From: Bryopsis sp. KO-2023
Taxonomy: Eukaryota > Chlorophyta > Ulvophyceae > Bryopsidales > Bryopsidaceae
Assembly: GCA_030272585.1 (NCBI GenBank)
Contig: BSYQ01000007.1
Location: 1,678,001 to 1,742,000 of the forward strand
DNA: 64,000 nucleotides
Reading direction: 5' to 3'
In this document: piece after piece, positions 1-64,000 of the stretch
Position numbering within the stretch: the first letter of the stretch is position 1
Layout of the letters: every line of letters begins with the position of its first letter
The notes under the pieces: model-generated
Told to the model about the DNA's origin: nothing
Database searches by the model: none
What the model saw: the letters and a program-made list of their open reading frames with translations, nothing else
Made by a program: the position numbers and the translations under genes

Positions 1-419
1 ATTGTAACTTTGTGGGGATTTGTGTATCTGAGAGACACTGTGGTGGTTTGCTGTGATGGATCCTATGGCGTGAAATTCAAAAAGGGGCCTGGGAAGGGGT
101 TCCCGCAATATTCATCCACCACCACCTTGCTGACCCCCTTGGTTTCAAAGCAAGGGTCATACTTGCTGTTCCCCAGTGCTCCAGCACAGCAGCTGTGGTG
201 TGGGTGTCGCATGGTCACATCCGTATTAATCATTCTGAGAAGGATGCCCGCGATTAGATGCCCAGCTGTAGTTTTCCAATTGTATCTCTTTGATATTCTA
301 GAGACAGCACGTAACACACAGAAACGTCCCCTCGCTGCCACTAAAGCAACCACACCTCCCTTCTGCGACAACTTTCGACACCCCGCACAAACACCAGGTG
401 AACGAAACGCGGGAAGAAA
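1..419. other. Left-edge non-coding stretch upstream of the spondin-domain gene
   Basis: I see no recognisable gene here. Open frames on both strands give no familiar sequence and lack good splice context. It probably holds the promoter and 5' untranslated part of the gene whose likely first exon begins at 420. Confidence 0.4.
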
Positions 420-3276
420 ATGGCTTCGGGTCGCCATTCAGGGACGCCTGCCAGCTGGTTTGTGGCGTGCCTGCTTTTCGCGTCAGTGGCTACTCAAGGT
501 ATGCAGAGGATGTCCCTCACCCAAAGCATGCTGTAAAACCGACTTGCGGAAAATAACTGCATTTGCTGCTGTTTTTCCTGCTGTGAAGTCGGGTACTGTC
601 GGTACCGAGCGTCGGGCCGTGAAGTGCACCTTTAGACTCATGCAGCAGCTCTAAAAAAAAAATGAAAAAGAAGGCAAATGGAGGTTAACTTGAAGCATTG
701 TTTGAATTCACTGGCTGACAGTAATGCATGTGATGATTTACAGTTTGTGGGGCGATTCATGATTCCCACGAGTCTTCCAGGCATCTTTTGCAAAAAAAGA
801 AAAACGATGAAAAGGATGCTACGGTGAGCCCAATCTCGATAAATCCGAGAAATAAATTGAATTCCAGTAAATTCAAAGAGAAGTGAAAAACAAAACGAAC
901 ACATTTTATGCACAACCCCACAAAAGAATATAAGTCATTTTCATTTTGGATTTGGCCATTAACTTATTCATTAGACTGGCGCGTATCAATTTTCAAAGAT
1001 TCAAGGTGTAAAACCAACCCCCTCCCCCCCCTTGTCCGCCCTGTATCCTAGAACATCTGTTCAGAGAAAACAGAACAGGTCATTTTTTTTTATCATTTCA
1101 TACTTTTTCATTTCCCTCCCCCCCCCTTTTTCTTGGTGGTGCTGCAACAGAACAACTTCAACGTTTAGTTCCTGGTGCAAAAAAAAAAAACAACGCAAAA
1201 ATTTGACAGTTTTGGTGTCGAAATCTGTTTTTGAAATGTTTGTTGGTAAAAGCAGAAGGAAAAAATGACGGAGGACAAAATGGAAGACATGGATATAGAG
1301 ATGGAGGTGACTGACGAACCCGAGGCGGAAGCCCCCGGGCCGGAGCCCGAAATTATCGAAAAGCTCTGCAGCGGGGAAGTCGTTTTCTTCATCGACGCCA
1401 AGTTCAATTGGACTGCAGACAGACACCCCGTCGATTATCCTAAGAATGCCCACTGGAGTCCGATGTATGGCGCCGTCCACAATGACCTGTAAGTCCAGCT
1501 AGAAAAAGGTGTTTTTCCAAGGGAGTGGAGTTGGAGTTTGGGTGCCTGGGTTTTCGGAAACTGGAGATGCGGGGCAGGGATTTGGGGGATTTTGATTGTT
1601 CTGGTGGTGTACAGGTATGAGATGTATTCGTTTGGGAAAAATGCATCCAAGGCGGTGGAGGAAGTTGCTGAAAAGGGTACCGCTCGATTGTTGAAGGTGC
1701 GAAACACTGTGAGAATGTGTTTTTAGTCATTTTCTTGCTGTTTCTCTCCTCTAATGGCCAGTCCTACCGCTCGTCATCCGAGGAAGTTGTTCGAACAAGG
1801 GAACATGATGGTCAAAACTTAGTCACCGATAAGGTCGACAGGTGCATTCTTGATTATTCACGATTGTATGGATGGAGTTTTGGTGGGAGTGATGAAAGGA
1901 CCTCTTGTTTTTTTGTTGTTGTTGTGTTTTGGATAAGAACAGAGGGAGGTGGAGGATTGCATCGATGAAGGAAACTGCCGGGAGTTTTTGGAATTCGGGT
2001 GCGACGAAAAAAGTGGAGATTGCAGAATGGAAGGCAATTTCACTGTCAACTCGACTTTCAGCTATGTCAGCTTCATTTCGATGGCCGTTCCATCTCCAGA
2101 TTGGTGAGCTTTTGAAACAGCAATAATGGTGTTTTATAGAGAATTCGGACATCAGTTGCGATCGATGCCAACTACTGAGATAAAAAGGCCTTTGTGGAAA
2201 AAAACTAAGTAAAAAAGAAGTGAAAAAAAGACAGGGTTGGTTTAGGGAGTCCATCTTTGGGCAAGGATGACAATGTACAATGCTGGAAATGGAGAAGCAA
2301 ATTCGTCAGGGCCTTTTTTCCTTTGCTTTTTTTTGGTCCCCTCATTCACGATCTGTTTTTCTTTTCTTTCTTTTTTTTTTGGACAGGTTCACTGGTATTT
2401 TTTTGGTCCCGTCGTTCACGATCTGTTTTTCTTTTCTTTCTTTTTTTTTGGACAGGTTCACGGGTATTGCCAGTTTGAATCTTTGCAACGACGGTGCTTG
2501 GTTGCCTGGGGTGGACATCCCATTGAATGCATCCGATGCAGGCACGGACTCCGGCAGCACTTTCACTGCGAAAGACATGAACATCAAAGTGAAAGACAGG
2601 CTGAACATTACGGAACTGGATGAGCTGAACACCACGAATCCGTTCTATGACCCAGACTATGTCCCGGTCGAAGTGGAGGGGGAGGAAGAAGCTGCGGCAG
2701 AGGGGGAGGAAGTGATAGGGCGGTTAGCCGAAGTCGTTTCGTTTTCGCTCACTCAGGATGCAGAAACTGCAGAGCTGGATGTCAGTGGAACAGGTATGTA
2801 ATGAACCTGTTTCAGCCGTTTTTTCCTGCTACAGAGAGGTTTCGTTTTTGTTTTTTATCCTTTGCAGAGAGACGTGAATTTTTTGACGCCAGTGTTCGGA
2901 AGAAAATAGAAAAAGAAGAGTGAATTGAAATGCCCTGGTGCCTTTTTTCCCTCCTCTTGATCTCCATAGTTGCGAAAAGGTGTTTCAATTGGGTTCAGAT
3001 TCGATCCTTTTGGATCAAGCGCCGGAAATACGAATTTTTTTTTTTAATAATCAAAAAATGAATGCATGGGTTCAATTTCGACCAGGTGGAGCTGTGGCTA
3101 TCACCATCGATACTGACGATCTCAGTGATGAGGAGCTCAAGGACCTGGCCAAAGAAGAGGCAAAAATCAGAGTGGTTGGCCCCGATCCTGAAAATGGGGC
3201 ACATAGGAGGAGTGCATATTTCTGGGCTGTTGCAGTAGTGGTCATCTCAGCCTCTTGGATGGCAATATTGACATAA
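420..3276 (+). CDS. Spondin-domain secreted or membrane-attached protein
   Basis: Spondin_N domain protein. Exons fitted by phase: about 1265-1488, 1615-1696, 1762-1841, 1945-2103, 2456-2793, 3086-3276, giving 357 residues from the ATG at 1265. The exons spell the family landmarks in order: HPVDYPKNAHWSPMYGAVHN, YEMYSFGKNASKAVEEVAEKG, then SMAVPSPDW joined to FTGIASLNLCNDGAW and the DAGTDSG motif. Spondin domains are beta-sandwich modules of secreted matrix proteins in animals and also occur in bacteria and protists. The C-terminus is hydrophobic to the last residue (AVAVVVISASWMAILT), as in a GPI signal or tail anchor. A typical signal-peptide exon lies upstream at 420-498 (ATG, WFVACLLFASVAT, then GTATGC), but it ends in phase 1 while the exon around 1265 opens in phase 0. 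So a small exon, or a more internal acceptor (1287 or 1299 would fit), must join them. The domain is near certain; the 5' end is not. Confidence 0.8.
2331..2470 (+). repeat. 69-bp tandem duplication of a polypyrimidine tract and 3' splice site
   Basis: Inside the intron before the 2456 exon of the spondin gene, the block GGTCCC...TTCACGATCTG, T-rich tract, GGACAG, GTTCAC occurs twice. The two GGACAG acceptors end at 2386 and 2455, 69 bases apart. Both are in good context. Using the first would add exactly 23 in-frame, mostly hydrophobic codons without a stop. Confidence 0.85.
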
Positions 3277-5996
3277 TTTCAAGCGAAAAAAAAAGAAGCA
3301 AGAACAAAAGTTTTGTTATATTGGTGATCTTTGCTTATTGTACAGAATCCACAGAGATATTTATTAAATGGAGGGGGAGAGGGTTAAAAAAAAGGACGTT
3401 TACTAAAGAAGTGGGGATTCTCCGGAGGAGAAGGGGGGGGGGGGTATGGAAATCGGAGTTGGATGATAATATGAAATCTTGAGAGGATGAGAGAGAAAGT
3501 GAGTTTGCAAAGAGGACAGCATCAGGTGTTGAACTTTTTGTCTTTTTTGTTTGTTTGGGTTTTTTTTTGTTCTCCTGGGAAGGGGGAGATGGGGGTTGTG
3601 CAGGAGTCTGTCATGGGCATGTGCTTTCGCTTTCTCGATCGTTCCTCTTTCTCTCTTTGTCATAATGACTTCCAAACCATCGAGGCAGGGGGAGAAACGC
3701 TAGGGGGAAAGTAAATTAGCATTCTAAGTGTGGTTGGTTCAGGCAATAAACTGAGGGGAAAGAGAGTCGTTACGCACGTGGGCACCTAGTGGTGCATCAG
3801 AAAGTCGATTGCGTTGCACTTTTTAAGAAAAAAAATAGGAAAAAAGAGCATACATAACGTCTATCACAGAACTGACAGTCAATGCTGCCTTCATTTTGCG
3901 AAGTGGGATGGTTTCCACTATAACTGTGGATAATGTGGCAATCGGGGGGTGGGGGGCTTTCTTTAGAAGTCTATTGCATGGAGGGATGCACGGAAAAAAC
4001 GGTAAAATAGCATCTTTTGACAAGGTTCTTTTTCTTTCTCTTTTTTCTTTTTCAGGAATATGTGACCAGTTTTTCTTTGTCATAAGAAAAGACAAGATAT
4101 CCAAGAGTTGACAGTCCCCGAAAGCTGCAAATTGTCAGGCGGAACTTCTGTACTATTTTGACTCCATGCATGATTCTAAAAGAGGAAGGATGAATTGCAC
4201 CCAACCACTGTTTTCTTCTCCACCAGTTTCAACGTATGCATGTCGGACTTGGCTGATTAACCCAAAAAGTCGCTGTCGAAGAGGAATCCACAGGGTTGGT
4301 TGGATTGATAAACCCTTCGCGTTCTTGTATTTCCAAAAGCTCCAACACAACCCGACCGAGTTGTACCGGTTGAACTGCTGAGGGTGTCCCCTCTTGGACA
4401 TTCTTATCAAATCCGAACTTTGATTCAGTGTAATTTTTGTAATGTAATTTACGCTTGGAATTTTTGTGTTGATCCATCATCAGATCATTGGCAATTTCAG
4501 TGCCATGGAAAGGGCTAATTCAGTTGGGTAGTTGCTGTGAAGTTTGTACAGTTAGAACTCTGGGTTGTGGTATTTGAAGGGACTTTGGTTGGAACAGGGG
4601 TCGATACCAGTTTTATATAACTATAAAAATGTGAATTCAACAGTGCTCTGATGAAAATGGACCGAGCTATCGCCATTTGAGATTGCAGATTCAGTATCAT
4701 CGACCGCCTCGACAACAGCAAGCAGTGGTGCAAGCTGTGGGGCTGATGGTGATTAATATGGGACTGTGTGAATACACGATTTATGTGGTAGGATTGTACT
4801 TTCGATCCAACTCGTCTTTTAATCTGTTTCTGTGGGTCTGTAACCATTATCCTTCATTCTTTGCCAAGATTGCCAAGTTGCGACAGCATTTGTCAAAATA
4901 CCACTTTTTCACTCTCCCAGATGTTCCCAGCCCAGACGAAATCACCCCCAACCAGAGAGAAGTCCCATCAAGCACAACTCCCTCCCACAAAGACAACCCA
5001 AAACCGTAAAAGTTGTATTTTTTTTTTCTTTTTTGTTTGCCTACCCACATTATGATTATAGATCCCACCTACTCGTCATATTTCCCCTGAGGTTCAGTAC
5101 CATATATCCCTTTATCAAATAACGAATTCTTTCCAGGTGCCAACCTTCGGACCTTGCGATACCTCAAAAAGACATATCAGATTCACGTTTTGTTGAAAAC
5201 GAGCTGGCGATGTTAAATCCTTTTTGCTCCGATATAGTCTTTTTCTTTTTTTTTGTCCCCCCCCCCTTCTTTTCTCTCTCTCATCTTTTCTACCCTCTGG
5301 TCCTCCCACTGGTAAATTTTTTTCAACAATGAAAGACAATGAAAGAAAAATATAAATAAAAAAAAACACCGACGGGTAACACTCTGTTGCCTTGACCTTC
5401 CCCCCCCCCTCAAATCATATCGACAGCATTGCCAAACAGACATCTACATTTACGTGTATATAGAATGCTTGAAATCCCATCATGTCTGACAAAACGCGAA
5501 GAAATATTGTCAGACTTCTTTTCTTCCTTTTTTTTCTCTCTCTCTCTGCTCTACTTTGGTTCCCTTGCTCATTTTCTTTTCTTTTTTTTTCCTTCTTTTT
5601 TTTTGGGGGGGGGGGTTGGGGGTTTGTTGAGAAAACAAGTAGGGTCGTCACGAGCGACTGCATGTCCGGTTCCTCCCATTGCTTTTTACCATTAGATTAG
5701 TCATCAAATCCCAAGTCAAATCGATCAAAAACCCACACACACACACACAGACAGAAACCTCGACATCCAGACTCACTCTCTTTTTCCCCACCCCCAATTT
5801 GACCAACTGAAAACAACTTACCACAGATTAAACACACTTCTTTCTTTTTCCACCACCTTTCTTTTTTGACCCTATTTCGTGGAAATGCGCACACACATAT
5901 TGAATCCTTTCTTTCTTCAAACAGTCCAAAAGGTCGGGGATCTATGAACACAGTTTCCATTCTTCCGTTTCGATTTTCAACGTCACTTGGTTATAA
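3277..5996. other. 2.7-kb stretch without a recognised gene
   Basis: This lies between the convergent 3' ends of the spondin gene and the H+-pyrophosphatase gene. It is rich in T and A runs, consistent with two untranslated regions plus spacer. Two open segments have sensible composition but no recognisable family: minus strand 4230-4480 and plus strand about 4867-5009. Neither has a confident start or splice partner, so I do not call them. Confidence 0.4.
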
Positions 5997-8900
5997 TCAA
6001 AAGAGCTTGAAAAGAAGACCCTGTCCGTCTGCCAGACTGGCAAAGAAGGGAGCGAACACCAGCGACTCGACGGCCATCAACTTGATGAGAATGTTCAACG
6101 AGGGACCGGAGGTGTCCTTGAGAGGGTCACCCACAGTGTCTCCAACAACAGCAGCAGTGTGGCTGTCAGAGCCCTTTCCTCCGATCGACCTGGCATGCTC
6201 AGTGGCTCCAGACTGTCACAAACACAACACATATATACATCAGGAACCTCCGGTGACTACACATAGGCACCCACAACAGGAGTTGCAGCAAAGTCAGATT
6301 TAAAAGAGATCTTTTTCTTTTTTTAATTTCAAGAAAGACTATACACATATATATATATATAAGATATGATTTAACCTCAAGATTTACCTCAATGTACTTC
6401 TTGGCATTATCCCATGCTCCACCAGTGTTGGACATGGAGATGGCCATCTGGACACCAGACACCAAGGCACCAGCCAAAACTCCAGCCAGACATTGGGTTC
6501 CGAAGAAAATACCGACGATGACAGGGGTCAACATGACAAGAGCACCAGGAGCAATCATGGCCCGGAGAGAAGCTTGAGTGGAGATCTGGACGCATCTCTT
6601 GTAGTCTGGCTTGCCTGTTCCCTCCATGATTCCTAAAGTCCTGAACTGCTCACGGACCTCATTGACCATGGCCAAAGCAGCTTCTCCGACAGATTTCATG
6701 GTCATGGCACTGAACCAGTATGGAAGCATAGCACCGACAAGGAGTCCAGCGAAAATCTTTGGGTCCAAAATGGAGGCATCTCCCAGGTCGATACCTGCCC
6801 TGGTAACGTAGGCACCGAAAAGAGCAAGGGACACCAAGGCGGCGGAGCCAATAGCAAATCCCTTACCGATTGCGGCAGTGGTGTTTCCAGCAGCGTCAAG
6901 GGCGTCAGTTCGAGTGCGGGTTTCTGGGCCCATGCCTGCCATCTCAGCGATACCTCCGGCGTTGTCAGAGATAGGACCGTAAGCATCAATGGCCAGACCT
7001 GTATCCCCACAGAAGAAAAAGACAGGAATGTTACGCATATTTCTTAAGGAAATGTATCAGATCAGGAGCAACTGGAAGAAGAGAAGCCGAGCGTTCAGGG
7101 GGATGTGTCGGGGAACTTACCAGTAGAGAGGGTGGTCAAAATTCCCAAAGCGGCACAGGCGATTCCAAACATACCAGCCAGACTGAAACTGATGTAGATG
7201 GCAATAGCAATCACGAGGCAAGGAACGATGCAGGACTGGTATCCCAAAGCCAGACCAAAGATAACATTGGTGGCAGCACCAGTTTTGCAGGAGCCGGCCA
7301 CATCCTGGAAAGACAATGAATGAAACAGCAACACACACACACGCTCAATTGCTACCACCATGCAATATATATATATTCCTTCATTGCGACTTTCGGAGGG
7401 AAACTGTGCATGACACATCTTTCCCCCTTTTTTAGGAATGTCCAAAGGGGGTTGGGTGTACCCACATGTGGAGGATATCGTTTCTTACCCTGACTGGCTT
7501 GAACCTGTTGCTGGTGTAAAACTCTGTGACGAGGCCAATGATGAGACCACCCCACAATCCAGAGGCAACACAGATGAACATATGCCAGTCCCTGATCTGC
7601 ATCCTTGGAGCAGTCTTATCGACATCGTCGAGGTAGAAAACATTTGGCAAGGCAAGCACACTCACACCATATGCAACCTGAGGTTTCACAGAACGCACAA
7701 AATAAGCTCAATACAGGAAGAAAGGGGGTGTTTTGGAGTGAAAAGAGGGGTTTCAGCGGCCCAACTGTAGTGGTGAAAAGCTTTGGAGACGGAATCACCC
7801 ACCGGAGTCATAATGGCGGTGGAAGCAATCAATTGGACCTTCAAGGTGGTTTCAATGGTCTCGATGTTTTTGGCGGGAAGGATGTCTGTCGCCAAGAAAG
7901 ACACCACGATGCAAACCAAAATTCCAGACGCCGAGATCAACAAGGGGTAGAGCATCGCCAGCCAGTCTTGCTCTCCCTGGGGGTCACCCTTCTTGGCGAA
8001 CGACGAGACGGAGGCAATGACCAAGGCAGCACAGGTGGACTCCGCAAAGGAACCAAACAGATCGGCACCCATACCAGCAATATCACCCACATTGTCTCCG
8101 ACATTATCTGCACACAGAAAAAGATACATGTAACCCATGACTGACATAGATACGAGGTGCTATTACTATACAACACACATGGACTCGGCAGAAAATCAGT
8201 GCATTTGTGGAATCTGCGAAATTGACGAAAGGATGAGTGAGGGAGGGTAGGCACCTGCAATGACAGCTGGATTTCTTGGGTCATCCTCTGGAATTCCCTC
8301 CTCAATTTTCCCCGCGAGATCTGCTCCAACATCGGCGGCCTTGGTGTAGATTCCTCCACCAACTCTTCCGAAAAGCGCGATACTGGATCCACCCAAACCA
8401 TAACCAGCAATGGCCTCGAACAAACCCTCCCAGTTGTCACCGAAGATCTGGAAAAACGACGAATGAAAGGCATGTCCATACAGATCCCAAATATCATTAC
8501 AACAAAAAACGACCTCCAGCGATTCTTGAACAGCTGGAGCCTCAATACTTCTTGTCATGATGACTATCTTTGTTATTTTCCCCATTGCCCTGAAATGATT
8601 GAACCCTTTTCGGCTGGATTGTCAAACTTACCGCCCTGAAGATCTCAATGGTGATGTACATGACCAACAGGCCAGCTCCGGACAAAAGGAAGCCCATAAC
8701 AGCACCAGACCTGAAGGCTGCATTGAAACAACACACACGAGGGGTTATGGAAGAGGCATCCGAGCACCACTGGGAGCTGTATGAAACTCAGAGCAAGCAT
8801 CCTGGAGAGTTTCGAAACACAGAAGCAACGCACCGCACATGAACCCAGGGGCGATTCCCCTCTTGGCCTCGAGGGCGGTCCTGGCGTTCGCGTAAGTAGC

Positions 8901-9754
8901 GATCTTCATGCCAAGGTAACCCGACAGGATTGAGGTACCAGCTCCCAGCAAGAACGAAAGCGTTGAGAAGATACCATTGAGCAAAGCTGGGGTGCTGCCA
9001 TTCTTTTTGCTCATACTGAAAAAATCGTCGAAGCCGTTCTCCGCGCTCAATAGGATGAAGATAATCACCGAGAAGATGACCTTTACGGAAAAAGTGAAAA
9101 AGGAGAGCGGGTCAGTTTCGAGATTTCTTTCTTTCCCCGCACACACAGTTTCGACAGGGTCAAGATAGAAGATGCATGTCGGGCTCACGCCCTGAACTAG
9201 CCTGGAGGCCGGAGGCGCAACTCCACAGAAAATTATACTGTGGAGTCCATGGCGGCAGAGATTTCGCTTCAACACAGATACCCTCCCAACGAGCCCATTT
9301 CGCAGACTGTATTCTAATTCCCTTTTGTTTTATCGCGAGTGCCGGGAATCTTTACCATGAACACGGACATATACTTGTACTCGGTAGCGAGGAAGGAAGT
9401 CGCTCCAACACTGATTGCCTCCTGAATCTCTGCGACTTGCTGCACGACCTGCGCATCACGTCAAAGAGTTTCAAGGAAAGTCGTCGCCACCGCGATTCAA
9501 CGGAAACACCAAGAAAACCTGCGAAAAACCGAGCGGAAGAGCTATCGCCGAATATCAGTGTCCGCCCGCCGCACCTCATCGTCTCCCCTTTGCTCCTCCT
9601 CGAGAAGGTAAGAGGCTCCATCGCCCTCAGTTTTGGCTGCTTTCGCGTTGACCTGGATGTTCGACACTCGTTTCCACATCCATACCGCGAACAAGATCCC
9701 CAACACCGCGGAAACGGGGATCACCGCAACCCCAAGGTTTTCTTCCCAAAGCAT
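5997..9754 (-). CDS. Vacuolar-type H+-translocating inorganic pyrophosphatase, type I (K+-dependent)
   Basis: Membrane proton pump driven by pyrophosphate hydrolysis; in plants it acidifies the vacuole. Ten exons on the minus strand fit with consistent phase: 9754-9575, 9448-9356, 9080-8834, 8717-8632, 8447-8255, 8107-7803, 7677-7489, 7304-7121, 6998-6388, 6212-5997, giving 767 residues, essentially the plant AVP1 length (about 770). The pyrophosphate-binding acidic motif [12 protein letters not shown], followed by [20 protein letters not shown], is intact, as are [18 protein letters not shown] and [32 protein letters not shown] carries the alanine typical of the K+-dependent class rather than the lysine of K+-independent enzymes. 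The N-terminus [20 protein letters not shown] is a membrane segment. The frame stays open upstream of 9754, but the extra residues are not family-like, so I chose 9754. It ends LLFKLF, close to the plant C-terminus. Confidence 0.97.
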
Positions 9755-11172
9755 CTTGCGTGCTTCCCGCTTTGACGAGGGATATAGAAAAGTTACAAGT
9801 AGGACCTCGCGACGCACCCCAGTCGTCAACAGTTGTGCCTTCTCAAGGCGTTCGCTCTGCTGGTAGGTATATTGCCGAAAGCGAACTCCAACCAATTTAA
9901 GCTGCGTTGGGAAGACGTGGTGGATTAGTCAGCGCTTCTCGGACTGCCAGTACGAACATGAGGAGCAAGCATATTCATCCTCGCTGGGTTGGAGGAAGTG
10001 CTGGGTTGGTCAGAGGCGACCGCAGAGGAGCTGAGCGTGAGGTAGCAGTCGATAACACATCCAAATCCTGTGCCAGGTGGTCCCACACACAACCGCGTGG
10101 GGTGAAGAACAGCTTGCTTTTGAATCGCTGGAACAAAAAGACGCACGCTTGAACCGAGACAAGCAGGCGTGCTTGGATGGTAGGCATCCGAAAAACGTTC
10201 AAGGTTGCGATGTGACCCAATAACAGGGAAGAAATCATGTGGTTCAGGAGCAGCACCCCTTTCTCACCGAAGGGGGTGGCCACGTCTTCGCCAAAAACGG
10301 CCAAATCGCATGGGTTGCGGATGCACAAGTGGACATTCTTTCCTCATTGGCACAGGGTAAAAAAAAAGAAAAAAAAAAAGAAAAACAAACAAGCCCAAGT
10401 ATGCTGGTCTGCATGATCCTGCCGGATTTGTTGTAATCCACTTGAGAAAACCAAAGATCAAAAGAAAGCTTCAATAACAGGAGGAAACATGGAGGCAAAA
10501 AGCTGGGGGGTGCGGATGTTTTTTGACGACTCCACTTTCCACCCCTCCAGATCTCTATCGAACGATCGATCAATCGATCATCTGTTTGGCCGTCGGATGG
10601 GTCCAGATGAATTTTTTTTTTCTATTACAGATATGAAGCCCGCTACATTTGTACCCCGAGCCCTTGCAAATGAAAAAATCGGGTCTACTAATAAAAATAC
10701 AGAAAGTAAGAAAACAGAAAAACAAAAGAAAACAGTCACCCAACCCCACCCCAAACGAAGCTTGAAACTTCACCAAGCATCAATATTTCGTCTTGATAAA
10801 TTTACACCCACCCAACGGTGTGGACTCTGGAAGCGACGTAGCAGTGCATGAAATTCAACATATAAATTACTTGCACATCTCCTAAAAATTTTCTAGGGCC
10901 TCAACTCGTTGAAGCCAACGAAGGGGAAAAAAAAAAATCCTTGGGGAAAGAGCTAAAAATTGAAATGAACAAATCACCACCTGCAAGGACTCAAAATTCT
11001 CTATCAAAACTCTCCTCCGTTTTGTTTTTTTTGTTCAAGTCTCTTTTCCTGTAAAAGAGGACGAATCATTCTTTTTCCTCAGGTTTTTTTTTACTAATTT
11101 CTGTTGCCCTCCTAAATCAAGACATCATTGCACTAATATCCTTCCCCCCTTCCCCCCCCCCCCAATCCTCAG
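9755..11172. other. 1.4-kb spacer: H+-pyrophosphatase promoter side and GARP 3' flank
   Basis: No gene is recognised. Several open frames here (for example 9907-10152 plus, 10244-10573 minus) look like chance. The right half is T/A-run rich and is probably the 3' untranslated region of the GARP gene that ends at 11173; the left half should contain the H+-pyrophosphatase promoter. Confidence 0.4.
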
Positions 11173-12865
11173 CTATTCGACAGATTCAGGGCCTAAATCT
11201 GGGTTGAAATCGTGCATTGACCTATCGGTGCCATTTGTCATAATTTCCACATCATTTGGCCGATAAGGACCGCCGTTTCCCATCAACTTGATACACGACT
11301 GTTTCTCGCTTCCGGAACTCTTTTTCGTCTCAGATTGATGAGCGCTTGCCTGAAAATCTGTTTTGCTGTCCCTGTACCACCCCACAGAGCTGCTCTTCCC
11401 ACCGGCTGGCTCCATTCCTGCACACACAACGGTGTCGGAGGGCTGAGTTGATGGGGGAACCTCATTGACCCCCTTAATCCCCAACATTTGATCGGTATGA
11501 TCATGCCGGCACTCCTCAGCGCTGGTACAGTTTCTCTCCGTTGTGCAAGCGAGATTCGGGGCAAAGCTGTTCATGCTTCTTCCGTTGTCACAATTTGCCC
11601 CCCTAGTTGAAAATTTGGGTTTGGTTCGTGCTTTCACATCGTCAGTCATCGGAGCTCTCCTGGTGGCGCTCCTCGGTTGTTTCTTCAGCTGCAGTCTGTA
11701 TTTTTGCAGATGGCTGGCTACGTTCGACCGGGTCAAGCCCTCCACGTCCATTACCTATTCGTTCAACAGCCACTCAAATAAAGCAAAAACATCTGAAGAG
11801 CTGGGAAATGCACCATGTCGTAAACTCCAAAAGATTAGTTATTTTTTCTTAGATCCATAATGCCACAACTCGCCACCATAACCACCCGACCCACCTGCAT
11901 GATGTTTTTCGGCACAGCATCCTCCCCCAGTTTATCCACAGCATCAACGAAAAGACGGTGTAAATGCGGGGTCCACACAAGTCGAGTTCGCTTCACTGGA
12001 TACTCCCCATTTCCTTCCTCCATATCATTTTCCCTTGGTTTCTCTGCAGGTCGTTTAAGTTTTGCTGGGGATTGCTCACGGGGAGGACTGGCTGCAGATG
12101 GCACAACATTGCCTCCGACCGGGGGCACATGCGGTACAGGAGGGATCAGCAAACCTGCCGAAAAAAAGAAAAAAAAAATCCTCAGAACTTTGGGTGGTTT
12201 CAGTCTGCCATTCAAGGGTGTGCATGTCAGACTCAATGGTGCTGCTGTTCAGTTCTTGCATCTCCAAACTTTCAGTTATTATCGAATGAGGTACCTCTTA
12301 ATGATGCTGCAGCACATGCGTTGACGTCCTTTTGGTCGGCGGTCGGCGACAGGTCAGGAACGGGTGGGAAAGGGAAGGGGTACGGATTACCAGGCCGCGC
12401 TCCGTTTATCAAGTTCATATTCAATGGATGAGGAAACGTAACCGCAGGCGGAAACAAGCATTGTTGCTCCATCAGACTCTGGGCTGGCCGCTGAACTGCG
12501 TTTCCCAGCGTGACCTGAGGAGGCGCCAAAGGCCTGGGACGAAAGGTTCCCCAAAGACCTGGAGGTATCGCGTATGGTTGGGGAACTGGAAGGGGGGCCC
12601 TCGGCATGCCCCTGCATTCCCCGACGGGCATATTTAGCAGCGGTATGCCGAACGCGTTCGCCATCCAGTCGGGAAGCAACGGCTGAAGCGGGATGAGATC
12701 CTTCGGATCGGGCGGGGCTGCCTGCATCGAACCCGACGACTGGCTCGTCCGCGCTGGGGTCGCAGGAGGGGACCTTTGCAGATGCTGCAGCAATAGCAGC
12801 TGCTGTTGTCGTGCCGCCATCAAGAATCCAGCGTAATCCGCTGGGCTCGGGATATATCCAGACAT
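11173..12865 (-). CDS. GARP-family (LUX/PCL1-like) Myb-type transcription factor
   Basis: Nuclear DNA-binding regulator. Three minus-strand exons, 12865-12295, 12154-11895 and 11754-11173, join in phase to 470 residues. The single Myb-like GARP domain lies at about residues 244-301 and is split by the second intron: KRTRLVWTPHLHRLFVDAV ... AVPKNIMQ joined to VMDVEGLTRSNVASHLQKYR. The MQ-x-M-x-VEGLTR-x-NVASHLQKYRL signature matches the LUX/BOA (PHYTOCLOCK) and type-B response-regulator group. No receiver domain precedes it, which favours LUX-like over ARR-B. The 240 N-terminal residues are proline- and glutamine-rich with a QQQLLLLQHLQ stretch, suggesting an activation or interaction region; the C-terminal 170 residues are low-complexity. 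LUX homologues act in circadian clocks of plants and green algae; that role here is inferred. Confidence 0.9.
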
Positions 12866-13771
12866 CTGTTCCAGGTCTTCCCTTTATCTCTTTTGTTGCG
12901 TTTCCGCGTCAGAAACTCCGACTCTTGATACAGCTGTCAGCACAATTCGTCGGCTCGCTCGATATACATTCTCACTGGCGTCTCGTTGTATCCCCCTAGC
13001 TGTTGATGCCTTTCGATCAGCTGACGACCCGGCGAGACGCCGAGCACAACGAAACGAAAACTCCGAAGCAAGATACAGAATGCTGGATCGGATCCAGGGG
13101 AAACGCGTAGCGTATCTGGTCCAACCAGGATCCCCACATGTGCCCCACTGTCTGTCACTCCGCCTCAAAGTTGATACGCCTTTGACACGTATCTTCCTGC
13201 CAGCACCGAAAGTGCATCCGATCTCGTGAGAAGCGCTTTGTTGAATTCTTTATTACGCAGGGGCTGCGGGGACATGCATGCCAACAGAAACGATTCTCTC
13301 TCTGCGTGCAACCCAGTTACCAGGCAGCTGTTGCTCCGAGAAACTGATCACCTTCGAAACTGGTGGGAAACCAAGGAAGAGCCCCCCCCCGATTTTGGTT
13401 TCAGGCAAAGGAATGAGTTAGAGAGTGTGACGGAATTGAATTCGTGGCAGCCGTCGACAGGACTTTTTCCCATTTTGAACTCGGTTTTGTGTCATTCTCC
13501 GCAATGTGATTAGGAGTTACATTGCAACATTTCAACAAACAGAACTCGAGCACATTCTTGACCACATTCACATTCACTGCTTTCAAGGTTGGACAGGAGC
13601 AAAATGAGTGCCTGATCACCACCCCTCTCCACTAAAAATTCATTCCTTAGGACGTCGTAGAATGCTGAACTCAGGTGAACTCGTTTTCATCCACGGCAAA
13701 GCTTCCCGAGTTTCATGATTTAAAAAAAAAACATGTTAATAAAAAAACGAAGCCTTGAGAGCTGCCTGTAG
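12866..13771. other. 0.9-kb spacer between the GARP gene and the FAD oxidase gene
   Basis: It should hold the promoter of the GARP gene and the 3' untranslated part of the oxidase. Open frames such as 13226-13513 plus are not recognisable. I see no RNA gene. Confidence 0.4.
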
Positions 13772-16539
13772 TCAGCATGGAAACACCAGCTTCCCTTCCA
13801 AGCTCTCCCTATCGATTTTGAACATGTTCGTCGATTGCTTCTGTTCATTTGTCACCATATTACTAATCATCTCTCCTATTGCACTGGAAAACTTGAATCC
13901 ATGGCCGGAGCACGCAGAGCACAGAATGACCTGGGAAGCACCAAAATCTGATTAAAACACCTGGCTTTTGCTTTCAATTCTTCTTCCGAATCCCCTTCCC
14001 CCGTGGGTGATGCGGAAATCGTCAGGATGGGTATGAGGATAATGTTGTGCATGAACAGCTCATCCATTGAGACTTAAACAGCGGCCTTCTCAAGTGTGAA
14101 CAGGTTCCTAAGATTCCTTCCCCCGCTCCACACACATGCATACGCATATGCTCATTCCCCCAAATGTCGCCCCATAGCTCCCAACCACAGGTTGATTGGA
14201 GCTCAACCTCTAGCCATCCCAAGATACGGATATTCACAGAAGTACAAAACACTCTTGTTCCCCCACCTGTGGAAATCGAGGATGCCAGTCAATGATGAAA
14301 TTTTCGTCGGGTGCATTAGTGAACATGCAGACCGACGTTTCGTTGGGTGTCTTGTAAGCTTCTGGAATATTATTATCCAAATATTCTCGAAGGCACGTTA
14401 TGTCTTGCTCCGACACCTCTCTATCGATCGAATCTGGTTTCACAACTTCCTTCAGGTGGTTCAATTTCCCCAGCTTCAATCCTGGAAAAAACACCCCCAG
14501 AAATCGTTCATTGTTTCTTCTTCAATTTCCAGAGCTGAGTGCCAGGGTGAACCAGCAGTGGTATCAGTGGTATTCAGGTATTCTTCGGCTTTTTTTTATG
14601 TTTCAGATCAGCTCAGTGGAATAAGGTTGATCGAATCACACACATTAGGCCGCACCTCTCCCCTCAAAATTGGGCACTCCATACCACATGCCTGTAGAGT
14701 CTTTCGAAGCGAATATTGGAAATCGTTCAAAATCGAACAATTCGGGGTGTTTGCTTCCGTACCACCCCACCACTTGCCTCTCAACTTCCAAGATCGCCTT
14801 TCAAAACAAAAGAAAAACACAGAAAGAAGGTGGCCTCAATTTATAATGGATCTAATTTTCCCTTCGTTTATTTAAAAAAACAACAAAAAAACAACGCCAC
14901 AAAGCGAATTGATCACCAACTCTCCAGTTGTTAAAATGAACATATATGATATAAATATTGTATATTAATTATATATTATTAATAGTTTAATTATTACCTC
15001 AAATTCAGGAACACATTGAGAAATCCAGGGTCCTGCTGTGATGACAAGATACTGAGCAAACACTCTCGATTTCTTGGTGGTTATTTCTACTCCGCTGCCT
15101 TCGGTATTCCACCCGATCACCCTCTCTCCAATTCTGAGCTCTGCCCCATTGATCTGAGGGGAAAAAAAAAGTACAAAAGAACAAAAGAGCTTATTCACTG
15201 GTAAACTAAATTGCGTATCTCATGAGGGTTGTCTTGACTGCATTGGCTTTTGTGGATTCGAATACAATTGCACCACGGAGGGTGGGGGTGGGGTGTTAGA
15301 ATATCGGCATCCAAAAAGATATTTCTGACCTGACACATCTCTGTCCAAGGGGGGAAGAAAGGAAGTGGGGGCCGGGGGGGGGGGGGGTATCAAAGAAAAA
15401 GGAAAAGTTCATGCTGGAAACCCACACAAAGCGAGCGGCCTCAACTTTTGCAGCTTTGCAATGCGCTTGGATGCACCTTTCGGATAACAAGAAGCCACCT
15501 TCCGGTTGGAACAGAATCGGAATGTCTTCAGGGAAACTAAAACCGGGGTACTCCAAATTCACATCCTTTCCGGTCAGAATCTCATGTTCCAAACCATGGG
15601 TTTGTGCAGAGAGCAGCGCTCCTTCGAAAACTCCATCCACATCTAAGCCCCCATTCAGAATCATCAACTCCTACAGGCCGCACCACATCTCATGATCGTT
15701 TCGAGTGAATTTTTCTAGATTTCCAACTCATGCATGGCTTCAACAGAAATATTATATTCATAAGAATAAAATATATGATGTATTTCTGATCCATGGCAAG
15801 GCACACCTCTTCCATTTCCTGCTCCAGATCTCTCCACAATTGGTAGGCCCTTCTGACTAAGGGCACATATTCGACATCCTCCTGATATGCACTCCTGATC
15901 AGTCTAGTGTGGCCGTGCGAAGAACCATGCCCATGAGCGATGTCGAAATTCTCAATCCCCACAACCTACAAAGAAAAAGCAAATTATAAAATGAATTTTC
16001 TTACGATTATGATTGCCGCTGTTGATAAAAAACACACAAGGAAGTCATATCCATCCTTAGCACCAGGGCAGCACCCCAAAAAGATGCCAAGAAATATTTT
16101 TGTTTGGGTGTTAATGATAAAAAGAATCACCTTGCAGCCAGCTTTCGTCAAATGATGGCACACTGCACTGCCCATGCCTCCAACGCCAACCACTGCAACA
16201 TCATAGCTGCAACAATCACAGTAACACAACAAACATTGATCACGGTATGAATGCATTCTCAATTTACATTAGGCAAACTTGCCCAACGAAAGCATCCAAA
16301 ACGAGGTGATTTAGCCCTGCCCGTAAGAAAAATCCAGCCCAATATGGTCAGCTCTAGAAAACCCTCCACAGTTGCATCTACAATAAAGTTAATCTAGTAA
16401 AAATTCCTTGTGTATCACAATAATTGAGTTTTAATTGATTGATGTATTGAGTTGTATTATCTTTTCAAAAAGGTGACTCACAAACTAACCTGCCTGTGTT
16501 GCAAGTGAGCTTCGTATGACTGGCAGCATGACTGCTCAT
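13772..16539 (-). CDS. FAD-dependent sarcosine/pipecolate oxidase family enzyme
   Basis: Flavin amine oxidase of the monomeric sarcosine oxidase/pipecolate oxidase (MTOX) family, which oxidises N-methyl or cyclic amino acids with H2O2 production. Eight minus-strand exons fit in phase: 16539-16490, 16206-16131, 15965-15807, 15670-15428, 15153-14998, 14797-14656, 14481-14267, 13930-13772, giving 399 residues, the family's normal length. A 50-base first exon (ATG at 16539) leads into the dinucleotide-binding motif [14 protein letters not shown] at about residue 18. Then come [18 protein letters not shown] (active-site loop), [19 protein letters not shown], whose Cys matches the covalent FAD-attachment cysteine of monomeric sarcosine oxidase, and the C-terminal [15 protein letters not shown]. 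Plant and animal relatives are peroxisomal, but this protein ends KLVFPC without a PTS1 tripeptide, so location is open. Substrate cannot be read from sequence. The donor of exon 4 could lie 6 bases further on. Confidence 0.93.
16263..16318 (+). repeat. Intronic dispersed repeat, copy 1
   Basis: A 56-base segment lies in intron 1 of the FAD oxidase gene. Its first 28 bases, starting TTTACATTAGGCAAACTTGC, are identical to those at 40157, and both copies end GTGATTTAGCCC. It contains the short palindrome GGCAAACTTGCC. Confidence 0.8.
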
Positions 16540-16906
16540 CAGTGTAACTTCACCTCACCTTTCTATGCCCGGGCCAGCTCGTGGTTTGGTCGACAAGCGA
16601 GGAGCGTCCAATCTCTTGTTGGGAATTCGTGGGGAGGTGAGCGTGGAGAGCAACCGCCGCCCCTCATTGGTCGATCTGCATGCCTGGTGTGAATTCCTGA
16701 GAATCATTCGATCCTGGTTTGCCTGCCGAAGCCCCAATCTGCTGAGTTTCTTCTCGACGCCTTCACTCAAAGAATGTTTTTCAATTAGTCAACCCGACAT
16801 CACCTTCAAAAAAGTTCTCAGATTCCAACCACGGTTGTGTGTGTGTGAAAGGAAGTCGTCTCCACACGATCGGATTGTTGGTTCGTTCACGAAGGCCGTA
16901 ATCGAC
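16540..16906. promoter_or_regulatory. Shared 367-bp divergent promoter region
   Basis: This short gap separates the start codons of the FAD oxidase (minus, 16539) and the phosducin-like gene (plus, 16907), so both promoters must lie here. I cannot identify individual elements with confidence. Confidence 0.5.
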
Positions 16907-18792
16907 ATGGAAGGGTGCTGTTCAAACGAAAAAAGGTCGAACGCGGAGGGGGAGGAGCTGTTCGACCCCACGATGGCCGAGTGTTGCATCAGGGACGCGA
17001 TCCAGCAAAGGAAGATCGAAACCGCGAAAGCCCACCTGAGGTCGGTGGATGTGAGCATGAAAGCTCTGGATATCAGAAACCAAGTTTTCCTACCAAACGA
17101 CACCCAACATTCAACCCCCCAAGAGCATTCCGAGGACGAGGATTCAGACGACGACCCAGGTGTGCGAAATTCCATTGGTATCCCATGCATCATGCTCTAC
17201 CCCAACCTATAAATAAACTGCAGTGTTGACTTTCAACGCTTTCTTCTGGAAAATGGTGAAAAGGGGGGGCTGAGTTGAATTCCACAGAGGTTTTGTTGGC
17301 CAAATGACAGTGATTTATGGTGCATCCTCCAGTGCTGAAGGAAATTCGAGATAGGAGAATCCGTGAATTGGAGAAGAGGGTATGGTCCGGCAAGGAGCCT
17401 GCTGCTAATAGTGTGACGACATGCAGGGATGCAGATGCTTTGGTAAGCCTGGGAAAGGTTTTGGAAGCCAGTTCTGTTGATGGGCTGAGTCGAAGAACAC
17501 CATTGCACCAAAATGATTATCTCCGGGACATCTTATTTATATCAGCCACAAGGGGAATTTGAGCTCTTACAATGGAATTTGTGCATGTCGTCTTTTTGCG
17601 GTGACTGTAACTCCCTTAAAATGCTTGACAGCAGTGATGGATGGATGCAGGAGGAAACGCTCAGATCTGACCACGCTCCAAGCATAGTTCACATCGCTGT
17701 CCCATCCTCAAAGGTAAGAAAATTGTACAGATATATATATATACATTGTATGTATATGCGAAAGCATCAGCTACCCGCCACCAGTTGCTGAAGCGAAAAG
17801 GTCTCGAAACAAGAAACGAGCTGTAGAATAACATCCTTGCTTAGGAAATCCATGACTTGCTCTTGTTGTTTAAAAGCTGATGTGTTCTGATATGGCTGCA
17901 TTCAGGCCTCCTGTTGCTTCGATGAGCTATTGGACAGATTGGCGCCCAAATACTCAGAAACAAGGTTTTTGAGGCTCGTGTACGCAAAGAACACCCCAAA
18001 CCATTTTCTGAAGATGGGTTCAAAGGGTCCCCCCGGTGTGTTGATTTTTACTACATTTCACATCAGGTGGACCAAGAAAGTCCCAAGATCATTTCTCATA
18101 GATGGAGTCTTCTGATGATGATGTTTCTGTGACATTTTTCCAGCCGTTTCATGCTTCAGCAGCGGTTCCCTTGTTGGCCAGGCTTGTTTGTCTTCATTCT
18201 TGTGGGATGGGGACCTGCTCGAGGAAAAGGTAATTGCACAATTGCACATCGATCGTTTTGCAACATTGAAGGTCGAATTCTTGAATTTTTTTTTTGTTTG
18301 AAAGAGTTCGAACCTCATTGTCTCAATCCCCGTGGAGCTGACATTGTTTCTCCTGGATCGATGGTTTTGATTTCACCAGATGATGAGGTTCTTTAGGAAG
18401 CTGCACGTGTTGAAGAAACGTGGGGAGGGAGGCCAGGAATCTGAGAGCTCCTTGTCAAGCGGGGATGATGACGAGGTGTCCAGAACCATAGAGTAGAATG
18501 CAACTTAGATCTCCACAGATACTCCTGTTGCTTTCCAGTCAGTCCCTCTTTCTGCTTCTACTTAGGCAGGGAGCCGGGGTCCATCAAAACGTCTAACTGG
18601 AGAGTGGTAACTCTTCTTTGTTTTATTTGTTGAGAAAATAACTCTGGATTCCTTTCTGTCATGCAGGATCCATGGTTGGATGATCCATGCGATGTGTGTG
18701 GAAGGCGTTATCCCCACAAACATTTCGGACCAGCAGATATTTCCAATGATAAGTTTGAGAACTTTCATGAGGAGAGTGACGGGGATGAGTGA
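16907..18792 (+). CDS. Phosducin-like thioredoxin-fold protein with C-terminal CxxC-HxH tail
   Basis: Phosducin-like proteins are thioredoxin-fold co-chaperones that bind the cytosolic chaperonin CCT or G-beta. Seven exons fit in phase: 16907-17159, 17333-17442, 17651-17713, 17906-18017, 18144-18229, 18380-18475, 18667-18792; 281 residues. Order: an acidic N-terminal helix region ending EDEDSDDD, then VLKEIRDRRIRELEKR (the family's D/E-x-L-x-x-x-R-x-x-R-x-x-E helix), then the beta-strand VHIAVPSSK, LLDRLAPKYSETRFLRLV (as in TXNDC9/PhLP3), a GSLVGQACLSSF strand and a helix ending FFRKLHVLKKR. There is no CxxC redox motif at the thioredoxin active position, as expected for the family. The last exon adds DPCDVCGRRYPHKHFG, a possible zinc site not usual for the family. 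Splicing into that exon uses a GAG/GTGTCC donor; reading on instead stops shortly after. Confidence 0.75.
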
Positions 18793-19140
18793 ATGAACCC
18801 AACTACACTCCTGCCGCTCACCCCACCCCAACCCCTCCAGCCAAATCAGATTCGAAGACTTCCATCAATGACGACGTAAAACAAATGCCAGCCATCGTAC
18901 AGAAGCAATCAGAGAAAGAAGAAAAAAACAAGCAGCATCACATTAGATCCCTCTTTTCTTTTCCCAACCGTTTGGTGGAAAAAAAAGGGTATTTTCTGTT
19001 TTGAGCATGGGTTACATACATTCGTTCTCGTGTGTTACAGATTGGAGGGAAATGTTTCATCCCTCGTTTTGACAATGTTGCGTTTTGCCATTACTCCCTT
19101 AATAGGAAAAAAGAAATTTGAGAAGAAATAAAAAAATACA
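18793..19140. other. 348-bp spacer between convergent genes
   Basis: It separates the convergent 3' ends of the phosducin-like and tocopherol methyltransferase genes. No gene is seen; it is presumably two short 3' untranslated regions. Confidence 0.5.
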
Positions 19141-19618
19141 TCAAAGCGGCTTCCTTCCTGTGATCAAATTGAATTTGATGGTCCCCATGTTGAAGCCTAG
19201 ACTCATCAATGGCATCACCAAGGCACCCTGTTTGAATCCCCACACCACCAGAACGCTGTCAATTCAACATCTGTACAGAAAAAACAACTCTAAATTGATG
19301 GTTGACTGCAAGCGATGAGAAATCTGGAGGGAGGGGGGTATGCCCATTCACCTTGATTGCTGTGGATCCAGCCTTAAGCAACCCTGCCATTCCTCGGGGG
19401 GTGAAACTTGATCGAATGACAGCACCCCAGAAGGGAGCAACCAGTTCTGACCAGTCATCGCACTTCACATCCTCCATCCCATGCGATGCTTCATTAGCGA
19501 GAAAAAGAGGAGGGGGACAAAAAAAGCCAATCAGCATTCGAGCTGTAGCATATTTCCCTCATGCCAGAAGGAAACTATATGAATCGATAGAAAAAACAAT
19601 CCTACCTCAAAACTTGAG

Positions 19619-19650
<32 letters not shown>

Positions 19651-21327
19651 TGCCTGGGGGAAAAAAAGGTCATAGGGTTGCATCTCACCAAAGAGCTCTT
19701 GGTATTCTTCGATGGAAACCCAGCTGGGTAGAGCATATGCAGCATTTATCCAGTCGAACAGGAGTTCCTCCACAGCCGTCAGTTTCTCACCAGGGGCCAG
19801 ATTCCTGTGGCACCAGGTGACTATCAAGACTCGGCCGCCCGGGGCACAGACTCTATGCAGCTCTGAAACGAATTTCCTGGAGGAAGAAAAGAAAGCAAAA
19901 ACATCTTTCAAGCGTTACTTGATGGATTCTACAGAGATTTTCACACTTGCCAGCGGACATCATCATTTTCTTTCTGCGTTGGGCCCAGCTAGTCTCTCCG
20001 TGCATAAGCATCGTTCCAGGGGGAAAACATGCCAAGAAAAGTGGCGAAGAACCCCTCACTTCTTGTCAGGCATGTGCTCCCCGCTCTCCAACGACCAAAC
20101 CAAATCGAACTCCCCATCCTCAAAGGGCTGGTCCAAAGCATCCGCAACCAGAAACTCCGCCCTGTCTGACAGCCCTTCTTCGGCAGTAATTTCATTTGCC
20201 CTCGCAGCCTGCATTCATGTCAGACGTACAACCCATCGGGAAACAGCAAACTTGCATTTTTTCGTCAAAGGACTCAACACCTGAATGACCACCTGACCTG
20301 AACGGGGCTCAAAGATATTCCTTTGGCAGTACCACCAAGCTCCCTGATGATGTGGCGGCTGCTTCCCCCGATTCCACACCCCACATCCACCATCTGCATT
20401 AAACCCACATTTTACAATAAGAAGACATGCACACACAACATGCATCACACCAAACAGTGGATCAACAATTTTATTGGAAATGAAAATGAAGGTTCATTCA
20501 TCCTATCTTACAATTTTCATTCTGTAACTAGGTAACAAAAATTGGGGCTTACTTAGGCACTTCACAATGTTGTATTGGTACAATTAGGGGATAGTCATTA
20601 GATAATCGTTTGCAATTTTCTCATTACCTTTTGGACTTCTTTCACGCCAGCCCATTCTAGGGATTCATCCATTAAATCGATCTGCGCTTGAAGGTTGGAT
20701 TTGGGGGGTCTTTCTGGACGGTAAATCCCTGAAGAAAATCAATCACAATTATCAGTTGCACTGAGCCCCCCCCCCTTCCAAAACAACGTAATTCTCGACA
20801 GTTTATAGGTAAAAACCAAAGAAATGCAGATTATCTCGTGAGGAAAAAAAGCATTTGAAAGTAGAAACCAAAATTTTTGGTGAGGCCCTTCACTGTGGAT
20901 TAAGAAAATCGATTCATTGCGTTGATCACCATGATGCATGTGCTCCCCCCATATGTCTTCCCACAAACCGGAGCTGGAGTCGTAAAACTCAGCAATCCTT
21001 TCATTCAATCCTGGCTGTTCAAAGCATATGCCTAAAGTCAGCATCACAATGCTCCAGGGAAAAACAAACAAAAATAACCTCCAGATTTTTTGCTGTCCAC
21101 ACCATTCATGCACTCATGTTCGAAAACATGGATTTAGATGGTTCAGGAGAAACTACAACAGACGAGTGTAACCCTGGCCGTCCGCAGTCACACCCCTGAA
21201 AGCATACCTCCGCTGTTGCGGACCTCGCTCGAAACGTCCTGTTGCCCATCCTACGCGTTGCAATGCTCCGTTGTCCGCAAAGCCTGCAGGATGCTGCGAC
21301 CTTCGGCGTTGTAACGTGAGAGTTCAT
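19141..21327 (-). CDS. VTE4: Gamma-tocopherol methyltransferase (plastid)
   Basis: S-adenosylmethionine-dependent methyltransferase that converts gamma- to alpha-tocopherol in plastids, the last step of vitamin E synthesis. Eight minus-strand exons fit in phase: 21327-21208, 21014-20930, 20728-20628, 20393-20298, 20208-20060, 19876-19689, 19488-19352, 19227-19141; 320 residues. The first exon encodes about 40 residues rich in Arg, Ser and Thr (MNSHVTTPKVAASCRLCGQR), a chloroplast transit peptide. The core starts LNERIAEFYDSSSGLWEDIW, EHMHHG, followed by SAM motif I VDVGCGIGGSSRH, GISLSPVQAARA, VADALDQPFEDGEFDLVWS, ESGEHMPDKKKF and the C-terminal GTIKFNLITGRKP, all hallmarks of the VTE4 group. 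An (AT)n run of about 27 bases lies in intron 6 near 19630. It neighbours another plastid-pathway gene, CRD1, on the same strand. Confidence 0.95.
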
Positions 21328-22366
21328 CGATTGTTCTGCCGTCCACACGCACGTCGAGAAAGAGGTGAACTTGAGGATGTCACGAAGGCGTCGCGATAGT
21401 CGATCCAAGCCATTGCGATCGTCCTTTCAAAGGAGCGTCGCTTGGGGAGCAAGACAGACATGTCGATATCAATTAGACCACGTTGATTGTGTGTTTCTTC
21501 AAGTGAACACAAAACAGATGAGTGGTTGCTTTGCGATTTGCTGGCCAAGTGTGCTTGCTTTCCTTTCTTTGGTGGTTGCGTTCTGGCCTTTGTGGGGGTT
21601 CCGCAAATTTCGAACTGAGTTTCTCAACATGTAAATTTCATGTTCATTGTGACACTCTCGTGGGTGTCTTGGGCAGTTCATATTTTCTCATAAAAAAATG
21701 CTGAACGAAATTGTTTGCAGTCATCAACCCCATTTCAGGGACCAAATCCTCCTCTTCTCTTACAAGAAATAGTCTTCTCATTACAATTTACCCAGCCGTA
21801 ATAATCAAAACCATAAATCAAAAACCCCTGGCCTTCTCCAAGAAGGCGAGCTTCGTCGTGACGAATCAACCATACATTGCAAAATCCAAACATCCGCTTC
21901 GCAAAAATGGTGCACATTCTTTTTTTCTCTCTCATCTTCCGATATCTAATTCATGAGACATGATATCCAATTGATCTCTTCTGTTGGGTTTTCTCTTCAC
22001 TCATGCTGCCTGGTATGTCATGGTAGCGGCACGCAGGAGGAACAGAAGATGGGCAGTGCAAATTTTTCTGCATACCCTCCTGAGAAAAACAACAGAGTAA
22101 CGTCTCAGCGGACCAAGATTTCTACTATGAAAGCCTCTTCCCTCCATAAATCATCTTTTGTGCAACACTGCATCAAACCACAATATTTGGCAAAACGGAG
22201 AGAAAGGCAGTATGATGCTACATGGCTGTAAGCAATTACTTTTTGCAGCTTTGACCATCATAACCTGTAAAAAGATGTTCAGGAGAAATGACACCCAGGT
22301 TGCATTCCAGCAACTAAAACTGCATATTGCAAAATCCAATTACAGCACCTCCGCGATTTTACCTGT
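21328..22366. other. 1-kb spacer between VTE4 start and CRD1 end
   Basis: No gene is recognised. It should hold the VTE4 promoter (right of 21327) and the CRD1 3' untranslated region. Small open frames on both strands have no recognisable content. Confidence 0.45.
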
Positions 22367-23908
22367 TCAGTAGGCAAGCTGGCTCTCAGACTCGAAATCC
22401 CACGAGCCGGAGTCGAGGGGCTTCATGAAGAAAATACCAAACATGATGGCGACCATTTGTGCAATGATAGGTGCTTTCTGGGCGTTCTTCACAAAATCTG
22501 GAGCGTCCGAGTCTCCGAGCGCCAACAGGCTCATGTTCAAATCCCTCAAAGCATCCATCTTTTTGAAAAACTCTGGGTGCTCGCAGTCGGGCACCTCGGG
22601 GAAAATCCTGGCGGTGGTCTTGTTGGTTTCGATGATGACGTGCTGGTTAAACTGGGTGGTGTTGAGACCGATGCTCTCGTAGAAAGTGCTCCTCTGGTGG
22701 TCGTTCAAGTACATGGTGACGTACACGGAAAGGCAGAAGAACCTGGACCAGAGCTTGGCTTGCCAGTCATTCACCAACTCTGGCTGGGACTTCAGCATGG
22801 CAGTGAAGAAGTCACCGTGGCGGTTCTCGTCCTGGCACCAGTTCTCGAAGTACTCGAAAATGGGGTACAGCTGGTTCTCGGGGTTTCTTTGGAGATGCCT
22901 ACACAGGGGGAGAAAAAAAAACAGAAGTTGTGGTGAGTGATGATTTGGATTGCAGTGAGCCCGAGCCGGCTGCTAAAAATAACCCTGTTGGTCAGGATTT
23001 TCCCAACAGATGCTAGGCTAGGCACAGGTCATCGGAAGAAAAGCGCCCCTCTTGACTATGTATTTCTGACTTGGATGCTGCTGGATTGAGCTTTAATGGT
23101 GCGCAAGGAAAAAAATACTTTGGAAAATTTTTTCCAGCAAGAACAAGAACAACCTAACAGATTGAAAGCATTTTCTGGGATGGTATTCATGGATGGTCTA
23201 ATCTGGTCCCAAATCCAAACGAAAATCAATTGAAATCCATCAGCACCTGTAGATGGAGATGTATCTCCAGTATCCGATTTTCTCGGAAAGGTAGGTGGCG
23301 TAGAGAATGAACTTGGGCTCGAAGAAGGTATATTGCCTGTTCTTCGTCAAGAACCCGAGGTCCAAAGCCAGCTGGAAGTCGGACAACGCCTTGTTCAAGA
23401 ATCCAGCGTGTCGGGCCTCATCGCGAGACATAAGCGTAAAGATCTCAGCCACGCAGGGGTTGGTCGTCTTCAAACGACGTCCCAGCTCCTTGTACAACAA
23501 GAAACCGGAGAACTCGGCGGTGCACGACCTCTCCAAAAACTCGACGAAGATTTTCCTGGTGGGGCCCTGGATCTTTTCCGCCGCTTTCTTGAACGTTTCG
23601 TTACGCACGAAATGCCTCTGGTTATAGTCGGACCGGAATTCCGACAGGAGGGCGTCGAACTCCTCCATATTCAAGTTCTTGTTGATCTGCGTGTTGAACA
23701 TCTCCTCCATCATATCGAAGTCGGTGGTGTAGAACCGAGGGCTCAACACGGTCTCATCCTGGGCTTCCTTGACACCCTTACGCATCAACTTGAAACCCAT
23801 CTCGCCAGACTCGGCATTGACCCTCGTGGAGGGAACGCGAGCAGCCCTGCGACCCGCGGACAATCCCGCGGTAGAGCCCAACCCAACCACGCTCGAGGCG
23901 AACGCCAT
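22367..23908 (-). CDS. CRD1/CHL27: Mg-protoporphyrin IX monomethyl ester oxidative cyclase, aerobic diiron subunit
   Basis: Forms the isocyclic ring E of chlorophyll in the plastid, using O2 and a diiron centre. Two minus-strand exons, 23908-23247 and 22898-22367, joined in phase ([15 protein letters not shown]), give 397 residues, the usual length. The first about 45 residues ([20 protein letters not shown]) are a chloroplast transit peptide. The conserved body begins around [20 protein letters not shown]. Diiron ligands are visible in the two typical motifs [10 protein letters not shown] and [11 protein letters not shown], with upstream glutamates in the [16 protein letters not shown] region. 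There is one intron only, unlike its intron-rich neighbours. The frame stays open far upstream of 23908, but the transit peptide fixes the start. CACGTG motifs and a palindromic minisatellite lie upstream. Confidence 0.97.
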
Positions 23909-24317
23909 TTTGGAAAACGTCAAAACGGGGGACAGAAGGGGACACGCGCGCAACGAAGAGGCGAAACAAAGCGGGCGAATCGCGTTAGTTGAGGGGATGT
24001 GCAAAGACCTCCGATCAGATCTCGGACCCCTGGCGTCCGCAGGTCGGGCGGCGGATCCCGGAGTACAAATATTGTACGAATCTTTTTTTGTTTGGCGTTT
24101 CCAGATGTGAGCAAGCAGGGCCCCCAGCTGAACCCGAATCCGACCATATCTCTTTTGAAAGACATCTCTGGGGTCCAGAAGAGGAAAAACCAACATGAAG
24201 CCCCCTTGTCGCAACTCTACTCAACAGCCTGTTCCGCATATAAGCAAACGCCTTTGAGAAGATGCCGACTCGCGCGTCTGAGACTTTTCTGCGTTTGGCT
24301 CCTTAACACCGTCGGAA
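23909..24317. promoter_or_regulatory. CRD1 upstream region
   Basis: The 409 bases between the CRD1 start codon and the minisatellite. They should contain the core promoter and 5' untranslated region. I find no element I can name with confidence. Confidence 0.4.
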
Positions 24318-24772
24318 TGTTTGGAGGCTTCGCTTCCACGGAAGCACAAGGCGGAAGCGCGCTTCCAAACCGCTTCCTCGGAAGCGGTGCGCTTCCATAT
24401 GCTTCCGTGGAAGCGACTTCGCTTCCAGCAGCGCTTCCATGGAAGCGGCCTCGCCTCCAGCAGCGCTTCCATGGAAGCGGCCTCGCCTCCAGCAGCGCTT
24501 CCATGGAAGCGGCCTCGCCTCCAGCAGCGCTTCCATGGAAGCGGCCTCGCCTCCAGCAGCGCTTCCATGGAAGCGGCCTCGCCTCCAGCAGCGCTTCCAT
24601 GGAAGCGGCCTCGCCTCCAGCAGCGCTTCCATGGAAGCGGCCTCGCCTCCAGCAGCGCTTCCATGGAAGCGGCCTCGCCTCCAGCAGCGCTTCCATGGAA
24701 GCGACCTCGCCTCCAGCAGCGCTTCCAACCACGCTTCCACTGGAAGCAAGCGTTTCCATGGTTCAATCCATA
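24318..24772. repeat. 32-bp minisatellite built on a 16-bp palindrome
   Basis: Nine essentially perfect 32-bp units run from 24431 to 24718. Each contains the perfect palindrome CGCTTCCATGGAAGCG followed by GCCTCGCCTCCAGCAG. Degenerate units with the same GCTTCC...GGAAGC core flank it on both sides (24318-24430 and 24719-24772). Because 32 is not a multiple of 3 and the unit has no stop in any frame, all six frames are open across it; I regard these as chance open frames, not genes. Confidence 0.97.
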
Positions 24773-24813
24773 AAACTCCCCAAACCCTCCAAGAGAATAA
24801 TTTGTATCCCCTG

Positions 24814-24842
24814 CACGTGTGCACGTGAAGTGGAGTCACGTG
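24814..24842. promoter_or_regulatory. Cluster of three CACGTG (G-box) motifs
   Basis: CACGTG occurs at 24814, 24822 and 24837, three copies in 29 bases, about 0.9 kb upstream of the CRD1 start. G-boxes bind bZIP and bHLH factors in plants and are common in light-regulated promoters. A function here is inferred. Confidence 0.5.
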
Positions 24843-25839
24843 TTCAAATGCACATGTCCGACGAAGGCGCAGCACTACCAGGTTGGTTGCCCTGCTTCGA
24901 ATTTGGCTTTGGGACGGGGGCGAGGAATTATTCCGGACAAGACGACACGAGGGTGCGGAGAGGTTGCCACACCCAAGCGTACCGCGACTGATGAATACTG
25001 TCGTAAATGCATCTATGGAGCCGGAGCCCATTTCGCTCCTGGCGTTGGTGGCGTGGCTGCCGAGCATTTTGGTGGCCACGTTCCCACCATGCGAGAATTT
25101 GGCTGGGTGCCAGGTGGTATGTCTTGTGTTTTTGGTGTGCAACGTTCAGCCTTCGTTTGATGGTATGTCCTATACCTGAACAAGTAGCTCTGGGTTGGAA
25201 TGAGAATAAAATTTCTTAAAGAACCTCTTGCCGGTGAAAAATAAATAAATGATATGGATTAAAAACAGAGATGGAGAGAAAGGGCGTGGAAGACATGATT
25301 GCGATGCCTGGATTGATCCGGCTTCGCTTCGGGAAATCAGTGTCACGATATCTGGAAGGAAGGTAAACCACAGGAGCAAGGATGAGAAACTTGTGTGTTG
25401 TCCAGTTGAAGTCCTGCTTATATTTTCAGGGGAATGGTTTAATGAAAGCAATCTCAGCCAAGGCCTTGAACTCAGAGTGAGGTTGACAGTTTCAATAATC
25501 CATTGGTCTTGGGCGCTGGATATTGCTGGGCAACAATCTGAACTGGATGGTACATATGCAATGCAGATTGCAATACTACAATGTGGACAGGAAGAGCTGA
25601 AACGGTCGGAGTCTAAATTCCAGAAAGCTCCACAAATGGCATCACCATCTCTGGCATTGCGGTGGGTGTACTCAAGTCTGATAGTGAGCTCACAATATTT
25701 CATTGTAGTTAATTGTTTGAAAGAATTGATGAATCAGAATTGAATAGAGAAAAGTTTCATAAAAATAAAAATCACCATTTGAAAGGACTTACATAACAAA
25801 GGTCTGAAACATTGAAAGACGGCAGAATATAGCATTTTT
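24843..25839. other. 1-kb stretch without a recognised gene
   Basis: A plus-strand open frame at 25249-25743 (164 codons) overlaps one of similar length on the minus strand. Neither resembles a family I know nor shows convincing splice sites. Left uncalled. Confidence 0.35.
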
Positions 25840-26208
25840 TTTTTAATCGAGTGAATGTCAATGACATCGTAGTGATAGTGAACCTTTCCACCTGACCATG
25901 ACAGTGGAATTGCTCCATGGGATTCTAGTGTCCCGTACCATCCTCTCATTTTTTCCAGTTTGTCTCGTGCAACACAGTCATACCAGCGAACGAAAGCCAT
26001 TTCTTTTTTTTTCTCCTTCTACGTGTATCGTGAATAGTAGCTTTAATTGAGCATACCAGTGGACTTCATCTTCACCCCGAATAATCACGTTATCGAACCT
26101 GGGTCGACCATAAAACATGGGTGTTGCACGCACTGTCTCGATAGGAAAATCTCCTTCTGCAGCTTCTACCACAAGGGCCAGGTGCTTAGTGGTTCGTATT
26201 GTCGCAGG
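25840..26208 (-). pseudogene. Fragment of a mobile-element-like protein, family unresolved, apparently broken
   Basis: Two adjacent minus-strand open segments look protein-coding in composition. Recognisable-looking stretches are VRATPMFYGRPRFDN, HWYAQLKLLF and MAFVRWYDCVARDKLEK. Similar FxGxPWFDxV...WYAQ / FVRWYD patterns are, from memory, seen in proteins of DNA transposons in algae and fungi. I cannot name the family. It looks incomplete, with about one break, and no terminal repeats were found. It abuts the 248-bp tandem duplication. Confidence 0.35.
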
Positions 26209-26214
26209 TACCTC

Positions 26215-26710
26215 TTTTTTCCCCCGAAAACGAAGGATCCCCTCCCCTTCCTCTCCAATTATCGCGAAGGAAAAAAACGCCCGAAGCGAAAAAAAGGTTT
26301 CAGGAAAAACAGGTGAGAAAAAAATAGCGTGTGCTCGAAAAAAATCGGCAGAAACACGGGGGAAGAATCTATTTTGGGCAGCAGGGAATAATAAAAGTAG
26401 AAGAACAGGTGGTGAGCTCTGAATATTTTATTTCTATTATGTTTATTAAGTTTTTCTTTTTCTTTTTTCCCCCGAAAACGAAGGATCCCCTCCTCTTCCT
26501 CTCCAATTATCGCGAAGGAAAAAAACGCCCGAAGCGAAAAAAAGGTTTCAGGAAAAACAGGTGAGAAAAAAATAGCGTGTGCTCGAAAAAAATCGGCAGA
26601 AACACGGGGGAAGAATCTATTTTGGGCAGTAGGGAATAATAAAAATAGAAGAATAGGTGGTGAGCTATGAATATTTTATTTCTATTATGTTTAATAAGTT
26701 TTTTTCTTTT
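26215..26710. repeat. Tandem duplication of a 248-bp unit
   Basis: Two direct copies, about 26215-26462 and 26463-26710, each start at a T-run then CCCCCGAAAACGAAGGATCC and end in an AT-rich tail (GAATATTTTATTTCTATTAT). They differ at only a few positions, so the duplication is recent. Confidence 0.95.
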
Positions 26711-28135
26711 TTCTGGGGGTGGTTTGTTTGAATGCTCTCAGAAACTCTTCCGAATTCTGCATTGGACTTTTTGCTTGTTTTTTCTTTTCCATCTTCTAAT
26801 AACAAAATAAAGGACTTGGATATACATGTTGGAACATACATGTGCAGCATGAATGTGACTGCACTTCCAGAAGTGGTCCACAGAAATTCTGTGTTTGCTG
26901 CACACTAACAGTTTCCTGGAAAATACAAACACAAACACAAAACACAGGAGAACTGCCTATTCATGAATGCTTGGTAGTGTGAGTCAGTTTGGGACTAGTC
27001 CTAAAAGAGTGTGCAAGGGACGCTCTTTGGGGGCGACCCTGGGCTTTTTCGGGTTCGACTCCCAGTGCTCATTAATAACATCAATTAGACGCAAGAAAAT
27101 TCTTGCAATTTTCCCCCAGCACGCCCAGTTCCGGCTCGCTTCCAATGGAAGCGAAACTGGAAACGATCGCTTCCATTCTCGCCTCCATCGTGGTTCCATC
27201 TTCCGCTTCCGTGGAAGTGAGTGTGGTAGCGACCGCTTCCATGGAAGCAGTCTTGGAAGCGAGCTGTGGGCGTTACAATCGCACGCTTCCACGATCGCTT
27301 CCGCGGAAGCGATCGGTGCCACACTCATTTCCATGGAAGCGGAAGATGGAACCACGATGGAAGCGACGTTGGAAGCGTGCAAACATTCCGACGACAGGCG
27401 GCGCAGCGTATAGGCACATGGCCAGGCGCCGAAAACCGACCGCGAAAGCACTCACCACAGAAACAGTCGGAACGGTGGTCGAAGCGCTGGAGGGAAACAA
27501 AACCCCATATCTGCGTGCGATACAAAAAAACGTGCACCTCGAGAGAAGAACCAAGTCCGCAAACACAAAAACACACGGCTAGGACTTGGTTCATTCATTT
27601 CCTCGTCTTCAGCTCGCACTGGCGTGGTCCGAACTGTGGACGGTGGCGTAATTTAGTAAGCGTTTGTATAAAACAAGCACGGAAAAGTGGGAAACGAGGT
27701 CGCAAAAAGACGCAAATAGGAACGGGAAGACGCCAAAACCGAAACTTCGCGGAGGCGAAGGGGGTGTTCAAATTTGCGTGAAGAGTGCTTTCACCGTGTG
27801 AAATGTAGTAAGAGGTGTAGAACGATGTGACAGCGACTTCCGTCCAGTACAAGTGTTCCCGAGCAGCACAACACATTATGTTCAGGAAAACGAGGTGTGT
27901 CCAGCAAAGGGAGGAGGACTACAGCTTTCCCCCCCTACCCCGTCACGTCGCTTTGGAAGTGTCAAGGGAAAGAGAGATATGCAGTAGCTCGGAACATGAA
28001 CACGGCGCGCATTTCAGAAAAAGCCGAACCAAATACATGAAAAGACAAAAAAGCTTTTTTTCTAGACGAACCTGAAGACGAAGGACGGAGGCGTTGAGAA
28101 GTGGTCGCGCTCTCCGGTGCGGGGGATAAACAGGA
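26711..28135. other. 1.4-kb stretch upstream of the first ankyrin gene
   Basis: Apart from the inverted repeat at 27.1-27.4 kb, no gene is recognised. The last few hundred bases should contain the promoter of the gene beginning at 28136. Confidence 0.4.
27136..27390. repeat. Long imperfect inverted repeat of GCTTCC/GGAAGC type
   Basis: Arms at about 27180-27240 and 27305-27366 are reverse complements at about 90 percent over 61 bases, with a spacer of about 64 bases that itself contains GCTTCC...GGAAGC pairs. The sequence shares the CTTCCATGGAAG core with the minisatellite at 24.4 kb. Confidence 0.85.
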
Positions 28136-31100
28136 ATGGAAGGGGTTCGTGCATGGACGTTCATTGTTCTTGCCGTCCTCCTGTGTTTTCAAGGGTTCGG
28201 TTTCGCCTGCGCTGAGACTGGTGGAGACGCGCTGGCTGGTGCGTTCATGCCATGCTTTAGGGTAGCGATATTTTTTTGTGTTTTTTTCTTGCTCCATTTC
28301 TGCAGCTTTTCCTGGAGCCGAACCAGGGTTGGTTGCGGTGCTGAAACAACTCCTACAGTCTGGGGATCTAGAGTGTCAGGGCTGAAAAAGCTGCACCTTG
28401 TTTTTTTGTGGTTTTTGTACCCCTTCCATATGCAGCAGCATTTCAGTTCCATTCTTGACAGAAAGTGCAGCTTTTTTTTTTCAAGTTCAGATGCAAGGGA
28501 GTCTAGGATGGATCACAATGGAACCTTGTTCACTTTCATTTGATCAGCCCTATCAGTCAGAAAGTATGACCTGGCAGCAGAATCTGTTTGATGCTGTTCA
28601 TTGTTGAGACTGCCTTGATGTGCAAGAAGTCCTGTCAGTCATATGCGCTCATGAGTAATGTTGGATGTGGTGGATGTGCAGGCGAAAGAATAAGCCTCGC
28701 GATCATCAAGGAACATGGATGTACAGTAAATGGCGGAGTCCGAAAACTGCTGCAGGCTGATATCCTGGTACAGTGGTTGAACAAAAGCTTCCCCACCGAT
28801 TAAAAGTTTCCAAAAGAACACCTTCCTCACAGGAAAATCCAATATGAAACGCCTTTTTAAAAATGGGTCGGAAGATAAAAGCCCGAGAAAAGAAATTACC
28901 ACCCGTTTTACGAGGATTTTTTAGTTTTCTTATTTATGACTCGGAAAACAAAGTTATAAAAAAAAAACACGAGTACCTTTGGGTATCTCCATTCCGATCA
29001 ATTTATCCACCACCTAAGTCTGGACTAAAAAATATATACTTTAGGAAAGGATCAACTCTGACCAAATTAATTTGATATCAGGACTTTCCCACAACCAGCC
29101 ACAGAAAAAAAACGGAAAAAAAATGAACCACAGACATCAGAAAATCATATGATGTTGATTCTTTTTGCTGTGGGGTTTCAGGATGCTGACTCGCAGGGGC
29201 CAGGATCAGTGCTGGGCACTGGGGATTCAGAGGGACAGGCTGAGGAGTTTGCTGTCGCAGCAAGCTCTGGCCAGAATGATGTCATTTTGCAGCTTTTAGA
29301 ATCGGGTGTGGATCCAGATTTGACCACCTCGGTAGGGACCCCCCCTTTGTGGAGGGCAGCTTTCAATGATGCTCTCGAAACTGTGGAAATCCTACTGGAT
29401 GCAGGTGGGCACACTCTGGCCAAAGCACAAAAGAGCAAAATTTTTAAAATTAATAATTGAGGCATCTCTCCACTTTGTTTTCTTGTCTTGTATCAGATAC
29501 GACATGGAGGCGTACCATTTTTTCTGTTTATTTGTTTTTTACTTTGTTTGTTTTGTTCATCCTTTCTTTTTTTTTTTGGTGTGTGTGTTCTGTGCTTTTC
29601 CAGAATCACTGCACAGCAGGGTTGCTGAAACTTGTGTGGTGAATCATGTCCATTCTTTTTTAAACAAAGGCGATCGATCTTGGCCTCACAATGATATGAT
29701 TCCAATGCAGGTGCCTCCATTGATGCAACCAATGCCAACGGAACGACATCATTGTATGCTGCTGCTCAAAATGGAAATTTAGATGTCGTCCAAATTCTCA
29801 TCGACCGGGGGGCAGACGTCAACAAGGCTTCCATCTGGGGCTCATCCCCTCTTGTCGTCGCCTCCCAAGAGGGTTTCGTAAAAATTGGCAAAGCCCTGTT
29901 GGATGCTGGAGCGGACCCAGATATCGTTAAGAAGAACTCAGGACAGGGAGCCCTGTGGTCTGCCTCCTTTGGGGGATTCGGCGAAGTGGTGGAGTTGCTG
30001 TTGAAGCATGGAGCGGATGTCGATCTGGCTGACAGCAGCAAGACCACTCCTTTGTATGCTGCTGCTCAGAACAATCGAACGGGTGTCGTGAAATCCCTGT
30101 TGGGAGCAGATGCTGATCCAGACCTGGTGAGACGAAAGACCTAAAAGACAGGATGTGCCCCAAACCTGCAAAAGTTTCACAGCATGTTATTTCGAGAAAA
30201 AATCGACGAAAAGAGCCAGGCGTGACTTTGCTGCAGAGGACCGCCTGCTGTGGTGGTGTTCTTCTTTTTCGACAGCGAAAATCGCTTGTGGAAGCTTTTC
30301 CAGTGTTTTTCCAGCAGTCTTGAAGCTGTTTCCTTTTTGGTTTAAGAAAATTCTGGGTTGGTATGGTCCTTGACAATTTTCTTATGAAAATGCCAGGCCC
30401 GGCGTGATGGCAATGCACCATTACACACAGCATCTGCACACTGCTCCGTCCCAATTGTAAAGCTTCTGGTGGAGGCTGGAGCAAATCGCACTGTCCAGAA
30501 CAAAGACGAAGCTCGGCCTGTCCAAGTTGCATGTCTGGAAGCAAATTCCCAGCAAGGTTTTCAGCAACCCGTCGAAGACATACTAGCCCCGTTGATCAAG
30601 GCAGCCCGACGCGGAGACGCAGCACGTTGCAAGCGGTTGATTTCTGAGGGGGAGCTGGTCAACGAAAAGCTGTGGGACGGCTGGACAGCATTGCATGCAG
30701 GTTCCCTCGCAGGGGCTGATATTGTCGCGTTGTTGCTGGAAGCAGGGGCGGATGTGAATGCCCAGGAGAGTCTTAATCGAACTGCTGTACATATCGGGGC
30801 TATCCAAGGGGACTTGGATGTCGTGACTGCCCTGGTGGAAGGTGGAGCAGACATCAACCTCCGAGACAACAGCGGGAAAACACCACTGCTTGTGGCAGCC
30901 AAGGAGGGCCATGAAGATCTGGTTGCTTATATGATGGAAAACGGTGCCTCTGTCACTGCGGTGGACAAGGACAGGCGAACCACCATGCATCTAGCTGTTC
31001 TGGGCAACAATCCATCATCCAACGTGCTTTTGGCCCTCAAGTCCAAGAAACTCAGGGTGAACGCCAAAGATCGATTCGGAAAGACAGCGCTCCATTATGC

Positions 31101-33105
31101 AGCTGAGATGGGCAGCATGGGGATTGTTGCCCAGCTGGGCAGCTTGAAGGCTGATATGAGTGTGAGAGATTCGCTCGGCAGGACCGCCTTGCATCTCGCG
31201 GCTATGGCCGGAAATGCAGAGGTTGTGGAAAAGCTGTTGGACCTCGGGGCGGACCAAAGCATAGTGGACAACAAGGGGAAGCAGCCAGCGGATCTGGTGG
31301 GGGAAGGTGGTGTCCCGACCACGGAGGAGGGGAAAACCATCGTCGAGTTGCTGTTGGCAGATTCGGCCAGACGGATGATTCAGGCTGCGTGGAGAGGCGA
31401 TCGAGATGAGGTGGTCAAGTATTTGTCCATGGGCATCGACGTGAACGCCGCTGTGGAGAATGGAACGACGGTGCTGCATGTGGCGACGCAACGAGGAGAT
31501 GCCGAGCTCCTGAAAGTGTTGCTGGATGCTGGTGCAAGCTTGGAGCTCTCCGACAACGAAGGTCGCACACCCCTCCACGTGGCTGCTGAATATGGCAAGA
31601 GCGATGTCCTGCCCATGTTTGCTGGTCTCGAGTACAATTTGGAGCTGAAAGATTGGCACGGTCACCATGCATTGCACGTCGCAGCAGGGAGCAAGAGCTC
31701 CGATGTGGAAACTTTAGAGGCGCTGGTGAAACTCGGGGCTCAGGTGAATGCCAAGGACGACAATGGGATGACCCCCTTGCACACGGCCGTCAAGAACGAT
31801 CGGCTGGACCTCACGCGAGTTCTGGTCGGTATGGGGGCAGACAAAGCAATGACCGACAATGAGGGGAGAGAGCCGATGGACATGGTCGACGAATCTGTTC
31901 GGGGGAAAAGACGCAAGCAGTTTGTCAGCCTGCTGAAATCACAGGTGGACACGACAGGGACCGAGAAGGACACCTTGGATGATGTCTTATTGGTGGAACC
32001 CAGGGGTGGCGACACCCCTGAAGTCGATCAAATACATGGCCGGACAGCGAACAGGAAACTGTCCAAATCCACCACGGTGTTCGTGGTTGTGATGCCTGTG
32101 GTTTTCTTTTCCATTCTGGTCGTACTGGTTGCGATGTCGGTGAAGCGGTTCAAGAAACAAGGAGGCCGTGTGGGTCGCCGCTCCTGGTCGTTCAAGAGCC
32201 GCCACGTGGAGACTCCTTCCACGATATTGACCGAGTTGTACATCCCCTCGGAGAACTCCATGAGGTGCTCTTTATCGGGGTTGCGGTCGCCACGCAACCC
32301 TTGTTTTAAGAATCCATACTACAACGAAAGAGGGACCAGGAGTGGGGACGACAGCAACAGCACCGAGGTCGAAAGGGAAGACCAGGAGCAAGAGTCTGAC
32401 ATCCAGGCAAGAGCGCTGGCTCCGGATGCCTGCCAGAAATGGTTGATTGCTAACGCGGCGGCCAGAACTGCAACGGAGGAGGAGGGGGAGGAGGAAATTC
32501 CCCATCAAATGGCAAGAGCACCTGCTCGCCGTGCAGCTTCTTTTCCAGAAAAAGATATTCAGAAACACTTGGACAAGAGCACAATCTTCAAGTCTAAAAG
32601 CGAAAGAATGGGCGGAATTCCCAAAATGGTCCCTCAACCGATCCACAACAGGAGAATCGATGTTCGGAGAATGACGTCGGATGGCAGGGGACACCCCCTG
32701 GTATCTTTTGACGTGACCTCCCAATTTTCCAGCCAGTCGTTTCAATCCATGCAGATGAACAGCATGTATTTCACGGCGTCCAGCAACGGAATCATGGGTC
32801 GACAATTGAGCAGGGAATCGCTGGGGTTACCGGACGAACTGTGGTTCACGGGGGTGGAAGACTTACAGGAGGGCATTCCGGAGGAGCCCGACGGTCGACT
32901 CTCGTCAGACATGGATGCTAACATTTCGACAGATCGAATCACGGATGGAGCTTTTTCTGCTCCGCCCCACGGGGTCTCCAGGACCCACGATTGTGACGAA
33001 AAATTGCAATCCGAAAGAGAACGGACCTCGATGGACAGTGGGTATGGGGAATCCTCGCCAGAAGATGGCGGCGGAGTCGACAAAGAGATTCAAAAACACT
33101 CGTGA
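28136..33105 (+). CDS. Large signal-peptide / ankyrin-repeat / single-transmembrane protein
   Basis: Function unknown; architecture is clear. Exon 28136-28238 encodes a classic signal peptide (MEGVRAWTFIVLAVLLCFQG, then FGFACAE). A likely exon follows at 28306-28372. The joins up to 29182 are unresolved; 28682-28760 may contribute. The body is 29182-29404, 29711-30126 and 30397-33105, all in phase, more than 1,110 residues. It holds about 18 ankyrin repeats (GxTPLHxAAxxGxxxVVxxLLxxGADxN pattern, for example GRTALHLAAMAGNAEVVEKL), ending near 31920. One membrane segment follows at about 32066-32150 (TTVFVVVMPVVFFSILVVLV), then basic residues KRFKKQGGRVGRR and a tail of about 310 residues rich in Ser, acidic and charged stretches. 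By the positive-inside rule the tail is cytosolic, placing the ankyrin array outside the cell or in a lumen, the reverse of the usual location. A sister gene lies at 51390. Confidence 0.8.
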
Positions 33106-35764
33106 TATATATATATGTATATGTTTGAGAGCATTGACCTTCAATTGACCCACGAACAATTCATTCGCTGACCGGGGATAGGCTGGGAAAGCGGCAGGCA
33201 TGGACTGCCGGAAAAAACAGAAAAAAAGAAAAAGAAAAGATAGTGGATTGTGCTTATGCATGTGTTGGTAGTCATTCAGTTGTGTGGAAAGGGGTTGGGA
33301 AAGAATTTGAAACAAAACATTGAGGGAGGGAGAAAAGGGGGGGGGGGGGGGGTAGAGAAGGGCTTAAAAAAGAGAGAGCAATATGTTATGGAATTTTAAG
33401 ATACGTTTTGTTTTGCATATGGGGTATCTTGATTTCGTGAAAGTGGACCCGCTTGAAAACGGAAATGTGTTTTTGGAGGGCTTTTTAGAGAAAAAAGCAA
33501 ATGGTCCAGGCAAATGAAAATAAGTTATCAGTCCAATTTTCGTGACAGACAAGCCAAATCGCAAATGGCACTGGTCGAAAAGAAAAAAAAGAAAGGGGGG
33601 AAAGGAGGATACAGAGTTTGCTAGTCAGAAATAATTGGCAGGTTTTCTTTTTACATTGTAAATTTGTTTTTTTTGGTTGTTTTGGGGGTGGAGGGGGGAC
33701 GGAGGGCTTTTTTTTTGTTCATTTTTCTGTTCTTTTTCGTTCTTTGACCTTTTTTTTTTCTTTTTTTTTTTTTGCTTTGGAATTCTTTCGAGGGGGGAGG
33801 GGACGGTAGGGTTGACCAAGATGAAAATAGTGAGGTGAATTTTAGAGGGATGCACGATTTCCTTTTTCACTAAAAATTGATCGAACTATTATAAAAAAAG
33901 AAGAACAAATACAGTCGATAGAAGGAATGTTCATGCGATTTTGTACATGTTTTGGCTTCTTGATCGTGTTTTTTTTAGTGGGTTCTTTCGATGGCTTTTG
34001 GTGAAATTTTCCTTGCATGACTGTGGGCTTCTTTGGTGTTTTGGGTGAAACAGTTTAGAGGTTTTGTTTAAAAAAAGAGAAACGAGAAACGGGAAAATTT
34101 ACTCTGGTTTTGTTTTGGTGTAGGCTATGAGAAGCCAAAATGAAAAAGAAAAAGACCCAGAAAATTGTTTTTCTTTTTGGGATTTTTCATTCCCCAAGTG
34201 TTTTTTTGCTTTTTTTTTTTTTTTTCCGCCCCACGGTGGGGAGAAAAAAATTGATCTGATGAAAAAAAAAACAGAGAATTGACACAAGCAGAAGAGCATT
34301 ATCCTCTGAAACAAGGAAAAAGGGGACAGAAAAAAAAAGGGAAAAAAAATTACAAGAATACAAGAACAAAATACTGGAGAGAGAAAGATTTGTCTGGGAA
34401 AATTTCAAAAACAGGGTGGAGTAAGCTGTTTTATCAAATGATTATTTAGGAGGTAGGATTTTGTATATTTCTGTTGAACTTTGGGTTTTGTTTTCGACCA
34501 GGAGAAAAAGGTCCATGAGCGAGGGTAGCAGCTGAAAAAGATGAAAAAAAAAAAAATACCTGAAGAGGACACATTGGAAAAAAAAAAAAAAAATAGGGGT
34601 GGAAACCCTATAGAAGATGAAAAAGTTGTGATGCATATTGAATCAAAAAAAAAAAAAAAAAAGAACCCCAAGAAAAGTGGCATGTTAAGGAAAAATATGA
34701 CACGCATGAGGACGGTGGGCGAGTTGATCTCCCCCCCTCCCTCTCTCACATTTTTTTTTCCCTTTCGTGGGTGTTTTTTTTGCTTTTTTTTCCCAAGGCT
34801 TTTTCTTTTCTTTTTGTTTTATATTTTTTTGGATTGTTGCCGGCCTGTTCTGTCACAACGAAAGGGACTGTTTGGTTGCCACTCTTTGTCTTTTTATTAT
34901 TTTCTTTTTACTTAGTAATGTGGAATAAATTGGTTGGGTTTTTTTTTTGTTGCTTTTCATTGGGGTGTGCGTCCGAGCGACTAACTTAAAAAAAAAGAAG
35001 AAAAAACAAGAAAAAAAAAGGATTTTAGATTACAGAAGAGCCAGGCTGTGCACAATGGCCTCCCTTTCATTGAGGTGTAATTTTGCTCATGACAGTAAAC
35101 TTTGATCTGGGTAGGGGCTTTGTTTTGATAAAAAGCGAAAAAAAAAAAGAACTCAACATCATAAGAAAGCCATAAAGAAATCTGGGAGGTGAAATGTATG
35201 CTTTCAACACAGAAAAGCAGGAGAGAGAGAAAAAAAAAAAAAGAGGCAAGCAAGGATAACGTTTTTGCTGATCAGTTTTTTTTTGTCACTGCCACCAGTG
35301 AATTCTGATGCTCAGACAGGGATTATCGGAAGGTTCAATTTTGTGCCCAAAAGGAAAACGGAAAAACAAGATGGGAAAATGGAAAAGAGGGTGGTTCCGA
35401 GGCGGAATGGTAGAAAAACTGGGGGGACACGATTTAGAAAGGGCGTGCCTGGGTGAGGTGTTATTCTGTGGTCGGATCTTGATTTGTAGTCGATGTATTG
35501 TGTTCTATTTATATATATTGTTGTGCTTGTTTGCCTTGCGTGATGAAACATGAAAAATGCAAAGTTCACAGTATTTTTCACACCAAATTGTTTTCTTCAA
35601 TCTTTGTGGTTTCCACATGCTGGGAGCAACCCCAGATTCATGGTTTGAAGTAAACGAACAAACGTAGAATTACAGTTCAACAACGATGCTGGCAGCAGCT
35701 GTCGCTTCCAGCCCGACACATACAAAACAGTCCCAACTTAGCTCCATAATTTTTGCAGCAATAT
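33106..35764. other. 2.7-kb homopolymer-rich region, no gene seen
   Basis: Dense runs of T, A and G (including a G run of about 14 near 33339) and small purine/pyrimidine blocks. It is probably a long 3' untranslated region of the ankyrin gene plus spacer. Open frames here are homopolymer products (poly-Phe, poly-Lys). Confidence 0.5.
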
Positions 35765-37842
35765 TCATACTGGACGACCCTGATCTTGCCCAAGCTGTTG
35801 ATTCGCTCGAGATTGTATTGATTTTCGTGAAGGGTTGGGCGATGACGAGCAAGACACCGCCGAATCCGATGATTCCTGGCTGACGCTCCGTGATTGCTCT
35901 CCTCCTTCGTGGTGGCGGCTTTGCTTGCATCTGGAATAAGACATGTGTCTGTTAACTTTTATTCCCCACTGCAGACGGCACAAACAAGTGCAAGATCGCC
36001 GAGTGGCTTCCCAAAACAGGAGAGATTTGTACGATTTTCGTGGCGGCTACCTGTCTTTTGCTTCTGTGATTCTCTTGTATAACTCCCACACAGCCCAGGT
36101 TGCCTCCTTCATCTTCCTCACTGCATCACTGTGCGTTACATACGCTTCCATGAACAACCCCCTTCTGCACGTCATGGGTACGTATCCCGAACAGGTCTCC
36201 ACTCCAGGCAACGCCTCCAGGATTTCCAAGAGCTCGATGCTCGTGAAACCAAACCTCTCCTCCCCCCACACACCTGCTAATGTTCTACCTGCAGAAAGCA
36301 TGAGCCCTGCCAGGGGGCCGGGGTCATACTCCTGCATGCTCTGTTGGGAACAGAAGCTGTGGGCCATGCAGGATAGTATTGTCTGGAAGCTCTGATGGAA
36401 TTGAACTTGCGGAGGGTTTTGAAACACTTGGCTTTGTCCTGTTGCATCAGTATCCTTTGGTGAAGAGACATCCTGGCCTTGATTCATGATCGATGTGGAA
36501 GTGGTGAGTGGCGGCCGGTTGCTGGGCTGCGCGAAGATATGATGAAATGGGACGTAGTTGGGAGGAAAGCTTTGAGCGGCGCTCTGCGACGAGGACGGAG
36601 ATAATCCTGGAGGTATGATGTGTGTTGGCAGCGTTTGATCCGACGCCATTCCTAATTCCACCAAGGCTTCGCTTTGTAACCGAGCCAGCTTTGCCCAAGG
36701 CTCATTTGGGTCGGTGCCTCTGACGGTGAACCTGTTAGAAAACAGGAACAAGCGCTCTTTCTTCCTGTTTTACGAATTCTTTCAGAATTCAGGAGAGGAA
36801 TATAAAATACATATTTTCCCACCGTGCCATGCCTCTGGCTAGTCTGGGGTAAACGTGGACAGCAAAGATAGGTCCTTCGTTGCCCCCATCTTGAATCTCG
36901 CTGACGAACTGGCCGACGGCTGGGTCATGACATACGGACGCGAATCCAACGGGGTGCAGGCGGTCCCTTCCACAGTACTTGGGATGGGCTCGCACTTGGC
37001 CCACACTGGCAACGGCACAAACCAAAGCACCATTCGGTCCACCAGCAGTCTTTCGGGTTCTTTCTGCAAAACGTCACTTGATGGGAAGAAGAAGGAGAAG
37101 AAGAAGACAAGCGATTCTTTTTGATTGATTGATTGATTCTTTTTGCTCTTCGCACCTACGCACTGTAACTCCGTTCCGAAGGATCAGCGGCAGTCGATAT
37201 CCGTAAACTTGAGCCCTGGACTGTTCAACAGCATGCTCACGGAGATGGGTGGCACACTCTCTTGTCCCCGCAGCCTCATTGGACACCTGCAGTAACGCGC
37301 GATGTTTACATTCACTCGTTTCACGCACATTTGCGTTAGAATGGTCCTTCCAATCAACACTGGAACGACCGAGGTCGCAAGCACCCACCTGGCGGAATGA
37401 TCCATACGTCTTCCCGCTTGGAGAAGTGAATCTCTGGACAATGAACCACCAATGACGTCAATCCAATCCACAACATCGAATCGAGTGGAAACGCTCGAAT
37501 ATGAATGAAAACGTCAGGGGAAGCATGGGTTCAGCAATTTCCTACCGCAACGGGCCCGTCCTCCGTGGAGGTTGCTTCAGCTTTCCAACCTTTGGGCAGC
37601 AAATCTGGGGACAATGCCACGGGACGTCAGCGAAACATGACGACCATCCTTTGTGCTCCCAACCGTTTCCCCGACCGCTCACCTTTTTGCTGGCAGAACT
37701 CCACTAGCCATTCTTCGAGCGCACCCTGGCATCAAAATAACACTTAACCGCGGCTGTGCACCGGAGTACGGGGTACAGAGAACGTAGAGCACGGCTTGAT
37801 GGATACCTGGCCGAAGTTCCTCCAGTCCTCGATGAAGTCCAT
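35765..37842 (-). CDS. MBD-FYRN-FYRC chromatin protein (MBD9/TBRG1-like)
   Basis: Likely nuclear chromatin factor. Minus-strand exons fit in phase: 37842-37807, 37725-37683, 37604-37546, 37433-37389, 37286-37160, 37063-36823, 36731-36051, 35930-35765; 465 residues. If the last donor is not used, the frame stops at 36047 instead (411 residues). After MDFIEDWRNFGQ, residues of about 27-65 form an MBD/TAM-type domain: LLPKGWKAEATS ... RFTSPSGKTYGSFRQ. Next comes a beta motif RLPLILRNGVTVQ, then FYRN (HPVGFASVCHDPAVGQFVSE, IQDGGNEGPIFAVH) and FYRC (FTVRGTDPNEPWAKL ... FTSIELLEILEALPGVETCS). FYRN and FYRC are separated by a long Ser/Pro/Gln insert (about 36200-36680). Plant MBD9 combines MBD and FYR with PHD and bromodomains; those are absent here. 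TBRG1 has only the FYR pair. The target is unknown. Confidence 0.85.
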
Positions 37843-38163
37843 TGGAATAAAGAGTTACAGGGGTGCGTTTTGGACGTCAGGGAAATGAGACCTCCCATCT
37901 TGAGCCCAATAAGTGGTGGTGGATTGTGGGATGCCAATCAATTGCCTTTGTTGATCATTTTCAGAACTTCCAGTAGTGGGACATGCTGGGGGAGTTGATT
38001 CAAACAAGCACGTTGAATACACCTGACCTATCCGTTACAATCTACATCACAAAACCAACCATTCACAGCTTCCAGCTTGCGCATTCCTTTCCCCCTCCCC
38101 CCCCCAAAAAAAAGAAGAAAAAAAAATTCAGCCCAAAAGCCATCCAAACAAGGCGAGACGCTC
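37843..38163. promoter_or_regulatory. 321-bp gap between DNAJC8-like stop and MBD-FYR start
   Basis: Both neighbours are on the minus strand, so this holds the 3' untranslated region of the DNAJC8-like gene and the promoter of the MBD-FYR gene. No distinct element is recognised. Confidence 0.4.
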
Positions 38164-41100
38164 TCATCGCTTCTTTTGTGGTGGTCTAAATTGCTCCCCG
38201 ATTGGCCTCTGTACGTACAGCTTGTCTTCATCGTTCGTTTTGATTTTTGGAGGTCGGAGCTCCCCATGGGATTTCGATTTTTTTCGTTTCTTTCCACCTT
38301 TTTTATTATTCATGTAGTCCCGCCATGTGCCGACACGAGTTTCCCGAGACTTTTCCCAATTGTCTTCGTGCTCTTTTTTCCGTTTGGCAAATTCCCTGTC
38401 CTCCTTTTCTTCCACTTCGATTCTGTCCTCTTCTTCCCTTAACTGAATTTTAAGAAGAAAACAAAAGGACGATTTGAAAAAGAAAAAAAAAGGAGAATTT
38501 GAAGAGGAAAAAAAAGGACAATTCTAAGAAGAAAAAAAAAGGACAATTTTTGAGAAGGAAAAAAAAAACAATTTTAAGAAGCAAAAAGGATGAGAAAAAC
38601 TGATGTCATGCAAACAAACCCAACACAATAAAAACAATCGACCCAAAGCAGCCTTGCATATCAACACCAATAATAATAAAGAACAAAAGATTCAAATCCA
38701 GATTGGACAAGAAGAAAGCTCACCCGTTTGGCAAGTTTTCGTTTTCGCCACTCGGTTTTTGCCAGGATTTCCCTTGCTTTTGCCATCCATTTCACATGAA
38801 AGTCCTCGGATTTCTCATACTCGGCTTCCACTCCAGCACGGCCCTCCTGCAAACATCAACTTACAAACTTGACCCCTGCAACCCCACTTCAGAGATACAG
38901 ACATTTTCTTAGACATTTTTTTCATTTCATATTTCCAGGAAAAATTCAAGGCTGTCCATAAAAATGGACAGAGACTCCAACAGTTATGAACAGCTCCAAT
39001 ATGAAACGCTTTTGGCAAGAGTAAATCGTTTAACCCCATAGAGTTTAGGTTAATAAAAATAACCCTTTGATATTTTGAAACACAAAACGATCCGAAAATA
39101 AACCTTAGTCAATTATATAGCAAACACATAAAAAACAAAATGCCCCCCCCTCAAAAAAAAATAAAAATTGCCTTTCTACCAGGGATGGACCGATTCTCCA
39201 TCAGGGAACAAAAAGGTTTTGTCAGGATCGAGAACTGACTTTGAAACTATTTCTATGCTATTGAGGGAGGGGTTCCACAAACGTTGAAAAAAAAAACCAA
39301 AAACCAAAAACCAAAAAACCCAAAACAAACAAACTTTCTTTTCTCATCACACACACATTCAAAAAGATTCATAATTTTCCGCAAGAACCAAAAAAACACA
39401 GAGGCAGCGTCCTCTCTATTGGAGGCTTTCATGGGTTGCTCAATTTGGCTGACCTCGTGGATCATGCTAGCGACCCGAACGACATTGTTATGCTTTGTTG
39501 CTTTCTTCCTCTCCTTACGCACCTCCTCTGACCCGAAAAAACATAACATTTTACTCGAAAATCGTTAGAAATGCACTCTGCTGGAAAAAAAATTACACAA
39601 AAAACTTGACCAGGTCACGCCACACTGAAAAACCAAACATGACCTTTCTTCTTCTGAAGGATATCAATACAAACACACACACACACACATATATATATAT
39701 ACACACATTTTATTTTACTATTATATCTGTTTTTTCAATATGTATTTAAATTCGTTGGGATCCATTTTCTCAGACTGATGCATTTTTTGCAGCAACATTG
39801 ATGAAAAATTGTTTATTATTCATTCAAAAATGTGAAGATGCGTATACCGCTGAGCACAGGAAATTAAATAAAAAAGCAAAACAGGCTCAATGCAATGCTC
39901 TCCTACCCACTCACCACGAGCAGTGTCCATTCCAAAAATAAGTTGAACCTTTTTCTCATCATCCAGCAGAAACTTCTGTGCTTCACCCAGCACTGCAACA
40001 ACAACCCGCAAAAAATCACTATCGATTCTTGGAACATTCTGAAAAAACAGGTGCTGTAATTCCTATGTATGACATGTAAACAAAGCCACTAGTTCCAACT
40101 GATGGAGGACGAAAAAGAAAACAGAGGAAGTTGAATGCAGAATATGACTGTTTACTTTACATTAGGCAAACTTGCCCAACGAAGGCCGTCCACAAAGACG
40201 TGATTTAGCCCGGATGGACATATGATGATTGGAATCACCTCCACCAGTGTGCCGTCCGGGGTCGCTGATGCATCGAAAACTCAACAATTCGATAAGGTTT
40301 CGTATAAAGTTTCGACTCTCCCTTTATCATCGTGTGCGCACGTCCACAGTAATTTAATAATTATAATTATGCTCTGTTATTTTTATGGTTCATTGGTGTT
40401 TTTTGGGGGTGGTTTTTGTCACCTTCGAATGCTTCCCTGGCCCTTTCGTGGTGGCATTTGTCGGGATGGACCATCAAGGAGAGTTTTCTGTATTGCCGAC
40501 GAACCTCTTCTATCGTGGTATCCATTCTCAAATTCAGTTGTTCGAACGGGTTCAATTTGAACGCAGCAAGAATCCTGAAAAAAAAAAAAAAGTTTCAAAA
40601 CGACGAATTATAAAAACTGTGTGTCAAGGTTTATGGTATAGGACCCAGTATTCCTATCAACAGAAGGAACTGTGGATTACGGTTTCCAATCAGGCAAAAA
40701 TTCTGATTGTGGGAGGAGATGACCTGAGAAGTGATTTTACTCTCCTTTTAATATGGATAGAAAAGAGGGGACTTGAGCTCCCCAAAAAGAAGTAATTTTG
40801 AAGTTCACATTTGGGAAGGGGAAGGGGGGGGTGGGGTCTTGACTTATTTAAAAAAAAAAAGGAAAAAAGGGAAAGGGGTTAGAATTGTTCTATTTATTTG
40901 TTCAAATAATTTGGTTTATAAAAAAAAAGTGTAAATTGTGGATCTGCATGGATCAATTCACTGCAGCCGTCGTAGTCGAGAAGGACAAAAAAAGAGAGAG
41001 AACCCAGAAAATAGTTTTTCAAGAAGAAGCAGCGACGTTGATGAAAATTACTGATTTTGGGAATAAATTCAATTTTGAGAATCTTGTCTGCGATGATGAC

Positions 41101-41816
41101 AAATGTACCTCTCGACTTCTTGATTCCGGTCCACTTCCCTCACTTCAGCATAGAATTCCTGCACAATTAAGGGGGTAGAATCAAAACTATCTCATTTCAA
41201 AGTTCGTTTTCCCATGTCTCAGTGAAGGCATAAGCCAGTGAAACACATGAAAAATAAAATAAATGTAATTAAAAAAAACACAGCACAGGCTTGCTGGGAA
41301 TTTCAACCTTTTCAAGATCAGGCATTCGGGGAGAGGGAGAAACACTCCCTCCAACATGTTATTCTTGTCTAAAAACAAACACGTGACGTCTCCGACATGA
41401 CGTCTTTCTTTGCCGAAGAACTCTCAGCTCGAAAATCCTAGCGATACCTTCAGGAGCTCGTCGGGATCCTCTTCAGGGACGTCGCCCTCTGTTTTCGCTT
41501 CAGTGTTCTCCACCTTCACATCCTTGGACGACCCACTCGGCAAGGGCTCATCCCCCTTCCAACCGGAAGCGTCCTCCTCCTTCTTCACCCCATGGACATC
41601 CCCCTCGCGAGTGGTGGCCACGTCAGTAGCTTTCTCTTCGAAATTCTGTCCTTTCTGCTGTTGTTCTGCGTGTTGGGTGCTCTCCTGCCTAGAATCCAAA
41701 CACGCAGGTTGAGGTTGCCGATTCCGTTCCGAACCCGAAGTGGCTCCAGCGGGAGCCGCCGATGCCGCGTTGCCGTTCTGGGAAACAGGTGCCTCGCGCG
41801 ACGGAACTGCCTCCAT
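38164..41816 (-). CDS. DNAJC8/SPF31-like J-domain splicing protein
   Basis: Nuclear HSP40 co-chaperone found with spliceosomes. Seven minus-strand exons fit in phase: 41816-41448, 41158-41109, 40574-40423, 39992-39915, 39527-39454, 38846-38724, 38442-38164; 374 residues. The N-terminal 123 residues are acidic and low-complexity and may begin 22 codons earlier, at 41882. Then EFYAEVREVDRNQEVER and LNPFEQLNLRMDTTIEEVRR lead into a J domain with the HPD triad (YRKLSLMVHPDKCHHERARE). The rest matches DNAJC8: EVRKERKKATKHN, a coiled-coil region with WMAKAREILAKTEWRKRKL, and a C-terminus NWEKSRETRVGTWRDYMNNK ... LRPPKIKTNDEDK, the family's RVxxWRxF and LRPPKxK signatures. The introns carry two odd repeats (38.5 and 40.16 kb). 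Confidence 0.93.
38455..38595 (-). repeat. Degenerate tandem repeat of acceptor-like units in an intron
   Basis: Within the last intron of the DNAJC8-like gene, four or five units of about 30 bases repeat the plus-strand pattern AAGAAGAAAAAAAAAGGACA then ATTTT. On the gene's strand each reads as a long pyrimidine tract next to a potential AG. Confidence 0.75.
40157..40211 (+). repeat. Intronic dispersed repeat, copy 2
   Basis: Copy of the element at 16263, here in the third intron of the DNAJC8-like gene, in the same orientation relative to the host gene (both genes are on the minus strand). The first 28 bases are identical, the middle diverges, and GTGATTTAGCCC is shared at the end. Confidence 0.8.
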
Positions 41817-42797
41817 TCCTTTTGTTTGGGCGGACGGGAATAGATCCGGGAGTTGTCCACGTCCAAATTGCCACCTTGACAACTGGGCAGATATCGTACG
41901 AGGTACGGAAAGCTTCCCTCAACCCCCATTGCGACTTTTTCTTGCAGAGCATAAAAAAAGTAAAACCCATCGTCCATCGAGTCTTTGCGATGGACGATGG
42001 GTAAAAAGACAACTTTGGCGATTGGCAAACTGCCCCCCTTCTGTTCAAAGATGCTCTCCAGTTGAAGTAGTTTTTACGAAAGGGTGAGCGACATGCAATG
42101 CCACACTGCCTCATGTGAAATGTCCGTTTCGCATGTGCATGATTTCGATCGGGCTGATGAGGAACAGTCACTTTCTGAATTTTCTTTTTCCTCTTGGCAA
42201 GAAAATTTCACACAGCCAACTAGCACCACCACACAAAATGGCAATCCACATCCCAAATCTAAAAAACAAGAGTTCCAAGAAAAACACACGAGTCTGTGGT
42301 TTTCTGTTTCCCGAGTGCATTTTCTTTCTCTTCATACAGGGAATGAGGAGGGGGCAAGAAAGAAAGAGAAAGAAAAAAAAAACGCTTGGCATTGTCCTCT
42401 CCAACCCCCCCTTTCTCACCACCTTTTTTCAGAAAACACCTATTCAGGTCCATTCTTAACAAAATGCCCCCACATCACCACCGCCCCAATTTAGAAAGTG
42501 CAACCCTGCAACCAAAACCTCAGCTGCAAAACCAAACAAAAAAAAAGAAAAATTGCAGCAAAAATTCCCTGTACATTCCCCCTTTCATGAACACTTCGAG
42601 GGGAGAAGAGACTCGTCTGTTGATCGATTTCTGTTTCTTCTTCTTTTTTTTCTTTTCAACCCCATCTCCCCTCCCCCATCTTTTGAACCCCTGCTTCCTT
42701 CCTTTTTCTTCCTCAGGAAAGATCGATTCTGTTGAACTCTTTTTTTCTCTGCTTTTTGGAGTGTTTTTTTTTTTTTTTCCGTGTTTTGTTTCTTTTT
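41817..42797. other. 1-kb spacer: DNAJC8-like promoter side and V-ATPase E 3' flank
   Basis: No gene is called. It contains a strong hairpin at 41965-42002, and its right half is T-run rich, as expected for the V-ATPase E 3' untranslated region. Confidence 0.45.
41965..42002. other. Perfect 15-bp stem, 8-nt loop hairpin
   Basis: ACCCATCGTCCATCG pairs perfectly with CGATGGACGATGGGT across the loop AGTCTTTG. It lies 83-186 bases upstream of the two candidate DNAJC8-like start codons, so it may be transcribed in that gene's 5' leader. Confidence 0.9.
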
Positions 42798-44644
42798 TCA
42801 AGTGAAGAGCTTCTGTCTGATGTAAGGGAGGTTCTCCTCGAAGGCAATCTTTAAGCGATCATCCAATGTGTTGGAGAGCACGATGCGGGCATCCATCGAA
42901 GTCAAAACAACTCCTCCGCAGCTACAAAAAGAAAAAAAAATGCCAAAAAACATCAAAGATGTGTAGTTCGCAAAACAGTTCCAGGAGCTCTATAGATGGC
43001 ATACATCTAGTTTTTTGGGTATACTTATGGTATTTATTGATTTTCGTGGCGTATCTATGGAATTCTTTCAGAGTGTTGATGAAAAAAAAAAATCAAGGTC
43101 CCCTGTGATTCTGACATCAAGCTCCCATTCTGATGGCTGAGAATTTTTCCTTTTTTTCCCTCCCTCACCCCCCCTCCCCCCAAAAAAAAGATAATAACAA
43201 ACAGAAATACTAATTCTGATAGAAAAATAAATTGAAAATGAAAAACATGCGCTGGGCAACTATGAATTTCTATTTCTGCGGACAGATACACAAATATGAG
43301 AATTGGTTGGTTGTATCTAAAACATTCCATCAGATGGTCATCCTTGCCTCTCATCATTAATTTGTTCAATTCAAAATGACATCCCAAAATGGCTGTATTT
43401 CAGAATGCTCTTCGAAACCCATCCTTTCAATTTTCCTACCATGTGAAGGCAGGGTCGTGATTTTTCTTGGTTGGAGGTGGTTTGAGCCTTTCATCGTCCA
43501 TGCTGAGCTCAGGAGCGGAGTCCCCATACACGTTGGCATACTCGCTCCTGGCCGGTTCCAGCATCCCATCGACAATTTTCACATCCACCTCTCGGCATCT
43601 AACCAAAACCCTCTCCTCACCGAGTTTCTTCATTCCCTACAACCCCAAAACACCCAAAGCAATGAAAGGGCATTTTTTTTTTGAAAGAGAATACCTCAGT
43701 TTCATGTCCGAGTCGTCCTCCAAGTCCATTGGAGCAAGACTCCTTAATGGTTTGTACCCTTGCAGTGCAAAATTCCTTCCCCCAAAAAATGTACTGATCT
43801 GTTCGAGACTAAATTTGGATGTTTTCATTCTTGATTGATTTTTTCTACATGGGACCCTGACTTTCTCAGGAATTGAAAGAATTCCAGGTTAAGCTGTCGA
43901 CAATTGAAGAAGAGGGGGACAAAAATAAATACCTGGACCAACAGCTTCAACACCAGCTCCTTGTATTCCCCCTTTTTTTTGGACAAAGTGACGAGGTCTT
44001 CGCGAGCACCCCCGAGCACCTCCTGAACAGCCTCTTCGCGAGCTTGCAAGACCTTGAGTCGGGTTTCGTTCACGTACTTGGAGAAACCACTGCAGATGCA
44101 AACAAACCACACTCACGAATTACCGACACAGAAACACCGGAAAGCTTTCAAAAAAAAAAAATACAGTTTCTCGGCAAGATCTCGTCCAAGTTTGACTTTC
44201 GCACGTCGAACAGTCTTTCACCCCCCGCTCACATTTTCTTCTTGACCTCGGCCTGGCTCTCTTTGCGCTCGAATTCCTTGCGAATATTAGCTTTCTCCAC
44301 TTCGATCAACTGAAGCTTTTCGAGATTAAATTCCTGGAAAGGGAAAAATGAGCGTTGGAACGTCAACATACGGGGAGAGACTCGCGGGGTCCAAAGCACG
44401 CAGGGCTACCGAACCTACAGCAGCTGCTCTGGACGACGTTATCTTACTTCGTTGGCCGCGTCCTCGATCTCTTTCGCCTTCTCGAGAGCTTCTTGGTTGA
44501 TGAACTTGCACATATGCTCGATCTTGGAGTCCACCTGCACAAAGCAGCATGGCAAAGGACGAGGTGAGCCCACAGACCAAACGGAGAAGAGACCCACCCG
44601 AGCAGCACCTGGCCGTAATGATTGGGTACCTCGGGCTGCTGCAT
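42798..44644 (-). CDS. V-type proton ATPase subunit E
   Basis: Peripheral-stalk subunit of the V1 sector, pairing with subunit G to hold the catalytic head on vacuolar membranes. Six minus-strand exons fit in phase: 44644-44630, 44534-44448, 44333-44233, 44089-43933, 43636-43440, 42921-42798; 226 residues, the normal length. The first exon codes for only five residues (MQQPE). Then VDSKIEHMCKFINQEALEKA, EFNLEKLQLIEVEKANIRKE (the long N-terminal helix), FSKYVNETRLKVLQAREEAV, YKELVLKLLVQ, RVLVRCREVDVKIVDG and the C-terminal CGGVVLTSMDARIVLSNTLD ... ENLPYIRQKLF, all diagnostic. It is arranged head to head with the CDC6 gene. With the H+-pyrophosphatase at 6 kb, the window holds parts of both vacuolar proton pumps. 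Confidence 0.96.
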
Positions 44645-45627
44645 CTTGGCTGCGTCGATCTGGGGGGATAAAGGAGTCGGGAAACGTTTCGGTGTTCTCG
44701 TGCCGAGGACAAAACGGTTTGTTTTATCTTTCTGGTTTTTCCGTGTTGGGCTGCTGATCGTCTGAGAGACGACAAATTTGGGCACGGGTCAATCACCGTC
44801 TGACAAATGAATTAATGTCCTAGATTGGGGTAACGGTTGGGAAATGTTCAGGACTTCGAATTTCCTCCCATGTTCAATCCCAGACAACTCCAAAAGCGCA
44901 GCGTGCGAATGCCAGAATCTAGTCATATCATTTCTGGAAGTACAGAGTTTGGTTGAAGATAACTGGGGTCCAGAGGGTTTTTTCCTCTCAGAACCTGGCC
45001 GTTTTCGCGCGCGTGCTTTCGAGCTTCAGTTTTCCTACAACAAGAAGAAGGTATATATTGCGATTGTGCATCAAGTCCTTGTACATATGGACGTCACGGC
45101 CAGCTCGAGTGGTGGTCGCTCTGCAGGTATCATCCATTCGACTGCAACGCCTTCGTTTCTTTTTCATGGCCGAAGTAATCTTTTTCCTTGCTGGACGCGA
45201 AACAAAACTCCACCCTAAGTCGGTCGACTTGCCTTCAGAAACCGCCCCGACACTCCCTTTTATTCTGGGGGTTGATTCTGTGGTGTTGTCCCAGGAATTG
45301 CTGAAAGGTGCGCGAAAAGCGAAGATGGAACAGGGAGCGAGGCGGTGGGTGGAAAAAGATGGGGCGAACAACACTTTTGCCTGATAGTTCAACATCGCTC
45401 CTCAACCAGTGCAATATCACCATCAGGAACTGCTGTTGGCTGGGAAAAAGGAGGCATTCCCGTCCTTTACGCATGAACATAGTTCAACCCCTGCCTCTAC
45501 TCCTTTTTTTGGACAAGAGCCCCCACCCCCTTAGAAACCTTGCTGCCTTTTCAATCATCGCCATGGAATGTACCTGCAGATGTCCAACATGTTTCTTTCT
45601 CTTTTTTCTTTCCCCCCAAAAATTTAG
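44645..45627. other. Divergent promoter region and unresolved 5' part of CDC6
   Basis: It lies between the V-ATPase E start (minus) and the first certain CDC6 exon (plus, 45628). The N-terminal exon or exons of CDC6 must be here, but two overlapping open frames (44844-45218 and 44953-45384) do not look like CDC6 and I cannot choose a start. Confidence 0.45.
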
Positions 45628-47960
45628 GTTGAAAAAGTTAGGGAGGCCCTCCATTCTTCAACAGGCTGGGAAAATTCATCGAAGGCACCTCTCTGCCGGG
45701 AAGAGCAATACGAAACCTTGAGCAAATTTGTGGAAGGATGTTTCGAAGAGGCAAAAGGGGGCGGTGCTTATCTTAGCGGAGTCCCAGGAACAGGTATTTC
45801 ACAATCAAGGAAAAAAAAAGGCATCTGATTGTCACAATCAAGGGGGGGGGGAAGGGCAGCATATATTCCATTTGATTTTGCCACAATCAAGGGAAAAAAA
45901 TGGCCAGCAGGTTCAAAGGGTCATTCCTTTTTGATTGCCTTGGGCTTGGCTCTTTTTTTGTTTTGTTTTTTGGAACATATTTTCCTTACTCTTCAAATTT
46001 GGCGAACAGCAAATCATCAGCTTCCTCCTCCATCAAAAAGGAAAAAAAATTCTTTCAAAGGACTGCAGTTGAACAAAAGAGAAAAAGGAGTTTTCGTTTT
46101 TGGTGTGTGCAGGCAAATCCCTGGCAGCTCATGCCGTGCTGCGATCTGTGTTTCGATTTCAATCTTTGGACATGCCTCCTGCAGCCCTTATTTCCATCAA
46201 TTGCATGGGGCTCCCCGATGCTCGCAGTGTGTATAGAACTCTGCTGCAAGGTTTCAGCGACCATTGCAGGGGCCCCTCTCTGAACATAGCCTTTCCATGC
46301 AGGCAATCTGCCGACGGGCCCTCTGACGGCAGCCCATTGAATAAAAATCAGGTTGGTTTGAAGAGATATATTCAGGAAATAGTGGTTAAATAAATGGACT
46401 GAGGCAAGAAAGCAGGGAGCCCCGCAGTTCTGAGAGAAGCATTTTTTGTTGCGTTTTTTCCAAAGGCGGATGCAAAAGAGCAATGGGAGGCAATTGTCAT
46501 GGGAAAGGAGAAAGCTTTGAAGTCGACCCCCTCTCGGACGTCAAAAAAAGGAGGGTCACGAAAAAGAGCAAGATCGGCAGCCAATGAAAGGGGCATGATC
46601 GTCGTTTTGCTGGACGAAATGGATGGCCTCATTTCGAAGGTGAGCTTTCAAACCATCGTACGGACAGAACTACGCTGCCAGGTTATTTTTGGATGCGATG
46701 CGGTGGAGGTTTGCTACCCTTGCTCTTGGGGAAAAAGTAAAAGAAAAGAAAACCATCGCATTAGCTCATTAGCTCACCCTGGCTAAACCGCTTTTGTTGT
46801 TGCAGGATTCTTCCTTAATATATGATCTTTTCAAGCTTGCAAAGAGCAGCTCCAGATTTGTGCTGATCGGTGCCGCGAATTCCTTGGACCTCACGGAAAG
46901 AGTGATGCCCAAGCTGCAGCAAGGTTGCCAACCAAAACTTGTCGTGTTTCCCGCCTACAGAGCCAGCGAAGCCTCCAAGCTGGTGAAACAGAGGCTGGAA
47001 AAATGTTCGGACAAGGTGTTTGACGAGAAAGCAATCGAGCTCTGTGCCAGAAAGGTTTCTGCACACACAGGGGACATGAGACATGTGCTGGAAGCTTGCA
47101 CCTCTGCTGTGAATGCGGCCATCAGCGCTACTGGTACAAAGAGAGCCCTCCACACAAACAAGCACACACACATGGCAAAGAATAAACTGCTCCCCATCTC
47201 TTTAAGTTTCAACTTCTTCGTTTCCTGTCGGATGCCTCCGTTCCATGTCAAGAATTTTTCACGAGCTGTGCATCTTTCCCCAGGAAATACTGAAAACAGG
47301 GGACCGTATTTGGTGGGCCCTCGGGAGATTTTGCAGACGCTGGGGAAAATGCAAGATGCCAGAGGCTCTTTTTCGACACGGGAGGCCGTCAAGGCATTGC
47401 CGAAATCTCAGCAAGTGCTTCTGTTCACGATGTGGCAACAGTCCATAGAAGCTTCCAAAACCCCAACCCCGTTAATGACGAGAAGGAATTCTAAAGGATC
47501 CACACCTCCGTCCAGAAGGCTATCCAGACAATCAAGCTCAGGGAAAAAACTGCAAGATTTAATGAAACTGGGCAATGTGTACGTCAGGTATGGATTCTGG
47601 ACACCAACTGTATTTCGTACGTACAGAATGTACTCCAGGTGGTGCAGCCTTTGGCATCATGTTCATTGAGGACACCGCCGACTGGCATGCTTGAATTGGA
47701 GTGGTCTTTTCGTTGCTGTGGTCAGGTATTCAAGCATATGCACTCAACTCCAAGTGCATTGCAATCCGCTGAGCGATGTTTATCAAATGGCATCTTGTTT
47801 GCATGATGCCGCTTTGATCGAGTTGGAAACCAAACGAGTGCACAAGGAAGCCAGGATTTCCCTCCGTGTCGAACCCCCCCACCTTCAAACGATGTTCAAG
47901 GAACACGTCCTCTTTCGAGATTACCTCAGCGCGGCTCAAAATCCAGCGTTCGTTTTGTAA
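45628..47960 (+). CDS. CDC6: CDC6-type replication licensing AAA+ ATPase (N-terminus unresolved)
   Basis: Loads MCM helicase at origins together with ORC and CDT1. Exons in phase: 45628-45793, 46113-46351, 46466-46639, 46806-47133, 47284-47587, 47726-47960; 481 residues from the first certain exon. Landmarks: LCREEQYETLSKFVE, Walker A across an intron (SGVPGTG joined to KSLAAHAVL), ISINCMGLPDARSVYRTLLQ, Walker B GMIVVLLDEMDGLISK, sensor 1 FVLIGAANSLDLTERVMPKL, sensor 2 HTGDMRHVLEACTSAVNAAI, and a C-terminal winged helix (VYQMASCLHDAALIELE). A basic insert (RTSKKGGSRKRARSA) precedes Walker B, and a Ser/Arg-rich insert with TP and SP sites lies at about 47460-47560, possible kinase targets. CDC6 rather than ORC1 is favoured by the lack of an upstream BAH domain and by overall size; the upstream exons are not identified. 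Confidence 0.9.
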
Positions 47961-49638
47961 GGGGGAGAGCGTGTTTTTTTTTTTCTGTATTTAGGGGAAA
48001 GTAGTAGCAGGTGAAGTGCGGTGTCAACTTGTCTTGAATGGAAAATTCAGCCTAGTTTTAGGACAGGTAGATAAACAGCCATTTTTTGGGGGGGGATGAA
48101 AGAGGGTTCGTAGTACTGTGGAATTGGGGAATGCATTATGCCATCCAAAGTCAAAGTGTTTAGTTTTTGCGACAACAATGAGATTTGCTGTAAGAATGTG
48201 AAGTCTAGTCGAAGTCCCTCCATGCTTCCCTTCTTATTCTTCAACCAAAAAAGAACAATAGAAAACGACGAGAAGAGGGTTGCTGGCAACTGAGTTGAAA
48301 AATGAGCAGAATGGTTATCCTGTGCTTCGATTGCCATCAGGTATGGAGATTCCCAGAAAAAGCAAACAGGATGTCCTTCGATTGATCGAGGTGTTCTTCC
48401 TGGAAACTGAAAAACTCTGGTGGTGAATGCTTTTTAATGTTCTGAGCTGGGGTTGGTATTGCATCGCATCGCATTGGTGGGCAATGTTCATGAAAGCCCC
48501 TCCAACAGGGAGCCTGTAGAGTAGCCAAATTCAAATCGGCTTCCTACAAGAAGGTTTTGTCCCCCAGTTGGTTATTCAGTTTATTTGACATTGTTGAAAA
48601 CCATCTTTATTGTGCACATGCGTTTGCGCAATTGTCGTGGGGTTGAAATTCACAATATAAAAATGAGACCTTGAGGAGGGGGACAATGTGTCGAGGAGTG
48701 GTGCATCTGGGTTGATGCTTTCCTACAGCAAACATTTCTGCACAGATATTGATTTGAATGAGGCCAATTGTGTTCTTTGTTCGGACAGGTTCACTTTTTT
48801 CTCCCTTGTATTCTCACAAAAGCCAATTCAGACTGCAGGACAAATTAATCTCACTCTTTTTTTAATGTGTTCTTCACACAAAGAAACACTGGAGCATCCC
48901 ATTTCTCCACAGGAAAAAACACCCACCATGCACCCTGATATCATAAATGCCATATTTGAAGGAAACGATGGTCAGGAAAATATTTAAACGATAAGAGATA
49001 AAAAACAGATGGTCACGTCAAAGGGGAAATAAAACAGGATGAACCCAGAATCGCCAATTTGTGTAGCCGTTTGCTCATATATACATTTCAAAAATCTACG
49101 TATTTAAAAGAAAATCACAAAGAGATCTGGGGGGAAAGAGAGAAAAAGCCACATCAGAAGTTCTATGCCTGCTTTTCTTTCCCAGGGCAGAAGACTTGAC
49201 ATGGATTTTTTATCTGGTGTTTTATCTTTTTTTTTCCTGTTCTTGGTTATCTTCTTTCCCCATTTTCCCCTGATTCTTTTCTTCTTTTTTTTTGGAATCA
49301 GGGTTCTTACATGAATCCTGGCACGTGCTTTCGCACGTGCCAATTTTCCCCTGATTTTGGAAAAAAAAAAATCCAACGGAAACCCCACCCAACCCTAGTT
49401 ATTTAGGTTAGTTTGTTAAGAATCCATCCTCTCAACGACTCTGGCCATTCCTGAAGATCCCCCCATCCATCCTATTATTTGCAATAATAGACAGACCCCC
49501 TCCCCCCCCACCTTTCATAAAAAGCCAAAATTAACCCCCCCCCCCTCTGGGGGAAAAAAAAATCAAATCAAATAACACTTTGAAAGGAAAGAAAAATGCG
49601 TCGATGCAAAATATCACCACGTACACAATCGGCCGTAT
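47961..49638. other. 1.7-kb spacer between convergent CDC6 and small membrane-protein genes
   Basis: No gene is recognised. The region contains a GC-rich hairpin at 49320-49341 and C- and A-run blocks near 49500-49560, with the 3' untranslated regions of both neighbours. Confidence 0.4.
49320..49341. other. Perfect 9-bp stem hairpin with TTTC loop
   Basis: GGCACGTGC-TTTC-GCACGTGCC. Each arm contains CACGTG. It is flanked by repeated TTTTCCCCTGATT blocks at about 49265 and 49343. It could be a structured 3' element or a small insertion relic. Confidence 0.8.
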
Positions 49639-50554
49639 CTAATCAGAAGTGAATGCTCTTGTTGTGGTCAACCCATCCATCTCAACCTCATTTGATGGCC
49701 CATCACAGTTGCTTTCGGCATCCCAGGAAATAGACGACCCAACCTCCAGCCGCACAACCTCAGCTTCCAACACAGAATCCCAATGCACAAGTCCCTGCTG
49801 GGGAGGTCTGTTTCTGTTTTCTTGGACATCCCCTTTTCCGCTGCTCTCAGATGGACCAGCCATGACTTCCTCCTCCCCATCCCTGACCACGTTAATTTCG
49901 ATTTCCTGGAGTGCAGGTTCGGTGGAGGGCTCAGGGATGGAAGAGCTTCCAAACCTTGCAACAATAAGAACCAGGACACCCAGCATCATCGATGCCAAAA
50001 GCACGGCCATGATTTGTACAGGTATTATTGGATCAGGTGGCGGGACGATTTTTGAGGGAGTGGCGTGCGAGAAGTAGGGGTAGCAAGGGACCGCCAGATC
50101 ACGGGGAGCCCTTTTGAAAAGGGGCAGGTTCCACAGAAACTGGGGCATGGGGGTTGGGGGTGCTGAAAGCTCAGGAGGTTTGCATTGCAGCTCGCCCTGT
50201 GAGATACCTGGACCAAAACCACATTATCCTGAATTTCACAACTGGAGCAGTCTATGCAAGAAGAAAAATGTTTTCTATCAAGATAGGTTTAACTACAGTA
50301 CAAAGCAACGGCCCCAGGCTACAGCACATGCGCTATATATATATAGAAAATATATATATGGTTCGTTCGAAACACGATTCCCAACAAGGGTTGCAACCAT
50401 GCATGGTGATCAAAACAGCAACGAGATTCTCAGAGGAGTATTTCTTCGACGTACTGTCGCCGCTGCTTGCGGGGGCACCAGCACATGCAATCTCAACGCA
50501 CGCCGCCGCCACCACCACCACCAGCAGTAGCATCCCAACGCGCCACAAATCCAT
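49639..50554 (-). CDS. Small type I membrane protein, function unknown
   Basis: I do not recognise the family. Two minus-strand exons, 50554-50398 and 50207-49639, join in phase 1 to give 241 residues. The start encodes a strong signal peptide (MLLLVVVVAAACVEIACAG). About 85 residues of ectodomain follow, Pro-rich, with three cysteines (QCKPPELSAPPTP, VPCYPYF). One membrane segment (IMAVLLASMMLGVLVLIVAR) then leads to an acidic cytosolic tail of about 105 residues with VRDGEEEVMAGP and a Trp in VHWDSVLEAEVVRLEV. The start codon faces the second ankyrin gene with 835 bases between them, so the two may share regulation. The size and topology recall a co-receptor or adaptor subunit, but that is speculation. 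Confidence 0.7.
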
Positions 50555-51389
50555 GGCAGTTTAAAGACGCACCGAGACCCTAAACTCCGAGACCCCAAGA
50601 GTTTTGTCGAGCACGGGGGCGTTGGCAGCGCACGATGTGAAAGCAGATGACCCCCCCGCTGTTCGAGACGGTGTGGCAAGACAATACAGGGAAAATCCTC
50701 GCTGTTTGCATTGGTTGATGGGACGTGGAAGGAGTTTGCTCGATCAGCTGGTGAGGAAAGGTGGCGAGTTGACGGGCGGGGTCACTTTCTGCCCCATGTC
50801 CAAGGGGTATATGTTCTGGGAGGGCAAAACAGGGGGGATGATCATTAACGCTACTAGTAGGTCGTGTAAAAAAAAAAGCAATTCTTTTTTGTTTTTTTTG
50901 GTAGGACGCCCTTTGTATTCACAACCACAGGCGTCGAATTCTAAGAACAGGGAGCTCTCCTCGTTCTGTTGCGTTTTTCTTTAATTTTTCGATTTCGTTT
51001 CGAAAGCTGGCGGTGAAAGAAAGGAAGGAAGGAAGAAATTAGATCGCGAAGTAAAAAAATATATATATATAGGGCAGCGTTGGCCAGGGCAGATTTTCTC
51101 GTTTCTGTTTTGGCTGGCTTTCTTTCTCTTTCTTCCGTCCGGTTTGAAACGGAGAAGTTCATCTGCGAAAAAAGTTGCTGTTGTTAGCGATCGCTTCAAT
51201 CGCTTCAGAAATCGCACCGCAACGCGACGGGTGGGCAAAGAAAACAGGGTGGGGTTTTCCGAAACTCAAATTCTGCCCGCACGGGGTTTTTGAGTTGCCG
51301 TTTTTAGGACGGTTTGCACGCGAAATCGTTGCTTTTCCTGAATTGTGCAAAACGTCCCTAAGACCACGAATATCCAGCCTCTCGTGAGA
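50555..51389. promoter_or_regulatory. 835-bp divergent promoter region of two membrane-protein genes
   Basis: It separates the start codons of the 241-residue membrane protein (minus) and the second ankyrin protein (plus). An (AT)n stretch lies at about 51060. No individual element can be named. Confidence 0.5.
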
Positions 51390-54300
51390 ATGTCGAATGT
51401 GTGGCGTGGATTGGGATTATTGGTGGCGGCGTATTTCTGCACGTTATCAACCGGCCTGGCGTTCCCTGAAGGTAAGATCGCTCGATGGGGGTGGTTTCGT
51501 CTCATGTTCTCGATCGCGGAAAGAGTGCCGCTGCCAAGTACTGCAGGAATTTTTATTTTTATTTTTTTTTTGGGGGGGGGGTGATGGGGTGCGGCAAATT
51601 CACGTGGAGCCGATACGCTGCTGGTTAGATTGACACCGATCACTGAACACGTGGGTGAATCCGTGCAGATAAAAATAACCTAATTGTTGAGATTACAAAG
51701 TCTTCCACATTTGTTTAAATACCTGTTCTTATATTATTTTTTTCTGTTTCAACCATTTTGTCTTTTCTAATCAGGTTATGGAAGTTTGCATCCAGTGGGA
51801 GGTCGAGTGCTGCTACAGCAAGTTGACCAGCCTGGACCTTCAGAGGAGGTAAATTGAATGGAGGGCAGTTTTTCCATTCCATTATTTTCTCTTCATCTAT
51901 TCAAAAGACTTTTCTTTCGATCAAGCTTCCAATCTTTCCATACCCCTCCACTCAGTCCCCCCCCCCCCCTTTTCCTTTTCAGCAAAAACAATGATGGTGG
52001 TATTTTCAATTCCACTGGAGATTGATTTGAAAGAGGTTAACGGTTGTGTTTTATTAGGCCAATGGGACGCCCTTGATTGCAGCAGCCAAGGGAGGCCGTG
52101 TTGAAACAGTCAGAGACCTACTATTGTCGAGCAAGGTAGACCCCGATGGGGGCGACTCAGCCGGTCGCACCGCACTCTGGCATGCTACCTTGAATGGCAA
52201 CCTTCCCACAGTGATCGCCTTGCTAGAGGGTGGGGCAGACCCGAACATCGCAAGCGTTAATGAAACATCTCCCCTTTTCCTCGCTGCACAAAGTGGAAGT
52301 CTGGCAGCGGTTCGAAAACTGGTGGATTTCAATGCAGAAATCGACCATCCATCAGAAAAAGGGGCGACCGCGTTGCTGGTGGCAGCCCAGTCTGGACATA
52401 AGGAAATCGTTCGATTTCTGATCGATCGTGGGGCTGATGTGTCTGTCAGAAAGTCACTCAGCCGCCAGTCTGGGTTATGGTCGGCTGCGTTTTATGGGTA
52501 CGATGAAATCGTGGAGTTGATGGCGTCCAAGGGGGCCGATATCGAGGCAGCTGAGTTGGGGGGTGCTACCCCCCTGTATGCAGCTTCACAGGAGGGCCGT
52601 TTAATGGCAGGGCTTGTTCTCATTGATGTTGGTGCTAATGTCGATGCTGAGTCTGACTCGGGGGTGACTCCGCTGCATGTTGCGGCTGGAGCCTGTCACT
52701 TGGAAATGGTTGCAATTCTTTTGTTGTTTGGGGCTGATGTGAATGTCAGGGATGCGATCGACAGGGGGCCAGAAGATGTTGTTTGTTTGGAAAGGTACCA
52801 ACCGAAACGACAGGCCCGAGTGGAGGAACTGCTCGAGTTTTCTTCCGCTTTGGATGAGGTAGGCAGAAAAATATCCTGCCGAGGGCAACAATGTCTGGTG
52901 AATTCATTCAAGGATCCGCTGCAAAGCATATCCTTGTTGTTGACCCCTGTCCAGACAAGTTGCTTACATGTAGCAATTCGTACAGTAAAAACCAAAAGAA
53001 CGATGTGTTGTTTTATTTTGTTTTTTAAGTATTTGTGGTGGGAACGATGTGAAAAGTGCTGCCTCTTTTTTTTGATGCGACTTTTCAGGATGGTGGCTTT
53101 ATGTGCGTGTGTGTGGGCAATATTTTTGCGCAGGTCATCTCGCTGGCGGATGTTTTGAGGCTGGGCGTTGTGTTTGACCCTGAAGTGTTTGCTAAGATTT
53201 TGGAAATGCTTGGCCTTGATTTCGAGGAGCCTCTGGGTGATGTGGATCTTGCAGAGGTTCCATTAGTCACGGCCTCAGCAGAACCAAAACCATTGACTCA
53301 AGGGGTTGCAATTGTTGGTAAGACATGGGTGCACTCTGGCCAGACGCAACAGCTGAATGGAATGTCATTGTTTCATGTGTTTGTGAGAAACCTAGAAATG
53401 CAAATTCGAACAGAGTGATTCTCGACCTTTCTCTTCCATCGACTCCTAAAATTAAATTGATAATAATTTTTTCAAAGATTGTTTCTTTTTGTTTTCTCGA
53501 GAGGCAATCATGCTGACAAGTAAAAAACAAAGTAAGAAAATGAGTTCTTTTTCATCAGATGTTTCTTTGGGTTTTTTTTGTTTTTCTTTATGGGATTTAC
53601 CCTCCAAATGTAAAAAACGGTTTGTGTTTTTTCTGTTATCCAGAATTAAATTGCAGTTTTTTTTTCCTGTGGCCATAGGACCACGACTCGCCGAGGGCCG
53701 AGTGAAGGCTTCTTCCTCCAGCAAGACTTTCTTGTACATTTTGATCCCCTTACTGGTGTTGCTGGGCCTCGCCGTCGTGATTTCTGGCTACATCCTCCAC
53801 CCCGCCAAGGGAAGGGAGAAAAGAAACAGAAAGAGCCGGAAGAGGGCCCCACGTGGACAGATGTTCATTCACAACCCCCTTGCAGGGCGTCAATCCATTG
53901 TTTCAGACTCTGGCAGATTACGCTCCAGAGAGGCACCGGAATGGATGACCCCCCAAATCCCCAGACCCACCCCAGCAAGGGGAGGCTCCTTAGATAGAAT
54001 GCCATCCCCGCTCCCCAAGTCGTCCCTGTTCTCTGATGACACGCTGCTGGAGCAGCTGCGGGAACCCCAGTGGTTCCCCCCTTCACGGAACTGCGAACGG
54101 GAGGGCTGCCAGCCAGAAGTGGCAAAATCAGAGGGTTCGAACTCTTCGGGTGGACGGGGGGTGACAATCGTTCATCTGACAGAGGAGGAGCTGTCTCTGC
54201 GAGGGCCCATCACATCAGGGGAAATTCAACCAAACACCAGCAGCAACGCGAGCCCATCCCCTGGACCTTCAGAAACTGTTGTGCAGTTCATTCCCCAAGT

Positions 54301-54598
54301 CGATCCGGTGCTGGAGCATTCCCCTTCCCCAGAGCCCTTGCCGACCCAGCGTCCTAGGAATCTGTGGAAACTCGACATGGGGTCGCTGAATTTTTTCAAG
54401 ACGAGGAAGAGTTCGACTGCGACGGATTTGTCGGGGGAAATTTCTGAAATGACTGAGGGAACGGCCCAAGGGGAGCGGCCGCAGACCTCCACATCGAACG
54501 CCGAAACTTTCAACACATCCTATTTGGGAAGCCAGGGTGGGTCGTCTGTTCATTATTCCCCTCGGGACTCCCGGGAGGAAGCTCGATATGGTCCATAA
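51390..54598 (+). CDS. Signal-peptide / ankyrin-repeat / single-transmembrane protein, second gene
   Basis: Function unknown; same plan as the gene at 28136. Exons in phase: 51390-51471, 51775-51848, 52058-52858, 53134-53317, 53679-54598; 686 residues. The fourth exon could also begin at 53089, adding 15 residues. Exon 1 encodes a signal peptide (LGLLVAAYFCTLSTGLAFPE). Exon 3 carries about seven ankyrin repeats (for example GATPLYAASQEGRLMAGLVL and GVTPLHVAAGACHLEMVAIL). A short linker follows, ISLADVLRLGVVFDPEVFAK and DFEEPLGDVDLAEVP. The membrane segment is FLYILIPLLVLLGLAVVISG at about 53734-53795, followed by a strongly basic stop-transfer sequence (KGREKRNRKSRKR) and a tail of about 250 residues rich in Ser, Pro and Glu. 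The tail has no catalytic domain. The predicted topology puts the ankyrin repeats outside the cytosol. Confidence 0.85.
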
Positions 54599-57500
54599 AG
54601 GACCGATGTGAATTGTAGGGTAAAAAAAAAACTGTATAAATCTATGTAGTTTTGGCAAGGTTTTGAAAAAACACATACGTAAAAGAAAGGGATGGTGGGG
54701 TTGTATTTCCGTCCTTGTAGGAGTAGGTCGATGAGAAGAATTTGGGGGGGGCAGGGGAGGGAGCTAGGGGCCAGAGCTGGTGCATATCGATTATTCGAAA
54801 AAAAACAAAAAACTTTAACAGTCTACTTATGCACAGAACAATTGTATGGAAGGTTTCACATGGCTTGGTCATTATTCAAGAAAAAGAACAAGAATCGAAA
54901 AACGGAACCAAAACAGGAAGAAAAAAAAACACGGAACAAATTCTCCTTTGCTGGAAAGCGGGGTTTCGGATGTTTGTTTGATTGTGGTGTTTTTTTGGTT
55001 TTGCCCTTTTTTTTCGTTTCTATTTCGCTTTGGGATGAATTTTTTTTTGCATTCTTGGCTTACGATGGATTGAAATTTTGTTTTCCATCCTCCATTTTAG
55101 ATTTCTCGTCGTTTTCTTTTTTTTTCCTCGTTCTGTTTCTTTTTTTATTTTCTCAATTTTTTATTTTTTGAATTGGTTGGGGAACCTTGTTGCCCTTTTT
55201 TGAATTTCAGCTTGAGAGGTGGGTAATGGGTTTTTCTTTTAACTGTAGTATGAGGAAAAAAAAAACAAGAAAAAAAAAGGGGAAAGAGGTAGAGGTTTCT
55301 TTCGCACTTTGTGCAACCGCAGCAAGCGCAAAAAAATATTCTGAAAATTATATTTAAAAAAAACAACAAAAAAAACACAGGGAAATCAAGAAAAAGAAAT
55401 GAGATGTGTAGAAGCTCGTTGAATAAGGGCTGATATTGCAAAGTGTGCAGCAAGAGTTGAACCAAAACAGAAAAGGGAAGTAAAAAAAAAACAAAATTAA
55501 GAAAATTCAGGAAATTCAGAAAATTTGGTAGACTTTTGAAAAGTGGTTTTTTTTTTTTCAAGAGAATGAAAATAGGCAGGCTTGAACATAAGATTCAAAA
55601 AAAAAAATGAGAGAGAAAGAAAGACAGAAAGAGGATGATGAATCGATCGAGAAAAATGTGACCAAAAAAAAAAAAATGTATATAGGAGGGAAAAAAAAAT
55701 AAAATCGACCATCGTCTGTTTTTTTTTAGAGGCAAAAAACAAGCAAAGTGAAATAGAAATGGGGGCCGCTCGTGGAAAAAAAAAAGGGGAAAAAGAAAGG
55801 GGGCTCATTCAAAAAGGAGAGAAAGGGTGAGTGGGATTTTTTGGGGTGAAAAAAATGGGTTGGAAAAAAAAAAGCTTCAAAAAAAAACGGTCGTTTCATG
55901 ATGGCAGGACATATCTGGAAATGAAAGGAAAGCGAAAAAAGAAAAAAGGGAGAAGAAAAAGGGCTTCGTTGGGTCTGTCGGGTCCAAAGGTTGCAAGAAG
56001 AAAGCAAATGATAGAGGGTGGGTGGTGGTGATTGCAAGAATACAAAAAAAAATGGGGAGTAAGAGGGGGTGAAAAAAATGGGGAAAAAAACTTGGGAGCC
56101 CAACAATGAAAATAAGTCCTTTGTGTCGTCGTGATTTGAACAAACAAAAAAAAAAGCAAGAGAAAGAGAGATGTGTTTTTTTTGTTTTATTTTTGTAATT
56201 AAAAAAAAAAAGTGGAGATAAAAGTGGGGAAAAAAATATGGATCCCCTTTCTTTGATATTGGTGGGGAGAAGGGGGGGAAAAGAAAAAGAAATTAACTAA
56301 GCTGGAAAGTAGTCTGCTTCCTTTTGAATGGTGAAAGGGGGGTTCACTTTTTTTTTTTTTTTTCGATTCAACAGAGAAGTTGCGCACCCCCCCTGTTCTT
56401 TGTGCGTTGATTTTTTTTTGGTGTCTGTCTTTTTTTTTTGGGCCAATTTTTATGGCCCTCTTTATGCATCACACATTATTTTCAGTGATAGCCAAAGTTT
56501 CTAGATGGGGAATACCCCAAGTAAGAAGAAACCAGGTCAAAACATGACAAGGGCTTGCAGAGTTTTCACTAGAAAACCCAGTGCTTGAAGAAAAATGTTC
56601 GACTGGTTTGAAAAAAACAAAACAAAAAAAACACCCTGATCATTGGCTCACAGTTTTTTTGTGGGTTTATAAAAAAAAAATGTAAGAAAAAAAATGAAGA
56701 GATGTCTGGCAAACTTTCTCTGTGAGGGGTGGTATGATTTCTGTGTCTGTTTTGGAGAGAGAGTTCCTTTCTCTAGTTTTTTTTTTTTTTTTAATTCTAG
56801 AAGTAAAGCAGAGAAGGAACCAAAAAAAAGGGAGATTTATTTGAAAAAAAAACAAAACAAAGTGATTTTATGAAGGGCGGATTAGAGTTTTGGTGAAAGA
56901 AAAAGGAAAAAACAGCTGCCTTAATTAGGGTGGGAGGAAACCGAGCAGAGCCGTGTTTTTTCTTTCAGAGATGAATGCTGTGCTGTTTCACTTTCGGGGC
57001 ATGGTCTTATAGCAAAAACCTTTGCTTTTAAAGTTTGCTGGAGGGAAAAAAAAATAAAAAAAATCTGAAAATTGCATCAGACAACAAACGCACCTTTTCC
57101 ACTTTTTTTTTTTTTTCATTTCGTTTTTTTTTTTTTCCTTTTTTTTTCTTCGGGGATTGGTGGTGGTGGTGGTCTTTTTTATTATTTTTGAAATACACGA
57201 TCCAAAATCTCCAATCAGTTTTTTTTTTTTTTTCCCTTGGCAACAAACACCAGGAGAACTCGCACCAGTTGAGGCCAGCTGTTTTTTTTTTATAGACTTT
57301 TGATTGCTGGGGTGGTTTTGTCAAGATGAGTAATTTGAGAGGAAGATAATGAGGGGGGTGGGGTGGGAAGGAAACGACCAGCAAAAATCAGCTTTTTTGA
57401 TGGGGGATGCCTCTTTCCCGCAACCCTTTAAAATACTTGATATATTGTGATATTGCTGGAGGAGATATTGGTCAAGTTACCAAGCCAGGCAAAACGTGAT

Positions 57501-59004
57501 TTGGTGGGGAGAAGGCATAGTTGAATTGGAAAAAGGGAAAAACTAAAATAGGAAGAAATTTTTATTGTGTCTTGTGTTGACAGGGGTTTGGTGTGTCTGG
57601 AAAGCATTATGGAAACCCATTATCGTTTTGTCCAAGTGGTGACTTGTTTAGTAATATTGCAAAAGTGGGGGGAAGAATTAAATATATAGGGTCCGGGGTT
57701 TTGATTTTAAGAATGCAAATGCAGGGAAACCATAAAGAAAATCCAACACATTTTAAAGAAAGTGAAAAATTTGTGATTTGAAGCAACAAGAAAGCCGTAA
57801 AAAGAATACTTGATATTTGGAAGCGATTTTGTTTTTTTTTTCTAATATATTTTTTTTTCTTTTTTTTTTCTGTTCTTTTTTATTCTGGGGGGGGAGAAGG
57901 GGGGTGATTGGAGTAACAGATATATTCACCCTGTATATAAAAATTGTGTCTGCATGAGCATGTGTGGAAGGGTTTTTTCTATCGGATAATTGATGCCATT
58001 ATCGTGCATTGTGACACATAAAAAAAATAATAATCAGAAAGGTATGAAAGGGAACAGGGAGGGCAGATGTATCTTTTTAAACAAGTGTTGGGGTCACATT
58101 TCAAAAGTACTCGGGCAACAAAATGGGGTGAAAAAAGAAATTGGGTTGAAAAAAGAAACCGGCTGCTTAGGAGAAGCAACATCCTTGGAAACCGCCGAGC
58201 AAGAGAAGTATTATTAATTAATTAATTGATTGTTCAAAGTGTCAACAGCTTTTCTACCTAAATGCACGAAAACTCCCCTTCTCTTTTCTCTTATTAGTCA
58301 TTTTTTATGGTCTCAAACACATCCAACCATTTTTAATGCAGATAATAATTATTTGCATGAAAACCTTGAAGAATACGACGCGATGAACACAGATCGTCAG
58401 TCGTTTTGTTAGTGAAGTGCTATTTTTTACAGGCGAAGTTGCACACAGTGTTATAGTTGCACACAGTGTAAAAGTGTTATAATGATGTTTGTTTGTTTGT
58501 TTGTTATAGTGCGCACAGGACTGGAGAATAATAAAAAGTCAACAATCATACTATGATAGACAAGTTTTGTTTGATGTTCTGTTTCTTTTTTGGGACCATC
58601 CTATTTTTTGTCTCCGAGGTAATATAGACTTAATGCCAAGGTGTCTTGTGCACCATCAACACACATTTGAATACGAACATAAGTTAGTGGGGCTGTGAAT
58701 GTGGTTCCATATTTTATGCGATGGAGGGAGTGATCATGGCATGGGGCTCAAGAAAACATTCAAAACAAAACATATTGATGGAACAGCTTCATTCCCTAAC
58801 TGAACGAGTATCTTTTTCTTGGCCGCCAGTCACAAGTCATATCATGAATTGTTTTATTTAGCCTTCATCCATACAGTGAGTGAAAAAACTCTTGTGGGGG
58901 ACAGGCCTCCCCCCACCCCAGATATTGCATATCACCAAAATCACAGAAGGAAAAACATCTAAAAAAAAAAGCTTATTTCATTCGATTCTCTGGCAATCTG
59001 ATGT
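54599..59004. other. 4.4-kb homopolymer-rich region, no gene seen
   Basis: Very A- and T-run rich, with alternating oligo-A, oligo-T and GGGG blocks. All long open frames are poly-Lys or poly-Phe artefacts. It may include an unusually long 3' untranslated region of the ankyrin gene and the 3' flank of the epimerase gene. From about 57400 to 59000 the sequence is less biased but still shows no recognisable gene. Confidence 0.5.
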
Positions 59005-60448
59005 TCAGTAGGCCTTGATCATCATCGTGATGCCTCGAACATCATGGTAGCCAGTTTTCCACTTGTTCACTTTTCGGCCATCTCGAATCGACCCATCGCT
59101 GTTGACAGACCACCACCAAATCCCATCGCTCGGATCCACCATGTTGCATGCCACAAAATCCACCAGCTTCAGAAGAGCATCATCATACTCAGAACCCCCT
59201 CTTCTGGCCTTGTCCAAAGCAACAGCCGCGATGAACTCAGCCTGAGCCCACCACACCAATTCCCCAGTTTCGACTATGCCACCAATACTGGGGTCGATTC
59301 CTTTGCTGATGAAGAACCTCATGTAGGTATCGAAACCACCCCAATCGGGCTGGCGGCCCAGCGCAACCTCAGCTTCAACTTTTAACCATGCCGATTCGAC
59401 AGCATGAGCGTATATGTCAGACCGCCCCACCGGATTCCCTTTGAAATCCAGCTGAGAAACCACCCCACTTGGATCTGATTTGAAGAACAACAGCATGTCT
59501 GTGTCCACGGTTCGCTCAAGAATCGATCGGACTTGATCATCGCCAGACACTTCCAGCAACGGAATCAGCCCTTCAAGAATGTGCAAAATGGCATTGGCAG
59601 TTTTCAATCCGTGAGGTGCAACAGGGTCGTTCTCATTTCCATTCCTCAAAACCGTCCAGTCGGCAGTGAAATGCTCAAACCATCCCCCCATCCCAGTCTC
59701 AGTATCTTGAGCTTTGTTCACCAAAACTCTGAATAGGTCCAAGGCAAGGTTCTTGGCTTTGGAATCACCGGATGCCTTGAAATAGGTGGCGAAACTGTAG
59801 AGAACGAAAGCCTGTCCATACATGAATTTCCGGGAATCCTTGATATTTCCTTGGTTGTCGATCGACCAGTAGTAGCCCCCATTCACAGGATCCAGCATTT
59901 TAGATGATACGAAATCAAAGCCATGAGCTGCTGCTTTCAGGTTGTCTTTTCCTGGGACCGTTATGCCATTGAGGTGGGCCTCCGAGAAGGTCCAGATCAT
60001 CCGAGTCTGCTCAACGATGTACTTTGCCTCTGAAGGATATTCACCCACAAATTTTTCTCAGAGAGAAAAATTTCTTACTATCAACGAATGAACAAGCTGA
60101 TCCAATGCACACATCAGAAATGTATGTATTTGATCATTGGCAATTCCTTCCATGCACCCGGCCACACTTGAAGAATAAATGCTCAAAAAAAAGCAGCATA
60201 ATTTGGCTTGCCCAGAGTACTCTGGCGGCAAAAGATCAGAACGCTGCAACCACTCCAAAACAATTAATACTACGAACACACGTCCGATCTTGCACGAGCA
60301 ACAGAATCAACAATTGTTGCTTTATCGAAACGAACCAATGCCCAACTCACCATCAAGAGCGTAGCCGCCGTTTTCATAATCAACCTTTGTGTGCCAGAAG
60401 GGCAATATTTTCGATCGGAGTTGATCATCGAAATACGTGGCGTACTCT
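59005..60448 (-). CDS. N-acylglucosamine / cellobiose 2-epimerase superfamily enzyme
   Basis: Alpha6/alpha6-barrel sugar epimerase or isomerase. The long 3' exon is 60056-59005 (350 codons). A 5' exon ends at 60351 and joins in phase 1 (YENGGYALD then EKFVGEYPSEAKY); its own left limit, about 60448, and the start codon are unresolved. The 5' exon contains EYATYFDDQLRSKILPFWHT and DYENGGYALD, as at the N-terminus of the family. The body has QTRMIWTFSEA, MYGQAFVLYSFATYFKASGD, GLKTANAILHILEGLIPLLE, IYAHAVESAWL and WWAQAEFIAAV, and ends KWKTGYHDVRGITMMIKAY. Candidate catalytic histidines are those in YAHAVE and GYHD, matching the general acid/base pair of the superfamily. The precise substrate (GlcNAc, cellobiose, mannose) cannot be decided. 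Confidence 0.88.
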
Positions 60449-62087
60449 GCGAGGCTCCCACGACCTTGACATCAGCAACACCCACAAAAGCTCAGGCCCC
60501 AAAATTGCCTCCCCCTTCACCCCCCCCTCCCCCTGCCCACACGACACCAGTTGAATCTACGTCCATTTGACGTTTCTGATTCCTCACTTTCGCAAACGTT
60601 TTCTGAATTCAGTGTCCGAGCCACCCTGGCCGCCGCAGAGCCGATTACCATGCACAGACAGGCAAAAGCGGTCCCAGAAAAAGACACCATCCTTCAACGA
60701 CAGACGTTCAAGGTCGACACTGGCTATTTGGCTTGGAAACTCCAACCTCCGACGGAGGGGCGTGTGCAAAATCAAGGTTCGCATATTTTTGTTGGTCCGC
60801 AATGCACGACGAGGATATTTTTTTTTATCGATTTGATAGGTGTTGGGTCGAAACAGCAAAATACGAGACTTCCCCCAAAAGTCACCTCAATAGCGACAAC
60901 AAAACAGCAGTGGCAGCTCTACCGCCCCCCCCTGATGGAGAGACGGCACCGTCCATTTGGACGCATCCGTCGTGGAGGAGGAAGCAGCGAGGCCCTCGAG
61001 GGTCGTTCTTGAATAGGGTAGGCCAACATGCAAGGCCGAATCAGTTTTCAGACTTTTCACGATGGCGGCGGCGGCGACGGTGGAGGTGGGGTGGTGGAAC
61101 AATGATGCCACCCCAGAACGATTTTTTTTCTTTGGAAAGGAATAGGAACTGGGTTGGGATAAGACGTCAATGAAGAATGAAACAGCCTCCCCACGCTCAG
61201 TGACAGGATAAACATGCGCGCGCGTCTTAGTGGGGAGAATGCCTCACAAGGAATGCATTTTTGGAACGGCCGTGCTTGAGGACGAAATGGAGCACACTTC
61301 CAGCGTGTATTATTTCTGGATCCAGCGAGTATGGTTGCACAAACCAAGACACCCAACACGACAAGCGCACATGGTACACTCGCTGTGCATGTAGTGGGGT
61401 AAACGTTTTGGGAGTGGGAATCTACCCCACTCGGACCTCTTTTCCTTGTTGGAACATTGGGATTGTAATTTCAGTTGGTGGGGGAATGTACTTATTGCAG
61501 CTGTCCTGAATCACCTGTCCATCTCCTCCCTCACAACAGAAGAGCATTCATGTTCCCACTGATACAACACAGTTATGGGAAGCCAACAACTGTAGATCTT
61601 AAGACACACTTGACCATCACGAACAAAAGCAAGGAAAACACATTTTCGGAAGACAGACGAGGCGCCGTCTGTGTTGCCTGTAAGGAAACACCCCAGCACC
61701 TATCGCTGAAAAAAAAAGCATGGGCGATACTTGTCCTGTTACATTTAAACTTGACAAAGAGTCATGCTTATTTCGCCTCCCGAAGTACACCCAGTCAGTC
61801 ATCCAAACACAGGCTTCGTAAGAAAAAGCAGGGTCGTCAAATGGGCTCCAGAAGTCAGAGCACTACTTACTGCCCACAATACACTTAACGTCTCTCCTTT
61901 TGTTTGTCTGTTACGCAGCAAAACAAAGAAAAAAAAATCCCAGAAGTTCCAACAGCAAAAGTTACACGTCCTACATCTATCGACCCCCTTGGCCGCGTGC
62001 AACCTGAACTTGATTTTTTTTTATGGGGAGGACTGATCAAATATCTTTGACACACAGAGCATGCCCAACCAAAACCACTTCAACACC
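60449..62087. other. 1.6-kb spacer with the unresolved 5' end of the epimerase gene
   Basis: The first exon of the epimerase may lie here; a minus-strand ATG near 60652 opens MVIGSAAARVARTLNSENVC but could not be joined. The remainder shows no gene and should include the 3' flank of the protease-like gene. A GGC/GGT-rich run lies at 61065-61095. Confidence 0.4.
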
Positions 62088-63923
62088 CTATCGACCCCCA
62101 AATGTTGGGAACCCACTGCCATCACTTCCCTGAGATTCACCCCCGACCAAATCTGCTGCTGGTGCCTCCTCACTATTAAAATTCCCAACATCGCCAGAAA
62201 ATGCATTTGCCCCATCCCCCCCAAACTCTGAAACCCCTCCGTTTCGGAAACCAATAGTTGGCAGGGTGGTGCTCGTTCCTGGGAGGGGGGGTGGATTTTT
62301 GAACAGGCTCCGAGCCCAATCACGGAAGGTCGCTACATTGGTGTAGATGGCAGGCTTGGTGCCCAGCTCGCAGGGGTCCTGCCTGAAAGACATCACGCCA
62401 GCCAGCAGATCCAGGTCTGGCCTCCCTTCGTTGATGCCTTCATAAAACTTGTTGACCAGCATCAGCACCCCACTGGTCCTTTCACCTGCTCGTTCACCCC
62501 AACAAAAAGAGAGTCTGATAAATCACAAGCTTCAACAGGCACAAAAAAAACAGCCAAAAAGGAAAAATAGAGCTCAGGTGGTACACACATCATGAACGCA
62601 ATCCGTGAGAAGTTTTTCAGACTGCTCGTCCACATAGATAATTGTTATGGGTGGAATGGATTCATGCGACAGAAAACGAGCACAGTGGTAAAAACTAGCC
62701 AGCTAATATCTGAATGGACGGATCCTGGTAGCCTACCTTTGCACACCTCATCTATTCGAGCGCTGATGCAGCTCATGGAGGCCTCCATTTTCATTTCCCA
62801 CGCGTCCTCACAATTGACATTAGGGACGGCACCGTTCCTCTGGAAACCCATTATTTTTGCTGGCCCCTTGAGGGTGTTCCACCCGAGCCCAAAAAGCGGG
62901 TCCAATCCACGGGGCTTAAAATTTGGATCAGGGATGGACACTGTGGTCAATTCTGTGGGGTTTTCCAGTCTCAGCAATGAGACGTCCCCTCCAGAAGCTG
63001 GGTTGCCAGTGTGTGGTGGTGGATATTGAATGTCGATCACCTTGATTACCTGTGAAACCAAACATGGAAGACTGGTGGTAGTGCGACATTTCCCAAAAAA
63101 GTGGTGATCAAAGACGAACAGTGGTGTCAGTCATGTGTTCAATCTTGGTGGAGTGGGGGAAACTGTGTGAGTAAAATTACAAGTTTTTTGAGATGTGGAA
63201 AGCACTACGGAAAAAAAAAGAATCGCTTTGAAATGTGGTTTCAAAGACAGAACGCATCCATATCGTCGTTTCCTGAACAAAACTCAGAAAGAGCACTCCA
63301 GAAAAAGTGGAGGCAGGGAAAAACCTACATTGCTGGTGTCATCGATGTCCACGGTGTCCAGTGCCACAGTGAAAGTGCTTGCATCCCCTCCAGCCACGCA
63401 CTGTGCAGCAACCACCACCCAGCTGGGGTCGACAAGAGCACCGGTGCATACGTGCCCGAAAGAATTTCTGAGGGAAACTATATACGGAAATCGACCTTTC
63501 TTGATGGGCTGCACAGAGGCACAAACACATGACACATAGCCCAGGGTCAGGCTCCATTTGCTTCCTTCTCTTTCCCATGCAAACTCAGCAATTGGAGCCA
63601 CTGGGTAAGAAGCGCACAAACGACTTCCAGGAATGGTGGTCGTAAGCAAATCGGCAAGGGATCGTGTAAGTTTTTTGGTTATGAATGTACGAATCGATAT
63701 TTGCCACAATTCAATCTCGAATCCATGCTCCTGCAAGGAAAACGCTGCAAGAAAACACACACACAGACACACACGATGGAACAGAAAACTGCACCTCTTC
63801 AACCACGCTTTTAGGACTTCCATTGCCTTGAAGCAGGCTTCTGGCGGCTCCGTGAGCGGTCGAGCCTAACATACGCAAAAACACGCAGTAGTTCAACAAA
63901 AGCATTTTCAGAGAAGCACGCAT
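62088..63923 (-). CDS. Secreted trypsin-like protein lacking the catalytic histidine (predicted pseudoprotease)
   Basis: Chymotrypsin-fold (S1) protein. Minus-strand exons 63923-63795, 63730-63329, 63049-62737 and 62485-62088 fit in phase; 413 residues. The first exon encodes a hydrophobic N-terminus (MLLLNYCVFLRMLG), likely a signal peptide. The S1 core starts KKGRFPYIVSLRNSFGHVCT, GALVDPSWVVVAAQCV; the usual TAAHC is AAQC, so the catalytic His is Gln. The Asp motif is kept (GGDVSLLRLE). The Ser region reads EVCKGERTSGVLML where CxGDSGGP is expected; the Ser may be the one in TSG, but the Asp before it and the glycine pattern are lost. The C-terminal strand and helix are normal (LLAGVMSFRQDPCELGTKPA, IYTNVATFRDWARSLF), followed by a Pro/Gly/Ser-rich tail. 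The fold is kept and catalysis probably lost, suggesting binding or decoy roles. Confidence 0.85.
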
Positions 63924-64000
63924 TGGCGCCCACAAGGTGCAGTGTCGTCGGTCGCCTGTACGATATGCACGCTCAACAGATCTTCGCCACAGCTAACCAG

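Follow-up and report, generated by a model that had tools for sequence, protein, structure and literature searches.

Four genes of the green alga Bryopsis sp. KO-2023 probably encode type I membrane proteins that bear ankyrin repeats in their ectodomains and serve recognition or adhesion. Two of them lie in the window—the 64,000-nucleotide stretch of DNA analyzed here (C7:1678001-1742000), from a genome of 91.09 Mb in 28 contigs. We call these ANK2 (51390-54598, + strand), our main subject, and ANK1 (28136-33105, + strand); ANK3 (C7:1503k) and ANK4 (C7:3629k) lie elsewhere on the same contig. Bryopsis (Chlorophyta, Ulvophyceae, Bryopsidales) is a siphonous green alga that lives as a giant single cell. 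Textbooks treat ankyrin repeats as binding modules of the cell interior, and to our knowledge they are nearly always intracellular. From the layout of the predicted proteins, a type I topology that places the ankyrin domain outside the cytosol is very likely for ANK2 and its three paralogues; a recognition or receptor role for the family is a more tentative assignment, with chances a little under even.

What does ANK2 encode? The gene has five exons with GT-AG introns in phases 1, 0, 0, and 1, followed by a stop codon, and its spliced 686-aa product is identical to the deposited hypothetical protein BSKO_08076, which bears out the claim of an earlier sequence-only reading that all of its exon phases close. 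In order, the protein consists of a signal peptide, an RVLLQ linker, seven ankyrin repeats, a stalk, a transmembrane segment, a basic stop-transfer stretch, and a tail:

51390..51471, + strand: exon 1, start codon and signal peptide MSNVWRGLGLLVAAYFCTLSTGLA, with a phase-1 donor; identical to BSKO_08076
51775..51848, + strand: exon 2, 74 nt, RVLLQ between signal peptide and repeats
52058..52858, + strand: exon 3, seven ankyrin repeats including the S.Q..LWSA.F signature (Pfam, AlphaFold, alignment)
53134..53317, + strand: exon 4, juxtamembrane stalk
53679..54598, + strand: exon 5, transmembrane segment, basic stop-transfer, 265-aa Ser/Thr/Pro-rich tail, stop

Ankyrin families alone exceed the Pfam cut-off in ANK2, and AlphaFold builds seven helix pairs over residues 56-275, with pLDDT mostly above 90. 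A single hydrophobic segment follows the repeats, beginning at about residue 393 (19-residue windows starting at 395-405), and the AlphaFold helix at this position is of low confidence. One further weak hydropathy window, at residue 260 (1.94 against a cut of 1.9), falls within repeat 7 and is read as a repeat helix rather than a membrane segment. The tail, 32% S/T/P with pLDDT below 50 nearly throughout, is predicted to be disordered.

ANK1, 18 kb away by the same reading, had been left with one open exon join. A GT-AG solution exists for that join, and the phases close over five exons to give a frame of 1178 aa:

28136..28238, + strand: exon 1, signal peptide MEGVRAWTFIVLAVLLCFQGFGFACA, with a phase-1 donor
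28682..28767, + strand: exon 2, RKLLQ motif
29182..29404, + strand: exon 3, first ankyrin repeats
29711..30126, + strand: exon 4, ankyrin repeats (Pfam match)
30397..33105, + strand: exon 5, the remaining ankyrin repeats, transmembrane segment, 317-aa tail, stop

Counted by eye on the protein sequence, ANK1 has about 18-19 repeats, and the difference in repeat number from ANK2 holds as originally described. No deposited model of ANK1 was seen, and the ANK1 and ANK3 models come from this analysis alone.

Do these two genes belong to a family? Searching the genome with the ankyrin exon of ANK2 returned at least 150 matches (144 of 434 candidates scored), led by the ANK4 locus (C7:3629152-3629874; 43% identity, E 5e-47) and the ANK3 locus (C7:1502986-1503735; 35% identity, E 4e-43); the next locus follows at 1.9e-28 and a piece of an ANK1 exon at 3.5e-24. 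ANK2 and ANK4 are reciprocal best genome matches. With ANK4 as the query, ANK3 (1.4e-46) is followed by a secreted-type gene at C3:1858582 (1e-41), a gene on contig C15 (3e-41), and the ANK1 exon piece (3.6e-25); similarity in the ankyrin block is by itself no clean divide between membrane and secreted members. The ANK4 model is identical over 900 aa to deposited BSKO_08371. Both ANK2 and ANK4 had been spliced before BSKO_08076 and BSKO_08371 were consulted, and both matched exactly, although the deposited models are themselves predictions that may rely on the same signals as ours.

All four genes share one plan. Each opens with a signal-peptide exon (82, 103, 112, and 118 nt) that ends in a phase-1 donor. 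The next exon carries an Rx[LM]LQ motif (its 74-nt form in ANK2 is also present in ANK4), and after it come a related ankyrin block with the S.Q..LWSA.F signature (35-43% identity), a single hydrophobic segment downstream of the repeats, and a long tail. The suggestion that the two genes of the window reflect a gene family rather than an accident is therefore upheld and extended: ANK3 and ANK4 lie outside the window, and the family appears to number at least four genes on contig C7, in a genome of which only part of the ankyrin loci was read. All six pairs of ankyrin blocks (35-40% identity over 246-258 aligned codons) gave pS of 0.72-0.77 and dN of 0.66-0.71, values that point to old duplicates whose ankyrin frames have been kept intact. 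Synonymous sites are at or near saturation between the paralogues, which are therefore too old for a test of positive selection. The position of one N-x-T sequon is invariant in all four blocks. When 239 distinct proteins—the best 120 matches each of ANK2 and ANK4, chosen by ankyrin similarity—were scanned for a signal-peptide-like start together with a membrane segment after the repeats, only ANK2 and ANK4 themselves passed; the layout may occur elsewhere, beyond those proteins.

The tails tell a different story from the ankyrin blocks. They range from 265 to 412 residues, with frames open to the stop in all four models, and for the six tail pairs the observed alignment score was reached by 19, 38, 207, 212, 213, and 260 of 300 shuffles. 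Genome-wide searches with the ANK2 exon 5 protein and the ANK1 tail returned the queries themselves and then chance matches (E at least 0.44), so that the tails are indeed as unrelated as they had first looked. A shared tail motif noticed by eye (NPL/NPY, with a W-rich stretch) was dropped because no pair clearly exceeded its shuffles. Pfam found no kinase, TIR, death, or other signaling domain in ANK2, ANK3, ANK4, or the last exon of ANK1. The tail exon of ANK2 matched no family with E values up to 1, the ANK3 and ANK4 tails matched none either, and the trypsin domain (PF00089) was absent from ANK2, ANK3, and ANK4. The charge around the membrane segment was compared by counting K/R in the 28 residues directly after it (inside) and in 24 residues outside. 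The basic inner flank is clear in three of the four genes (10 versus 3 in ANK2, 9 versus 5 in ANK1, 7 versus 3 in ANK4) and absent in ANK3 (4 versus 3). N-glycosylation sequons in the ectodomains were considered as a sign of extracellular location and rejected, as they were not enriched (11 observed, 10.0 expected from shuffles).

Which other Bryopsis proteins combine a signal peptide with ankyrin repeats? All those seen, like the trypsin-ankyrin fusions, lie beyond the window. Models made here place the two together, without a membrane segment, at L022, L023 (two genes), L024, and L053, and in the C15 gene, whose modeled 1,234 residues hold roughly 33 repeats as estimated from length. A longer L022 model with a hydrophobic segment downstream of the repeats (residue 350) was set aside for a shorter one that finishes at the ankyrin exon's stop codon, with a C-terminal cap like that of its relatives. 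The same signal-peptide/ankyrin start occurs at L037, L040, L041, and L046, of which only the 5' parts were modeled and which could have a membrane segment downstream. The L050 model carries RKLLQ and ends in the same C-terminal cap, but its start cuts the signal peptide; L052 has RNLLQ and no signal peptide in its model, and L051 has neither. Trypsin and ankyrin are joined in the L032 model and, by eye, in the 5' parts of L039, L042, L043, and L044. Across 12 upstream regions, four were of the signal-peptide/ankyrin type, four were trypsin-ankyrin, and four (L038, L045, L047, and L048) had no signal peptide. A survey of 20 other regions, with one ankyrin gene modeled per region, placed three regions (L022, L023, and L024) in the secreted ankyrin group and one (L032) in the trypsin-ankyrin group; the 16 in which none was counted include ambiguous, signal-peptide-like starts at L017 and L019 and regions with no multi-motif ankyrin ORF (L013, L021, and L025). 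Hydrophobic windows occur in the models of L020, L026, L029, and L031.

The trypsin fusions recur among deposited proteins. A query with the trypsin part retrieved 12 from Bryopsis, 11 of which carry both PF00089 and ankyrin families, as do Ostreobium quekettii P0254, the EukProt model P0253, and the metagenomic P0252; the combination was rechecked by Pfam in P0245, P0252, and P0254. None of the trypsin-query matches was identical to the L032 model (best 84%). Among the 12 Bryopsis proteins, a signal-peptide-like start is present in eight and absent from P0243, P0244, P0247, and P0249; none has a membrane segment after residue 40. Rx[LM]LQ lies within the first 130 residues of seven of the 12 and of the metagenomic trypsin-ankyrin protein, versus 5 of 271 other fetched proteins. 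Domains of this trypsin-like class function mostly in secreted proteins, and their fusion to ankyrin behind a like N-terminal plan raises the likelihood of secretory-route entry for the ankyrin part of ANK2 as well. Judged by their predicted layouts, the secreted ankyrin and trypsin-ankyrin relatives together support a non-cytosolic ankyrin domain in ANK2.

Is the signal-peptide exon real? Signal peptides were called here by hydropathy, and these regions often contain signal-peptide-like ORFs, with 2 to 9 in each region scanned. We therefore tested the whole upstream chain against chance, searching the 1,400 bases upstream for a signal-peptide-like ORF, a donor, an acceptor, and an exon with Rx[LM]LQ in frame. 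The chain was found upstream of three of the four family genes (ANK1, ANK2, and ANK4), with ANK3 missing it narrowly (donor score 1.9 against a cut of 2.0), and in none of four reverse strands and none of 600 dinucleotide shuffles, a contrast to be read with the caution that Rx[LM]LQ was first noticed in these same genes. The motif does recur in deposited proteins fetched afterwards. Gene finding was less uniform. With a small intron penalty the gene finder over-split genes, and the larger penalty adopted instead recovered ANK2 except for a different exon 4 acceptor; a still larger penalty dropped the ANK2 signal-peptide exon and exon 2 of ANK4. The signal-peptide starts of ANK1 and ANK3 were missed by the gene finder, and their exons were picked from the scan and by eye. 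Were the exon a gene-model error, the true start would lie in the ankyrin exon, and the protein would be cytosolic with one C-terminal membrane anchor. The abundance of signal-peptide-like ORFs upstream and the loss of the ANK2 exon at the higher penalty both suit such an error. However, the exon is included in two deposited models and recurs with the same intron phase in four of four genes, the upstream chain did not arise in the shuffles, and secreted relatives and trypsin fusions show a like N-terminal plan; we regard the error as very improbable.

If the topology is type I, what might the proteins do? The explanation we favor, and consider reasonably likely as a whole, is that ANK1-4 are type I proteins of the secretory pathway whose solenoid would bind an extracellular partner while their tails would recruit cytosolic ones. 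The signal peptide would be removed, possibly with extra trimming near Rx[LM]LQ; the solenoid would come to lie in a lumen or beyond the cell surface, with the tail on the cytosolic side. The bound protein could be microbial, self, or wound-released, or could come from among the ankyrin and trypsin-ankyrin proteins that the alga itself secretes; the tails, having diverged, could recruit different cytosolic partners. Such a protein would act much like a receptor-like protein without a kinase and, with the kinase missing, would need a co-receptor or tail phosphorylation, as an LRR receptor-like protein does. The same topology could also serve without signaling, in adhesins or in tethers between cell wall and plasma membrane whose solenoid holds wall or matrix proteins and whose tail is an anchor. 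The tails carry no signaling domain and do not align with one another beyond shuffles, and that of ANK2 is predicted to be disordered, a pattern to be expected of tails in which length or charge alone counts; at 265-412 residues, however, they are long for a plain anchor, and their frames run open to the stop in four models. We think this reading unlikely. Lower still, and quite unlikely, we place lumenal ankyrin proteins of the ER, Golgi, or vacuole, such as sorting receptors for secreted ankyrin or trypsin-ankyrin cargo: the topology evidence is equally compatible with them and the soluble relatives are natural cargo or partners, but no pointer to an internal compartment was noticed, itself a weak point against them. 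Returning to surface receptors, a wider proposal is rather doubtful in our estimate, namely that Bryopsidales possess an extracellular recognition system built on ankyrin repeats in parallel to the LRR one of land plants. Its components would be soluble binders with as many as roughly 33 repeats, trypsin-like proteases guided by ankyrin repeats, and type I membrane receptors whose tails could be exchanged, and many of these proteins would enter the secretory route with Rx[LM]LQ as a common maturation signal. RxLxE/Q/D is an export motif of malaria parasites, and the resemblance of the R-x-L-x-Q shape to it makes an aspartic-protease step in the secretory route conceivable.

If the favored reading is true, a green-lineage organism displays ankyrin repeats, secretes them, and fuses them to proteases, which would give plant-type surface recognition a second kind of solenoid. 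Natural extracellular ankyrin proteins would be members of the class that engineers imitate with DARPins, and Bryopsis would offer a testable case. The alga regrows from spilled protoplasm. It is cultured with many bacteria, according to one report (PMC12509668). Our literature searches, with most subscription papers outside their reach, found no report of extracellular ankyrin membrane proteins in algae.

How do ANK1-4 compare with known systems? The idea that ANK2 is an analogue of LRR receptors holds only for its type I shape, whereas Pfam finds no LRR, kinase, or other signaling domain. Plant LRR receptor-like proteins (LRR-RLPs) and receptor kinases share the layout of signal peptide, solenoid ectodomain, one membrane helix, and cytosolic tail, and the LRR-RLPs combine this type I arrangement with short cytosolic tails; ANK1-4 differ in having ankyrin instead of LRR, no kinase, and long, unrelated tails. 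The pattern of conservation is also opposite to that of LRR receptor kinases, in which the cytosolic domain is the conserved part: in the ANK proteins conservation is found in the ectodomain and not in the tail. Plant proteins of the ACD6/PGG type have ankyrin repeats, a PGG domain, and several membrane segments. Like them, ANK1-4 join ankyrin to a membrane segment in the green lineage; unlike them, they have no PGG domain by Pfam and one segment after the repeats, and the signal peptide would put the ankyrin part on the other side of the membrane. By sequence, the best solved chains are 4rlv and 7tw3, from the membrane adaptors Ankyrin-1/2/3. These are cytosolic adaptors with ZU5 and death domains, neither of which Pfam found here, and only the ankyrin fold is common to both groups.

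Secreted ankyrin proteins as such are already known. Among solved chains matched by sequence, latrotoxins (9goa, 7ptx, and 7pty) have ankyrin repeats that leave the cell, and PMC11139960 describes secreted ankyrin effectors in oomycetes, where ankyrin likewise leaves the cell as proposed here; both have other domains and functions. Further parallels are the trypsin-ankyrin fusions of the Bryopsidales (among them BSKO_04611, BSKO_04609, and Ostreobium quekettii P0254), which set ankyrin beside a domain of extracellular type. They differ from the ANK proteins in possessing PF00089 and, in the 12 Bryopsis proteins, in having no membrane segment after residue 40, and a majority of those 12 share with them a signal-peptide-like start (eight) and Rx[LM]LQ (seven; RVLLQ in ANK2, RKLLQ in ANK4). 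Among the matches listed, trypsin and ankyrin hits both crowd, by eye, on contig C4.

How far is the Rx[LM]LQ motif shared among Bryopsis proteins? It lies about 20-75 residues from the start in many secreted-type proteins of this alga, with carriers among the N-termini of ANK1-4, the secreted ankyrin genes and the trypsin-ankyrin genes. The motif is also found at the N-terminus of the gene at window position 63842 (-), and a metagenomic relative likewise carries it. Rx[LM]LQ is a possible maturation site. At the opposite end, the C-termini of the secreted ankyrin genes L022 and L023, the trypsin-ankyrin gene L032 and the further ankyrin locus L050 have in common a Cys-containing cap (VCxC...C....C....(E)LRALFD or close). 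Ankyrin repeats do not usually have such a cap, and its cysteines hint at disulphides.

Ankyrin genes of other architectures lie on further contigs:

C4, about 0.5-4 Mb: large cluster of trypsin-ankyrin fusion genes (e.g., L032, L039, L042, L043, L044)
C15:911519-915978 (-): predicted 1,234-aa ankyrin protein

Ankyrin and trypsin matches are interleaved on C4 among the matches listed. The C15 protein combines about 33 ankyrin repeats with a signal peptide, and no membrane segment was seen in its predicted sequence.

Further features lie within the window:

49639-50554 (-): neighbour gene of ANK2, transcribed divergently from it
63284-63865 (-): ORF resembling a trypsin, at one edge of the window
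24250-24800 and 27120-27380: repeated GCTTCCATGGAAGC-like units, found by eye

The neighbour gene, which could be a partner gene of ANK2, begins with a signal-peptide-like start (MDLWRVGMLLLVVVVAAA), followed by a short stretch, a single membrane segment and a tail of ~100 residues. It contains no ankyrin repeats, and its exon 2 had no other match in the genome search (next E 0.08). The trypsin-like ORF reads AAQC where one would expect AAHC, with the catalytic histidine; it is perhaps an inactive protease homologue. The GCTTCCATGGAAGC-like repeats look like a minisatellite, and both strands of 24250-24800 contain long open frames.
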